Of a stretch of DNA of 64,000 nucleotides, positions 1-64,000 are shown in pieces. The DNA is from an uncultured Flavobacteriaceae bacterium (lineage in GTDB: Bacteria > Bacteroidota > Bacteroidia > Flavobacteriales > Flavobacteriaceae). The notes beneath the pieces are model-generated. The model ran no database searches, was not told the DNA's origin, and worked only from the letters and a program-made list of their open reading frames with translations. The stretch's first letter is position 1, and each line of letters begins with the position of its first letter. The translations under genes and the position numbers were made by a program. Where the stretch lies: assembly GCA_913048115.1 (NCBI GenBank), contig CAJWVI010000003.1:1-64000 (forward strand), given 5' to 3'.

Positions 1-97
1 AAGACATATCTCCTTCTATGCCGTCAATAGGGTAGGTTTTTATCTCTCCTTTTGCATTTGCATTTTTTTGACGCCAAATTTTAAGTGTAAGTTTCAT
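1..97 (-). CDS. sdhB: Succinate dehydrogenase/fumarate reductase iron-sulfur subunit (N-terminal fragment, runs off window)
   Basis: Minus-strand reading MKLTLKIWRQKNANAKGEIKTYPIDGIEGDMS, directly downstream of sdhA. Confidence 0.85.
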   Translation of the reverse strand, partial: MKLTLKIWRQKNANAKGEIKTYPIDGIEGDMS

Positions 98-104
98 CTG
101 TATC

Positions 105-2120
105 TTATTTATATGAACGTGTTTTTAATTCTATATTCTCAAAAATTAATGTTTCTTTATGCAGTACAGCATCGTTTGGTGCCCCCTTATATTCCCAGGC
201 AGAAACATACTTGAAGTTTATATCATCTCTAAGGGCTTCTCCTTTTTGAGCGCCCTCTTGCTCTACGCTCTCTTCTCTAAAGTGACCTCCGCAGGATTCG
301 TTTCTATCTAAAGCATCTTTAGCGAACAGTTCTCCTAGTTCTAGGAAGTCTGCCACACGACCTGCTTTTTCAAGTTCTTGATTTAAAGTGTCTTTTGTGC
401 CGGGAACCTTTACATTGTTCCAAAAGTCTTCTCTCAATGCTGAAATTTCTTTAATAGCAGATTCTAGATCTTTTGCATTACGAGACATTCCACACTTATT
501 CCACATAATCTTACCTAACTTCTTGTGGTAATAATCTACAGAACGCGCTCCAGAGCCACCCATCAATTTATTAATACGGTCTTGAACTTCTTTTTCTGCT
601 TGGTCAAACTCTTTGGTGTCTGTTGGTATTTCACCAGTTCTAATATCTTTAGAAAGGTAATCACCAATAGTGTATGGTAATACAAAATAACCATCTGCCA
701 GTCCTTGCATTAAGGCTGAAGCTCCAAGTCTGTTTGCACCGTGGTCAGAGAAATTTGCTTCTCCAGTTGCGTATAATCCTTCAACAGTAGTTTGCAGGTT
801 GTAATCTACCCAGAGACCTCCCATAGTATAGTGTACCGCCGGGTAAATCATCATAGGAGTTTTGTAAGGGTTTTCATCTACAATCTTCTCATACATCTGG
901 AAAAGGTTCCCGTATTTGTTTTCAATTACGGCAGCACCCATTTTGTATATATCTGCTTCAGAAGGATTGTTGATTTTTTCTATTAATGCTTTTTCTTTCC
1001 CGTAACGTTCAATAGCGCTTGAGAAATCAAGGTATACTGCCTCCCCTGTTTTGTTTACTCCAAAGCCAGCATCACAACATTCTTTTGCTGCCCTGGATGC
1101 AACATCACGAGGCACTAAATTACCAAAGGCAGGGTACCTTCTCTCAAGGTAGTAATCTCTGTCTTGTTCAGATAATTGGGTTGGTTTTAGCTTACCATCT
1201 CTTATGGCCTTGGCATCTTCTTTCTTTTTAGGAACCCATATACGCCCATCATTACGCAAAGATTCGCTCATTAGTGTAAGTTTAGACTGATGATCTCCAG
1301 ACACAGGAATACATGTTGGATGTATCTGCGTATAACAAGGATTGGCAAAATAAGCGCCTCTTCTATGAGCTCTCCATGAGGCAGTAACATTACTACCCAT
1401 GGCATTTGTACTTAAAAAAAATACATTACCATATCCTCCAGAGGCCAAAACAACGGCATGGGCAGAGTGGCGTTCTATCTCTCCAGTAATTAGATTACGT
1501 GCAATAATACCTCTGGCTTTACCATCAACTTTTACAACGTCAAGCATTTCGTGACGGTTAAACGATTGAATTTTACCTCTATTGATTTGACGATTCATTG
1601 CAGAATAAGCGCCCAATAAAAGTTGCTGTCCTGTTTGTCCTTTGGCATAAAAAGTTCTGGATACCAAAACCCCACCAAAAGATCTATTATCTAAAAGACC
1701 TCCATACTCACGTGCAAAAGGAACTCCTTGGGCAACACACTGGTCTATAATATTTGTTGAAACTTCTGCCAAACGATGCACGTTTGCCTCACGAGAGCGG
1801 TAATCTCCCCCTTTTACAGTGTCGTAGAATAACCTGTAGGCAGAATCTCCATCTCCTTGATAGTTTTTTGCTGCATTAATACCTCCCTGTGCAGCAATTG
1901 AATGTGCACGTCTTGGAGAATCTTGGTAGCAAAATGTTTTTACATTGTAGCCCAATTCAGCAAGAGTTGCAGCAGCACTACCTCCAGCCAATCCTGTACC
2001 AACAATAATAACATCAATGTTACGCTTGTTTGCTGGATTTACAAGATCAATTTCGTTTTTGTGTTTGGTCCACTTATCTGCTAGTGGTCCTGAAGGTATT
2101 TTAGAATCTAATATAGACAT
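105..2120 (-). CDS. sdhA: Succinate dehydrogenase/fumarate reductase flavoprotein subunit
   Basis: [25 protein letters not shown] motif, [51 protein letters not shown]. Confidence 0.97.
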
Positions 2121-2130
2121 AGCGATGTTT

Positions 2131-2805
2131 TTAGTGTGAGCTGGGTGGGAGTTGATTTAAATGCAAGTAAATGGCAATAAAAATAAACCCTACAGGAATT
2201 AGTATTGCGTATACTTTGGCAAATCTGGTTAATGCGACAGAATATTTGTTGTTAAAACCTACACTCTGAAAAGAGGAGGCGAATCCATGCCATAAATGCA
2301 TAGCCAGTAGCCCGAAAGAAACTACATACAATCCAACACGTACCGGGTTTTCAAATTTATGAACTGTTTCTGTATAGTATCTAGTTGGATCTTCTGGGTG
2401 AGATTCTACATACTTATGGATCATCTCTGGGATCCAAAAATCATAAAAGTGCAATCCTAAAAATGATAGGATTACCAAACCAGAAATAATCATATTTCTA
2501 GAGGCCCAACTTGCATTTGCACTTCCTTTATAGGAAGCATATTTTATAGACCTTGAACTTCTGTTTTTAAGTTCTAAGACAAAGCCCATTGCAAAATGAA
2601 ATACAACCCCAAAAATCAATATTGGTTGCAGAAGTCCTTGAACAAGGCCATTGTTTCCCATGAAATGAGACCAACTATTAAAGGTGTCTGGAGAGAGCAC
2701 TGCTGTTGCATTAATAACAAAATGCTGTCCTAAAAAAAATACTAAGAACAAACCAGAAAGTGCCATGGCAACTTTTCTAGCAATTGAAGAGGATATTATT
2801 CCCAT
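2131..2805 (-). CDS. sdhC: Succinate dehydrogenase cytochrome b subunit (start trimmed to MGIISSS)
   Basis: Multi-TM protein directly upstream of sdh[25 protein letters not shown] 2131..2913 over-extended at the N-terminus; TATTTTTG box upstream of the trimmed start. Confidence 0.93.
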
Positions 2806-2992
2806 TATGGTTAAGTTTTCTAAGTTTCTACTTGCAAAAATACGTCTCAAATTGCGTATCGACAAACAATCGCTTTTGTTTATTGGCAATTTAGAATTGA
2901 TATGCCTAAACAAAGGGGGTTTCTCAATAAAAACGAGTTAAAATTTTAACATTACTTTAAAATTTCCGAAGCGTTAAGGAACGATTTTTACA

Positions 2993-5839
2993 CTATTTAA
3001 CTTCTATTTTTTTACTTGTTTTATCTCCTTTTAAAGAAACCTCAACACTATATTTTCCTGAGGGCAAATAAAATATGCCATTAGCACCCCTGTGTACAGA
3101 AATATCATTTTTTTCTAGGTATTTTTTTCCTTTTTCTGAAATGCTCGCGTTATAGCTCAATTGGTTAAACCCTTTATCTAAAGTTGTCGACCAAGACTTT
3201 AATCGGGCTCCGGTTTTTGTAGTAACTGCAATTTCAGCCTTGCCTGCTGCAGGAGCAAAAATTTGAAGGGGTATGCTTGGCTCTACATAAGCTCCGTATT
3301 GATTAAATCCAGTATTTCCCCAGCGACGACTCGCTCTTTTGTTTGCAATATCTGCCAACATGAGGCGGTTTATCGTTGTTTCTGAAATGCTTTGTAATAA
3401 AGAAATATCTGCCTTATAAATACTGCGGCCATGGGTTCCAACTAGCAAGTGTTTATCTCGAGCTTGTATCGCTAAATCATGCACAGCAACATTAGGGAGG
3501 CCTTCAACAAAAACATTCCAAGACGCGCCTGTGTCAAAAGATACGTAAGCACCATTGTCTGTCCCTAAATAGAGTATGGCCGGGTTGGCCGGGTCTTCTC
3601 TAATAACATTTACTGGAGATAGTGGGAGGTTATTTGAAATATTGACCCATGTATCACCATAGGTATCACTCATGTAAACATAGGGCGTGAAATCATCCCA
3701 ACGGTATCCATTTAAAGTAACATATACGCGCTCTTTTTTATGGCTAGACGCAATAACGCGGCTCACCCATAAATCTTTTGGGAATGCAGTAGAAATATTC
3801 TTCCAGTCATCCCCACCGTTTTTAGAAACATGCAAAAGGCCATCATCACTCCCAGTGTAAAGTAATCCAAACTGAAATTTAGATTCATCAATACTAGTTA
3901 AGGTTCCATAAGCAACATTACCTTGTTTACCGCCAAGAGTTAAATCTCCTGAAATAGCCGTCCAGTCTTCACCTTGATTCATGGAGCGCATTAATTTATT
4001 TGCTCCCAGATATAAGATGTCTTGATTGTGAGGACTTAGTAAAATTGGCGTTTGCCAATTAAAACGGTATGGGCTATCTCCAAGCTCGTGTTTGGGCTGG
4101 ATGTAGCTTTGAGTATTGGCCGATCTGTTTAATCTAAAATAGTTTCCGAATTGAAAACCAGTATAAACTATATTACTATCTCGAGCATCTGTTTGTATTT
4201 GCATACCATCACCGCCCATAATAAAGGCATATGGGTATTGTCCTGTTTGTTTCCATGCTGGACTTTCTTGATGCGTGTTGGGGCCTACCCAAACACCATT
4301 GTCTTGAAGCCCGCCATATACATTATACGGCTCTTCATTGTCTACATGTATGGCATAGAATTGCCCAACTGCAGGTTGGTTATTTTTAATCCAGTTCGCT
4401 CCATCATCATAACTAATATTGACCCCGCCATCATTCCCGTTAATTAAATGACCGGGCATTTTTGGGTTAATCCACAACGCGTGATGATCTGAGTGCACAT
4501 TTGGAGCAGAAATAGATGTGAAGCTCTTCCCGCTGTCTTTAGATTTTAAAATAGGTACGCCATAAATATAGATGCCGTCTTTATTGCTTGGGTCTACATG
4601 AATTTTACCAAAATAATACCCATAACTGTAGTAAATACCATCTAAGAAGCCTTCATGTGTTTTGTTCCAAGTAGCGCCACCGTCTGTGCTTTTATAGACC
4701 TCTGCACCTATTACAGGAGTGTCAAACAACATGGTATTGGCATCTTCTAGGTATGTTGCTAGATCTGCAGGTTCTATAGTGCCGCCACGCACCATGCTTT
4801 TCACGTTATCTGCTCTGTATTTTTCCTGAAACCCATTATTTTTTAAATAAGAATTTAACTTTTTGTTTTCTAGTGCTAAAAATTGAACGCTTGTCATGGT
4901 TTTAAATTGTTCTTTTGACAAGCCACTATTATCACTATTTGATGGTGCACCATTTTCTCTTCTTGTTTGGTTATCATGCACCGCATATACTATATTGTCA
5001 TCAAAAACAGCCAAGCCAATACGACCTACTCCAGCACCTGTTGGAAACCCGCTATTAGGCAAAGAAACCTTAGCCCAAGAACTACCACCGTCGATACTTT
5101 TATAGATGCCGCTTCCAGCGCCACTTCCTCTAAAGTTCCAGGCCTTTCGGTCTTTTTCCCAAGAGGATGCATACATGGTATTAAAATTATTAGGGTTTGC
5201 ATCCATTTCTATAATTCCACTTTGATTGTCTACAAACAATGTTTGTTTCCAAGTAATACCTCCATCGATTGTTTTATAAACCCCTCGCATATCATTGGTA
5301 GAATACAAATGACCTACTGCACTTACAACGATAACCTCAGGGTTGTTTGGGTTGATTAATATTTTACTAATATGATGAGAGTCTGTTAGTCCTAAATGTT
5401 GCCAGGTAGCACCATTATCTGTAGACCGTAATATTCCTATACCAGCATAACTTGACCGGGAAGCATTTACCTCTCCAGTTCCAACCCATATGGTTCTTGA
5501 TTTCCAGTCTACCGCCAAACTACCTACGTTTTGAGTGGGACTATTGTCTAGAATAGGGGTAAAGGTGGTTCCATTATTTACGGTGTGCCAAACCCCTCCG
5601 CTTGCATATCCAACATAAAACTCTGTTGGATTAAAAGGATTCACTGCCAAATCTACTACACGACCACTCATAATAGTGGGGCCTATATTTTTGAAAGGGA
5701 GGTTTTTAACAAGAGAGTTTTGGCTAAGCAATTGTTTTTCTAACAATGCATCGCTAAGCTTTAATGTCGATGTTGCAGGTTGTTGCGCAAAGCCGAAACT
5801 TGCCACAAAAATCAATATTAAGAGAATGTGTTTTTTCAT
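2993..5839 (-). CDS. Secreted WD40/YVTN/BNR-repeat (sortilin/VPS10-like) glycosyl hydrolase-like protein
   Basis: Signal peptide MKKHILLILIFVASFGFAQ; many S-x-D-x-G-x-x-W BNR/Asp-box motifs (STDNGATWQ, SIDGGSSWAK, STDGGATWNK). Confidence 0.85.
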   Translation of the reverse strand: MKKHILLILIFVASFGFAQQPATSTLKLSDALLEKQLLSQNSLVKNLPFKNIGPTIMSGRVVDLAVNPFNPTEFYVGYASGGVWHTVNNGTTFTPILDNSPTQNVGSLAVDWKSRTIWVGTGEVNASRSSYAGIGILRSTDNGATWQHLGLTDSHHISKILINPNNPEVIVVSAVGHLYSTNDMRGVYKTIDGGITWKQTLFVDNQSGIIEMDANPNNFNTMYASSWEKDRKAWNFRGSGAGSGIYKSIDGGSSWAKVSLPNSGFPTGAGVGRIGLAVFDDNIVYAVHDNQTRRENGAPSNSDNSGLSKEQFKTMTSVQFLALENKKLNSYLKNNGFQEKYRADNVKSMVRGGTIEPADLATYLEDANTMLFDTPVIGAEVYKSTDGGATWNKTHEGFLDGIYYSYGYYFGKIHVDPSNKDGIYIYGVPILKSKDSGKSFTSISAPNVHSDHHALWINPKMPGHLINGNDGGVNISYDDGANWIKNNQPAVGQFYAIHVDNEEPYNVYGGLQDNGVWVGPNTHQESPAWKQTGQYPYAFIMGGDGMQIQTDARDSNIVYTGFQFGNYFRLNRSANTQSYIQPKHELGDSPYRFNWQTPILLSPHNQDILYLGANKLMRSMNQGEDWTAISGDLTLGGKQGNVAYGTLTSIDESKFQFGLLYTGSDDGLLHVSKNGGDDWKNISTAFPKDLWVSRVIASSHKKERVYVTLNGYRWDDFTPYVYMSDTYGDTWVNISNNLPLSPVNVIREDPANPAILYLGTDNGAYVSFDTGASWNVFVEGLPNVAVHDLAIQARDKHLLVGTHGRSIYKADISLLQSISETTINRLMLADIANKRASRRWGNTGFNQYGAYVEPSIPLQIFAPAAGKAEIAVTTKTGARLKSWSTTLDKGFNQLSYNASISEKGKKYLEKNDISVHRGANGIFYLPSGKYSVEVSLKGDKTSKKIEVK

Positions 5840-6121
5840 TTGGTTATTTTAAAAATTGAAAAGTACAGAAAGGCAAGGTCACTTCAAAATAATTTTAAGA
5901 AGTTTAACACCAAGCCAAGTGCCTTGTTAGAATCATAATTTCACGCTTTTAATCTTTTAAGTGTACTAAAAACAGACCCTTGCTTTATATAATAGCCCTT
6001 TAAATTTTTTACAAGACATGCACATAGCTATAGAAAAAAATAAAATAACGCCCTTTAGCACATACATTAAAAATTGCAATCCTTATTTTTGAGGACGTAT
6101 AATTATGAAACATTACTATTT

Positions 6122-7414
6122 ATGAAATACCACCCTATAGACCGCAACCTTTACATTCAAAACCGCAAAAACTTTATGGCGCAAATGAAGCCCTCTAGTT
6201 TGGCTGTTTTCAATAGTAACGATATATACCCAATTGGTGCAGACAGTACAATGCCTTTTGAGCAAGCAAGAGATATTTTATACTTAAGTGGTGTGGATCA
6301 GGAAGAGAGTATCTTATTGGTTTTCCCAGACTGTGTAGATCCAGATCATAAAGAAATCTTATTCTTAAAAGAAACCAACGAGCATATTGCTGTTTGGGAA
6401 GGAGAAAAACTAACCAAAGTAAGAGCTCTTCAAGTTAGTGGTATTAAAACAGTATACTGGTTGCAAGATTTTGATAAAATCATGCGGGAACTTATGGCGC
6501 AAACCGAAACTATTTATTTTAACACGAATGAGCATTACAGAGCTAATATAGCTACACAAACTCGTGAAGATCGTTTTATAAAGGCAACTAAGGCAAGCTT
6601 TCCTGCTCACTCATGGGCAAAGAGTAATCCTATCCTACAAGCATTGCGTGCTGTAAAAGATCCTATAGAGATTGCACTTATACAACAAGCCTGTGATATC
6701 ACTGAAAAAGGATTTAAAAGAGTTTTAGGCTTTGTAAAACCAGGTGTTTGGGAATTTGATATTGAGGCAGAATTTATGCACGAATTTTTAAGAAACCGTT
6801 CAAAGAAATTTGCATACACTCCAATTGTAGCAAGTGGTAGCAATGCTAATGTATTACATTACATTGAAAATAACCAAGAATGTAAAGCTGGGGATTTAAT
6901 ATTACTAGATGTAGGTGCAGAATACGCAAACTATAGCAGTGATATGTCTCGTACTATCCCTGTGAGTGGAAGATATACAGATAGACAAAAAGCAGTTTAC
7001 AATGCTGTAAACAGAGTTAAAGACCAGGCCACTAAATTATTAGTACCTGGAACTCTTTGGAAAGAATACCATGTGGAAGTAGGAGCTATTATGACCAGTG
7101 AGTTGCTTGGCCTTGGTCTTATAGACAAAGCCGATGTTAAAAATGAAAATCCAGACTGGCCAGCCTATAAAAAATACTTCATGCACGGCACGTCACATCA
7201 TATGGGATTAGACACACATGATTATGGCTTGCTGTGGGAGCCAATGCAAGCAAACATGGTTTTTACAGTAGAGCCAGGGATTTATATTCCTGAAGAAGGT
7301 TTTGGTATTAGACTAGAAGATGATGTTGTAATTCAAGAAACGGGAGAACCTTTTAATTTAATGAGAAATATCCCAATTTTAGCAGATGAAATTGAAGAGC
7401 TCATGAACTTATAA
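6122..7414 (+). CDS. pepP: Xaa-Pro aminopeptidase (M24 family; start trimmed)
   Basis: AMP_N plus creatinase fold: LILLDVGAEYANYSSDMSRTIPVSG, HGTSHHMGLDTHDYG, FTVEPGIYIPEEGFGIRLEDDVV. Confidence 0.93.
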   Translation: MKYHPIDRNLYIQNRKNFMAQMKPSSLAVFNSNDIYPIGADSTMPFEQARDILYLSGVDQEESILLVFPDCVDPDHKEILFLKETNEHIAVWEGEKLTKVRALQVSGIKTVYWLQDFDKIMRELMAQTETIYFNTNEHYRANIATQTREDRFIKATKASFPAHSWAKSNPILQALRAVKDPIEIALIQQACDITEKGFKRVLGFVKPGVWEFDIEAEFMHEFLRNRSKKFAYTPIVASGSNANVLHYIENNQECKAGDLILLDVGAEYANYSSDMSRTIPVSGRYTDRQKAVYNAVNRVKDQATKLLVPGTLWKEYHVEVGAIMTSELLGLGLIDKADVKNENPDWPAYKKYFMHGTSHHMGLDTHDYGLLWEPMQANMVFTVEPGIYIPEEGFGIRLEDDVVIQETGEPFNLMRNIPILADEIEELMNL

Positions 7415-7430
7415 TTCGCTACAAGTAGCG

Positions 7431-8696
7431 CTACTTTGTGCGCCCTATTATATTGGTTATTATAAAAGCAGCAAAAGCAGGTATTGCCCATCCCAGGCCA
7501 TTGTTTGCAAATGGAATCCATTGTTTAATAGGATCTAAGGATCCATTAACCATAAAAAATTGTAAGAAGTCTGGAACACTAAACACTAGAGTTACTAGTG
7601 TCACTATCTTAAAAACAAGTGGCGAAGCAATTTTTGTAGGCAGCACATTCAGTAAAATAAGTACAATCGTGATTGGGTAAATAAACATTAAGGCTGGCAA
7701 GGCTACATTAATTATATAATTTACATCAAACTGCCCAACAACCAAGCCTATAATGCATCCTAAAACTGCGGTACTTCTATATGCTATTTGAGAGTTTTTA
7801 GCAATCCCTTTTACAAAGTCTGCGGTACCTGTTACAATACCTACCGCAGTTGTAAAACAAGCCAGAGCAACCAAGACTCCTAAAAAAGCAGTGCCGTAAT
7901 TTCCTAGCGTATTTTTACTTAATATCGTTAATAAATCTGTGCGCTGTGAGACCTCAAATGTACCACTATAAAAAGCCCCTAAGGCAATGAGCCCCGCATA
8001 AACAAAAAACAAACCAAGCCCTGCTAGGAGACCAGAACGCGCAATCATACGTTTTTTTTCTTCATAATTATAAGCTCCTTGTAAGGCTAATGAAATTACA
8101 ACGACACCTCCTACAACGACACCTCCTATAGCATCAAAAGTTTGATACCCCTCTAAGATACCATCGGTAAAAGTGTTTTCAAAAATACTAGCGCGCATAG
8201 GAGCCAAGTCTGCAAACAAACCTATGCCTATGATAATTATAAGTATAAAAATAATTAGAGGCGTTAGAAATGCACCAATAAAGCTTAAAATACGAGTGCG
8301 ATTTAAAGCAAACAATAACACCAACGAAAAATAAATAGCACTAACACCTAGAGAAGAAATATTGAAATACGGTTCAATGGCGATTTCATAAGCTACAGAT
8401 GCCGTTCTAGGTGAGGGAAGACATACCGATATAGCATAGACAATAACAGCATATAATAAAGCAAAACTAGGAGATACTTTTGTTGCAAAATCTAGAAGGG
8501 TCCCTTGCAGACGAGCATATCCATAAATAGCCAAAATAGGAATTACAACGCCAGAGAGGGCGAAACCCAGAGTTACCCAAACCCAACTACTTCCCGCATT
8601 ATATCCTAAAAAGGGAGGTAAGATTAAGTTTCCTGCACCAAAAAACAAAGAAAACAAAGCAAATGCAACGAGATAGGTTTGTTTGGTGTAATTCAT
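7431..8696 (-). CDS. brnQ: Branched-chain amino acid transport system carrier (BrnQ/LivS family)
   Basis: LFFGAGNLILPPFLGYNAG N-terminus, about 12 TM segments. Confidence 0.9.
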   Translation of the reverse strand: MNYTKQTYLVAFALFSLFFGAGNLILPPFLGYNAGSSWVWVTLGFALSGVVIPILAIYGYARLQGTLLDFATKVSPSFALLYAVIVYAISVCLPSPRTASVAYEIAIEPYFNISSLGVSAIYFSLVLLFALNRTRILSFIGAFLTPLIIFILIIIIGIGLFADLAPMRASIFENTFTDGILEGYQTFDAIGGVVVGGVVVISLALQGAYNYEEKKRMIARSGLLAGLGLFFVYAGLIALGAFYSGTFEVSQRTDLLTILSKNTLGNYGTAFLGVLVALACFTTAVGIVTGTADFVKGIAKNSQIAYRSTAVLGCIIGLVVGQFDVNYIINVALPALMFIYPITIVLILLNVLPTKIASPLVFKIVTLVTLVFSVPDFLQFFMVNGSLDPIKQWIPFANNGLGWAIPAFAAFIITNIIGRTK

Positions 8697-8749
8697 AGAA
8701 AAGATTATGGTTATTGGCTATTTTTGCAAACGAGCTTCAATATAATCAA

Positions 8750-9520
8750 ATGATTTTTCACTACCACAACACCCCGATACATTATCAAAAACAAGGCAGG
8801 GGATCTGCAATAGTATTACTTCATGGATTCTTGGAGAGCTCTACTATGTGGAATGAGATTGCGCCCAGGATGTCTAAAAAAAATACGGTCATCACGATCG
8901 ATTTTCCAGGATTTGGACAAAGTGATCCCCTTGCAGAAACATTTAGTATGGAGTTACTGGCATCGATAACCTCAGAAATATTAAACCTTGAAAAAATCCA
9001 AAGTGCTTTGCTTATTGGTCATTCTATGGGAGGTTACGTAGGGCTTGCATTTGCAGCATTATTTCCAGAAAAAATTAAAAAATTAATATTACTAAACTCA
9101 AGCCCTCGTAAAGATAGCGAAGAAAGAAAAGGAAACAGAAATAGGGCACTTGCTATTATTGACAAAAATAAAGACGCCTTTGTAAATATGGCTATTAGCA
9201 ACTTATTTACTAATGAAGAGAGATTACATCATACCAAAGCTATTCAAGCCCTTAAGAGAGAAGCCTTACAAATATCAGGCGCAGCAATTAAAGCAGCTAT
9301 TATTGGAATGCGAGATAGAACAGACACAACGGCAATATTAAAAAGTTTTGATGGGGAAAAATATATTATTTCAGGACGCTTGGACCCAATTATCCCACAC
9401 AATGACATTGTTGCCATTTCAAAAGAAACACAAACAAGTCTTCATACCATTGAAAGTGGACACATGAGTTGGCTAACAAACTGGAATGACATTGTTAGGA
9501 TTGTGAGTCTTCTAAAATAA
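8750..9520 (+). CDS. Alpha/beta hydrolase
   Basis: VLLHGFLESSTMW, GHSMGGYVGLAFA nucleophile elbow, late GHMSW His. Confidence 0.9.
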   Translation: MIFHYHNTPIHYQKQGRGSAIVLLHGFLESSTMWNEIAPRMSKKNTVITIDFPGFGQSDPLAETFSMELLASITSEILNLEKIQSALLIGHSMGGYVGLAFAALFPEKIKKLILLNSSPRKDSEERKGNRNRALAIIDKNKDAFVNMAISNLFTNEERLHHTKAIQALKREALQISGAAIKAAIIGMRDRTDTTAILKSFDGEKYIISGRLDPIIPHNDIVAISKETQTSLHTIESGHMSWLTNWNDIVRIVSLLK

Positions 9521-9521
9521 T

Positions 9522-10571
9522 TTATTCTTTTTCATCTGTTGCGCTCCAGCCTCTTGCAATTAATGGAATCTTGGTATTGTCTCTTGTTACCAGATGGGTG
9601 CCTTCGGTAGGTTTTAATATATGACCAATTACGGTTACGTGTGGATTGGCTTTTATTTTAGGATAATCTTCTTGAGAAATTGTAAATAACAACTCATAAT
9701 CTTCTCCACCATTAAGCGCAATTGTGGTGCTGTCCATGTTAAATTCTTCAGAGGTCGTGATCACTTGAGGGTCAAGGGGTATTTTTTCTTCATAAATGGT
9801 ACAACCAACATTAGATTGTTTGCAAATGTGTAGTATTTCAGAAGACAGCCCGTCACTCACATCAATCATTGAGGTAGGTTTTACTCCCAATTCTTTTAAT
9901 AATGCTGGTATATCTTTTCTGGCCTCTGGCTTTAATTGTCTTTCTACTAGGTATGAATACGGTTCTAAATCTGGCTGTGAATTTGGATTCACCTTAAATA
10001 CCTGTTTTTCACGCTCTAAAATCTGTAACCCTAAATAGGCTGCGCCAAGATCTCCAGTAAGCACTACCAAATCATTTTCTTGAGCACCATCTCTATAGAC
10101 CACATCATCTTTATCTACTTCCCCAAGGGCTGTAATGCTTATCATTAAGCCGTGTGCAGAAGACGTTGTGTCTCCTCCAATTACATCTACATTGTAATAT
10201 TTTGCGGCAGTAGCAATACCCGCGTATAGTTCTTCGAGCGCCTCCACAGGAAATCTATTAGAAACAGCAATAGAAACTGTGATTTGGGAGGGAATCGCGT
10301 TCATTGCAAATACATCACTTACATTAACAACCACACTTTTATACCCCAAATGCTTTAAAGGCATGTAACTCAAGTCAAAATGCACTCCTTCAATCAATAA
10401 ATCTGTAGTTACCACCGTTTGTTTTTTGTGGTCAATAACAGCAGCATCATCTCCAATACTTTTTATTGTTGAGCCATGCTTTACATCAAAATGTTTGGTA
10501 AGATGGTCTATTAATCCAAACTCTCCTAATGAAGAAATAGGGGTTTTTAATGGGTCTTTATTTTCTAACAT
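9522..10571 (-). CDS. thiL: Thiamine-monophosphate kinase (start trimmed to MLENKDP)
   Basis: IKSIGDDAAVID, TTDLLIEGVHFDLSYMPLKHLGYKS, MIDVSDGLSSEILHI, GGEDYELLFT. Confidence 0.95.
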   Translation of the reverse strand: MLENKDPLKTPISSLGEFGLIDHLTKHFDVKHGSTIKSIGDDAAVIDHKKQTVVTTDLLIEGVHFDLSYMPLKHLGYKSVVVNVSDVFAMNAIPSQITVSIAVSNRFPVEALEELYAGIATAAKYYNVDVIGGDTTSSAHGLMISITALGEVDKDDVVYRDGAQENDLVVLTGDLGAAYLGLQILEREKQVFKVNPNSQPDLEPYSYLVERQLKPEARKDIPALLKELGVKPTSMIDVSDGLSSEILHICKQSNVGCTIYEEKIPLDPQVITTSEEFNMDSTTIALNGGEDYELLFTISQEDYPKIKANPHVTVIGHILKPTEGTHLVTRDNTKIPLIARGWSATDEKE

Positions 10572-10775
10572 GAGTATATTTTTACGTACGGCAAAAATAG
10601 GGCTTCGATAGCACATGGTATTACTATTTTGAAATTTTATAAACACATTGTTTTTAAAAAAATAGAATGTGGATTAGAATTTAGACGCACTGCTTCTATG
10701 AGATTTAGATTTTTTATCCTGTCTTGATCTTAAAAAGAGGTCACTAGCAGGGGTCTTTTTTTGCAGACACTCTTA

Positions 10776-13700
10776 CTAGAAGAATGCCCTTATCTGGACA
10801 CTTCCTGTATGTATCGTATTGCTTGTTTGGCTTTTTCTACCATTATAGTTGAGGTTGGCATCCAAGTATTTGGTGATTCGTTTCTGCAACAATAAACGCC
10901 ACGTATAGTTATTTCCTGGTTGAAGCCCTTCAAGCATTTGATACCCAACGGGAGAAAAGGCATTGCCATCAAAGGCATTATCAATAAAGGTAAATTCACC
11001 ATTTATTGAAATTTTTTCTGCGTTGGCATAAGCAAAAGAAGCTCCTATTTTCTTTTGATCAAGCATTTCCATACCATTAATGGTATTTTCTTTTGCAATC
11101 AAATTATAAAAAACATCAAAGCGTGTCTGGCTATTGAGTAGGTAAGATATTTTTGGATTGACCTGGTAGGTATCTAAGTTAAAATTTCTCCCTGCAAAAT
11201 TTTCAGAAGTACTTTGATTATTCCCGCTAGTGCTTTTGGCGGTTAGCAACCAGCTTTCCCAAAATTTATGGCTAAAGTTGAGCTGGTGACTCTCTATTTT
11301 ACTTGATTGTAACCCTAATGATTGTAAGTTGTCTGCTGCTGTATTAAGATAGGTGTAGCTTGTTGTGTATTTTTGTTTACCTCTATTAAAAAATAATGTA
11401 TTTCTAAAGTTTAAGATCAAGCCTAATTGGTTTTCTCCACCATCTTTAAATGGATTGATGTTAAAATCTTCATTGGCTCTGCGTACCTTCCTGTCAATAA
11501 TGTAAGAGGTTGTATTATAAAACCGAGAGAGTACTTTCAAAATACCATTTTCACCAGACCATTGTTGGAGGTTAAGCGTAAGAGTTTGTCCAAAGGTATT
11601 TTCTCTTATTTTCACAAAACGTTGATTTGGCAATAAAATTCTTATAAAATTAGCGGCATCTTGGAACTGCGCTATTTCAAATTCATCTAGTTCTTGTATT
11701 CCATTTTCATTATAATCATTCCAGGTGTAGGCGCCTTCTCCTTGGTCTACCTCAATGTATGTAAAGTCTTGTTGGGGTACAACGCCATTATTTGACGATA
11801 GGCTTGTATTTAGTCTTACCAAACCTTTAAACAAGTTTTGATTATATAATACCCGAGCGTTTAACGATTTTTCTGATTCTTGATTTGCTAGAGTTTCTAA
11901 AACACGATAATTAGCAAAGAGCGACAGTTGCCCGTTTTTAGAATTAATTAACTTAGAGTTTGCATACAGTGTGTTGCTCTTACTGACCCTTTGTACTCTT
12001 GCGTTTTTTAGGCTATCATTCGTGCGAAATCGATATCCAACATTCACAAACACTTTAGTGCTATCGCCAATACCTGCAAAGACCTCGTAGGCACTATATT
12101 TTATACTCAAGGGTGTTAATGTGTCTTGTTGAATCTCGCGTACACTGTTGTTTTCAAAACCTACTTTGGCTCCTGCCCATGCTTTGTCAAAAGAATAGGT
12201 GGCGCTAGTACTTCCTCTTATGAATTGTGTTTTTAATACCTCACCTTCACTGTCTAGGTAACTTCCATTGGCTATAAAAGTTATGTTTTTAAGCTTCGTG
12301 TTTGCTGAGATTTCATGTCGTGACCCGTCATAATTTTCAGAGAAGTGTAGCTGTTGGAACATGTAGCGCGCCGTTCCAAATGTAGCAGAAGCCACATTGG
12401 CTCCCACGCTCACAAAGCGCTGATCTCCCAAAGGGTTAACCAAATTCCAGTCTCTATTAAATTCTACATTATACAGCCGTTCAACACTTCTAAAGTCTTG
12501 GTTTATAAAATCAAAAGTACCTTGTGCAGTAAGCAATAAGCTATCGGGTCTTGATGTAATGTTTTGTTGAAAGTCAAGATGCGCCGCATACCCATTATTA
12601 TCTGCATTGTCTAGGGTTGAAAATAAATTTAAATCATTTCTACTTCCTGCTATTTCAAAATTAACATTGGTGTTCTTGCCAGGATGATATCTTCCTTTCA
12701 CCCCTCCCACTTGTAATTTTGATGGAGCATTAAGGCGTATAAATGGGGCGTATCTTCCCTGCGCTACACCATTAATGGGTGCTATATACTCAAATACCTG
12801 ATTAATTGCAGAGGATTGACTTGGTGTATAATCTCCTAGATTATCACCCACAAGAGTGAAGCGAACATTAAAAAGTTCATCCTCTGGGTTGTTTGAAAAC
12901 ACAAAGATCTCTACTGCGGTCTCTAAGAGTTGTTTTTTATATAAAATTTTTCCTTGCTCATAGCTATCTGGCATAGATGATGGGGCTGTCATTGCATCCA
13001 TATCGTCACCTGCAGCCTTTAGTATAGCAACTTGTTGCTGTGAGAGAGATTGTTGTAAGGGTTGGTTTTTTGCATCATTTTCAGAATATACATAAGCGCC
13101 AATATCAAAGGTTTCTGAGGTGTAATCTGCTCCACCATAGCCTATAAAGCGGGTGTAATTGCGCTCTGTAAATTGATATTCAACCCTAATACGCATATTG
13201 GCTGTGATAGGATAGGTAGGGTTGAATTTAATTTCGCCAGCATTATAATCAATTACATATTCTTTATTTTCTCCTCGTTGTAATAAAATACCATTTACAA
13301 ATACCTTTTCACTTCCAGATACAATGAGAACAAACAACTCTCCATTAGGCCCAACTAATTTATAAGGCCCTTGGTTTCCCTCACTCCCTACAAAATTACT
13401 GCTGCTAAACACGCCACGCACCAGTGCGCCTGATGCAAATGCAGATGTTTTGCCGCCATTTTCATGTGCAATGGTTGCTTTTAAAGAAATTCCTTGCACT
13501 TTTTTTGTAAAACGGCCAAAGTAACTGTCTTGGTTTTGCAAATCTACATCTCCAGCGCGGATATTCCAGTTATCGCTGTAGAGCTCCATGAATATTTGAT
13601 CAAACTCTTCTAGATTTTGAGAATATCCCCCTTGTTGATTTGGGATATTAGCATCTTGTATAGACGCGCGAATGGATATCTTATCACTTAATTTCCCTGA

Positions 13701-14192
13701 AATTTGAAGGTCTAGTTGAGAATCTACAACCGCATTTTGATTGTTCCCTATTGTAATTCCTCTTGAAATGCTGCCTGAGGTATTAAGGCCGTCAAAAGGA
13801 GTGAATATGTTTTCATTGCTTTTTTGGTCTAAGGTGTATAGTTTTTCTATAGCTCCAGAACTTTCTACAATAATAGCTTCATCAAATTCAAAATACTCTT
13901 TGGTTAAAAACTCTGGAAACACTAGATAATCAATGGTTAAAGAATCATTTTCAGTCAATACAGTTTTTGAAGGGAAGACTCTCGCCTTTATATAGTCAAC
14001 GCGATACAGCAATGTATCTATGGGTACCCCCTGGGTGTCTGTTAGCATTAATTTTGAGGGAATAAGAGCTACACCATCTACAACAATAGTATCTGTTACG
14101 GCTACTTTTTTGCTGCGATACCTTGAGGTGTTTTCTTGCGCATAGCCCATGAGGGTTATGAAAAATACTGCAAAAAATAATAAGTTCTTCAT
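10776..14192 (-). CDS. Large uncharacterised Bacteroidota outer-membrane beta-barrel-like protein
   Basis: Signal peptide MKNLLFFAVFFITLMGYAQ; long beta-rich repeats; C-terminal strand ends in aromatic F (VQIRAFF); GITIGNNQNAVVDSQLDLQISGKLSDKISIRASIQD resembles SprA-like surface proteins. Confidence 0.6.
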   Translation of the reverse strand: MKNLLFFAVFFITLMGYAQENTSRYRSKKVAVTDTIVVDGVALIPSKLMLTDTQGVPIDTLLYRVDYIKARVFPSKTVLTENDSLTIDYLVFPEFLTKEYFEFDEAIIVESSGAIEKLYTLDQKSNENIFTPFDGLNTSGSISRGITIGNNQNAVVDSQLDLQISGKLSDKISIRASIQDANIPNQQGGYSQNLEEFDQIFMELYSDNWNIRAGDVDLQNQDSYFGRFTKKVQGISLKATIAHENGGKTSAFASGALVRGVFSSSNFVGSEGNQGPYKLVGPNGELFVLIVSGSEKVFVNGILLQRGENKEYVIDYNAGEIKFNPTYPITANMRIRVEYQFTERNYTRFIGYGGADYTSETFDIGAYVYSENDAKNQPLQQSLSQQQVAILKAAGDDMDAMTAPSSMPDSYEQGKILYKKQLLETAVEIFVFSNNPEDELFNVRFTLVGDNLGDYTPSQSSAINQVFEYIAPINGVAQGRYAPFIRLNAPSKLQVGGVKGRYHPGKNTNVNFEIAGSRNDLNLFSTLDNADNNGYAAHLDFQQNITSRPDSLLLTAQGTFDFINQDFRSVERLYNVEFNRDWNLVNPLGDQRFVSVGANVASATFGTARYMFQQLHFSENYDGSRHEISANTKLKNITFIANGSYLDSEGEVLKTQFIRGSTSATYSFDKAWAGAKVGFENNSVREIQQDTLTPLSIKYSAYEVFAGIGDSTKVFVNVGYRFRTNDSLKNARVQRVSKSNTLYANSKLINSKNGQLSLFANYRVLETLANQESEKSLNARVLYNQNLFKGLVRLNTSLSSNNGVVPQQDFTYIEVDQGEGAYTWNDYNENGIQELDEFEIAQFQDAANFIRILLPNQRFVKIRENTFGQTLTLNLQQWSGENGILKVLSRFYNTTSYIIDRKVRRANEDFNINPFKDGGENQLGLILNFRNTLFFNRGKQKYTTSYTYLNTAADNLQSLGLQSSKIESHQLNFSHKFWESWLLTAKSTSGNNQSTSENFAGRNFNLDTYQVNPKISYLLNSQTRFDVFYNLIAKENTINGMEMLDQKKIGASFAYANAEKISINGEFTFIDNAFDGNAFSPVGYQMLEGLQPGNNYTWRLLLQKRITKYLDANLNYNGRKSQTSNTIHTGSVQIRAFF

Positions 14193-14331
14193 AGAATGAG
14201 GCTCTTTATTGTAGACCCTAAGAGAGATGTGGTATTTTACTAACGCTCATTTTTTAAATTTGTTGATTGTTTTATGAAAACCTTTCAAAGATAGGCATAG
14301 GTAAAAATACAATCTTATTTAATTTTGTAGC

Positions 14332-15096
14332 ATGAAAATACTAAGTTACAATGTAAACGGAATACGCGCGGCAATGCGCAAAGACATGTTAGGCTGGTTG
14401 CAAACCACAGATGCAGACGTAGTGTGCATACAAGAAACCAAAGCCAATAAAGATCAGGTAGAATTAGAGGCTATTGAAGCAGCAGGCTATCCATACCACT
14501 ATTGGTTTAGTGCTCAGAAAAAAGGATATAGCGGCGTCGCTATTTTCTGTAAACAAGAACCCAAGCATATTGAATATGGTACTGGTATTGAGTCTATGGA
14601 TTTTGAAGGCAGAAACATTAGAGTAGATTTTGACAGGGTTAGTGTTATGAGTTTGTACCTCCCCAGCGGTACAAATATAGCACGGTTGGAGCATAAGCTT
14701 GCGTTTATGAAGCTTTTCCAAGCCTATATTAATACCTTGAAAAAAGAGCTTCCTAATTTGGTGATTTGTGGAGATTACAATATTTGCCATGAAGCTATTG
14801 ATATTCATAATCCAGTATCAAATAAAAACTCAAGTGGCTTTTTGCCCATAGAGCGCAAATGGATTGATGATTTCATAAAGTCTGGTTTTATAGACAGTTT
14901 TAGGCACCTTAATAAGGAGCCAGATCAATATACTTGGTGGAGTTATCGCGCCAATTCTAGAGCCAATAACAAAGGATGGCGTATAGATTATAATATGGTT
15001 TCCAGGCCCTTACAAGAAAACATCAAACGCGCCGTTATATTACCAGCTGCGGTGCATAGTGATCATTGCCCTCATATGGTAGAGCTGGCTTTTTAA
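14332..15096 (+). CDS. xth: Exodeoxyribonuclease III
   Basis: MKILSYNVNGIRAA, CIQETKA, GDYNICHEAIDIHNP, HSDHCPHMVE. Confidence 0.96.
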   Translation: MKILSYNVNGIRAAMRKDMLGWLQTTDADVVCIQETKANKDQVELEAIEAAGYPYHYWFSAQKKGYSGVAIFCKQEPKHIEYGTGIESMDFEGRNIRVDFDRVSVMSLYLPSGTNIARLEHKLAFMKLFQAYINTLKKELPNLVICGDYNICHEAIDIHNPVSNKNSSGFLPIERKWIDDFIKSGFIDSFRHLNKEPDQYTWWSYRANSRANNKGWRIDYNMVSRPLQENIKRAVILPAAVHSDHCPHMVELAF

Positions 15097-15131
15097 AAAA
15101 GCTTTTTTGCACTTTTAACTCGTACATTTTC

Positions 15132-16172
15132 ATGAAATACACCACACTTCCCAACACCAACATTGAAGTAAGTAAAATTTGTTTAGGCACCATGACTTTT
15201 GGCCGTCAAAACACAGAAGCCGAAGCCCATAAACAAATGGATTTTGCATTGGATCAAGGGGTGAATTTCTTTGATACCGCAGAAATGTATGCAGTACCTT
15301 TTACACCAGAAACGCAGGGGCTTACAGAGCAATATATTGGTAACTGGTTTGCTAAAAACGGGCAACGTGATAAGGTAGTGTTAGCATCTAAAATAACAGG
15401 AAGTGGTCGTGGTATTTTTAACTCTATGCGTGATAATCTTGATTTCAGCAAGTCCTCACTTGATGATGCCTTAGATAAAAGTTTGGCGCGATTACAGACA
15501 GACTACTTAGATCTTTACCAATTACATTGGCCAGAAAGAGCTGTAAATATTTTTGGTGTTCGGGATTATAATTATAACGCTAACAAACGTTGGGAAGACA
15601 ACATTGGCGAAATTTTACACCGCTTAGAAACCTATGTTAAAGAGGGGAAAGTACGTCACTTTGGCCTTAGTAACGAAACTCCTTTTGGAGTAATGCGTTA
15701 TATGGAAGAGCACAGAAAAGGAAAACGTAAAATGGTTTCTATCCAAAATGCTTATAGCTTATTACAGCGTAGAGATGAGATCGCTTTAACTGAAGTGCTG
15801 CAAATGGAAAATGTAGGATATTTACCCTATTCTCCTCTGGCATTTGGCATGTTGTCTGGAAAATATTTGAACGGAAAAAAACCAGAAGGAGCCAGAGTCA
15901 CGATGTTTCCAAATTATTCAAGGTATCATAGTGAGAGCTCTATGAAGGCAACCCAAGCCTATCAAGATATTGCTCAAAAACACGGGCTTACTCTTTCTCA
16001 AATGGCTTTATCTTTTGTAAATGACAGGCCTTTTGTAACCAGTACTATTATTGGCGCTACATCAATGGCGCAATTGTCAGAAAACATAGACAGTATCAAT
16101 CTTAGCTTATCTGCAGAAATTTTAAAAGAAATTGATGTAGTGCACGCAGCAATGCCTAATCCTGCACCTTGA
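15132..16172 (+). CDS. Aldo/keto reductase (Tas-like)
   Basis: GTMTFGRQNTEAEAHKQMDFALDQGVNFFDTAEMYAVP; YLDLYQLHWPER; start trimmed to MKYTTLPNTN. Confidence 0.93.
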   Translation: MKYTTLPNTNIEVSKICLGTMTFGRQNTEAEAHKQMDFALDQGVNFFDTAEMYAVPFTPETQGLTEQYIGNWFAKNGQRDKVVLASKITGSGRGIFNSMRDNLDFSKSSLDDALDKSLARLQTDYLDLYQLHWPERAVNIFGVRDYNYNANKRWEDNIGEILHRLETYVKEGKVRHFGLSNETPFGVMRYMEEHRKGKRKMVSIQNAYSLLQRRDEIALTEVLQMENVGYLPYSPLAFGMLSGKYLNGKKPEGARVTMFPNYSRYHSESSMKATQAYQDIAQKHGLTLSQMALSFVNDRPFVTSTIIGATSMAQLSENIDSINLSLSAEILKEIDVVHAAMPNPAP

Positions 16173-16260
16173 TTAAAAAGAATTATAGTATCTCAATCTA
16201 AGTATTTAAAATACAAAAAGAGCCCTATTTTAAAACCATAAAGACAGCTACTATTAATCT

Positions 16261-17631
16261 TTATGCAAATAAATGCTTTACAACATCATGGACTTTGCCT
16301 AATTTAATGATTTGTATGCCATAGGTTTCTTTGGGGAGTTTACAGTATTTAGAGATAACAATACTTTCAAAACCTAGTTTTTCTGCCTCAAGGATACGCT
16401 GCTCTATTCGGTTTACGGGGCGTACCTCACCAGCCAGACCAATTTCGGCAGCAAAGCACATGCGCTTATCAATAGTGATGTCTACATTGCTAGAAAGTAC
16501 TGCAGCAACCACCGCCAAATCAATAGCAGGATCATCTACAGAAATACCTCCTGTAATATTTAAAAACACATCTTTAGCACCCAATTTAAAACCGGCTCGT
16601 TTTTCTAGAACGGCCAAAATCATGTTGAGGCGCTTGGCGTTATATCCTGTAGCACTTCGTTGGGGTGTTCCATAAACAGCCGTAGAAACGAGCGCTTGTA
16701 TTTCAATGAGCAAAGGTCTCATGCCCTCTAGGGTTGAGGCAATAGCAGTACCACTTAATTCTTCTTCGTTCTTAGAGAGTAATATTTCTGAGGGGTTTGA
16801 AACCTCTCGAAGCCCACTGCCTTGCATTTCATAGATTCCTATTTCATTGGTGCTTCCAAACCTGTTTTTATTAGCCCGTAAGATTCTATAAACATGGTTG
16901 CGGTCTCCTTCAAACTGCAGTACTGTATCTACCATATGTTCTAAGATTTTGGGTCCTGCAATGTTTCCGTCTTTGGTGATATGACCAATCAAGATAACAG
17001 GAGTTGCTGTTTCTTTGGCAAACTTAATGAGCTCTGTTGTGGTTTCCCGTATTTGCGAGATACTTCCAGCACTACTTTCTATATAATCTGTGTGCAGCGT
17101 TTGTATAGAGTCTATCACCACAATATCAGGTTGCATCTCTGAGATGTTACGAAAAATATGTTGTGTTTTTGTTTCTGTTAAAATGTAACAATGTTCACTG
17201 TTGGGATGAATACGCTCGGCGCGCATTTTTATTTGTTGTGCACTCTCTTCTCCAGAAACATAGAGTGTCTTGTAGGGTAGTTGCAGTGCTATTTGCAACA
17301 TTAAGGTGCTTTTACCGATTCCAGGCTCACCCCCTAGAAGTGTTAAGCTACCGGGCACTAGGCCTCCGCCTAATACTCGATTTAATTCTTTGTTTTTAGT
17401 GTCTATTCTAGCTTCTGCATTTGCAGATATTTCAGAAATTTTTTGTGGTTTTGCTGTTCTTTTAGTCCCTGCTGTGTTTTTTTCAGAAACATCCCAAGTA
17501 ACTTTTTCTGCTTTTTGAATAACTTCTTCAGCAACAGTATTCCATTCCTTACAAGAGGTACATTGTCCTTGCCACTTAGCAAATTGAGTGCCGCAGTTTT
17601 GACAGAAAAAGGTGGTTTTTGTTTTAGCCAT
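16261..17631 (-). CDS. radA: DNA repair protein RadA
   Basis: N-terminal Zn finger CQNCGTQFAKWQGQCTSCKEWNT, Walker A GGEPGIGKST, KNRFGSTNEIG motif. Confidence 0.97.
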   Translation of the reverse strand: MAKTKTTFFCQNCGTQFAKWQGQCTSCKEWNTVAEEVIQKAEKVTWDVSEKNTAGTKRTAKPQKISEISANAEARIDTKNKELNRVLGGGLVPGSLTLLGGEPGIGKSTLMLQIALQLPYKTLYVSGEESAQQIKMRAERIHPNSEHCYILTETKTQHIFRNISEMQPDIVVIDSIQTLHTDYIESSAGSISQIRETTTELIKFAKETATPVILIGHITKDGNIAGPKILEHMVDTVLQFEGDRNHVYRILRANKNRFGSTNEIGIYEMQGSGLREVSNPSEILLSKNEEELSGTAIASTLEGMRPLLIEIQALVSTAVYGTPQRSATGYNAKRLNMILAVLEKRAGFKLGAKDVFLNITGGISVDDPAIDLAVVAAVLSSNVDITIDKRMCFAAEIGLAGEVRPVNRIEQRILEAEKLGFESIVISKYCKLPKETYGIQIIKLGKVHDVVKHLFA

Positions 17632-17709
17632 AGATACCTATAAAAATAATTATAATCTTGAGTTCTACTATTTCAGCAAGAGAAAGTAGTTAACAAATAA
17701 ATATGTTTT

Positions 17710-18858
17710 TTAAAAGCCAAAGTCTTGTTTTATCTTGTCTGCCATATCGAGCATGATGTCAATTGTAATAAAACCAACTTCTTCTTTATCATAAGCTCCT
17801 TGAAAAATACGCATGGCTTTTTTTGGTTCTCCAATTTCTTCATAATAGCGCCCAAGGTAATAAGGCCCTAAAACAGTTTCTGGATATTCTCTTTTTGCCA
17901 TTTCTGCTATTACTTTTAATGACTCCCATTGTCCTCGTTTTTCTGCAGCTTTTGTAGTTGCAATGTAATCATTAACCCGTATTGGGTCGTTGATGCCAAA
18001 AAGGTCTGAAATGGTATTGTATTTATCAATTAGATAGTCACTAATAGGAGTGTCTAATGTTAATAATACATTTTTGTATTCTTGCACACTAATAGGCCGG
18101 TACACAGAAAACATTTTCTCAAGAGCATTTGGGATTCCTCGCGCTACTAAGGAGTAGTGAGTGGCTCCCTCAAAGGTATCATAGTAATAATTAAAATTTG
18201 GACTCTTGATGGTTTTTAGCTTATTGTTTAAGGCCTCGGCACCTTCTCTTAGATCTTTAATGTCATCAGTTGCGGTGGCTAGATAGTAAAAAACCTGTGA
18301 GCTAATATCTGGTATTCTCCCTGCCATACGTATTGAAGTATTTGGAGATAGCTCAGGACTTAGAACAATGTAACCATTAAATAATGGAGGGTTTTTATAA
18401 AGGTAAAAGTTTAAAAAGTTTGCTGTAAAGTCATGTCCAACACCTACAACAAATTTTGCTGTGCGGTATTTTGTGTCAATGTATGGCAATAACTCTAAGC
18501 CAATAAATTCAAAAAATTCGGCTCCCTTCTCTGCCGGCAAGTAATTGTCTTGATCATAATTACAGTCATCATACCGAGTTCTTGATTGCATAATACCAAC
18601 TACAATAGATTCTGGCATGTCCTCCCAATAGCTAAAGTAATCTACATTACCAGCAACAGGTTCAAACAAGTAGTCTGCGTCAAGCACAATTATTACAGGG
18701 TATATTTTGTCTAGGTTTGTATCGTAATTGCGTGGTAACTGAATCTTTATTCTCCTAGTTTGCTCGAGCTTATCACTGTTAAATTCTTCGTAGATAGTTT
18801 GTGCATTTGCAAGAAAACCAAATGCCATAAAAGCATAGAGTAGGATTATTTTTTTCAT
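17710..18858 (-). CDS. Putative secreted esterase (Fes/IroE-like alpha/beta hydrolase fold) with C-terminal TPR-like region
   Basis: Signal peptide MKKIILLYAFMAFGFLANAQ; YPVIIVLDADYLFEP; VVGVGHDFTANF in nucleophile-elbow position; C-terminal ETVLGPYYLGRYYEEIGEPKKAMRIFQGAYD. Confidence 0.75.
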   Translation of the reverse strand: MKKIILLYAFMAFGFLANAQTIYEEFNSDKLEQTRRIKIQLPRNYDTNLDKIYPVIIVLDADYLFEPVAGNVDYFSYWEDMPESIVVGIMQSRTRYDDCNYDQDNYLPAEKGAEFFEFIGLELLPYIDTKYRTAKFVVGVGHDFTANFLNFYLYKNPPLFNGYIVLSPELSPNTSIRMAGRIPDISSQVFYYLATATDDIKDLREGAEALNNKLKTIKSPNFNYYYDTFEGATHYSLVARGIPNALEKMFSVYRPISVQEYKNVLLTLDTPISDYLIDKYNTISDLFGINDPIRVNDYIATTKAAEKRGQWESLKVIAEMAKREYPETVLGPYYLGRYYEEIGEPKKAMRIFQGAYDKEEVGFITIDIMLDMADKIKQDFGF

Positions 18859-18973
18859 ATCAGAAATTTTAGGAACACGAAAGATACTCAAATTTTAAAA
18901 ATGTGTTTTGGTTTATTTTGCTTTCAGAAAAACAATGGAATAAAATTAAAATCACGAAAGACTTTCAGACTTG

Positions 18974-19927
18974 CTATGCCTCTTTGTTGTAGATGGGAAG
19001 TATTAATAATGAACAAACGCCAAGCACAATAATTGAGGTTATGCTAGAGCTCCATACAATCCAACCAAAAGCGGTACCAACAGTAAAAGGAATATTAAAC
19101 AAAACCAATACGCCCGCAATAGCAGCGGGATAGGTTCCAAAGCCACTGTTTGTGAAGGCAAATGTAAAGCTTCCAACCACAAAGGCAATCATGGTAGTGC
19201 TAAGGCCAATTTCTGCAGTTTCAGGCAAAGCCTGTGTTGCCGTATAAAAAGAAAGCAGGTACAGCCCCCAAATAAAAAAAGTATACAGGATAAAAAGACC
19301 TTTCTTTTTCATAGTAACGATACTTAGTACACCCTGTTTTAAGCCAAGAATAAATTTTTTAATTTTTGAATTTACTTTAGATGCAGAAAATTTTAGGAAT
19401 AAAAACACTAAAACTCCGAGTGTAAAAAAAGCCAAAATAACAGTATATGCGATGGAGGTCGGAATTTTTTCAAGCATATAGCTGTATAGAATATCAAACT
19501 TTAAAGCAAGCGAAATAAAGATAAAAGCGAGTAATAAAATAAGATCGACAACGCGCTCACTAATAATGGTCCCAAAGCCAGCTGAAAAAGGAATTTTCTC
19601 ATACTTGTCTAGAACGATACCTCTTGAAACCTCTCCACTTTTTGGAATAAAAACATTCATTAAATAGGCAACAGAGACCGCCATAAAGTTGTTGGCTAGT
19701 TTGGGTTTGTAGCCAAGGGGTTCTAGCATGAAAGACCATCTGTGGGCTCGACATACATGACTTAAAATACTTAAAGCAACAGAGATCGCAATAATCCAGT
19801 AATTAGCATTTTTAACGTAGCCTGTTAGCTCTTTTAATTGTGCAGGAGTAAATTTGTTGTAGATATACCATATCAAAAAAACACCCAAACCAAGGGGGAT
19901 CGTTATTTTTAAAATTTTGGAGATCAT
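18974..19927 (-). CDS. Flippase-like / lysylphosphatidylglycerol synthase TM-region (UPF0104) membrane protein
   Basis: Polytopic membrane protein; LSHVCRAHRWSFML, FIPKSGEVSRG, TNSGFGTYPAAIAG. Confidence 0.85.
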   Translation of the reverse strand: MISKILKITIPLGLGVFLIWYIYNKFTPAQLKELTGYVKNANYWIIAISVALSILSHVCRAHRWSFMLEPLGYKPKLANNFMAVSVAYLMNVFIPKSGEVSRGIVLDKYEKIPFSAGFGTIISERVVDLILLLAFIFISLALKFDILYSYMLEKIPTSIAYTVILAFFTLGVLVFLFLKFSASKVNSKIKKFILGLKQGVLSIVTMKKKGLFILYTFFIWGLYLLSFYTATQALPETAEIGLSTTMIAFVVGSFTFAFTNSGFGTYPAAIAGVLVLFNIPFTVGTAFGWIVWSSSITSIIVLGVCSLLILPIYNKEA

Positions 19928-19937
19928 TTTATTCAAA

Positions 19938-20285
19938 CTAAGTAAGTAAGTTGTGTTCATTAGGGAATACAAGAGAGGGCTTAAATGTTAAGGCCTCTTC
20001 TTGGCTTATAATGCCATAGGTAATTAGAATTAAAATATCTCCTTTGGCAACCTTTCTAGCGGCCGCTCCATTGAGTGTGATTTCTCCACTTGCTCTTGGG
20101 CCAGGAATTACATAGGTTTCAAGACGGGCGCCATTATTATTGTTTACTACCTGGATTTTTTCTCCTTCCACAATATTAGCGGCATCAAGCAAATCTTCAT
20201 CAATGGTAATGCTACCAATATAGTTGAGCTCTGCTCCGGTGACTTTAACTCTATGTATTTTTGATTTTACTACGTGTATTAACAT
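19938..20285 (-). CDS. panD: Aspartate 1-decarboxylase
   Basis: [32 protein letters not shown] with GS self-processing site; adjacent to panC. Confidence 0.97.
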
Positions 20286-20336
20286 GGGCTCAAAGATAAA
20301 TGAAATTCAGAAGCATGAATTCTGAATTCAAATAAA

Positions 20337-21179
20337 TTAACTCAGTTTTTGGTTATCTATCAAACGAACTTCTCCAGAAAACGCTGCAATAAAGCCACGA
20401 TAGGTAATTCCTTTGCGTTTGCGTTTTACTGTTTTTAGGGTTTTCTCGTTTGCAATTTCAAAATACTCGAGGGTCAAGCTGCTCTGCTTAAAACAATTTG
20501 AAACCATTGTGTTGATTTCTGAAATTGATTTTTCTCTGAAATATTTTGCCGCCATTCTTAAGCATTTGTTAATCACTGCAGCTGCCTGCAGTTCTTGTGC
20601 GTTTAATCTTTTATTGCGAGAACTCATTGCCAACATAGAGGGTTCTCTTATTATTGAACATCCTATTACCTTAACAGGGAGCTTCTCTATTGCTGTCATC
20701 TTTCTTACAATTTGTAATTGCTGAAAGTCTTTTTCTCCAAAGTAGGAGGTATGAGGTCGTACGGCTTTAAACAATAAGCAGACTACGGTGCCTACTCCAT
20801 CAAAATGCCCTTGCCTATGTTTTCCTTCCATTTCGGTGGCAATGCTACCGAAGTTGTATGACCTAGAGACGATGTGGTTGTTGTAAAGTTCTTTGGCTTT
20901 TGGAGCATACACAAACACAGTTCCTTGTAACGTTTCCAAAAGCGCTACGTCTTTACCTAGTGTGCGAGGATAATTTACAAGATCGCCTTCATTATTAAAT
21001 TGAGTTGGATTCACAAAAATGCTTACCACCACACAGTCATTTTCATTTAAAGCTCGGCGCACCAAGGATAAATGACCCTCGTGTAAGGCTCCCATTGTGG
21101 GAACAATGCCAATTTTTTTTGAAATCCTGTATGGATCTAATGCTGCAGATAAGGTTTGGTTTTCAGTAAAGACTTCCAT
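20337..21179 (-). CDS. panC: Pantoate--beta-alanine ligase
   Basis: IGIVPTMGALHEGHLSLVRRA, VSIFVNPTQFN, YFGEKDFQQLQIV. Confidence 0.97.
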   Translation of the reverse strand: MEVFTENQTLSAALDPYRISKKIGIVPTMGALHEGHLSLVRRALNENDCVVVSIFVNPTQFNNEGDLVNYPRTLGKDVALLETLQGTVFVYAPKAKELYNNHIVSRSYNFGSIATEMEGKHRQGHFDGVGTVVCLLFKAVRPHTSYFGEKDFQQLQIVRKMTAIEKLPVKVIGCSIIREPSMLAMSSRNKRLNAQELQAAAVINKCLRMAAKYFREKSISEINTMVSNCFKQSSLTLEYFEIANEKTLKTVKRKRKGITYRGFIAAFSGEVRLIDNQKLS

Positions 21180-21283
21180 AGTTGGGTTTTAAAGTGAAAG
21201 CAAAATTAAGATATTGAAAGCAATCTGCATAAATTTTCGTAATTTTGTGCGTTTAACACATAGTACATAAAAGCAAAGATTGT

Positions 21284-22096
21284 ATGAAAGATAAGAGAGT
21301 ATTGTATGTTTCTTCAGAAGTAATACCATACCTACCAGAAACCGAGATTTCGTCCATGTCGTTTGAAGCACCAAAAATGGTGAATAATAACGGTGGCCAG
21401 ATACGCATATTCATGCCTCGTTATGGTAATATAAATGAACGCAGACATCAACTACATGAGGTAATTCGTTTGTCGGGTATGAACCTAGTTATTAACGACT
21501 TAGACATGCCGCTAATTATTAAAGTGGCCTCGATACCTAAAGAGCGTATGCAGGTTTACTTCATTGATAATGAAGATTATTTTAAGCGTAAGGCAACCTA
21601 TGCAGATGAGGAAGGAAACTTCTTTAAAGATAATGATGAGCGTGCTATTTTCTTCGCCAAAGGTGTTATAGAGACTGTAAAAAAATTAAACTGGTCACCA
21701 GACATTATTCATGTTCATGGTTGGTTGGCTTCTTTTTTACCGCTTTATTTAAGAAATTACTATGGTAATGAGCCTTTGTTTGAAAATAGTAAAATAGTAA
21801 CATCGGTATACAACCAAGGTTTTAACGGTACGTTAAATGCTGAAGTTTCTAATAAAATCAAATTTGATGCTATTGATGACCAAGCCTTAACACCTTTAGA
21901 CAATCCAACTTTTGAGAATGTAATGAAAATAGCTATTAATAACTCAGATGCGGTTATTATTGGTTCGCAAGACATTTCAGAAGAACTAGAAACATATATT
22001 AAAGGCATAGATAAGCCTGTTCTTCCATACCAACAGATGGAGGATATGGAGCGAGAATATTTAGATTTTTACCAAACAAAAGTATTAGAAGAGTAA
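21284..22096 (+). CDS. Stand-alone GT5-type glycogen/starch synthase N-terminal domain protein
   Basis: VLYVSSEVIPYLPE, NNNGGQIRIFMPRYG, PDIIHVHGWLASFLPLYLR; only about 270 aa, C-terminal GT-B half absent. Confidence 0.85.
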   Translation: MKDKRVLYVSSEVIPYLPETEISSMSFEAPKMVNNNGGQIRIFMPRYGNINERRHQLHEVIRLSGMNLVINDLDMPLIIKVASIPKERMQVYFIDNEDYFKRKATYADEEGNFFKDNDERAIFFAKGVIETVKKLNWSPDIIHVHGWLASFLPLYLRNYYGNEPLFENSKIVTSVYNQGFNGTLNAEVSNKIKFDAIDDQALTPLDNPTFENVMKIAINNSDAVIIGSQDISEELETYIKGIDKPVLPYQQMEDMEREYLDFYQTKVLEE

Positions 22097-22116
22097 TATA
22101 CTTTTAGAAACAGCCT

Positions 22117-23721
22117 ATGAAGATTAAGAATGCATTACCAAAACTTTTGGTAGTATTGAGTGCTATTGTATTGATGGCATCTTGTGAAGAAGATTTAGGA
22201 ACAATAGGCTCTGAAGTAATAGGAGATCAAGATGTAAACGCAACTCTTGACGCATCTAGAACGATACGTTCTTATAGTAAAAAGCTAGAAGCGGTACAGA
22301 GCAATGGCCTTCAAATAAATCAATTAGGGCTTTACAATGATCTTGTTTATGGCATGTCTAAGGTGAACTTGCTTGCTCAAGTAACCCTTGAAGATGTAAA
22401 TCCTACCATTAATTATCTCTCTGTAGTAGACAGTGTTGTTTTGTATATCCCGTATTTTAGTGAGCAAACTACAGACGATGAGGATCTCACCACCTATGTT
22501 TTAGATTCAATCTACGGAAATACCCCTATGGATATTTCTATTTTTGAGTCTAATTATTTTTTACGAGAGTTTGATCCAAACACCGGTTTTGAGAATAATC
22601 AAAACTATTACAGCAATCAAAATGATCTATTTGAAAGTTTCAAAGGAGAATTAATATATGCTGTTACTGATTTTTTACCTTCAAATGAAAGCTACACAGA
22701 AACTATTACAGAGCCAGATGATGCTGGAGATAACACCTCTAGCAATACTGTTGTAGCGCCAGGGATTCGCTTCCAGTTACCAAAACAGTTTTTTGAAGAT
22801 AAAATCTTGAGTATGGAAGGGACTCCAGAACTTTTAAACAATAATAACTTTAGAGAGTATTTTAGAGGTTTATTTTTTGAAGTAAATGGAACAGATACAA
22901 ACTTAATTAAGTTTGATATGTCTGATGCCAGACTAGATATTTATTTTACATCACAGTTTGAAAAACCAGACATTACCGTTATTAGTGAAATTACAGAACC
23001 TATAGCCAGAGAAGAAAAAAAAATAACCCTACGCTTTGATGCCATTAATGTAAATGTGTTTGAAAATCAATTAAACCCTCAAATAGAGAGTGAACTCATA
23101 AGTCCCGATCAAGTAAACGGTGCCGAGAAACTATATGTAAGAGGAGGAGAAGGTATTGTTACTGTTGTAGAACTATTTGGAGAAGACAATGATGGTAATG
23201 GAGTTGCTGATGAGTTGGATGAAATACGTCAAAACAAGTGGCTTATAAATGAAGCTAACCTAATTTTTTATGTTGATAAAGATGTCGTTCCAGGTGGATC
23301 TCAAGAGCCAGAAAGATTAATACTTTATGATATAGAAAACGGAAGATTACTTACAGACTATACCTTAGACACAACTTCTGGAGAAACAGACCAGGTTGAT
23401 TCTTACACGACACATTTAGGGAGGTTAGTAAGAGATAGTGACGGCAGAGGTGATTATTATAAACTTAGAATTACAAACCACTTAAGTAGTTTAATACATC
23501 AAGATTCTACTAATGTAAAACTTGGGGTTATTGTTTCTCAAAATGTGGCGGTACCTAACTTTCAAGAAGTAGTAAACACCAAGTCATCCAATAGAGATTT
23601 CAGCGAGCAAGTTCCATCCAGTAGTGTAATGAGTGATGAAGGCACTGTATTACATGGAAACACTGCTGCAGATGAGACAAAAAGATTAAAGCTTCAAATT
23701 TATTATACAAAATCTGATTAA
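22117..23721 (+). CDS. DUF4270 family lipoprotein
   Basis: Lipobox LMASCEED; DLGTIGSEVIGD N-terminus typical of DUF4270; upstream of glmS. Confidence 0.8.
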   Translation: MKIKNALPKLLVVLSAIVLMASCEEDLGTIGSEVIGDQDVNATLDASRTIRSYSKKLEAVQSNGLQINQLGLYNDLVYGMSKVNLLAQVTLEDVNPTINYLSVVDSVVLYIPYFSEQTTDDEDLTTYVLDSIYGNTPMDISIFESNYFLREFDPNTGFENNQNYYSNQNDLFESFKGELIYAVTDFLPSNESYTETITEPDDAGDNTSSNTVVAPGIRFQLPKQFFEDKILSMEGTPELLNNNNFREYFRGLFFEVNGTDTNLIKFDMSDARLDIYFTSQFEKPDITVISEITEPIAREEKKITLRFDAINVNVFENQLNPQIESELISPDQVNGAEKLYVRGGEGIVTVVELFGEDNDGNGVADELDEIRQNKWLINEANLIFYVDKDVVPGGSQEPERLILYDIENGRLLTDYTLDTTSGETDQVDSYTTHLGRLVRDSDGRGDYYKLRITNHLSSLIHQDSTNVKLGVIVSQNVAVPNFQEVVNTKSSNRDFSEQVPSSSVMSDEGTVLHGNTAADETKRLKLQIYYTKSD

Positions 23722-23726
23722 AACGT

Positions 23727-25574
23727 ATGTGTGGAATTGTAGGGTATATAGGACACAGGGACGCCTATCCAATTATTATAAATGGTTTAAAACGTTTAGA
23801 GTATAGAGGGTATGATAGCGCAGGAATAGCACTGTATGACGGTACACAAATCGAGTTGGCAAAAACAAAAGGGAAAGTAGTTGATCTTGAGCAGCGTGCA
23901 AACGGAAGCATTTCAAAAAAAGGAACCCTTGGTATTGGTCATACTCGTTGGGCTACACATGGCGTGCCAAATGATGCTAACTCACACCCACATTACTCAA
24001 ATAGTGGTGAATTAGTAATTATACACAATGGTATTATTGAGAACTACTCCTCTATAAAGAAAGAGTTAATTAACAGAGGGTATACCTTCCACTCTGACAC
24101 AGACACAGAGGTGTTGGTGAACCTTATTGAAGAGATTAAAAAGAAAGAGTCTGTCAAGTTAGGAAAGGCAGTTCAAATTGCTTTAAACCAAGTTGTGGGA
24201 GCCTACGCTATTGCGGTGTTTGATAAAAACAAACCAAATGAAATTGTAGTTGCAAAACTAGGAAGCCCTTTGGCTATTGGTGTTGGTGAAGACGAGTTTT
24301 TTATAGCCAGTGACGCATCTCCATTTATTGAATTCACCAATAATGCAATTTACTTAGAAGATGAAGAAATGGCAATTATACGCCGTGGGAAAGACATAAA
24401 GATTCGTAAGATTAAGAATGATAAAGTTGTAAAACCCTTTGTGCAAGAGCTTCAATTAAATATTGAACAAATTGAAAAAGGAGGCTACGATCATTTTATG
24501 CTTAAAGAAATTTATGAGCAGCCCTCTGTAATTAAAGACACTTACCGAGGTAGGTTACTTGTAGATCAGGGTATTATTAAATTAGGAGGACTAGAGGAAT
24601 ACATTCCTAAGTTTATAAATGCAGACAGAATAATTATTATAGCATGCGGAACATCTTGGCATGCAGGTTTGGTGGCAGAATATACCTTTGAAGATTGGGC
24701 GCGGATTCCTGTTGAGGTAGAATACGCTAGCGAGTTTAGATACCGCAACCCAGTTATAACAGAAAAAGATGTGGTAATTGCTATTTCTCAGAGTGGAGAA
24801 ACAGCAGATACCCTTGCAGCTATAAAACTAGCTAAGAAAAAAGGAGCCTTCGTATATGGTATCTGTAATGTTGTTGGATCTACTATTTCTAGAGAAACAC
24901 ATAGTGGAACCTATACCCATGCAGGTCCAGAGATTGGGGTAGCCTCAACAAAAGCCTTTACAACGCAAATTACCGTTCTTACTATGATTGCCTTAAAGTT
25001 GGCACATGTAAAAGGGACCATTTCTAAGTCAGACTACATGATGCATTTACATGAGTTGGATATGATACCAACCCACGTAGCAGCAGCACTAAAGAGCAAT
25101 GATAAGATTAAAGAAATTGCAAAAGTATTTAAGGACGCAACAAACTTTTTATATTTAGGAAGAGGATATAATTTCCCGGTTGCTCTTGAAGGTGCCTTGA
25201 AGTTAAAGGAAATCTCTTATATTCATGCAGAGGGATATCCTGCTGCAGAGATGAAGCACGGTCCTATTGCTTTAATAGACGAGCAAATGCCAGTAGTTGT
25301 AATTGCTATCAATAGCAACCATTACGGTAAAGTGGTTAGTAACATTGAGGAGATTAAGGCAAGAAAAGGAAAAATTATTGCTGTAGTCACCGAGGGAGAT
25401 ACTGTTGTAAGAGAACTAGCAGATTATGTAATGGAAGTTCCAAAAACTCCAGAAACATTAACACCTTTAGTAACAACGATTCCTTTACAGCTGCTATCTT
25501 ACCATATCGCGGTAATGCTCGATAGAAATGTTGATCAACCAAGAAACTTGGCAAAGAGTGTTACGGTAGAATAG
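23727..25574 (+). CDS. glmS: Glutamine--fructose-6-phosphate aminotransferase (isomerizing)
   Basis: MCGIVGYIG N-terminal Cys, RLEYRGYDSAG, SIS domains, C-terminal DQPRNLAKSVTVE. Confidence 0.98.
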   Translation: MCGIVGYIGHRDAYPIIINGLKRLEYRGYDSAGIALYDGTQIELAKTKGKVVDLEQRANGSISKKGTLGIGHTRWATHGVPNDANSHPHYSNSGELVIIHNGIIENYSSIKKELINRGYTFHSDTDTEVLVNLIEEIKKKESVKLGKAVQIALNQVVGAYAIAVFDKNKPNEIVVAKLGSPLAIGVGEDEFFIASDASPFIEFTNNAIYLEDEEMAIIRRGKDIKIRKIKNDKVVKPFVQELQLNIEQIEKGGYDHFMLKEIYEQPSVIKDTYRGRLLVDQGIIKLGGLEEYIPKFINADRIIIIACGTSWHAGLVAEYTFEDWARIPVEVEYASEFRYRNPVITEKDVVIAISQSGETADTLAAIKLAKKKGAFVYGICNVVGSTISRETHSGTYTHAGPEIGVASTKAFTTQITVLTMIALKLAHVKGTISKSDYMMHLHELDMIPTHVAAALKSNDKIKEIAKVFKDATNFLYLGRGYNFPVALEGALKLKEISYIHAEGYPAAEMKHGPIALIDEQMPVVVIAINSNHYGKVVSNIEEIKARKGKIIAVVTEGDTVVRELADYVMEVPKTPETLTPLVTTIPLQLLSYHIAVMLDRNVDQPRNLAKSVTVE

Positions 25575-25585
25575 TTGAAGAATTT

Positions 25586-25908
25586 ATGTTTATTTTGAAA
25601 TCCCTATTTATTCTCTTTTCTCTAACGTTCCCTTTGTGATAAATAGCGCAGATGTAGATGTATCTAAGAATTGAATTGTTCGCATCTTCTTTATACTTCT
25701 CTCGATCTTTCTTTAAGAAAATCTTTATCTGTTAAATCCTACTTCTACTGAACTGGACTACTCTTTAGAAATGAAAAAGAGGTTTTTAGGTGAACACATT
25801 AATCAAATACAGGTTGAATACCTGAGTAAATCTCAATCCCACAAATTTTATTTTGAATTTAAGTACCCAATAGTAGCACATGAAATAATCTTAACGTTTA
25901 AAAAATAA
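25586..25908 (+). pseudogene. Degraded small secreted-protein gene (frameshift/nonsense remnant)
   Basis: Signal-peptide-like MFILKSLFILFSLTFPL then stop; protein-like segments continue in other frames (FVINSADVDVSKN; SHLLYTSLDLSLRKSLS; NPTSTELDYSLEMKKRFLGEHINQIQVEYLS...). Confidence 0.35.
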
Positions 25909-25986
25909 ATAAACAGCACACTTATCCAAAACCATAAAGATTCATTATTTTTAATAGATGCTAAGAAGTCAAAACATAAAAACCTT

Positions 25987-26316
25987 ATGAAGTATATATT
26001 AATTATTCTATTCCTTATTCCACTTACATCCTATTCTCAAAAGGTGTTTTCGGTTAAGTATTTAAATCAATCTGATATAAAGGTGTATGTAGTTGACTAT
26101 GAAAATCAATGTGATTTAAAGGTATTTAAAGTAGATTACTCCAACCAAGTAGATGGAAACAAGGGATTATGGTATTTTGTTGATTATCAAAATCAATCTG
26201 ACAAGAAAATATTTTTTGTTGAATACGCAAATCAAAGTGATTTAAAAATATTCTTTGTGAAGTATAAAAATCAATCTGGTTGGAGAGATAAATCCAAACA
26301 ACATTTAATGTACTAA
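25987..26316 (+). CDS. DUF6150-like small secreted protein of 13-aa tandem repeats
   Basis: Signal peptide MKYILIILFLIPLTSYSQ followed by six repeats of roughly KVFxVDYxNQSDL and C-terminal GWRDKSKQHLMY. Confidence 0.75.
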   Translation: MKYILIILFLIPLTSYSQKVFSVKYLNQSDIKVYVVDYENQCDLKVFKVDYSNQVDGNKGLWYFVDYQNQSDKKIFFVEYANQSDLKIFFVKYKNQSGWRDKSKQHLMY

Positions 26317-26460
26317 TTAGCTTTGCAAAGCGCCCTGTTGTTTGTGTATAGAAAGAGGGTGTTTTTTCTTGATTAGTTATGATTGGTAAAATCAAAACAT
26401 AATTTTTTAAAAAGGGAGGCAAGCAATTGTTTCCCTTTTATTTTTTGGTATTTTTAAACA

Positions 26461-27186
26461 GTGAAAATCATCAACCTTATCTCTGGTCCTAGAAATTTAT
26501 CTACGGCGCTTATGTATAGTTTTGCACAAAACCCCAGCATAAAAGTGCTGGATGAACCTTTTTACGCCCATTACCTAAAGATGGCAGATGTAAAAGTAGC
26601 GCATCCAGGGAGTCAAGAAATTTTAAAGGCGCTTCCAAACACAAAACAAGGGGTGTTGGATTGGGTTCAAAGTGTTTCAAAAACAAACGACCGTATTTTT
26701 ATTAAAGGCATGGCCCATCACTATCTCTCTAGTGAACCTAGCCATATTTTGCCTTGGCAAAATGTAATACTTATACGCCATCCAGAAAGGTTATTGGCCT
26801 CCTTCTCTAAGGTCATTGAAAACCCAACTTTAGATGATATTGGTATAAAAAAAGCCGCAGCACTGTTTGCGTATTTAAAAAACCAAGGCAAAACCCCACT
26901 GGTTATTGATAGTGACGAGTTATTAAAAAACCCTGCAGTGTATCTGGAAAAGATATGCAAGTTGCTTCAACTTCCATTTTCAAGCGCTATGCTGTCTTGG
27001 CAAAAAGGAGGCATTCAAGAAGATGGCCTTTGGGCCCAGTATTGGTACGGCAATGTACACCACTCAACAGGGTTTGCTGTTCAAAAAACAAGCAGCCAAA
27101 TCATGCCAGATCGATTGAGTGCTGTTTTAGACGAGGCACTTATTTATTACAATATTTTACAAAACCATATCTTAAAAAATAATTAA
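26461..27186 (+). CDS. Sulfotransferase-like P-loop protein (GTG start)
   Basis: NLISGPRNLSTALMYSFAQNP PAPS-loop-like; NVILIRHPERLLASFSKV; coupled to the next gene. Confidence 0.75.
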   Translation: MKIINLISGPRNLSTALMYSFAQNPSIKVLDEPFYAHYLKMADVKVAHPGSQEILKALPNTKQGVLDWVQSVSKTNDRIFIKGMAHHYLSSEPSHILPWQNVILIRHPERLLASFSKVIENPTLDDIGIKKAAALFAYLKNQGKTPLVIDSDELLKNPAVYLEKICKLLQLPFSSAMLSWQKGGIQEDGLWAQYWYGNVHHSTGFAVQKTSSQIMPDRLSAVLDEALIYYNILQNHILKNN

Positions 27187-28083
27187 ATGTTACAAAAAGC
27201 AAACCCAAAAAACGATGACATACAAGTATATATTAAAGATAAATTGTATCCTCGTCACCAGGCGAAAATATCTGTCTTTGATAGCACGGTGCAAGGCGGT
27301 GATGCGGTGTGGGAAGGCTTACGAGTCTATCCAGAGGGCATTGTGTGTCTAGACAAGCATTTAACCCGCCTGCACGAAAGCGCAAAAACATTAGCATTTA
27401 CAGACATACCTACTAAGCTGCAAATTAAAAAAGCCATCAAAAAAACACTCGATGCCAACGGCATGAATGATAATATTCATATACGCCTCACCCTTTCTAG
27501 GGGAGAAAAAATTACAAGCGGAATGGACCCTAGATTAAATCAAAGTGGTTCTTGCCTGATAGTCTTGGCAGAGTGGAAACCACTTGTGTATGATAATGCT
27601 AGCGGGATTACGGTTTTAAGCACAAGCCAACGTAGAAATGCACCACAGTTTCTAGACAGTAAGATACATCACAACAATTTGCTTAATAATATTATTGCCA
27701 AAATCCAAGCCAATGTAGCTGGAAAAGATGCGGGATTAATGTTGGATGACCGTGGCTTTGTGGCAGAATTAAACGGGAGTAATATTTTTATGGTGAAACA
27801 AGGGAAGGTCTTCACGCCCTTTGCCCACGCATGTCTTCCTGGAATTACAAGAAACACAGTGATGGAAATTTGCCAGGCGCACGATATCCCTTTGGTTGAA
27901 GCAGATCTCTCACTAAGCGAATTCATTAACGCAGAGGGTGTTTTTGCAACCGGTACGATGGGTGAGTTAACCCCTATTGTAGAAATTGACGGTAGGGAGA
28001 TTTCTAGAGAAAGTGATTTAATGCATCACGTCTTAAAACTCTTTAAAAATAATATTCGTGGTTTTTGCGAGCCGCTTGTATAA
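27187..28083 (+). CDS. Class IV aminotransferase (branched-chain/D-amino acid aminotransferase-like)
   Basis: FDSTVQGGDAVWEGLRVY, HHNNLLNNI, GFVAELNGSNIFMVK, LPGITRNTVMEI. Confidence 0.92.
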   Translation: MLQKANPKNDDIQVYIKDKLYPRHQAKISVFDSTVQGGDAVWEGLRVYPEGIVCLDKHLTRLHESAKTLAFTDIPTKLQIKKAIKKTLDANGMNDNIHIRLTLSRGEKITSGMDPRLNQSGSCLIVLAEWKPLVYDNASGITVLSTSQRRNAPQFLDSKIHHNNLLNNIIAKIQANVAGKDAGLMLDDRGFVAELNGSNIFMVKQGKVFTPFAHACLPGITRNTVMEICQAHDIPLVEADLSLSEFINAEGVFATGTMGELTPIVEIDGREISRESDLMHHVLKLFKNNIRGFCEPLV

Positions 28084-28296
28084 TAAGGAGTATTTATTCC
28101 CTTGAAATATAAAGGGTGTATATTTTTTGTTTTAAAAACCAAGAGAGATACAGTTCTTGCTAAAACAGCATGCACTCTAACAAACAGAAGCTTAGTTTAT
28201 GAGTGTAGGGTGCAGTTTTCTAGTTGGTATTCTTTTAGCATAAAAAATAAATCAAAAAAGAACATTTCAAGCTTTTAATATTACATTAGAAAAAAC

Positions 28297-28304
28297 TATC
28301 TTTG
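28297..28304 (+). promoter_or_regulatory. Bacteroidota-type -7 box (TATCTTTG) of atpDC
   Basis: TAnnTTTG match 58 nt upstream of the atpD ATG. Confidence 0.6.
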
Positions 28305-28344
28305 CAGCGTTAAAAAAGAGGGTGCATTAGGCACTTATAGATAA

Positions 28345-29868
<1,524 letters not shown>

Positions 29869-29939
29869 AATTAGGATACAGTTTACAGGAGCAGTATTTA
29901 ATGCTGCCCACTGTAGCTGATAACTTAAAATTGAATTCC

Positions 29940-30215
29940 ATGTATTTAGAAATAGTAAGCCCAGAAGCTTCTTTAGTGAGCGGAGAAATAGAAAGCATAA
30001 CGCTTCCAGGAATGGATGGCGAGTTTCAGATGATGAATAATCACGCTGCTATTGTATCTTTATTATGCGAAGGGAAAGTAACATTTTCTGGCACTCCTAC
30101 TATTGCAAAAGGCTTTGAAAATAAATTCAAACAAGAAGGCGTAAAATGGGTATTAGAAATTACCGGTGGCACCGTTGAAATGAACAACAATAAAGTAATT
30201 GTACTGGCAGATTAA
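29940..30215 (+). CDS. atpC: F0F1 ATP synthase subunit epsilon
   Basis: LEIVSPEASLVSGEIESITLPGMDGEFQMMNNHAAIVSLL; follows atpD; start trimmed to MYLEIVSP. Confidence 0.93.
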   Translation: MYLEIVSPEASLVSGEIESITLPGMDGEFQMMNNHAAIVSLLCEGKVTFSGTPTIAKGFENKFKQEGVKWVLEITGGTVEMNNNKVIVLAD

Positions 30216-30230
30216 GCTAGTCTCTTTTAT

Positions 30231-30269
30231 AAAAACCGCTATCAAATAGTTTTGATAGCGGTTTTTTTG
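30231..30269 (+). terminator. Rho-independent terminator after atpC
   Basis: AAAAACCGCTATCAAA-tag-TTTTGATAGCGGTTTTTTT perfect stem plus T-run. Confidence 0.95.
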
Positions 30270-30392
30270 TTTTGAGCAACAACGCATTAAGTATAAATAG
30301 TAAAAAAAGAAAACTTTTTAACACAACATATGGCCGTCTTTTCTATAAAAAAAGAAGCTATATATATTTCTATAAATTCTAAAGAGCTTCTG

Positions 30393-30400
30393 TATCTTTG
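30393..30400 (+). promoter_or_regulatory. -7 box TATCTTTG of bioF, 4 nt before ATG
   Basis: TAnnTTTG consensus match. Confidence 0.7.
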
Positions 30401-30404
30401 AGCT

Positions 30405-31559
30405 ATGTTACCTAAAAAGCTACAAGATAAAATAGACAAGCGATCTCGAGAGCAATCGATTCGGTCTTTGGGTTTGCCAAATCATTTCATAGATTTTTCT
30501 AGCAATGATTACTTAGGGTTTGGTAGTTCAAAAAATATTTTTAACGCGGCATCTGTTCTTTTAAAGCAACACAATCTAGAAGTAAATGGAGCAACGGGCT
30601 CCAGATTATTAACAGGAAATCATAGCCTATACCTTGACACAGAAAAACAAATAGCGGCCTTTCATAATACGGCTGCAGCACTTGTTTTTAACAGTGGATA
30701 CGATGCTAATCTTGGTTTTTTTTCAAGTGTACCACAACGAGGAGATGTTATTTTGTATGACGCGCTGTGCCACGCCTCTATAAGAGACGGTATTGGCATG
30801 AGCCGCGCTAAGGCATACAAGTTTGCACACAATGATTTAGAAAGCTTAGAGGCTTTGCTATTGGCTCAAAAACAAGCGAGTTCTAGCCTATGTGATCTTT
30901 ATGTAATTACAGAATCTGTTTTCTCTATGGATGGAGATCAACCAGAGCTTAAAGCTTTGGCTACTCTCTGTAAAAAACACAGGGCCTATTTAATTGTTGA
31001 TGAAGCGCATGCTATTGGTGTTATTGGCAACAAAGCTGAAGGTTTAGTGCAGGCTTTAGGGATTGAAAATCAAGTATTCGCTCGCATTGTTACTTTTGGC
31101 AAAGCTTTGGGTTGCCACGGTGCTGCTATTTTAGGGAGTTGCCAGCTAAAGCACTATTTGATAAATTTTGCAAGAAGCTTTATTTATACAACAGGATTGC
31201 CACCACACACACTGGCTACGATACAGGCAGCCTATGCTGAGTTAGATCTTAATGTTTTGTCTATAAAACAGTTAAAGAAGAATATTACATTCTTTCAAAA
31301 TTGTATTATTAAAGCTGGTCTAACCCCTCACTTTATACAAAGCCACTCTGCCATACATAGCTGTATTATAGGCGGCAATAGCGCCACTAAAGATGTTTCG
31401 GCACTACTTCAAAAAAGAAATTTTGATGTTAAAGCTATTCTATCCCCAACCGTGCCTAAAGGCCAGGAGCGCTTACGTATTTGTTTGCACACTTCTAATA
31501 CAGAAAAAGACATAGCCGCCTTAGTTACCGTGCTAAAAGAATATTTTTTCAATACATAA
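30405..31559 (+). CDS. bioF: 8-amino-7-oxononanoate synthase
   Basis: IDFSSNDYLGFG, GATGSRLLTGNH, VDEAHAIGVIG, TFGKALGCHGAAILGS PLP-Lys motif; in biotin cluster. Confidence 0.95.
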   Translation: MLPKKLQDKIDKRSREQSIRSLGLPNHFIDFSSNDYLGFGSSKNIFNAASVLLKQHNLEVNGATGSRLLTGNHSLYLDTEKQIAAFHNTAAALVFNSGYDANLGFFSSVPQRGDVILYDALCHASIRDGIGMSRAKAYKFAHNDLESLEALLLAQKQASSSLCDLYVITESVFSMDGDQPELKALATLCKKHRAYLIVDEAHAIGVIGNKAEGLVQALGIENQVFARIVTFGKALGCHGAAILGSCQLKHYLINFARSFIYTTGLPPHTLATIQAAYAELDLNVLSIKQLKKNITFFQNCIIKAGLTPHFIQSHSAIHSCIIGGNSATKDVSALLQKRNFDVKAILSPTVPKGQERLRICLHTSNTEKDIAALVTVLKEYFFNT

Positions 31560-31673
31560 ATAAAGCTGCAGCCTCTTCAAATTATAATACCCCGCCCATT
31601 ACTAGATTACAAAATGTATTGTTTCTCTTAAGCCTTAGAGCAATTACAGTAGATTGTTATATATATTTACAGT

Positions 31674-32291
31674 ATGAAAAACCACACCTATTTCATCACA
31701 GGCATCTCTACAGATGTTGGTAAAACAATAGTTTCAGCCATACTCACGGAGGCCTTACAGGCAGATTACTGGAAGCCAGTGCAAGCTGGAGAGCTAGAGC
31801 ATAGTGACACACACAAAGTGCAACAATTAGTTTCTAATACTATAACAAAATTTCATGCTTCTGCATTTAATTTACAAAGCCCTATGAGCCCTCATGCCGC
31901 AGCAAAGATTGATGGCATTTGTATTTCAGCAAAGAAAATAAAGCGCCCTTCTACCACAAACAACCTAGTAATAGAAGGTGCAGGAGGGCTATTAGTGCCC
32001 TTAAACGACACAGAAACTATTATTGATTTAATGCTGCCAACAGATAAAGTAATTGTGGTATCTAGGCATTATTTAGGAAGTATTAATCACACTTTATTGA
32101 CACTTGAGGCTCTAAAATTAAGGGGGATGAACGTCTTTGGAATTATTTTTAATGGAGCTGAACACCCAAGCACAGAGGCAGCTATTACAAAAATGAGTGG
32201 AGTTGCTGTTTTGGGGCGTATCGATCAAGAGCCCTATTTTGATAAAAATGTAGTAAAAGAATATGCTAAAAATTTAAGAGAAGTACTTTAA
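31674..32291 (+). CDS. bioD: Dethiobiotin synthase
   Basis: YFITGISTDVGKTIVSAIL P-loop, WKPVQAGE, VIEGAGGLLVPLND. Confidence 0.96.
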   Translation: MKNHTYFITGISTDVGKTIVSAILTEALQADYWKPVQAGELEHSDTHKVQQLVSNTITKFHASAFNLQSPMSPHAAAKIDGICISAKKIKRPSTTNNLVIEGAGGLLVPLNDTETIIDLMLPTDKVIVVSRHYLGSINHTLLTLEALKLRGMNVFGIIFNGAEHPSTEAAITKMSGVAVLGRIDQEPYFDKNVVKEYAKNLREVL

Positions 32292-32380
32292 AATATAAAA
32301 TCAACAACATGAAGGGTTTGAGTTAAAATAGAGGGTCTAATTTCCGATAGCCATCAAGACATCCTGTGGTTCAAAAAGTG

Positions 32381-32388
32381 TAACTTTG
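32381..32388 (+). promoter_or_regulatory. -7 box TAACTTTG of bioA, 4 nt before ATG
   Basis: TAnnTTTG consensus match. Confidence 0.65.
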
Positions 32389-32392
32389 TACA

Positions 32393-33664
32393 ATGAAATT
32401 AACCCAACGAGACCGCGCCCATATTTGGCACCCCTTAACTCAGCACCAAACAGCTAGGCCTCCCGTTGGTATCGTAAAAGCAAGTGGGTCTGTATTGATT
32501 GATGAAGATGGAAAGAGTTATATAGACGGTATTGCATCTTGGTATACCGCCATGTTTGGACATTGTAACCCCTACATTACTAATGCGATGACTCAACAAA
32601 TGCAAACTCTAGACTTTGTTATGTTTAGCGGTTTCACTCATGAACCAGCCGTGCAACTTTCAGAAAAGGTTTTAGCTATTTTGCCTGCTAATCAACAAAA
32701 AGTATTTTTCAATGATAATGGTTCTACCGCTGTGGAGGCCGCTATTAAAATGGCAATTCAATACTACCATAATAAAAGTAAAAAAAGAGATACTCTTATA
32801 GCTTTTCAAGATGGCTTTCATGGAGACACCTTTGGAGCTATGAGCGCCTCTGGACTGTCTTCTTATAACGGGCCTTTTGAAGATTTTTTATTAAACGTAA
32901 AACGCATACCTACCCCGCAATCTCATAATTTGAATGAAGTTCTAGCAGCGCTTGAAAAAATTCTACAAGAAAATAACTGTGCTGCTTTTATTTTTGAGCC
33001 TTTAGTTCAAGGTGCCGCCGGCATGAAGTTTCATAGCGCAAAAGGCCTAGATGCCTTACTTGCTATGTGTAAAAAGCACGATGTGCTTTGTATTGCAGAT
33101 GAAATCATGACTGGTTTTGGAAAAACAGGAACCAATTTTGCGGTAGAACAGTTAGAAAATACGCCAGATATTATGTGCCTTAGTAAGGCCTTAACAGCGG
33201 GCATGTTTCCATTGAGCATTACAAGTTGCAGTCAAGAAATTTTTGATGGATTTTTAAGTCAACAGGTCCACAAAGGTTTTTTTCATGCCCATACTTATAG
33301 TGCTCACCCCATTGGTTGCGCCGCTGCGATAGCCAGTATTGAGTTGCTTACCTCACCTGAGATTTTAAAACAACGCGCCTATATAGCTCAATCCCATAAA
33401 GATTTTGCAATAAAAATAGAGAGTCACCCTAGTGTAAAACAAGTACGTTGTAAAGGGGTAATCCTAGCAATAGACCTTGCTGTAGAAATGCAGCGCTACG
33501 GAAATTTACGTGATGACCTCTACCAGTTTTTCATGGATCGAGGCGTGGCCCTTAGGCCTCTAGGAAACACTGTGTATGTGCTCCCGCCTTATGTAATTAC
33601 AAATAATGAACTTGATACTATATATCAAGCAATAGAGGCAGTGTTGGCTTTTTATGATAATTAG
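32393..33664 (+). CDS. bioA: Adenosylmethionine-8-amino-7-oxononanoate transaminase
   Basis: HIWHPLTQHQ, DGIASWYTAMFGHCNP, ADEIMTGFGKTG, CLSKALTAG, GVALRPLGNTVYVLPPYVI. Confidence 0.97.
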   Translation: MKLTQRDRAHIWHPLTQHQTARPPVGIVKASGSVLIDEDGKSYIDGIASWYTAMFGHCNPYITNAMTQQMQTLDFVMFSGFTHEPAVQLSEKVLAILPANQQKVFFNDNGSTAVEAAIKMAIQYYHNKSKKRDTLIAFQDGFHGDTFGAMSASGLSSYNGPFEDFLLNVKRIPTPQSHNLNEVLAALEKILQENNCAAFIFEPLVQGAAGMKFHSAKGLDALLAMCKKHDVLCIADEIMTGFGKTGTNFAVEQLENTPDIMCLSKALTAGMFPLSITSCSQEIFDGFLSQQVHKGFFHAHTYSAHPIGCAAAIASIELLTSPEILKQRAYIAQSHKDFAIKIESHPSVKQVRCKGVILAIDLAVEMQRYGNLRDDLYQFFMDRGVALRPLGNTVYVLPPYVITNNELDTIYQAIEAVLAFYDN

Positions 33665-33746
33665 TCTCTCTACTATTGCCATTTCTTTGATATTTAAAGC
33701 CTCTAGAAAACAAAGAATCTTTATTTTTGCATGAAACAATAAAACC

Positions 33747-34907
33747 TTGCCAGCACCTATTACTATTTCAGCAATTGCTTCTATTTCTGCTTTGGGAAAT
33801 TCACCCGAAGGAGTTTGGGGAAGTTATGTGTCAAAGAGGCCATTATTTTCCAAGAAGAAAATAGGATCTCAAGACGTTTTTGTAAGTGAAATAGCCTCTG
33901 ATGTAGAAAAAAAATTGGCTGTCTTGAGAGCCTCAAACCCTAGTTACAAAATACTAGATCGCACCGTTTTATTAGCGATGATAGCATCAAAGCAAGTCAT
34001 TAAAGGTCTCCCGTTTCTAAAAGAAAACATGGGTATAAATATTGGATCCTCAAGAGGAGCAACCTCTTTGTTTGAAAAATACCATACTGCTTTTACAGAA
34101 ACCGGGAAGGTATCTCCCTACAGCTCACCCACTACTACTTTAGGGAATATTTCTTCTTGGGTTTCTCAAGAATTAGAAACACAAGGAGTTCAAATAGACC
34201 AATCTGTTACTTGCTCAACGGCAATGCACGCCCTTTTAAATGGTATTGCATGGTTACAAGCAGATATGGCAGACGCTTTTTTGGTTGGCGGCAGTGAAGC
34301 AGCATTAACTCCCTTTACCATTGCGCAAATGCAAGCGCTAAAGTTGTATACAAAATCCAAGCATACTAGTGCCTGTGAGTCTATGCGTTTTCAAAAAACT
34401 AAAAACACAATGGTGCTTGGAGAAGCAGCAGCTGTCGCTGTTTTGGAAAAAGGAATTTCAGTAAACACCAAGGCAATAATTAAGGGCTATGGATTTGGTT
34501 CTGAAATACTGGCTCATAATAGCTCCATTACCGAAAATGCTAACAGCCTACAGAAGGCTATGAGAATGGCCTTAGAAAAAGCCGCACTTACTACTGTAGA
34601 TGCAATTATAATGCATGCCCCAGGAACTGTAAAAGGAGATGTTGCAGAAAAAAATGCAATCGACATTGTGTTTAAAAAACAGCTTCCATTACTAACGTCA
34701 AACAAATGGATGGTAGGCCATACCTTTGCCGCAAGCGGAATGTTAAGTATAGAGATGGCAGTGTTTATGTTAGAGCATAATATATTTATTGAAAACCCTT
34801 TTTATAGCAACACTAGAAACCTTCCTCTATCCATAAAAACAGTACTAGTTAATGCCGTAGGTTTTGGTGGTAATGCAGTGAGTATTATTCTATCTCGCCC
34901 AAACTAA
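33747..34907 (+). CDS. Divergent beta-ketoacyl synthase (KAS I/II-like) in biotin cluster; TTG start predicted
   Basis: SVTCSTAMHALLNGI (active-site Cys), MHAPGTVKGD (AHGT region altered), MVGHTFAASGML (second His), NAVGFGGNA. Confidence 0.88.
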   Translation: MPAPITISAIASISALGNSPEGVWGSYVSKRPLFSKKKIGSQDVFVSEIASDVEKKLAVLRASNPSYKILDRTVLLAMIASKQVIKGLPFLKENMGINIGSSRGATSLFEKYHTAFTETGKVSPYSSPTTTLGNISSWVSQELETQGVQIDQSVTCSTAMHALLNGIAWLQADMADAFLVGGSEAALTPFTIAQMQALKLYTKSKHTSACESMRFQKTKNTMVLGEAAAVAVLEKGISVNTKAIIKGYGFGSEILAHNSSITENANSLQKAMRMALEKAALTTVDAIIMHAPGTVKGDVAEKNAIDIVFKKQLPLLTSNKWMVGHTFAASGMLSIEMAVFMLEHNIFIENPFYSNTRNLPLSIKTVLVNAVGFGGNAVSIILSRPN

Positions 34908-34973
34908 TATACGAGTTGTATTTTACCATTATAGAATTGTATAAAACTCATAAAACTAAAAGAAAAAAATACT

Positions 34974-34981
34974 TATTTTTG
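34974..34981 (+). promoter_or_regulatory. -7 box TATTTTTG of bioB, 4 nt before ATG
   Basis: TAnnTTTG consensus match. Confidence 0.65.
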
Positions 34982-34985
34982 AACC

Positions 34986-36074
34986 ATGATGGAGACAAAA
35001 CATAATTGGACCAAAGAAGAAATTTTAGAGATATACAACACCCCTCTTATGGAGTTGTTGTATAAGGCTGCAACTGTTCATAGAGCAAATCATAACCCTA
35101 ATCAAGTGCAGGTCTCTACCTTACTGTCTATAAAAACAGGTGGTTGCCCAGAAGATTGTGGCTATTGTCCTCAAGCGGCAAGATATCACACAGATATTGA
35201 AGGAAATGATTTAATGAGTGTGCGACAGGTAAAGGCACAAGCCTTAAGAGCAAAGTCTAGCGGTAGTTCCCGTGTTTGTATGGGAGCTGCATGGCGAAAT
35301 GTAAAAGATGGGCCAGAGTTTGACAGCGTTTTGGAAATGGTACGAACCATTAATAAGCTAGACATGGAGGTTTGCTGTACTTTGGGTATGATTACAGAAA
35401 ACCAAGCACAGCGTTTGGCAGAAGCTGGGTTATACGCCTACAATCATAATTTAGACACCAGTGAAGATTATTATAAAGATGTTATCTCTACTAGAGCATT
35501 TCAAGATAGATTAGACACCATAGACAATGTGCGTAAAACCAATGTAACAGTTTGTAGTGGAGGAATTATAGGGATGGGAGAGGCCATTGAAGACAGAGCA
35601 GGAATGTTAGTAGCCCTTGCACGTTTAAGCCCACAACCAGAAAGCACCCCCATTAATGCATTAGTTCCTGTAGAGGGAACTCCAATGGAAGAGATAGCGC
35701 CGGTATCAATTTGGGAAATGATACGGATGGTTGCTACTACCCGTATTGTATTGCCTAATACACAAGTACGTTTGTCTGCAGGGAGAACACAAATGTCTCG
35801 TGAGGGACAAGCAATGTGTTTCTTTGCGGGAGCTAATTCTATTTTTGCAGGAGATAAGCTATTAACAACGCCAAATCCAGATGTGCATGAAGACATGAAA
35901 ATGTTTGAGTTGTTAGGATTGGAGCCTATGAAACCTTTTGTAAAGAAAGACCAACCTCAAACAGTTGACGCACAATATTCAAAATATAAAGATCAAGGAG
36001 AAAAGCCAAAGTGGACACGTCCAGGTCACACAATTGAACGTAACGTAGAGGCAAAAGCAAAGGTAAAAATTTAA
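34986..36074 (+). CDS. bioB: Biotin synthase (radical SAM)
   Basis: KTGGCPEDCGYCPQAARYHT CxxxCxxC, SRVCMGAAWRNVKDGPEFD, YNHNLDTSEDYY, SAGRTQMSREGQAMCFFAGANSIFAGDKLLTT. Confidence 0.99.
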   Translation: MMETKHNWTKEEILEIYNTPLMELLYKAATVHRANHNPNQVQVSTLLSIKTGGCPEDCGYCPQAARYHTDIEGNDLMSVRQVKAQALRAKSSGSSRVCMGAAWRNVKDGPEFDSVLEMVRTINKLDMEVCCTLGMITENQAQRLAEAGLYAYNHNLDTSEDYYKDVISTRAFQDRLDTIDNVRKTNVTVCSGGIIGMGEAIEDRAGMLVALARLSPQPESTPINALVPVEGTPMEEIAPVSIWEMIRMVATTRIVLPNTQVRLSAGRTQMSREGQAMCFFAGANSIFAGDKLLTTPNPDVHEDMKMFELLGLEPMKPFVKKDQPQTVDAQYSKYKDQGEKPKWTRPGHTIERNVEAKAKVKI

Positions 36075-36102
36075 GCAGCCGTTTTTAGTAAAGAAGTTTT
36101 CA

Positions 36103-36582
36103 TCACTTAGTAAGGTCTCGAATCCTTTCAAAAATAAGAGCAGATTCCCATCCACGATATAGGAGGTAATCTGCTATTTTTTTGCGCTTTTTTTGGCCAT
36201 CTGTTTCTCCTAAAAGTTGTGCAGCTCTCTTTTCAAATAAGAGGTCGAAAGTATCTAGATATTCACCATCAGGGATTTCTTTAAGCGCCAATTTGAGATT
36301 ATATGTCGATATATTACGCATTTTTAATTCGCGCGTGATTCTATTTCTTCCCCATTTTTTTTGTCTAAATTTTCCGCGAGCAAAAGCTTGTGAAAATCGA
36401 GTTTCGTTTAAAAAATTATGCATCAGTAAGTGCCCCATTATTTCATCAATGGCCTGTGGTATCATACGCATCTCTCGAAGCTTTCTAGTTACTTCTTGAT
36501 GACATCTCTCTTGGTAGACACAGTATTTTTCAATACGCCTTTTAGCCTGCTCTACGGTATATGTTTTATGAGTAAAATTCAT
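36103..36582 (-). CDS. recX: Regulatory protein RecX (start trimmed to second Met)
   Basis: CVYQERCHQEVTRKLREM, FLNETRFSQAFARGKFRQKKWGRNRI, YLLYRGWESALIFE. Confidence 0.9.
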   Translation of the reverse strand: MNFTHKTYTVEQAKRRIEKYCVYQERCHQEVTRKLREMRMIPQAIDEIMGHLLMHNFLNETRFSQAFARGKFRQKKWGRNRITRELKMRNISTYNLKLALKEIPDGEYLDTFDLLFEKRAAQLLGETDGQKKRKKIADYLLYRGWESALIFERIRDLTK

Positions 36583-36656
36583 TGTATTATTCAAAAATAC
36601 ACTTTAAAATAATGTGGCACTTCTGTTTTGTTACCTACTAGCAAATTATGTAAAAC

Positions 36657-36691
36657 AAAAAAACCCTTCTTTGCTTTTGCAAAGAAGGGTT
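36657..36691 (-). terminator. Terminator of rng (minus strand)
   Basis: AACCCTTCTTTGC-tttt-GCAAAGAAGGGTT, T-run on minus strand. Confidence 0.9.
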
Positions 36692-36695
36692 ATGG

Positions 36696-38237
36696 TTATT
36701 TTAGTCTATCACCATTCTTGTCAAAGAAATGATATTCTAGATACGTGTAAGCATCTCTTGGTTGTATTTTCACCCATTTTTTATGCTCCATAAACCACTT
36801 ATGGCGCATTGATGGAAAACCTTTTGTTAAAAAGGCTGCTATAAAAGGATGCGTACTTAACGTAACATCTTTATAGTCTTTTTTAAAGAGCCTTTTAAGC
36901 TCTTCGGTAATCTTCTGTACCACCACGATTGGCGCCTCTATCTCACCAATTTCACCCCCTGGGGCTTCTTCACTGGTTTTGATATTCATTTCTGGCCTAA
37001 CGCGTTGGCGTGTAATTTGTATCAACCCGAATTTACTTGGTGGCAGGATTTTGTGTTTTGCTCTGTCATTTTTCATTTCCTCACGAAGATGATCAAACAG
37101 TCTTTTTCGATTGGCAGCATTTGCCATATCAATAAAGTCAACCACAATAATTCCTCCCATATCCCTTAGGCGTAATTGTCTTGCTACCTCACTGGCAGCA
37201 ATAATATTTACTTCTAGGGCTGTATCTTCTTGGTTTTTGCTTTTTGTACTACGGTTACCACTATTCACGTCAATAACGTGCATGGCTTCTGTATGTTCAA
37301 TAACCAAATAGGTTCCTTTGGTGCTTGAAACAGTTCTACCAAAGCTAGTTTTAATTTGTCTCTCGATACCATGTTTTTCATACATAGGTATTTTTGAGTC
37401 ATAAAACTTAACGATACTTTCTTTACCAGGTGCAATTTCTTGCACGTAATCTCTTATTTGTAAATAGAGTGTTTCATCGTCAATATGAATTGCCGAGAAT
37501 TCGTCGTTAAACACATCTCGTATCATAGAGGCTCCTCTATTTAACTCACTTAGCACCTTACTTGGGTGGTGAGCACCTTGTAGCTTTTTGCACATCGCTG
37601 TCCAGCGATCTACTAGACTTTGTAAATCTTTATCCAGTTCTGCTACTTTTTTGCCTTCTGCTACAGTACGTATAATAACACCAAATCCTTTGGGTCTTAT
37701 GCTTGTAATTAAGCGTTTCAACCTATCTTTTTCTTCACGACTTTCTATTTTTTGAGAAACAGAAATACGGTCAGAAAAAGGAACCAACACTATATAACGG
37801 CCAGCTATAGATAGCTCACTGCTTATACGAGGTCCTTTTGTGGAAATGGGTTCTTTTACTACTTGTACCAGAATAGATTGATTGGATTTTATAGCACTAT
37901 TAATGCCTCCATTCTTATCAATCTCCTTTTCAAATGGGAAATCTTTTAAAGAATACTCTTTAAGTTTACCTGTGCTTACACGTTTTACAAACTTCAACAA
38001 AGAAGCAACTTTAGGTCCTAGATCGTGATAGTGTAAAAAACCATCTTTCTCATAACCAACATTGACAAATGCGGCGTTAAGACCTGGCATACTTTTGCGA
38101 ATTTTAGCGAGAAATACATCTCCTACCGCAAAATTGTTTGCCTCTTCTTCTTTGTTTAGCTCGATGAGTCTTCCATCTTTTAAAAGAGCAAAATCAACTT
38201 CTTGTGAACTGGATCTAATAAATAATTCGTAGCTCAC
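36696..38237 (-). CDS. rng: Ribonuclease G/E family protein (GTG start)
   Basis: GDVFLAKIRKSMPGLNAAFVNVGYEKDGFLHYHDLG, VIIRTVAEG, MHVIDVNSG, GGIIVVDFIDMAN. Confidence 0.96.
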   Translation of the reverse strand: MSYELFIRSSSQEVDFALLKDGRLIELNKEEEANNFAVGDVFLAKIRKSMPGLNAAFVNVGYEKDGFLHYHDLGPKVASLLKFVKRVSTGKLKEYSLKDFPFEKEIDKNGGINSAIKSNQSILVQVVKEPISTKGPRISSELSIAGRYIVLVPFSDRISVSQKIESREEKDRLKRLITSIRPKGFGVIIRTVAEGKKVAELDKDLQSLVDRWTAMCKKLQGAHHPSKVLSELNRGASMIRDVFNDEFSAIHIDDETLYLQIRDYVQEIAPGKESIVKFYDSKIPMYEKHGIERQIKTSFGRTVSSTKGTYLVIEHTEAMHVIDVNSGNRSTKSKNQEDTALEVNIIAASEVARQLRLRDMGGIIVVDFIDMANAANRKRLFDHLREEMKNDRAKHKILPPSKFGLIQITRQRVRPEMNIKTSEEAPGGEIGEIEAPIVVVQKITEELKRLFKKDYKDVTLSTHPFIAAFLTKGFPSMRHKWFMEHKKWVKIQPRDAYTYLEYHFFDKNGDRLK

Positions 38238-38476
38238 GGTACATTAATTTATATCCGCTTTTAGCAAGGGCACTATTGCCATTTGCCTCCAACAGATGGA
38301 TTAAACAATAATTGTCACAGGTTTTTTTTGTAATTCTGAAATCATATTTTTATAAAATATCAGAAAAAACCCGTCGAAATGCTAGCCTATTAAAAGGTAA
38401 TTGATAGAACTAGTATTTCATTTTCAAAGAACTCAACTATGGAGCATTATTGAAAACCCCATAGGTACTTAAAAGA

Positions 38477-38501
38477 AAAAAGTAGTTTATAACTACTTTT
38501 T
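38477..38501 (-). terminator. Hairpin terminator overlapping the stop of the 29-aa ORF
   Basis: AAAAAGTAGTT-TAT-AACTACTTTTT inverted repeat, T-rich on both sides. Confidence 0.7.
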
Positions 38502-38582
38502 CTTGTGACGGTTAGCGCGTCTTCTCTTCTTACGCTTATGCGTAGCTACCTTATGTCTTTTTCTTTTTTTACCACTTGGCAT
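38493..38582 (-). CDS. 29-aa highly basic protein, AURKAIP1/COX24 (mS38)-like; absent from supplied ORF track
   Basis: Reverse-strand translation MPSGKKRKRHKVATHKRKKRRRANRHKKK*, between rng and the HU gene. Confidence 0.75.
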   Translation of the reverse strand: MPSGKKRKRHKVATHKRKKRRRANRHKKK

Positions 38583-38625
38583 ATTTGATAGTTTTATGTT
38601 GCCTCACAATGCAAGGCTATTAATA

Positions 38626-38916
38626 TTATTTTACTTCAACGTTTGTTTTTACACTCTCAACAAATACTTTTGCCGGCTTGAAAGCTGGAATGTTGTGTGC
38701 GGGTATTTTAATCGTAGTGTTTTTTGAGATATTACGACCTGTTTTTTCTGCTCTAGTCTTGATAATAAAGCTTCCAAAACCTCTAAGATAAACATTATCA
38801 CCACCTTCTAATGAAGTTTTTACCTCGGTCATAAATGTTTCTACAGTAGCTTGAACATCTCCTTTTTCCATTCCTAGTTTCTCTGAAATCTTAGCTACGA
38901 TATCTGCTTTCGTCAT
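38626..38916 (-). CDS. hup: HU-family DNA-binding protein
   Basis: MTKADIVAKISEKLGMEKGDVQATVETFM, LRGFGSFIIKTRAEKTGRNISKNTTIKIPAHNIPAFKP. Confidence 0.96.
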   Translation of the reverse strand: MTKADIVAKISEKLGMEKGDVQATVETFMTEVKTSLEGGDNVYLRGFGSFIIKTRAEKTGRNISKNTTIKIPAHNIPAFKPAKVFVESVKTNVEVK

Positions 38917-39036
38917 GTGTTTCTTTTTTTAATATAAATAATCAATTTTTCAAGACGGCAAATATAAGAATTTTAAAATCAATATATCAAAACGCAATGC
39001 ATTAAAATATAATTACATAAAAGCTACCTTTGTGAT

Positions 39037-40101
39037 ATGAAAGAAACTTTGGATTTTTTTGCTAAAAAACTCATTGATTGGTACTTACACAACAAGCGTG
39101 ATCTTCCTTGGAGAACGACTAGGGACCCCTATTTTATTTGGTTATCTGAAATTATTTTACAACAAACCCGAGTTGCACAAGGGACCCCGTATTATTTTGC
39201 ATTTATAGCTGCATTTCCTGACGTAAAATCATTAGCAAATGCACCCCAAGAGCAGGTGCTTAAATTATGGCAAGGATTGGGGTATTATTCTCGGGCAAGA
39301 AATTTGCACATAGCAGCCCAATATGTAGCCAATGACCTGGATGGAATATTTCCATCGACCTATAAAGGGCTTCTTGAGTTAAAAGGGGTGGGTGATTACA
39401 CGGCAAGTGCGGTGGGGTCCATTTGCTTTGATTTACCTACTGCGGTGGTCGACGGTAATGTGTACCGCGTTTTGTCTCGTTTGTTTGGAATTGACACACC
39501 AATTAATAGCACGCAAGGGATAAAAGAATTTAAAGCCCTAGCTCAGCAACTTTTAGACATCTCCCAGCCTGGCACTTTTAATCAAGCAATGATGGAGTTT
39601 GGTGCGCGTTTTTGTGTGCCTCAAAATCCTAATTGTAATCAATGCATTTTTCAATTTAAATGTGATGCACATAAAAATAAGCAAGTAGGATCGCTTCCAG
39701 TTAAGTTAAAAAAACTAAAAGTAAAAAAGCGTTACTTTAATTACATGGTCATCCTCTCTGAGGATTACCATACGGTGTTACAACAACGCACTCAAAAAGG
39801 AATTTGGCAGCAATTGTATGAATTTCCATTGGTGGAAACACTAAACCAGGTGGATGAGCTTGATCTGCGAAAAGAACCACAATTTGATCATATTTCAGAA
39901 TTATATGGTATTGATACTCTTACGCTTTTTCAGGAAAAAGCTGTAGTTCACAAGCTTTCTCACCAACACCTTTATACGCGCTTCTGGATTGCACATACTC
40001 AAAGTAAATTAGACAAAGGAACTCCGTTCAAGGAGATTCATCAATTTGCAGTACCCGTGTTGATAAGTAACTTTATTTCAAACTTTGCAAGCTTTAATTA
40101 A
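39037..40101 (+). CDS. mutY: A/G-specific adenine glycosylase
   Basis: RDLPWRTTRDPYFIWLSEIILQQTRV, ELKGVGDYTASAVGSI HhH, FeS Cys cluster CVPQNPNCNQCIFQFKC. Confidence 0.97.
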   Translation: MKETLDFFAKKLIDWYLHNKRDLPWRTTRDPYFIWLSEIILQQTRVAQGTPYYFAFIAAFPDVKSLANAPQEQVLKLWQGLGYYSRARNLHIAAQYVANDLDGIFPSTYKGLLELKGVGDYTASAVGSICFDLPTAVVDGNVYRVLSRLFGIDTPINSTQGIKEFKALAQQLLDISQPGTFNQAMMEFGARFCVPQNPNCNQCIFQFKCDAHKNKQVGSLPVKLKKLKVKKRYFNYMVILSEDYHTVLQQRTQKGIWQQLYEFPLVETLNQVDELDLRKEPQFDHISELYGIDTLTLFQEKAVVHKLSHQHLYTRFWIAHTQSKLDKGTPFKEIHQFAVPVLISNFISNFASFN

Positions 40102-40165
40102 ATGGGTTTTTTTAAGTATATTTAATTTTCAAAAAGTACCTTTGTAGACTTAAATTTTAGAACAC

Positions 40166-40612
40166 ATGAGCGGCACAATAAATAAAGTAATGTTGATAGG
40201 GCATACGGGCGATGAAGTGAAAATGCACTATTTTGAAGGAGGAAACAGCATTGGTCGTTTTCCATTGGCAACCAATGAGACATATACCAACCGCACTACT
40301 GGTGAACGAGTAAACAACACAGAGTGGCATAATATTGTGGTGCGTAACAAGGCTGCTGAAGTTTGCGAAAAGTATCTTAAAAAAGGCGATAAGGTGTATA
40401 TTGAAGGACGTCTAAAAACACGCAAGTGGCAAGATGAAAAAGGATTAGACCGCTACAGCACAGAAATCCAGTGCACAGAATTTACCTTTTTAACACCCAA
40501 AGCAGAAGGTAGCGCTCCGCCTCAAGCACAACAGGCAGTTGCTAGTGCTCAACAAGTTTCAGCGCCAGTACAGGAACCCCTCCAAAAAGAAGAGGACGAT
40601 TTACCCTTCTAG
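40166..40612 (+). CDS. ssb: Single-stranded DNA-binding protein
   Basis: MSGTINKVMLIGHTGDEVKMHYFEGG OB fold; C-terminal acidic tip EEDDLPF. Confidence 0.97.
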   Translation: MSGTINKVMLIGHTGDEVKMHYFEGGNSIGRFPLATNETYTNRTTGERVNNTEWHNIVVRNKAAEVCEKYLKKGDKVYIEGRLKTRKWQDEKGLDRYSTEIQCTEFTFLTPKAEGSAPPQAQQAVASAQQVSAPVQEPLQKEEDDLPF

Positions 40613-40632
40613 TAGAAACCAACTCACCTATT

Positions 40633-41961
40633 TTGGATATAGAACCTCCTAGTTTATTGTTTTTAACACTCATACACGGTGTACATATAGTAAGTGTCGC
40701 CGTCTTTTTTATACTCTTGCTATTCTCTGCGCTTATTTCTGGGGCAGAAGTGGCTTTTTTTTCATTAACCTCTGCAGAGCTCAATGCAGAAAAAAATAAA
40801 GGGTCCTTTAGAAAAATAAAAATTGTAAGTCTACTACTAGAGAAACCTAAGAAGTTACTAGCTACAATTTTAGTGGCAAATAACTTTCTTAATATAGCTA
40901 TAGTGCTCCTTTTTGACGCGCTGGGGCAAGTATGGTTTGCAGATCTAAACCAAGTATACTTTGGTATTAATATTCGTTTTATAGTTGAGGTGGGTGTGGT
41001 AACCTTCTTGATTTTGCTTTTTGGTGAGATTTTACCCAAAATATACGCAAGCCGTAACAGTGTTCAATTTGCAAGTTTTATGGCATATCCATTAAGGGTG
41101 TTGGATGTGGTTTTTGCTCCTTTAAGCATTCCCATGCAAGCCATTACTGTTACTATTCAAGACCGCTTTGGAAAACAGAAATCTAACATCTCTGTAGGGC
41201 AATTATCACAGGCCCTTGCCCTTACAGATGAAAAAGACACCACTACCGAAGAGCAAAAAATACTCCAAGGTATTGTAACTTTTGGAAACACAGACACCAA
41301 ACAGGTAATGAAAAATAGGATGGATATATTTGCATTAAGCGAAGCTCTTTCTTATCAAGAAATCTTACCCTCTATTATTGAAAATGGCTACTCACGTATT
41401 CCAGTCTATAAGGACAACGTAGACACTATTACAGGGATTTTGTATGTAAAAGACTTAATACCCCATACAGACTTTAAAACATTAGACTGGACTGCTTTGA
41501 TTCGTGAACCTTATTTTGTGCCAGAAAACAAGAAGCTAGATGATTTACTAAACGAGTTTAAGAAAATGAAGATGCACTTGGCAATTGTTGTAGACGAGTA
41601 TGGTGGTACAAGCGGGCTTATTTCTCTCGAAGATATTATAGAAGAAATTGTAGGGGAGATTAGTGATGAGTTTGATGATGAAGATTTGGTCTTCTCAAAG
41701 CTAGACGAAAACAATTATGTATTTGAAGGTAAAACAGCATTAAAAGATTTCTATAAAGTTATTGGTCTAGAACAGACGGCGGTTTTTGAAGATTACAAAG
41801 GAGAGGCAGAAACCTTGGCCGGGTTTTTATTAGAAATATCAAAAGGGTTCCCAAAAAGAGATGAAGTTATTACCTACCATGGTTATGTGTTTACTATTGA
41901 AGCCTTCGAGAATAAGCGCATCAAACAAATAAAATTATCGATAGCACCAGAGGCCTTATGA
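40633..41961 (+). CDS. gldE: Gliding motility-associated protein GldE (DUF21/CBS/CorC-like; TTG start)
   Basis: DUF21 TM domain, CBS pair, CorC domain EYGGTSGLISLEDIIEEIVGEISDEFD; ssb-gldE-gldD order. Confidence 0.88.
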   Translation: MDIEPPSLLFLTLIHGVHIVSVAVFFILLLFSALISGAEVAFFSLTSAELNAEKNKGSFRKIKIVSLLLEKPKKLLATILVANNFLNIAIVLLFDALGQVWFADLNQVYFGINIRFIVEVGVVTFLILLFGEILPKIYASRNSVQFASFMAYPLRVLDVVFAPLSIPMQAITVTIQDRFGKQKSNISVGQLSQALALTDEKDTTTEEQKILQGIVTFGNTDTKQVMKNRMDIFALSEALSYQEILPSIIENGYSRIPVYKDNVDTITGILYVKDLIPHTDFKTLDWTALIREPYFVPENKKLDDLLNEFKKMKMHLAIVVDEYGGTSGLISLEDIIEEIVGEISDEFDDEDLVFSKLDENNYVFEGKTALKDFYKVIGLEQTAVFEDYKGEAETLAGFLLEISKGFPKRDEVITYHGYVFTIEAFENKRIKQIKLSIAPEAL

Positions 41962-42509
41962 AAACCTGTATTCTTTTTTTAAGTTGTGTGCTCCTTTTGG
42001 GGTGCGCTGATACCGTGAACATAAAGCCCAAGGCAAAACTTCGTCTTGACTATCCTGTGGCTAGCTATAAAAAATCACAAACTAACTGTGACTATGATTT
42101 TGATGTTAATGATCAGGCTGCGCTTGTAAAGACAAGAAACTGTGGTATTAGACTTAGTTACCCCGATATGAGAGCTGCGGTATATATTACCTATCAAAAA
42201 GTGCACAATAATAATTTAGACTCCTTGTTGTATGATGCCCAAAAACTAGCATACAATCATGATAGAAAAGCCATCAGTATTCCAGAAAAGCTATTTGTAA
42301 ATCAAGACCATAATACTTACGGGGTTTTTTACAGTATTAATGGAAATGCAGCTTCGCAATCTCATTTTTATCTTACAGATAGTGTTCAAAACTTTGTAAC
42401 TGGCTCTCTGTATTTTGATGCCGCTCCAAACTTTGACTCTATCTACCCAGCCGTTGTATACTTACGGGAAGATATTATGCACCTGATGGAAACCCTAGAG
42501 TGGGAGTAG
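41958..42509 (+). CDS. gldD: Gliding motility lipoprotein GldD
   Basis: Lipobox LLLGCADT; KPKAKLRLDYP; overlaps the end of gldE. Confidence 0.87.
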   Translation: MKTCILFLSCVLLLGCADTVNIKPKAKLRLDYPVASYKKSQTNCDYDFDVNDQAALVKTRNCGIRLSYPDMRAAVYITYQKVHNNNLDSLLYDAQKLAYNHDRKAISIPEKLFVNQDHNTYGVFYSINGNAASQSHFYLTDSVQNFVTGSLYFDAAPNFDSIYPAVVYLREDIMHLMETLEWE

Positions 42510-42658
42510 CGTTAATTAGTATACTATTTTATAGTAGCTATTTTCAAAAACCCAAAGAAATTTTAACAGGCCTTATTTGTCGCGATGCATTGAGTATGAT
42601 GGTCTTTTTTGCTGTTGCGTCTTTATCAATTCATAATTTAATGTCACCTTTGTAGGAT

Positions 42659-43531
42659 ATGAAAAGCATAGACAAAAAGTGGTTGTATTTAATAATTCTT
42701 TCTGTTGTTTGGGGGAGTTCTTTTATATTGATTAAAAAGGCATTGGTAGGGTTAACACCTCTGCAATTGGGTGCTTTGCGCACTTTATTTGCAGCTATAT
42801 TTTTGTTGCTTATTGGGTTTAGGTCTTTAAAAAAAATACGAAAACACGAATGGAAATGGATCGTTGTCTCTGGATTTCTTGGCACTTTTATTCCTGCGTT
42901 TCTATTTGCCTTTGCCGAAACCCAAATCGATAGTGCCGTAGCATCGATCTTAAACTCTACCACACCCATTGTTACTTTAATATTGGGAGCTGTGTTGTTT
43001 AAGATTGTGTTCTCCAAAAACCAACTCATTGGTGTTATTATTGGTCTTGTGGGTAGTTTATTATTAATTTGGACTGGCGCAGATGTTAATCCTAATCAAA
43101 ACTATTGGTACAGCACTTTGGTTCTGGCGGCCTCTGTTTGTTATGCGTTAAATGTAAATATTATTAAGAGGTATCTTCAAGAAATACCGCCTATGGCTAT
43201 CGCAGCTGGAAACTTTATTATACTGCTAATTCCATCTTTTTTAGTGCTTGTTTTTTCTGGTTTCTTCCAGCTTGAATTTATAGACAACACGGCCTTGCAC
43301 ATATCCTTGGGGTATTTGGTTATCTTGTCAATTGTTGGTACAGGTGTGGCTAAGGTAGTGTTCAATAAACTCGTGCAATTAAGTACACCCGTATTTGCTA
43401 CCTCAGTAACATATACTATTCCTGTTGTTGCGTTACTATGGGGTCTGCTAGATGGGGAGCGCTTTACAATTTTTCAAGCAGGTGCTACTGCTTTTATTTT
43501 ATTAGGGGTGCTATTGACCAATAGGAAATGA
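42659..43531 (+). CDS. EamA/DMT-family transporter
   Basis: Ten TM, WGSSFILIKKALVGLTPLQLGALRTLFAA. Confidence 0.92.
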   Translation: MKSIDKKWLYLIILSVVWGSSFILIKKALVGLTPLQLGALRTLFAAIFLLLIGFRSLKKIRKHEWKWIVVSGFLGTFIPAFLFAFAETQIDSAVASILNSTTPIVTLILGAVLFKIVFSKNQLIGVIIGLVGSLLLIWTGADVNPNQNYWYSTLVLAASVCYALNVNIIKRYLQEIPPMAIAAGNFIILLIPSFLVLVFSGFFQLEFIDNTALHISLGYLVILSIVGTGVAKVVFNKLVQLSTPVFATSVTYTIPVVALLWGLLDGERFTIFQAGATAFILLGVLLTNRK

Positions 43532-43707
43532 TTTATTTTTTCTCTTCGGAAATTTTAAAAATCAAGTTTTTTGCTAGTGCATTGCCCCATAAGATTTGGT
43601 AGCTAAATTTTAGCAAACAAAGTGTTTGTTTTTAAGGGAATTACAATTATATTTGCAACCGCTTTAAAATGAAGCGAAATTATTAATTAATAAATAAACG
43701 AAACGCT

Positions 43708-44220
43708 ATGTTCGCAATTGTAGAAATAGCAGGGCAGCAATTTAAAGTTGCAAAAGATCAAAAAGTCTTTGTACATCGTTTAGCAGCAGAAGAAGGAGCA
43801 TCAGTTTCTTTCGACAATGTGTTAATGCTAAGTGAAGGTGATAAAGTTACTGTTGGCGCCCCGGCTATCGATGGAGCTCAAGTAGGAGCAAAAATCATTA
43901 AGCACCTTAAGGGTGATAAAGTTATTGTATTCAAGAAGAAAAGAAGAAAAGGATACAGAGTAAAGAACGGTCACAGACAATCACTTACACAAATTGTAAT
44001 TGAAAGTATAGTTGGCTCTGGTGCCAAAAAAGTGGCTCCTAAAAAAGAAGCAAAGCCTTCAGCTCCAAAAGCTGAAAAAGCGGCTCCTAAAAAGCAAGAA
44101 ACTGCATCTAATGATGTTTCTTCTCATACTGTTGCTGAATTAAAAGCACTAGCAAAAGAAAAAGGCATTACAGGCTACACTTCTATGAAGAAAGCTGAAT
44201 TAATAGCTGCTTTAAGTTAA
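43708..44220 (+). CDS. rplU: 50S ribosomal protein L21 with C-terminal Rho_N/SAP-like extension
   Basis: MFAIVEIAGQQFKVAKDQKVFVHRL; KKKRRKGYRVKNGHRQSLTQIVI; then K/A/P-rich linker and HTVAELKALAKEKGITGYTSMKKAELIAALS. Confidence 0.97.
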   Translation: MFAIVEIAGQQFKVAKDQKVFVHRLAAEEGASVSFDNVLMLSEGDKVTVGAPAIDGAQVGAKIIKHLKGDKVIVFKKKRRKGYRVKNGHRQSLTQIVIESIVGSGAKKVAPKKEAKPSAPKAEKAAPKKQETASNDVSSHTVAELKALAKEKGITGYTSMKKAELIAALS

Positions 44221-44239
44221 TTTTTAAAACTAAGAGAAA

Positions 44240-44503
44240 ATGGCACATAAAAAAGGAGTTGGTAGTTCGAAGAATGGTAGAGAATCAGAATCAAAACGTT
44301 TAGGCGTTAAGATATTTGGTGGTCAAGTAGCTATTGCAGGAAATATCATAATCAGACAAAGAGGTAATACACATCACCCAGGTGAGAATGTATATGGTGG
44401 AAAAGACCACACACTTCACGCAAGAGTGGATGGTGTAGTTAAATTTACTAAAAAAAGAGACAATAGATCATATGTAAGCATCGTGCCTTTCGCAGAAGCT
44501 TAA
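44240..44503 (+). CDS. rpmA: 50S ribosomal protein L27
   Basis: [29 protein letters not shown]. Confidence 0.98.
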
Positions 44504-44529
44504 GATTTTTATCTTACTTTAAAATAATA

Positions 44530-44563
44530 AAACCCCAATCGATTTAATCGGTTGGGGTTTTAT
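44530..44563 (+). terminator. Terminator after rpmA
   Basis: AACCCCAA-tcgatttaatcgg-TTGGGGTTTTATT. Confidence 0.9.
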
Positions 44564-44904
44564 TGTATTAAAACGTTAATATCTAGCCAGACAGCTGTGT
44601 CCACTCTAGGGCTTCGTTTTATTAGATTTAGAGCCGCTATAGTTTAGCATGGTCACGCTGTATTTTAATCTTAGCAGTGAGCTTGCAAAATCAATTAAAA
44701 ACGTTAATGATGTAAGCTTCTCAGCAATTTTTTGTTTGTGAAAATATTTATTTCAATACCGTGAAAACCAGTGCACTTTTTCTGTTTTTAGTAAGTACTG
44801 TTTTTGCCAATTAGAATCACTAAGATTGGACATTCACAATGCTTAACAATAAGGTAATAGTTATAATTAAAAAGTTTATTAAATTCACGTAATAAAAAAA
44901 CCTA

Positions 44905-47673
44905 ATGTTTGTAAAACACACTCTCATGCCAAATTTCACTAGCTATTTCTTCTTTATTTTTTTTCTTTACGGGTTAAATGTGTCTTCTCAAACCTTTGAA
45001 AGACAGATTCTTTCATCAACAGATGATGCGGAAGAAAAGTTTGATGGTTCAGAGGTATTAACAGATAGTTCAGACCTTGAGTTGATGTATGATGGATTTA
45101 ATAATCAGGGTCTACAAACTGTGGGTCTTAGATTTGATGATATAGCCATACCTTCAAGTGCTACCATTACCAATGCCTACATACAATTCACAGCAGATGG
45201 AGATAATCAAGGAAATATAGTTATAAGCATTCAAGGAGAGGATGTTGTTAATTCTGCTTCTTTTGTTGATCAGGCTAATAACATATCAAATAGAGCAACA
45301 ACCGCTGCAAGCATCACCTGGGATGTGATACCCACTTGGGATGATGACGCTGCTGGAATGGATCAAAGAACTCCAGACCTATCTACAATTGTAAGTGAAA
45401 TCATATCTTCTAATGGTTGGCAAAGCAGCAATCCTATTACTTTTATACTAACGGGTACAGGTAATGAAAATGACCGTAGAAAGGCAGAGTCATTTGATGG
45501 AGGGGCAACCCTAGCTCCTAAGTTAGTCATTGAATATACGTCTAACTCTAATGTAGATTTAGCGCTCACTTCAATTAGTTTGCCCACTAGTACTACTTAT
45601 GAAAATGGAGCGGCACTTGTGCAAGCAGAAATTAGAAGTTTTGGTATTTTAACTGCTACAAATTACACTATTTCTTATTCAATAAATGGACTTGTAATTG
45701 CTACTGAACAAGCAACAGTGCCCTTAACAGTTGGTCAAAGTACGATTTTTACCTTTGTGCAAACCGCAGATTTAAGTGTCTTAGGAACTTACGATCTAAG
45801 CGTTGAGGTAAGTATCAATAATGATGAAAATACAGCAAACAATCTTATTAGCAAAGAGGTTTCGGTCGTTGAGGAACTGGAGTCTATATTTTTTAGTCAA
45901 GAAAGTGCTTGGCGCTATTGGGATCAACCCGCAGATCCTGGAGCAAGTTGGAATACCATAGGGTTTGATGATGCATCATGGTTTGTTGGTGCGGGACAAT
46001 TTGGTTTTGGAGATGCAGATGAAGAAACAACACTCAACGATGGTTTAATTAGTTACTATTTCAGAAAGAAAGTAACGGTTCCAGATGCCAATGCACTCAA
46101 TGATGTGTACATTAAAATGATACACGATGATGGGGCTATGATGTTTATTAATGGTGTAGAAGTTCTTAGGTCTGAATTAATACCCCTTGGAACTATAAAT
46201 CATACAACATCAGCTAAGCAACGAATAAACAATAGTATTGAAAATGATTATTTTACTTACAAGATAGCAGCTAGTTTTTTTGTGACCGGCGAAAACACGA
46301 TTGCTGTTACGGTCCGAAATACAACGGCTGGTGATGAAGATTTTTCATTTGATTGTTTTATAATACCTAATTACACCTATGACAAGGATGGACCTTATGT
46401 GTTCTACGATGGAACTGATATTATTGTGGAAGAAGTTACACCAGGCGGTTTGATAAGCAATACCTACACAACACCAGTTGGATTAACGCTAACCTGCGAT
46501 CTGCCACATATGGGGACTAGTTTTACATTTTCTTTAAAGCCTGAGATTACCATTGAACCCTCCATTGATCTTGAAACACCTTCTACGTTTTTAGCTATTT
46601 CCGATTTTGATGGTCACATAGCGGGTCTTACTCAAGTTCTTGTAGGAGAAGGGGTTATGGATGAAGATTTTAACTGGACATATGGTGAGGGTCATTTAAT
46701 GATTAGCGGAGACTTATTTGATAGAGGTTTTCATATTCAAGAGTCTATGTGGTTGCTCTACAAACTCGAAAGTGAGGCAGAAGCTAATGGAGGTAAAATA
46801 CACCTAATAATAGGGAATCATGAAATGTTTAACATGACTGATGATTGGAGGTATGTAGAAACTAAATACTTTAACGATGCGCACCTTATGGGTAAAAGAA
46901 TGTCTGAGTTGTATGATGAGAATACTGAACTAGGAAGGTGGTTGCGCTCAAAAAATATTATAGAAAGAGTTGGGGATTATGCCTTTATGCATGGCGGGAT
47001 CACCCCTGAAGTAGCTGCTTTAGAATTGACATACGAAGAGATTAACGATTATGGAAGATTGAGAATGAACGGGATACCTTGTCCAAATAGTGATTGTATA
47101 GAGGTTAATAGCGGTGAGGGGATTTACTGGTATAGAGGGATGGTCGAAGAAGCCTTGACACAAGTACAAGTAGACGATATTATAGATGGGTTTTCAGTAG
47201 CGTCTCTAATATTGGGCCATACAAAAGACACCAATATACGATCACTTTATGAGGGTAGGGTAATTGCCATAGACATGTTTCATGTTAGTAATTTTAATAA
47301 TGGATTTATGAAAGCCTTACAATTTGAATTAGGCTGTTTTTTCTCATTCCGGACGAGTGCTTCGGGGGAGACTTTCACACCTCTAGATGCAGACTGTGAA
47401 CAAACTCTGGGTAGGGCAATAACACTAAATGGTGATGCCCAGCTACAACTGTATCCTAATCCCTCTTCAGATTTTTTAAATATTAAAATGCCTAGCAATA
47501 CCGTTGGAAATTATAACTATACCATCGTAGATATGAAAGGAAGAAAATTGGATCAAGGAATAATTAACCAAGAGGTTTCAACTATTAAAGTGAGAAACTA
47601 TGCTTGTGGAAGGTATATTTTAATAATTAAAAATGCAGATACAATAATCAAAGGGTCGTTTATTTTAAAGTAA
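44905..47673 (+). CDS. Multidomain secreted PPP-like metallophosphatase with T9SS type A sorting domain
   Basis: ISDFDGH, GDLFDRG, GNHEMFN, MHGG phosphatase motifs; CARDB-like and lectin-like N-terminal domains; C-terminal LYPNPSSDFLNIK...GRYILIIKNADTIIKGSFILK. Confidence 0.85.
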   Translation: MFVKHTLMPNFTSYFFFIFFLYGLNVSSQTFERQILSSTDDAEEKFDGSEVLTDSSDLELMYDGFNNQGLQTVGLRFDDIAIPSSATITNAYIQFTADGDNQGNIVISIQGEDVVNSASFVDQANNISNRATTAASITWDVIPTWDDDAAGMDQRTPDLSTIVSEIISSNGWQSSNPITFILTGTGNENDRRKAESFDGGATLAPKLVIEYTSNSNVDLALTSISLPTSTTYENGAALVQAEIRSFGILTATNYTISYSINGLVIATEQATVPLTVGQSTIFTFVQTADLSVLGTYDLSVEVSINNDENTANNLISKEVSVVEELESIFFSQESAWRYWDQPADPGASWNTIGFDDASWFVGAGQFGFGDADEETTLNDGLISYYFRKKVTVPDANALNDVYIKMIHDDGAMMFINGVEVLRSELIPLGTINHTTSAKQRINNSIENDYFTYKIAASFFVTGENTIAVTVRNTTAGDEDFSFDCFIIPNYTYDKDGPYVFYDGTDIIVEEVTPGGLISNTYTTPVGLTLTCDLPHMGTSFTFSLKPEITIEPSIDLETPSTFLAISDFDGHIAGLTQVLVGEGVMDEDFNWTYGEGHLMISGDLFDRGFHIQESMWLLYKLESEAEANGGKIHLIIGNHEMFNMTDDWRYVETKYFNDAHLMGKRMSELYDENTELGRWLRSKNIIERVGDYAFMHGGITPEVAALELTYEEINDYGRLRMNGIPCPNSDCIEVNSGEGIYWYRGMVEEALTQVQVDDIIDGFSVASLILGHTKDTNIRSLYEGRVIAIDMFHVSNFNNGFMKALQFELGCFFSFRTSASGETFTPLDADCEQTLGRAITLNGDAQLQLYPNPSSDFLNIKMPSNTVGNYNYTIVDMKGRKLDQGIINQEVSTIKVRNYACGRYILIIKNADTIIKGSFILK

Positions 47674-47707
47674 AAATCAGATCTTTTTTGACCATAAATT
47701 GAACAAA

Positions 47708-47735
47708 AAAAGCCCTCACAAATTGCAAGGGCTTT
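47708..47735 (-). terminator. Terminator of ahcY (minus strand)
   Basis: AAAGCCCT...AGGGCTTT inverted repeat with T-run on minus strand. Confidence 0.8.
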
Positions 47736-47815
47736 GATGGATCCTGAATCATGTCCAGAATTTCAATGTGTAAGAAGTTCAAACGCTATCCCGAAGGTCA
47801 TTGCGCATGAGAGGT

Positions 47816-49126
47816 CTAGTATCTGTAATATTCTGGCTTAAATGGGCCTTGAACCGTTACACCAATATATTCTGCTTGGTCACTTTTAAGTTCAGTAAGC
47901 TCAACACCAATTTTCTCAAGGTGCAGACGCGCTACCTTCTCGTCAAGATGCTTAGGCAACATGTATACCTCGTTGCCATACTTATCTGCGTCGTTCCAAA
48001 GTTCTATTTGTGCTAGGGTTTGGTTTGTAAATGAGTTACTCATTACAAAACTAGGATGCCCTGTTGCACAGCCTAAGTTTACAAGACGACCTTCTGCAAG
48101 AAGTATAATGTCTTTTCCGTTAAATGTGTACTTATCAACCTGTGGCTTGATTTCATCTTTAACAGCGTTTTTGTTTAACCATGGCACGTCAATTTCATTA
48201 TCAAAATGGCCAATGTTACATACAATAGTTTTGTCTTTCATCGCTTCAAAATGCTCTGGACGTACAATGTCTTTATTACCAGTGGTAGTAATAACGATAT
48301 CTGCAGTTGTAATAACATTTTCTAATTTCTTTACTTCAAAACCATCCATTGCAGCTTGAAGTGCACAAATAGGGTCAATTTCAGTAACAGTAACAATAGA
48401 ACCCGCTCCTTTAAAAGAAGCAGCAGTTCCTTTTCCTACGTCACCATAGCCGCAAACGATAACACGCTTTCCAGCCAACATAATGTCTGTTGCACGGCGC
48501 ACAGCATCTACTGCGCTCTCTCTACAACCATATTTATTGTCAAATTTAGATTTGGTAACACTATCGTTAATGTTGATAGCAGGCATTGGCAATGTTCCGT
48601 TTTTTACACGCTCGTATAAGCGGTGAACACCTGTTGTAGTTTCTTCAGATAGCCCGTTAATTCCAGCGGCTAATTCTGGGTATACATCAAGAACCATGTT
48701 GGTTAAATCACCCCCATCATCCAAAATCATATTCAGTGGCTTACGATCTTCCCCAAAGAAAAGTGTTTGTTCAATACACCACTCAAATTCTTCTTCATTC
48801 ATTCCTTTCCAAGCATATACCGCGGTTCCGGTAGCAGCAATTGCAGCAGCAGCTTGATCTTGTGTAGAAAAGATATTACAAGAACTCCAGGTTACTTCTG
48901 CTCCAAGGGCTTGTAATGTTTCAATTAGCACAGCAGTTTGGATAGTCATGTGTAAACATCCTGCAATACGAGCTCCTTTAAGTGGTTGCTCATTTTTGTA
49001 TTCTTTACGTAAAGCCATCAGGCCAGGCATTTCTGCCTCGGCAAGATCAATTTCTTTACGTCCCCAATCTGCAAGGGAGATATCTTTTACTTTGTTAGGT
49101 GTGTAAGGGACTGTGTTTGTTGACAT
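47816..49126 (-). CDS. ahcY: Adenosylhomocysteinase (start trimmed to MSTNTVPY)
   Basis: [41 protein letters not shown]-terminal [21 protein letters not shown]. Confidence 0.98.
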
Positions 49127-49234
49127 AAAAAAAACAATTTTTATCTCCACCAGGGCAGAGAACTTATTAATATTTACTACTTTGTAATGGTATTTTTTCG
49201 GAATGCAAAAATACACAAAACCAATCAAATTATA

Positions 49235-49864
49235 ATGCCTCTTTACAAAACTATAACATTTAACGCCAACACTAAGCTCCTGATATGGAAGATAGAAGAG
49301 TCATTTGATGTATTGTGTGAAGGAATTGAATTAACAGATCATTGCCAAGATCGTGTTCATGGCATGAAAAGTGATCTACATCGTCGGGGCTTCATGAGTA
49401 TTCGCCATCTTTTAGCCAAATTTGGGTATACAGATTTTGATTTGTTTTATGACGAAAATGGAAAACCACACCTCACGGATGGCAAACACATTTCAATCAC
49501 ACACTCTTATACTTTTGCCGCCATTATTATTAGCGATGTAGAAGTTGGTATTGATATAGAAAAACAGCGCACTAAAATTTTAAAGATTGCCCATAAATTT
49601 ACTCCAGTAGAGGAATATAGCACCTTAGCTAATGAAGATGCAATTGTGCGAAAACTCACTATTGTCTGGGGTACTAAAGAGGCTGTATATAAAAGCTTTG
49701 CCCATCCTGGAATTAGTTTTATAGAACATATTTTTGTAGAAGATTTCAGACTAGATGACCAGAGTACCTCTGCTAAAGTATACGCAGATAATAGAAGCGA
49801 AACCTATAATATTTGCTTTCAAGAATTCGAAGAATTTACATTGGTATATGCTGTAATTTCTTAA
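49235..49864 (+). CDS. 4'-phosphopantetheinyl transferase superfamily protein
   Basis: [25 protein letters not shown]. Confidence 0.9.
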
Positions 49865-49992
49865 TGCATCTATCTGTTGTAACCATGAAAATATTTGAAA
49901 CAATATTCAAGTACATCAAACCCTTTTTTTGATTTTATTCTTTTTTATGCCCCACGTCAAAATAGTATCTTTACAGGAATAATTTCAATGTC

Positions 49993-50253
49993 ATGCATAT
50001 TTCAGTAGAACTTACTTTTACACCTTTACAAGACTCTTATGAGCCTGCTATTATAACGTTTATTAAAAAGCTAAGAGCATCTGGGCTTACCGTATTAGAA
50101 AATCCATTAAGCACTCAAGTGTATGGACCCTATGATGAGGTTATGTCTTTGCTGCAAAAAGAAATTAAAATTGCTCTACAGGCGGTAGAAGGTGGCTTGA
50201 TGTATATTAAAATTGTAAAATCAGACAGAAGCGATTATGAACCAAATTTTTGA
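49993..50253 (+). CDS. Thiamine-binding (YkoF/MTH1187-like) small protein
   Basis: About 86 aa; HISVELTFTPLQDSYEPAIITFIKKLRASGLTVLENPLSTQVYGPYDEV; first gene of an overlapping operon with a pnuC-like gene. Confidence 0.75.
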   Translation: MHISVELTFTPLQDSYEPAIITFIKKLRASGLTVLENPLSTQVYGPYDEVMSLLQKEIKIALQAVEGGLMYIKIVKSDRSDYEPNF

Positions 50254-50869
50254 TTTTCTGTTCTCACAATATGCCGGGTATGATATTCTAGATATTGTAC
50301 TGGAGTTGGTGGCTGCATTATTTACAGTGATTTCTGTTGTGTATGCTAAAAAAAACAATGTATTGGTATTTCCTACAGGAATGATTTGCACCGCTATTTT
50401 TGTATATCTGTTATTAAAATGGGGCTTATTGGGTGATATGATGATTAATGGCTATTACTTTGTCATGAGTCTATATGGTTGGTATGTATGGACACGTAAG
50501 CTTGATGATGTTCCAACAATTCCAATTAGCAGCACATCACCTAAGGAACATTTAATTTCTTTAGGGATCTTTGTCATGACAGTTGTTTTTGTGTTTTTTG
50601 TGTACACCTTTTTTGATAAGTTTAATCACTGGACATCGTATCTTGACACATTAACGACTGGAATCTTTTTTGTTGGAATGTGGCTTATGGCAAAACGAAA
50701 AATTGAAAATTGGATTTATTGGATTATTGGAGATATTATCACAGTACCTTTGTATTTTTATAAGGGCCTTACTTTTAGTAGCATCCTTTATTTTGTATTA
50801 ACAATTATAGCAATTTACGGCTATTTCGCATGGAAAAAAGAATTAGACAAGCCTCAAGTAGTTGCTTAA
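50237..50869 (+). CDS. PnuC-family vitamin transporter (probably thiamine-specific, PnuT-like)
   Basis: Seven TM; YAKKNNVLVFPTGMICTAIFVYLLLKWGLLGDMMINGYYFVMSLYGWYVW. Confidence 0.88.
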   Translation: MNQIFDFLFSQYAGYDILDIVLELVAALFTVISVVYAKKNNVLVFPTGMICTAIFVYLLLKWGLLGDMMINGYYFVMSLYGWYVWTRKLDDVPTIPISSTSPKEHLISLGIFVMTVVFVFFVYTFFDKFNHWTSYLDTLTTGIFFVGMWLMAKRKIENWIYWIIGDIITVPLYFYKGLTFSSILYFVLTIIAIYGYFAWKKELDKPQVVA

Positions 50870-51387
50870 AAATAGTTTTATTTGGCCCAGAATCTTCGGG
50901 TAAAACAACCTTGTCAAAACAATTGGCAACACATTTTAGCAGCCCATGGTTGCCAGAATACATGCGAACCTATTTAGAACAAAAATGGAAAAACACTCAA
51001 GAAACAATAACCAAAGAAGATTTGCTGCCTATTGTAGAGGGACAAATAGTTGGTGAAAATAAAATTTCTAGCGCTTTAGACCCTATTGTTTTTCTAGATA
51101 CAAACGTGCTGCAAATTAAAACTTATTGCCAGTATTATTATGATGGGTGGTGCCCTCCAGAAATCACAGAAGTTGCATTAGAACATCGTTATGATTATTA
51201 TTTTCTCACCAATATTGATGTACCATGGGTTGCAGATAACTTAAGGGATAGACCTTGTAATAGAGAAGAAATGTTTCGTATTTTTGAGAAAGAGCTAATT
51301 CAAAACAAGATCCCTTACACCCTTTTAGAGGGGTCAAAACAAGAACGTTTGGCAAAGGCTATTTCTGTCATAAACACATTAATTTAA
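50830..51387 (+). CDS. NadR-like P-loop ATPase/kinase
   Basis: IVLFGPESSGKTTLSKQLATHF, PWLPEYMRTYLE; overlaps the pnuC-like gene. Confidence 0.85.
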   Translation: MEKRIRQASSSCLKIVLFGPESSGKTTLSKQLATHFSSPWLPEYMRTYLEQKWKNTQETITKEDLLPIVEGQIVGENKISSALDPIVFLDTNVLQIKTYCQYYYDGWCPPEITEVALEHRYDYYFLTNIDVPWVADNLRDRPCNREEMFRIFEKELIQNKIPYTLLEGSKQERLAKAISVINTLI

Positions 51388-51399
51388 TAAAAGTAATAC

Positions 51400-52929
51400 A
51401 TGTTTACACCTCAGGATCTTGAGCAAATTATTTCACACGGCTTAGACGAAAACGGCATAAGACAACAACTTAAAACCTTTGAAAACGGTGCGCCGTTCAC
51501 TCAAATTGTTAGAGCTGCTAGTATAGGCAATGGTGTTGAATTTTATGATTTGGTTGCGCAAAAAGAGCTGGCTGGATATTATGATGAAAAAAAAGATCAA
51601 AAAGATATTGTAAAGTTTGTGCCTGCTAGTGGTGCAGCTACAAGAATGTTTGGGTTTTTACACACATTTTTAGATGATTATAATCCAGAGGAAGATGGCT
51701 TGACGGCGTATATTAAAAAAAATGGCTTAGATTCTTTGAAAACCTTTTTTGATAACCTTAAGTATTTTCCTTTTACACGTTTGGTTCGCGAAGAAATTAG
51801 AAAACAATACCCAAAGTATAAGCAATCTCAAACGGGGTTGCGTATGCGTTGTTTTGTGTCTTTATTGCTAGGGAAGAACGATCTTAATTATGGAGGTATG
51901 CCAAAAGGACTTATACCATTTCATAAGTATTCAAAATACACTAGAACAGCTTTTGAAGAGCAACTATTTGAGGCAACCCAATATGCAGCTGTTGATGGGG
52001 TAGCACATTTACATTTTACATTCTCACCTCAACACCTCAGGCTTTTTAAAGATGCATTTGAAAAGGTTAAAAACAGAATCATAAAGAAAACAAAAGTAAC
52101 GGTAAGAATTTCGTATTCTTTCCAAGATGCAAGTACCGATACTATAGCTGTAGATCTAGAAAATAAACCCTTTAAGAATAAAGAAGGAAACTTGGTTTTT
52201 AGGCCAGCGGGTCATGGTGCCCTTATTAAAAATCTTAATGAAGTAGACGCAGATGTTATTTTTATTAAAAACATTGATAATGTTACAGTAGAAGAGCACA
52301 TTCGGGATGTTGCTGCTAGTAAAAAAATGTTAGCTGGTAGAATGTTGCAATTACAGCATAAAATTTTTGGATATCTAGATGGCATCGTAAAAGACCAAAT
52401 AACCCAAGAGAGGTTAACAGAAATGAAAACTTTTTTATGGAAAGATCTTCATATTAAAGAAATTCCAGAAACTAAAGCTGGTATTGCTGAAATTTTAAAT
52501 AGACCAATTCGGGTTTGTGGTGTAGTAAAAAACACCGGAGCACCTGGCGGTGGTCCTTTCTGGGTAAAAGGCGTAGAGGGTCAGCTTTCGTTGCAAATTG
52601 TTGAAATTTCTCAAATAGATACCTCAGACCCTCGCCAGGTTGGAATTATTGAAGATGCTACTCATTTCAACCCAGTAGATCTTGTATGTGGTACTAGAAA
52701 CCATATAGGCGAAAAATATAACCTCAATCATTATGTTGACCCTTTGGCTTGTTTTATTTCAGACAAGACCGTCGAAGGAGCTCCTATAAAAGCATTGGAG
52801 GCGCCAGGTTTATGGAATGGCGCCATGGCACATTGGAACACTATTTTTGTTGAAGTTCCTTTGTTTACTTTTAGTCCTGTAAAGGATGTAAATGATTTGT
52901 TGCATCTAGCCCACCAACCCAACGCATAA
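51400..52929 (+). CDS. DUF4301 family protein
   Basis: FVPASGAATRMFGFLHTFL, RVCGVVKNTGAPGGGPFWVKG. Confidence 0.8.
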   Translation: MFTPQDLEQIISHGLDENGIRQQLKTFENGAPFTQIVRAASIGNGVEFYDLVAQKELAGYYDEKKDQKDIVKFVPASGAATRMFGFLHTFLDDYNPEEDGLTAYIKKNGLDSLKTFFDNLKYFPFTRLVREEIRKQYPKYKQSQTGLRMRCFVSLLLGKNDLNYGGMPKGLIPFHKYSKYTRTAFEEQLFEATQYAAVDGVAHLHFTFSPQHLRLFKDAFEKVKNRIIKKTKVTVRISYSFQDASTDTIAVDLENKPFKNKEGNLVFRPAGHGALIKNLNEVDADVIFIKNIDNVTVEEHIRDVAASKKMLAGRMLQLQHKIFGYLDGIVKDQITQERLTEMKTFLWKDLHIKEIPETKAGIAEILNRPIRVCGVVKNTGAPGGGPFWVKGVEGQLSLQIVEISQIDTSDPRQVGIIEDATHFNPVDLVCGTRNHIGEKYNLNHYVDPLACFISDKTVEGAPIKALEAPGLWNGAMAHWNTIFVEVPLFTFSPVKDVNDLLHLAHQPNA

Positions 52930-53333
52930 TGGATGCTTCATCACTTAAAAAAGAGCTTAGCTTTAAAGCAGTAAGCAGTAGCGGTCCTGGAGGACAGCAC
53001 GTTAATAAAACGGCTAGTAAAGTTGCTATTAGTTTTACGATTGCTAGTTCTACACTCTTTACAGACAAACAAAAAGAACGCTTGCTTGAAAAATTAAAAC
53101 ACCGGGTTTCTGCAGATGGAATACTCACGGTAACCTGCAGCGAATCTAGAAGCCAACACCGCAATAAGGCTTTGGGTATTCAAAGGCTAGTTGCCCTTCT
53201 TCAAAAAAGTCTCCAGGTTCCTAAGTTTAGAAAGAAAACGCGTCCATCAAGAAATGCGCTAGAAAAACGTATTACATCAAAAAAAACACAAGCACTTAAA
53301 AAAGCAAATAGAAAACCTCCAGCAATAGAATAG
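52929..53333 (+). CDS. arfB: Aminoacyl-tRNA hydrolase/ribosome rescue factor ArfB (YaeJ-like)
   Basis: SSGPGGQHVNKTASKV GGQ motif; basic C-terminal tail; about 134 aa. Confidence 0.9.
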   Translation: MDASSLKKELSFKAVSSSGPGGQHVNKTASKVAISFTIASSTLFTDKQKERLLEKLKHRVSADGILTVTCSESRSQHRNKALGIQRLVALLQKSLQVPKFRKKTRPSRNALEKRITSKKTQALKKANRKPPAIE

Positions 53334-53527
53334 CTGCTTTTAAAAAGTGCTTTCACCAAATATTTTTATTAGAGATTTCTGTCTAGTGTAATAAATAGGA
53401 TATTATTTCCAAAAAAGAACATTGAATTTAAACTGTTGTAACACCTTAATTTAAAGTAAATTATTGCTGCTTGAATGTGTTGAGTATGATTTTGCACTTC
53501 AGGTTTATTTTATTTTATAATTATTGT

Positions 53528-53557
53528 TTGTAGTATTCCTAATAAACATATCTTTGT
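53528..53557 (+). promoter_or_regulatory. Bacteroidota promoter TTTG-N18-TATCTTTG driving the TPP riboswitch
   Basis: TTTG at 53528-53531 and TATCTTTG at 53550-53557. Confidence 0.75.
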
Positions 53558-53565
53558 ACCACATC

Positions 53566-53716
53566 TCAAAGGGGTGCTACATAATTTTTGATTGAAAAAT
53601 AGAGCGTATAGATATGAGAATTAATTCTTGTATCAAAAACTCGGTTTGAATATATAAAATTATAATGGCTGAGATTATACCCATAGAACCTAGAACAGGT
53701 AATGCTGTTTAGGAAT
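53566..53716 (+). ncRNA. TPP (THI-element) riboswitch with extended P3
   Basis: AAAGGGGTGC ... GGCTGAGATTATACCCATAGAACCTAGAACAGGTAATGCTGTTTAGGAA. Confidence 0.92.
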
Positions 53717-53728
53717 TTTACTGTTGCA

Positions 53729-53790
53729 TCGATCGCAGTCGAGATGTATTATATCGAGAATATTCTTTATTGTCCTCGATTGCGCTCGGC
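53729..53790. repeat. Imperfect palindrome of the flavobacterial CTCGA(c/t)TGCG(c/a)TCG(a/g) type in the riboswitch-TBDR leader
   Basis: TCGATCGCAGTCGAGA (53729-53744) versus inverted CCTCGATTGCGCTCGGC (53774-53790). Confidence 0.6.
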
Positions 53791-53851
53791 CTTAAAACAA
53801 TTATTTAATAAGAATAATTACCCCTTTTATTCGTCACAAAAACAAGTACGA

Positions 53852-56023
53852 ATGAAATATTTTATGTTTACTTTTTTATTGAGTGCAGGGATCCTCCAGG
53901 CACAAGAAAGACTTCAAGACACTACAAAAATCGAACCGCTACAAGAGGTATATCTCAAAGCTGTGAGAGTAGATGCAGATTCTCCAATTACACATAGCAA
54001 CCTTAGTAAAGAAGACCTTGCAAAACGAAATTTAGGGCAAGATATTCCTGTATTGCTTAATTACCTTCCCGGTGTTGTCACTACCAGTGACGCAGGTGCT
54101 GGAGTAGGGTATACAGGTATTAGAGTTCGGGGTAGTGATGCTACTCGTGTTAATGTTACTATTAACGGGATCCCCTATAATGATAGCGAAAGCCAAGGTA
54201 CTTTTTGGGTAAACCTCCCAGACTTTGCTTCTTCTGTAGAAAGTCTTCAACTTCAAAGAGGTGTTGGGACCTCAACCAATGGTTCTGGTTCTTTTGGCGC
54301 TAGTTTAAACATAGAAACAGATCGTTCTGCAAAGCAGGCATATGGGCAAATTGCAAATAGTTACGGTTCTTTTGATACTTGGAAACACAGCGCAAAGTTT
54401 TCTACAGGATTGTTAAATGATCATGTTGAAATTTCTGGAAGGCTTTCAAAGATTAAGAGTGATGGTTATATAGATCGTGCTGCTAGTGATTTGAAGTCTT
54501 ATTTCTTACAAGGTTCTTATAAGAGTGACAACACGTTTATTAAAGCTTTGGCTTTTGGTGGACGAGAAATTACGAACCAATCATGGTTTGGTATTGATGA
54601 GCAAACGCTAAACACTAACCCAAGGTTTAACCCCGCAGGAATATATACCGATGAAGATGGAACCGTTCGTTTTCACCAAAACCAAGTAGATGATTATGAT
54701 CAAGACCACTACCAGGTAATATGGAACCAACGTTATAATAATAACTGGAGCACAAGCGCAACTCTCAATTATACTAAAGGGAGTGGGTTTTTTGAAGAAT
54801 ATAAAGAAGATGCCGCTCTTGATTTTCATGGTCTACTACCAGTTACAATTGACGGGGAGACTACTACCGAGTCTGATTTGGTGAGACGTCGATGGTTGGA
54901 GAATAATTTTTACGCATTAAGTGCAAACATGCATTATAAAGATGAAAACTGGGACACCACTACAGGTGTTTTTTACAGCTATTATCAAGGGCTTCATTTT
55001 GGAGAGGTGATTTGGGCAAATTATTTTACAGGAGCAAATTTGGGAGATCGTTATTACAACGGCACTGGAGACAAACATGAGTTTACTGCCTTCTCTAAGG
55101 CAACCTATCAATTAACTAATTCTTTGTCCTTTTTTGGTGATTTACAACTACGTGTTGTAAACTATAAAACTGCTGGATTAACTAGTGACAAAGTCAATAT
55201 GTTAGTAAATGAATCGTATGAGTTTTTTAACCCAAAGTTTGGTGCTAGTTACACCCTAAATAAAGAGAATCAATTTTATTTTTCTTATGGTAGAGCAAGT
55301 AGAGAGCCAAGGCGAAGTGATTTTGAAGAGGGAGTATTCACACCAGAGAAACTAGACGATTATGAATTAGGATGGCGTTTTGTAAGTGACAAAGTAAGCC
55401 TAAACACCAACCTTTACTATATGGATTATAAAGACCAGCTAGTACTCACAGGTCAACTCGATGACTCTGGGGGTTTTATAAGAGAAACAAGCGGTAATAG
55501 TTACAGAGCAGGACTTGAAATTGAAGCAGATGTTACTGTCTTAAAGCAATTGCACATTAGACCAAATGTAGCTTTGAGCAGCAATAAAAACAGAGATTTT
55601 ACAAGCTCAAGAGATGGCGAATTGGTGAACCTAGGGACAACAAATATTTCATTTTCTCCATCATTTATTGCAGGAAATAGTATTGATTTCACTCCTTCGA
55701 AAAATCTTCAAGTATCATTACTTTCTAAATATGTAGGATCACAATATTTAGGAAATATTGACAGCGAAACCTCGAAGCTAGATGCATATTTCTTAAATGA
55801 TTTTAATGTAAACTACACCATTACAAAACTACCTTTTGCAGACACTTTGGTGTTGAGTGGTTTGGTGAATAATATTTTTGATGTAAAATATGTATCAAAT
55901 GGTTATTTTTTCACCTATGATGATGATTTTAGCACTCCCGGAACAGTTACTACCATAGAAGGAGCTGGTTTCTATCCGCAAGCAGGGATTAACTTTTTGG
56001 TTGGAGCCACCCTCACATTTTAA
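53852..56023 (+). CDS. TonB-dependent receptor, predicted thiamine/thiamine-derivative uptake (start trimmed)
   Basis: Plug domain PVLLNYLPGVVTTSDAGAGVGYTGIRVRGSDATRVNVTINGIPYND; C-terminal aromatic strand VGATLTF; TPP riboswitch upstream. Confidence 0.93.
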   Translation: MKYFMFTFLLSAGILQAQERLQDTTKIEPLQEVYLKAVRVDADSPITHSNLSKEDLAKRNLGQDIPVLLNYLPGVVTTSDAGAGVGYTGIRVRGSDATRVNVTINGIPYNDSESQGTFWVNLPDFASSVESLQLQRGVGTSTNGSGSFGASLNIETDRSAKQAYGQIANSYGSFDTWKHSAKFSTGLLNDHVEISGRLSKIKSDGYIDRAASDLKSYFLQGSYKSDNTFIKALAFGGREITNQSWFGIDEQTLNTNPRFNPAGIYTDEDGTVRFHQNQVDDYDQDHYQVIWNQRYNNNWSTSATLNYTKGSGFFEEYKEDAALDFHGLLPVTIDGETTTESDLVRRRWLENNFYALSANMHYKDENWDTTTGVFYSYYQGLHFGEVIWANYFTGANLGDRYYNGTGDKHEFTAFSKATYQLTNSLSFFGDLQLRVVNYKTAGLTSDKVNMLVNESYEFFNPKFGASYTLNKENQFYFSYGRASREPRRSDFEEGVFTPEKLDDYELGWRFVSDKVSLNTNLYYMDYKDQLVLTGQLDDSGGFIRETSGNSYRAGLEIEADVTVLKQLHIRPNVALSSNKNRDFTSSRDGELVNLGTTNISFSPSFIAGNSIDFTPSKNLQVSLLSKYVGSQYLGNIDSETSKLDAYFLNDFNVNYTITKLPFADTLVLSGLVNNIFDVKYVSNGYFFTYDDDFSTPGTVTTIEGAGFYPQAGINFLVGATLTF

Positions 56024-56138
56024 CTAATAACATTAAACTAATAGATTAGTGAATAATACTCTAGAGATCGCTATTGCTTAAAAAAGCAACGCTTATTACT
56101 CTGTGTTGTAGTGAGAAATCTAATATTAAACTAATATT

Positions 56139-56196
56139 ACCCTTGTTGTATAGTTTTTGTATGGCCAAACAATAAAAACTATTTAATAACAAGGGT
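56139..56196. repeat. Two-part inverted repeat abutting the GH16 promoter
   Basis: ACCCTTGTT..ATAGTTTTT-(15 nt)-AAAAACTAT..AACAAGGGT. Confidence 0.75.
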
Positions 56197-56224
56197 TATA
56201 TTTGATTTTTTTAAATTGCTCTTT

Positions 56225-57808
56225 ATGAAACATACACCTGGTCATTTATTTCTCCTCTTCTTATTTTTAAGCCATCTGTCTTGCGCGCAGCAAATGCCAT
56301 TAGACTTTTCTAACCCATCAGAAAATTTTTCCTCTTTCATGGGCAGTAGCTTCTCTTTTAATTCAGACCCTGATAATACTAGCAATGATGTAGGCCAATT
56401 TTTTAATGACGGGTCTAATCCTTGGCAAGGATTTTATCTTGATTTGGAAAGAGCCATTGATTTAGATTTTCAAAATACTATTTCTTTATCTTTTTATGGC
56501 TTTGACCCTAATGCCCATACGGTATTAATAAAATTAGAGAATGGTCAGAACCCTGATGTTGAAGTTACTCAAAACATACCCGCTGGTGGTGGTTGGACAG
56601 ACAACGTTGTGTTTGATTTTTCACAAGCTGTACTTAGTTCAGACGGAGTTACCCCAGTAAATGCGACGGGAGAATACACTAGATTGGTTATTTTTATAGA
56701 TGGAGGTGTTTTAACTGCAGGGACTTATTTACTGGATAGTATTGATGATGGTTCTACAGAAATAAACCTACACGAGATTGATGTAGAGTATACCAATTTG
56801 GTGTGGGAAGATCAATTTGAGACTCCAGGGCTTGTAAATCCATCCAAATGGCATCATCAAACTCAGGTTATTATTCCCGGTGTAGGCTGGGCTAACAATG
56901 AAGAGCAACATTATACAGACCGCATAGATAATTCTTTTGTAGATACTTCAGGGTTTTTAAACATCGTTGCAAAACAAGAAACCTTTACAGATCAAGGCTT
57001 GACAAAAAACTATACTTCAGCTAGATTAAATGCTAAATTTGCCTTCACTTATGGAAGGGTAGATGTAAGAGCAAAATTACCTATTGAGTCTGGTACTTGG
57101 CCCGCCATTTGGATGCTGGGCAAAAACATCAATGAAAATGGGGGTTTTTGGGACCCAGAATTTGGCACAACTAGTTGGCCTGCTTGTGGAGAGATTGATA
57201 TAGTAGAACACGGTATATTTCCAAACGAAGATATAAACTATATCAACAGTGCTCTGCATAGTCCATGTTGTTATGGGGGTGGCCCAAATGCAGGAGGGAC
57301 TATTGCATCAGATCTTGAGAACGATTTTCATGTATACTCATTAAACTGGTCTCCAGATCAAATAACATTTTTACTAGATGGTGTTGGCTATTACACGTAT
57401 AATCCTGCTATTAAAGACGCCAATACATGGCCATTTTTTGAAGATCAATATGTGTTGCTAAACATAGCTATTGGTGGGTATGCAGGAAATACAGCGCCAG
57501 GGTTTGATCAAGACGATATGCTTGTAGATTATGTAAAGGTCTATCAACAAGGGGAATTAAACACCGGCGTAATTCATGACTTAGAGAATAAGGTGAGCGT
57601 ATATCCAAACCCAAGTAATGATGTAATTACTATAGATACACAAATACCAATAAGTATTTTACAGCTGTTTGATGTGTTTGGTAAAAGAGTACTTGTCAAA
57701 CAAAACGATAGTACATCTATAGATGTAAAAGCCGTTTCGCCTGGAATGTATTTTCTAGTCATTACCTCAAACAATCAAGAAATTATAAAGAAGGTGATTA
57801 TTAATTAA
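56225..57808 (+). CDS. Secreted glycoside hydrolase family 16 (laminarinase-type) with T9SS type A sorting domain
   Basis: GEIDIVEHG active-site motif; WPAIWMLGKN; YPNPSNDVITIDTQ...VISNNQEIIKKVIIN-type sorting domain. Confidence 0.93.
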   Translation: MKHTPGHLFLLFLFLSHLSCAQQMPLDFSNPSENFSSFMGSSFSFNSDPDNTSNDVGQFFNDGSNPWQGFYLDLERAIDLDFQNTISLSFYGFDPNAHTVLIKLENGQNPDVEVTQNIPAGGGWTDNVVFDFSQAVLSSDGVTPVNATGEYTRLVIFIDGGVLTAGTYLLDSIDDGSTEINLHEIDVEYTNLVWEDQFETPGLVNPSKWHHQTQVIIPGVGWANNEEQHYTDRIDNSFVDTSGFLNIVAKQETFTDQGLTKNYTSARLNAKFAFTYGRVDVRAKLPIESGTWPAIWMLGKNINENGGFWDPEFGTTSWPACGEIDIVEHGIFPNEDINYINSALHSPCCYGGGPNAGGTIASDLENDFHVYSLNWSPDQITFLLDGVGYYTYNPAIKDANTWPFFEDQYVLLNIAIGGYAGNTAPGFDQDDMLVDYVKVYQQGELNTGVIHDLENKVSVYPNPSNDVITIDTQIPISILQLFDVFGKRVLVKQNDSTSIDVKAVSPGMYFLVITSNNQEIIKKVIIN

Positions 57809-57831
57809 TTTAACAGCAACCGCAGCCCGGC

Positions 57832-58269
57832 TTAGTTTGTAATTCTCAAGGTCGTTCCAGTACGCTCTATTCTATAGCCTAGCATTGGGTAAAGTTCTGG
57901 CATCGTTTTATGCTGCCCTGTTACTATATTGTAGGTATTATCCTCATTTGGACAAGGGCAAGATGCTTCAATACCATTAATAGTCATTCTAGAACAATCG
58001 TTAGCAATATGGTTTGGGTCGGCTAATTCAAATGCTGTAAATAGATCTTCATTTAATCGATACACCACAATGCCACGAACACCTTGGCTAGTAATTATTG
58101 CAGACCCTCCTGGAAAATTAAGGTCACTGTACTGAGGCAAGTTTAAGTTTATAATAATATTTACTTGTGGGTTTATTAAATAAGGATTGTATTGATTAAT
58201 AGATTGGTCATCAGTATCACATCCTAGTAGTGTAAAAAGTAGCAGTATGGCTGCCCAAACATTTTTCAT
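57832..58269 (-). CDS. Lipoprotein with degenerate Rieske-like fold
   Basis: Lipobox LLGCDTD; NDCSRMTINGIEASCPCPNEDNTYNIVTGQ...YRIERTGTTLRITN. Confidence 0.6.
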   Translation of the reverse strand: MKNVWAAILLLFTLLGCDTDDQSINQYNPYLINPQVNIIINLNLPQYSDLNFPGGSAIITSQGVRGIVVYRLNEDLFTAFELADPNHIANDCSRMTINGIEASCPCPNEDNTYNIVTGQHKTMPELYPMLGYRIERTGTTLRITN

Positions 58270-58327
58270 TTTTTATACAATTTTAGAGTTACGAAAGTAC
58301 AAAAATTAGGTAACAATTTTTTTTTAG

Positions 58328-58335
58328 TATATTTG
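58328..58335 (+). promoter_or_regulatory. -7 box TATATTTG upstream of greA leader/sRNA
   Basis: TAnnTTTG match. Confidence 0.6.
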
Positions 58336-58372
58336 TAGTATATAATCCCGTCCTGTATGGGATTTTTCTATT

Positions 58373-58418
58373 CCTGCCCCTGTATGATGTAAATCATACC
58401 AATTAGGCAGGTTTTTTT
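58373..58418 (+). terminator. Strong intrinsic terminator/attenuator upstream of greA
   Basis: CCTGCC-cct-GTATGAT-gtaa-ATCATAC-caatta-GGCAGG-TTTTTTT. Confidence 0.85.
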
Positions 58419-58478
58419 GACAAATAGCTTGACGATGAAGCATGGCTATATTTCACCTAATTTAACAATGGTAACACA

Positions 58479-58955
58479 ATGAGTAAAGTATCTTATTATA
58501 CCTCAGAGGGATTAAAAAAACTAAAAGAGGAGTTAAACCAACTTAAAGACATAGAACGCCCAAAAGCCTCTAATGATATTGGTGAAGCCCGCGATAAAGG
58601 AGACTTGAGTGAAAACGCAGAGTATGATGCTGCAAAAGAAGCACAAGGAATGTTGGAGATGCGCATTAGCAAACTAGAAGAAGTAGTAGCAAATGCTCGT
58701 GTAATTGATGAATCTCAATTAGACATGTCTAAGGTTTTAATTCATTCAACAGTGAAAATTAAAAATCAAGCCAACGGTATGGAAATGACCTACAAGTTGG
58801 TGGCTCAAAGTGAGGCAGATTTAAAAACAGGTAAGATTTCTGTAGATTCTCCTATTGGAAAAGGACTTCTAGGCAGCGAGGTTGGAGATCTTGCAGACGT
58901 TGTTGTACCAGCTGGAACCATGAAGTTTGAGGTAATTGAAATTTCTAGAGATTAA
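58479..58955 (+). CDS. greA: Transcription elongation factor GreA
   Basis: YTSEGLKKLKEELNQLKDIERPKASNDIGEARDKGDLSENAEYDAAKEAQ. Confidence 0.98.
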   Translation: MSKVSYYTSEGLKKLKEELNQLKDIERPKASNDIGEARDKGDLSENAEYDAAKEAQGMLEMRISKLEEVVANARVIDESQLDMSKVLIHSTVKIKNQANGMEMTYKLVAQSEADLKTGKISVDSPIGKGLLGSEVGDLADVVVPAGTMKFEVIEISRD

Positions 58956-59347
58956 TGGCAAGTATTTTCACAAAAATAATAACCGGAGAAATCCCTAGCT
59001 ACAAAGTAGCAGAAGACGACCAGTTTATTGCATTTTTAGATATTAATCCAAATGCTAGAGGCCATACCTTGTGTGTCCCGAAGCAAGAAACAAATAAGAT
59101 CTTTGATATGCAACCACAGCAGTATCTTGAGCTTATGCGCTTTAGCAGGCGCGTTGCTTTGGCAATAGAAAAAACAGTGCCTTGTAAGCGTATTGGGATG
59201 AGTGTTATTGGTCTAGAAGTGCCACATGTTCATGTTCATTTAATTCCATTAAATGACATGAAGGAAATGACATTTCAACACAAAGTAAAGCAGCATGAAA
59301 ATGATTTTATCTCCCTAGCTAAAGAGATTGCAAACAACCTAGAGTAG
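58955..59347 (+). CDS. HIT family hydrolase
   Basis: IFTKIITGEIPSYKVAEDD, VPHVHVHLIPL. Confidence 0.97.
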   Translation: MASIFTKIITGEIPSYKVAEDDQFIAFLDINPNARGHTLCVPKQETNKIFDMQPQQYLELMRFSRRVALAIEKTVPCKRIGMSVIGLEVPHVHVHLIPLNDMKEMTFQHKVKQHENDFISLAKEIANNLE

Positions 59348-59349
59348 CT

Positions 59350-59541
59350 ATTAAATAGCCTGCCAATCAATAAGAGTTTGTAGCTCCTATAAGATCTAGA
59401 TAGTGCTCTGGTATCATCTATTTTTTTTGGTGACTACCTCATTTTCCACCATGGCAATATGTGCAGCAGGACCCCAAAGGCAAAAAGCCCGAGTTTAAAA
59501 AAAACGGCAGCCACTTCTTTTAATTTTTGAGTTTCAGACAT
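59350..59541 (-). pseudogene. Truncated, frameshifted remnant of chromate transporter chrA N-terminus
   Basis: Minus strand MSETQKLKEVAAVFFKLGLFAFG | PAAHIAMVENEVVTKK | MIPEHYLDLIGATN in successive frames. Confidence 0.75.
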
Positions 59542-59563
59542 ATTTATTAGTGCTAAAAATAAT

Positions 59564-59601
59564 AAAAAACCCCATAGTTCAAAAGAACATATGGGGTTTT
59601 T
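59564..59601 (-). terminator. Terminator downstream of the PiT gene
   Basis: AAAAACCCCATAGTTC-aaaa-GAACATATGGGGTTTTT. Confidence 0.9.
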
Positions 59602-59622
59602 GAAAAGTTAAAAAAGGACTAC

Positions 59623-61875
59623 TTACTCTTTTTTATAACTCGTGTAATACTCATCCATTAGGTTCATAATACTTGTTACTAAGTCTTTTGTTTCTAGTAG
59701 AATATTAAAGTATAAAGAAGTGTTTTTTGGACTTTCTTCTTCAGTTCTTGTTCTTTCAATCTGCCTTGTAATTTTGTCTGAAATTAGCTCAATAATTTCC
59801 TCTTTTCTAGTAAGTACATAGCTAATTCTTTCAAACTTACGGCTGTTAAACACCTCTTCAATCTCAGATAATAAGCCCTCTAAAGAATCGTCAATTTCTT
59901 GAAGATCTTTAATTTGGTTGAATTTTAATTTTCTGTGATTGTTGTTAATATGCTTGTAACTTTTCTTAGAGATAAAGTCTAAGGATTGCGTCATGTCTGT
60001 TAGGTAGGCTAAAATAGTAATATAGAAGCTACTTCCGCGCACACTGGTTTCATCAAGGTTCTTGATGAAATAAAAGATGTTATCTCTTAATTCTTCAATC
60101 TCTGCATCGAGTTTGTCAACCCCTTTTCTACTCTTCTTAAGTGTTTTTACATCTTCTTTGGCGAGCCCTTTTAAAACATCTGTGTATATTTTATTTGTTC
60201 TAGAAACCACATTAGAAATGTTGTCTGCGCTTTCTGAAATGATTCCTTGAACCGTACTGCTTTCAGATTTTTTCAAGCTTTTTGGGTCTAGACTTGAGGT
60301 GCTTTTCTTTTTGTAAGCAAGGTAACTTCGTGCCAACAATAAGACAACCAATAACAATAATACCGGGATCATAACCTTTACGTTCCAGTGAATTAGAAAT
60401 GCTACAATTCCAGCAGCAACAAAGGCGCTAAATGCTGTAAAGAACCATCCTCCAATAACATTTAATACACCAGCCACACGATAAACAGCACTTTCTCTAC
60501 CCCAAGCTCTATCGGCAAGTGAGGTACCCATCGCTACCATAAATGTTACATAGGTTGTAGATAATGGAAGCTTCATTGAGGTTGCAATAGAAATTAAGAT
60601 ACTTGCAACTACTAGATTTACTGCAGCACGAACCATGTCAAATGCAGGAGCATCTTCTCCTCTTTCAAGGGTAATCACTGGTTTTTGATATTGTTTGTCA
60701 ATTTTATTTAATACCGCCTCTGGTAACATTGAGGTAAACACATTTGAGCTACCTTTTGCAAGTCTAACAATTCCTCTAGATAGAAAGTTTGGTTGAAAAC
60801 GTTCTTTTACCGAGTCTTGACTAGATAAATCAATAGAGGTTTTAAGCACACCCTTTGCCTTGTTAGAAAACCAAAGTGTAACTACCATGATAATTCCAGC
60901 CCCGAATAATAAAAATTGTGGTGTAGGAACCTTTTTTCCTAAAGCGCTCATACTAAATTCGCTTGCAGCTACGCCAGTTTCTAACCAAGCAGCATGCCAT
61001 GCTTCATAGGCTTGCCAGCCCCCAATAGGAACTCCAATAAAGTTAACAAGATCGTTTCCTGCAAATGCCATAGCAATAGCAAAGGTTCCAATAATGATTA
61101 TAAACTTGTAAACGCTTACCTTAAACACATTGGTGATTAGTGCAGATATTCCTGTCCAAACAACAAAGCTAATGGTTACAATTAAAGGGGTATTTGTAAA
61201 TACAAATTCTTTAAAATCTCCAGGAATAAAACTTGTTCCTTTTAGCCCTTTAATAAAGATAAAGTATGTAATAGCTGTTGCTGCAATACCACCAAATAGT
61301 GCTCCTACCCAGGATGCCTTATCCTTAAATTTAAATGACAATAGTAGCCGTGATATATATTGAATTAGCGCCCCAATAGAAAAGGCTACAACAACAGAGA
61401 GCAATATACCTAGTATGATCTCTGTGGCTTTTGCAGTATTGATATAATTTCCTAGGTCAGAAATTGTTTCTGTGTTTGATTGCGCTATTTTTATTAGCGA
61501 CATAACTACGGCTGCTCCTAATAATTCAAAAACAATGGATACCGTTGTAGATGTTGGCATTCCTAGGGTATTGAAAAAATCTAACAAAAGAATATCAGTA
61601 ATCATTACCGCCATGAAAATAATCATGATTTCATCAAAATAGAATTCTCCAGGAACAAAAATCCCCTTTCGAGCAACTTCCATCATCCCGCTGGATGACA
61701 TGGCTCCAAAGGCAATACCCAAACTGGCAATAATCATGATGGTTTTAAAAGAAATAGCCTTAGAACCAATTGCTGAGTTTAAGAAATTTACGGCATCGTT
61801 GCTTACACCCACCACCAAGTCTGCAATTGCCAAAACGGCTAGTACGATGACCATCAATAAATAAATGTTATCCAT
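59623..61875 (-). CDS. Inorganic phosphate transporter (PiT) with C-terminal PhoU-like domain
   Basis: VGVSNDAVNFLNSAIGSKA, FAGNDLVNFIGVP, LPLSTTYVTFMVAMGTSLADRAWGRESAVYRVAGV; helical C-terminus EEIEELRDNIFYFIKNLDE... Confidence 0.93.
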   Translation of the reverse strand: MDNIYLLMVIVLAVLAIADLVVGVSNDAVNFLNSAIGSKAISFKTIMIIASLGIAFGAMSSSGMMEVARKGIFVPGEFYFDEIMIIFMAVMITDILLLDFFNTLGMPTSTTVSIVFELLGAAVVMSLIKIAQSNTETISDLGNYINTAKATEIILGILLSVVVAFSIGALIQYISRLLLSFKFKDKASWVGALFGGIAATAITYFIFIKGLKGTSFIPGDFKEFVFTNTPLIVTISFVVWTGISALITNVFKVSVYKFIIIIGTFAIAMAFAGNDLVNFIGVPIGGWQAYEAWHAAWLETGVAASEFSMSALGKKVPTPQFLLFGAGIIMVVTLWFSNKAKGVLKTSIDLSSQDSVKERFQPNFLSRGIVRLAKGSSNVFTSMLPEAVLNKIDKQYQKPVITLERGEDAPAFDMVRAAVNLVVASILISIATSMKLPLSTTYVTFMVAMGTSLADRAWGRESAVYRVAGVLNVIGGWFFTAFSAFVAAGIVAFLIHWNVKVMIPVLLLLVVLLLARSYLAYKKKSTSSLDPKSLKKSESSTVQGIISESADNISNVVSRTNKIYTDVLKGLAKEDVKTLKKSRKGVDKLDAEIEELRDNIFYFIKNLDETSVRGSSFYITILAYLTDMTQSLDFISKKSYKHINNNHRKLKFNQIKDLQEIDDSLEGLLSEIEEVFNSRKFERISYVLTRKEEIIELISDKITRQIERTRTEEESPKNTSLYFNILLETKDLVTSIMNLMDEYYTSYKKE

Positions 61876-61942
61876 AATTATTATATGTTATTTTAATACA
61901 AATGTCTCCAATTTGTTGTGTTCATTTGTTACCAAATTGTTA

Positions 61943-63145
61943 TTAAAAATGTAAATCGAAACCAGTTCTTATCATGATGTTATCCTGCGCTGTATTTCGG
62001 GTGCTATAACTCACATCTGCCTGTACTTTTAATTTATGTCCCACAACATATTTAGAAACCCCAAGGGTGTATTGATCTTGAGGATCTCTAAGTGTAATGT
62101 CCTTAAAATCCAGCGTTGTGTAACGCCCTGTTATTTCAATATTGTTTTTCAATAAATAACTCAATTGCATGTTTAGTGCATTTCCTACTCTTACAATAGC
62201 TCCTGTTTGTGTTCCATCTGCATTTACAGCAACAGGCGCACCTGCATCTCGCATTGCGTATTCTCCCGTAAAGGCAAGGCCTTGATATTTAAAAACGAGA
62301 TCTGCAAAAAATGTAGTAATATCTGTTTGGTATAGAGAGCCATCACTTAAAAGCATGTAACTTCCCATATTACTTCTTGTTTTTACAGCGTCTTTATTGT
62401 AATCATAGGCAAGTCCTACCATTAATTTTGGTGTTTTCTCACGTTTTAAATCTCCTTGAGAGTAATCTCCCCTTGAGGTAAATGCGCCAAAAGGTAAAAA
62501 CTCTAATCTTCCTGTATATTGAAGACCACCTTGGTTTCCTTCAGTAATATTTCTTCCTTCTCCTTGAGAGATTGCAATTTTTTCACGAATCATGAAATCT
62601 CCAAAAAGGGTAGCATGGTGCCTTAGTTGAAGTCCAATATCTCGGTCGATATTAAAGTTGCTATTTAATAATGATCGGTTTATCAGCTGCAGGTTTGCAG
62701 AAGATACAACACGCTCAACATTTCCTGGTAGTTTTGTTTGTCCTGCCCAAAGCTCAAAGTTTTGATAGAAATTCCACATTACAACCGCATCTAAAATAAT
62801 ACGAGGGGTGTTGCGGTTAAAATCACTAGCTCCAGATACATCTCTATTTGAGAGACCAAGCTCAACTTTATATTGAAGTTTTGGGTTGTAAGCAAAACCA
62901 CTAAATTTTAAACGGGCTCTTCTAATCGAGAAATTTTGATCTGGATCACTATAGCTATTACCGTCATGATCCCACTGAGAGTTAAATCTAGCCTGGATGC
63001 GAGGTGCAAATTTTATACTAAAGGTACTGTCTTTTGCAACAAAATTAATAAGGCCTTCACCAAAGCTAGTGTCACTAATAGTTTGTGCATTTGATGCGTA
63101 GTATGATATACATACAATAACAATAAGTAGGCTGCGTAATTTCAT
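61943..63145 (-). CDS. Phosphate-selective porin O/P-type outer-membrane protein
   Basis: FSIKFAPRIQARFNSQWDHDGN, FSIRRARLKFSGFAYNPKLQYKVELGLSNRD; C-terminal RTGFDLHF. Confidence 0.9.
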   Translation of the reverse strand: MKLRSLLIVIVCISYYASNAQTISDTSFGEGLINFVAKDSTFSIKFAPRIQARFNSQWDHDGNSYSDPDQNFSIRRARLKFSGFAYNPKLQYKVELGLSNRDVSGASDFNRNTPRIILDAVVMWNFYQNFELWAGQTKLPGNVERVVSSANLQLINRSLLNSNFNIDRDIGLQLRHHATLFGDFMIREKIAISQGEGRNITEGNQGGLQYTGRLEFLPFGAFTSRGDYSQGDLKREKTPKLMVGLAYDYNKDAVKTRSNMGSYMLLSDGSLYQTDITTFFADLVFKYQGLAFTGEYAMRDAGAPVAVNADGTQTGAIVRVGNALNMQLSYLLKNNIEITGRYTTLDFKDITLRDPQDQYTLGVSKYVVGHKLKVQADVSYSTRNTAQDNIMIRTGFDLHF

Positions 63146-63249
63146 TAAGAAAATCTATTTTAGTTTTTGTCGAGAACAAAAGTCGAAAACAAATGTTACC
63201 TCAATGTTAACAGAAGTTTAAGTTTGTATTTTTTTTACATATTTTTTTT

Positions 63250-63283
63250 ATAAAAAAGGGCCGTCTTACAAAGACAGCCCAAA
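63250..63283 (-). terminator. Minus-strand intrinsic terminator upstream of the porin
   Basis: Minus strand GGGCTGTCTTTGTAAGACGGCCCTTTTTTAT. Confidence 0.75.
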
Positions 63284-63528
63284 CGCTAAAACCTAGTCGA
63301 CAAAAACTAATGGATCTTCAAACGCTTTAACAAAGTACGCACATCAACGTGCCTTTTGCGTAATCCTAGTATTACCAAAACATTAAAATTAATTCAAATT
63401 TTATTAAACATTAAGGTGCTGTGAGGCAATATGTTAAGGGTTTAATGTAAATTTAATGTTATCTAAACGTTGCCTAATAGTAAATTTTATGATAACTTCA
63501 TGTTATTAACAATGCTAAACCCTCAACT

Positions 63529-63894
63529 ATGAAAAAGACAATGATATTTTTTGTTACTGCACTACTTGTTCAATTTACATGTGCACAAGAACAAAACAAG
63601 AATCAATATGTTGCAACTGGAGATACTATACAAGCAACATTATATCATGATAATGGAATGGTAGCTCAAACTGGTTTTTACACCAAAGCTAATGTGCTGG
63701 ATGGTGTTTGGATTAGTTATGATGTTAAAGGAAATAAGACTGCTGTAGCAAGCTATGATAATGGTGTTAAAGTGGGTACTTGGCTTTTTTATCAAGGAGA
63801 GACAATTAAAGAAGTATCCTATAACAAATCAGATATTACACAAGTAAAAACCTGGACTGTTTCAAACACGCTAGTAGTGAGCAACAGGCCCTAA
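63529..63894 (+). CDS. Small secreted MORN-repeat-like protein
   Basis: Signal peptide; YHDNGMVAQTGFYTKANVLDGVWISYDVKGNKTAVASYDNGVKVGTWLFY. Confidence 0.75.
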   Translation: MKKTMIFFVTALLVQFTCAQEQNKNQYVATGDTIQATLYHDNGMVAQTGFYTKANVLDGVWISYDVKGNKTAVASYDNGVKVGTWLFYQGETIKEVSYNKSDITQVKTWTVSNTLVVSNRP

Positions 63895-63913
63895 ATCTCT
63901 TTTGCAAAAACTA

Positions 63914-63942
63914 AAAAGACCCGCCATTGGCGGGGCTTTTTG
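63914..63942 (+). terminator. Terminator after the MORN-like gene
   Basis: AAAAAGacCCGCC-att-GGCGGgGCTTTTTG. Confidence 0.85.
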
Positions 63943-64000
63943 TTGTAAAACAACAGGTGCTAAACGTTGTTTATTGGCTAATTATAATCTTTAGTTTATC

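Follow-up and report, generated by a model that had tools for sequence, protein, structure and literature searches.

Bacteria obtain the seven-carbon acid needed for biotin in different ways, and this step is still partly unsolved; the locus described here raises the question of which enzyme provides the acid in an uncultured Flavobacteriaceae bacterium whose biotin genes, all on one strand, are arranged bioF-bioD-bioA-KS-bioB, where KS is a FabF-type ketosynthase. BioE, a diiron oxygenase that uses O2 to cut long acyl chains, was recently described as a fourth pimeloyl route (PMC12915131), and Flavobacteria are reported to be major producers of biotin in the sea (PMC9561691). No published description of the KS was found in the open-access literature, subscription papers and preprints being outside that scope. 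Should the KS represent a further route, a missing biotin step would be filled for many Flavobacteria, and vitamin-auxotrophy predictions relying on bioC would be corrected. One of its arginines, R103, would in addition offer a one-residue test of a fatty-acid synthase accepting a free acid.

The biotin cluster and its ketosynthase

The window, i.e. the whole 64,000-nucleotide stretch that was analysed, belongs to a genome of 2.0 Mb in 80 contigs that is 90% complete. Model matches to its five bio-cluster genes (Table 1) bear out the gene order read in the initial annotation, as well as the lack of a BioC-like methyltransferase and of an esterase, since neither was found between the bio genes of the window. 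TIGR00858 was dropped as a clean marker of bioF, as serine-palmitoyltransferase-like paralogs score equally high, and bioB and bioD were used as pathway markers in its place.

The KS matches both the N- and the C-terminal ketoacyl-synthase domains of Pfam. Its top NCBIfam model is fabF (TIGR03150), with 132.1 bits against a curated cut-off of 493.75, which places it outside the FabF equivalog, and no curated NCBIfam model is matched above its own cut-off. FabF (KAS II) gives the best sequence and Foldseek matches and shares with the KS the fold family, the Cys-His-His residues, the lysine and GFGG, whereas the KS is ~25% identical to it, about 26 residues shorter and in a separate clade.

A search of the rest of the genome for bioC and bioG, as the initial annotation had proposed, gave no true match. 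The best match to the BioC model scored 67.8 bits against a cut-off of 184.95 and reads as a MenG/UbiE-type methyltransferase, and neither a BioG esterase nor BioE was found in this 90% complete genome. The completeness bounds the absence of these routes in the window's genome, not the order-wide pattern presented below. The searches for known routes covered BioC and BioE over the 298 genomes of the order described below, BioW over the KS-carrying genomes among them, and BioG in the window's genome.

Two other genes of the window can be mentioned. A generic alpha/beta hydrolase, which may have a BioH-like role, is encoded at 8714-9520, 21 kb away from the bio cluster, and a 4'-phosphopantetheinyl transferase (ACPS superfamily) at 49187-49864.

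Table 1. Coordinates of the biotin cluster, of selected KS codons and of associated elements (window positions unless a locus is named)
Feature	Position	Strand	Basis
bioF	30405..31559	+	TIGR00858 E=4.8e-103, under curated cut-off; also from cluster context
bioD, dethiobiotin synthase	31674..32291	+	TIGR00347, over cut-off
bioA, DAPA aminotransferase	32393..33664	+	TIGR00508, over cut-off
TATTTTTG, matches Bacteroidota -7 promoter box TAnnTTTG	33722..33729	+	consensus match only
KS, FabF-type ketosynthase, 386 aa, TTG start	33747..34907	+	Pfam PF00109/PF02801; fabF best NCBIfam
R103 (FabF Ile108 position), in invariant SRG of SSRGAT; proposed carboxylate binder	34053..34055	+	alignments
C156, nucleophile (FabF Cys163)	34212..34214	+	alignment; invariant
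H290, first catalytic His (FabF His303), motif MHAPGT	34614..34616	+	alignments; invariant
K320 (FabF Lys335)	34704-34706	+	alignment; invariant
H325, second catalytic His (FabF His340)	34719..34721	+	alignment; invariant
TAnnTTTG box of bioB	34974-34981		consensus match
bioB, biotin synthase	34986..36074	+	TIGR00433, over cut-off
~130-aa protein between bioF and bioD of relatives	L015:7178-7594, L020:7164-7577, L022:6758-7162

Catalytic residues

The motifs VTCSTAMH, VGHTFAASG and GFGG listed in the initial annotation are all found in the KS. A proline had also been read at the position of the first catalytic histidine, in MHAPGT. However, HMMER comparisons with FabF of the PDB, with the single sequence as well as with a profile, align the His of MHAPGT gap-free with the His of AHGTST in FabF, and MAFFT alignment with E. 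coli FabF gives the same pairing of H290 with His303. The spacing from this His to the next conserved Asp is eight residues in both proteins. The replacement of His by Pro is therefore rejected as a register error, a slip of two residues that arose because two 'GT' pairs were matched, and the altered part is confined to the four residues past the His, where the loop reads HAPGT in the KS and HGTST in FabF. Residues C156, H290, H325 and K320 are identical in all ~60 orthologs aligned, and the C156/H290/H325 triad together with K320 is canonical and intact.

The initial annotation had named such a canonical alignment beforehand as evidence against its reading, and the alignment does dispose of the catalytic claim while leaving the pathway claim standing. 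A catalytically impaired KS, serving as a decarboxylase only or as a chain-length factor, would suit the unusual HAPGT loop but is hardly credible, given that the Cys, both His and the Lys are aligned and that every catalytic residue of a condensing enzyme is present and invariant. Chain-length factors have no active-site Cys, and this hallmark fails in the KS, where C156 is invariant.

A separate family with a conserved neighbourhood

The nearest relatives of the KS, at 75-80% identity, come from metagenome bins of Ulvibacter, a Flavobacteriaceae and Aequorivita. The KS orthologs form a clade apart from FabF with 100/100 support, in a tree with long branches and three outgroup sequences only. 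They carry the signature SSRGAT, TCST, HAPGT-x2-GD, NKW-x2-GH and GFGGNAV, and the changes with respect to FabF are Ile108 to Arg, HGTST to HAPGT and TAC to TCS. By these sequence features, the KS is a previously unnamed FabF-related family, present in the bio clusters of many marine and soil Bacteroidota.

The bioF-D-A-KS-B order is kept across Flavobacteriaceae and in further families, in one of which bioA, KS and bioB overlap by 4 bp (L063, L064), and the KS is found beside bioA, bioF or a full bio set in Bacteroidota of other orders and of another class (L125-L130). A survey of bio-cluster neighbours across Bacteroidota had been proposed from the outset, and the linkage indeed recurs beyond the order. 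In some loci unrelated genes (a flotillin-like pair, a small membrane protein) are found within the cluster, between KS and bioB, as could be expected if the KS merely shared the neighbourhood and made another acyl product, e.g. for a lipid or pigment; however, these inserts are not conserved, whereas the KS is.

In many relatives a small conserved protein of ~130 aa, absent from the window, is encoded between bioF and bioD (Table 1).

Distribution of pimeloyl routes in Flavobacteriales

In one sample of 298 Flavobacteriales genomes searched for KS, BioC, BioE and bioB, the KS was found in 53, BioE in 29, BioC in 3 and bioB in 94, the KS being thus commoner than BioE. All carriers of KS, BioE or BioC have bioB (85/85), and no genome out of the 298 holds two of the three. 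Within the 53 KS genomes, no BioW (PF03744 pimeloyl-CoA ligase) was found (0/53), nor any match to the BioC profile at E=1e-30 or better; this profile does detect E. coli BioC and divergent bio-cluster BioCs of the same order (G029, G035, G044). Since BioE has no Pfam model, it was first identified in two Chryseobacterium-type clusters from its published ligand spacing, after which a profile search was made. The BioE homologs at L109:2594-3214 and L110:864-1484 have the diiron ligand spacing exactly as published, and both loci also carry a divergent MocR-type gene (BioL-like). The BioE-BioL system of Elizabethkingia/Chryseobacterium serves the same step of the pathway as the KS, and does so within the same order, but BioE is an unrelated protein of different fold, and its pattern of E-x26-ExxH-x68-E-x29-ExxH over about 205 aa is not found in the KS.

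The Fisher test on co-occurrence treats genomes as independent even though they share ancestry, and the route swaps within clades are better evidence than the Fisher values. BioE is present in G268, although many genomes of its genus carry the KS, and its bioE-bioF-bioD-bioA cluster (L135:8571-12163) looks like a replacement of the KS, perhaps by transfer. Conversely, G169 carries the KS, though it lies within the BioE family of bacteria. The bio genes are dispersed in G169, G003 and G013, yet KS, bioB and bioD are all retained.

Nine genomes have bioB and none of KS, BioE and BioC. Eight of them are without bioD and therefore have no de novo pathway that would need a pimeloyl source. In G261 (73% complete) both bioB and bioD are present and none of the three routes was found. 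The bioA, bioB, bioF and bioD genes of this genome, on one 8.4-kb contig (L144), are of a quite different kind and may be contamination or belong to another pimeloyl route. Several Flavobacterium-like genomes (L131, L132, L133, L134) have bioB without bioD, two of them with a lone bioF as well. Genomes of this type carry lost-pathway remnants and probably use desthiobiotin.

The association of the KS with biotin, as seen in gene content and neighbourhood, is strong. That the KS is a mere neighbour is highly improbable in view of the presence of bioB in 53/53 KS genomes, of BioE or BioC in 0/53, and of the retention of the KS after linkage was lost. The proposal of an alternative early biotin route made in the initial annotation is strongly supported by the mutual exclusion of KS, BioE and BioC and by the constant presence of bioB, and we consider that the KS very probably supplies the pimeloyl moiety for biotin.

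R103 and the acyl pocket

The position of Ile108 in FabF, which we take to be the floor of the acyl pocket and to limit chain length, is an Arg (R103) in every KS ortholog examined, down to ~30% identity, and the Arg is thus also found in the 30-37%-identical orthologs of other families, other orders and another class. Its context is an invariant [S/A]-R-G, with SSRGAT in most orthologs, and the window genome's own FabF has Ile at this position. The AlphaFold model of the KS (12 sequences) has a pLDDT of 65.3, with low confidence at residues 91-117, the pocket region, and was used solely as fold confirmation; its best Foldseek matches belong to the FabF fold family, and the matches include the I108F FabF structure 4ls6. 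From the alignment to Ile108 and general knowledge of FabF structures, we hypothesize that R103 sits on the floor of this pocket and binds the free terminal carboxylate of the primer. While the link with biotin is well supported, the substrate of the KS and the job of R103 are thus put forward as a working hypothesis.

The invariant Arg also bears on whether the route could follow the logic of BioC-BioH or BioC-BioG, which would have the same expected end product, pimeloyl-ACP. The KS could be a specialised elongase acting after a very divergent BioC and one of many alpha/beta hydrolases, in line with the generic hydrolase of the window, the many SAM methyltransferases of the window's genome and the notorious interchangeability of BioH-type esterases. 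This is quite unlikely, since the BioC profile that finds divergent BioCs of the same order finds none at E=1e-30 or better in the KS genomes, the loci examined show no methyltransferase that is consistently next to the bio genes, and a methyl-ester substrate would leave the invariant pocket Arg without a reason.

Possible routes to pimeloyl-ACP

A ketosynthase in a bio cluster has a precedent in BioZ (Agrobacterium, Brucella), which replaces BioC-BioH, a role that the KS probably shares. The KS also shows the linkage that characterises BioZ, being bio-linked where BioC is absent. BioZ holds the free carboxylate of glutaryl-CoA through S84, R147 and S287 at the tunnel end (PMC8024396). The prediction of an Arg at the carboxylate site goes back to Hu and Cronan (PMC7645780), and such a role is proposed here for R103 of the KS. 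However, BioZ is a KAS III enzyme with the FabH fold and Cys-His-Asn, whereas the KS is of the KAS II type with Cys-His-His. Judged by its sequence, the KS is not a BioZ and would at most be an independent recruitment.

Taken together, the KS is probably a FabF-type enzyme that builds pimeloyl-ACP from a malonyl or glutaryl primer, with the primer carboxylate on R103, independently of BioC-BioH, BioI-BioW, BioZ and BioE. As an active condensing enzyme of the FabF fold with Cys-His-His, the KS would be loaded at C156 with a dicarboxylic acyl primer, whose free omega-carboxylate would be gripped by R103 at the pocket floor; a positive charge there should allow a carboxylate-ended primer to be accepted. 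The bound primer would be condensed with malonyl-ACP, and the housekeeping FabG, FabZ and FabI would reduce the product to pimeloyl-ACP whose acid terminus is free, for use by BioF. Against this explanation, FabF-type enzymes normally take acyl-ACP, and we know of no source of glutaryl-ACP.

The primer could be glutaryl-ACP or glutaryl-CoA, in which case a single round as in BioZ would give 3-oxopimeloyl-ACP from glutaryl and malonyl-ACP. In its strict form, where the KS takes only glutaryl-CoA/ACP derived from lysine or tryptophan breakdown for one condensation, this possibility draws on the chemistry of BioZ and its Arg/Ser tunnel end, and a C5 acid would presumably be well matched by an Arg that points up from the position of Ile108. 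It is nevertheless rather unlikely, as G011, a 99% complete KS genome of which 83% was read, has just two acyl-CoA dehydrogenases, and for both of them butyryl/short-chain enzymes are much nearer relatives than glutaryl-CoA dehydrogenase. These were found by motif and homology; a divergent one could escape the motif, and another could lie in the 17% uncovered.

The G011 result leans to a malonyl-primed model, in which the KS would join an R103-held malonyl with malonyl-ACP twice (malonyl to glutaryl to pimeloyl, with 3-oxoglutaryl-ACP as first product), so that pimeloyl-ACP would come from malonyl alone, free of esters. Such a route would need no catabolic source, which fits KS genomes of ~1-2 Mb as well as G011, and would account for a KS without an accompanying BioC or esterase. 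On the other hand, malonyl on the Cys of KAS II enzymes is prone to decarboxylation, and we know of no FabF that is primed by free malonyl, so that we regard this reading as a possible one, somewhat short of an even chance. Under it, the Arg pocket would stand in for the methyl ester with which E. coli masks the acid group, added by BioC and removed by BioH. The broader proposal of a malonyl-only, methyl-free biotin route, in which one residue of the KS would replace the ester 'cloak' of BioC/BioH, is a little more tentative still.

Start codons, putative promoter boxes and gene copies

Two KS copies of equal score are found in G093 on two contigs (C10:28240-29409 and C19:97118-98287), each followed by bioB, and may represent a duplication or assembly redundancy.

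Among the 13 closest KS orthologs, the window counted (loci L012-L023), the start codon is TTG in 11, GTG in 2 and ATG in none, while their bio neighbours mostly start with ATG. The TATTTTTG box sits 17 nt upstream of the KS start in the window and is kept in relatives, the start lying 17-19 bases past it in most of the 13. The conserved weak start codon suggests a deliberately low expression of the KS.
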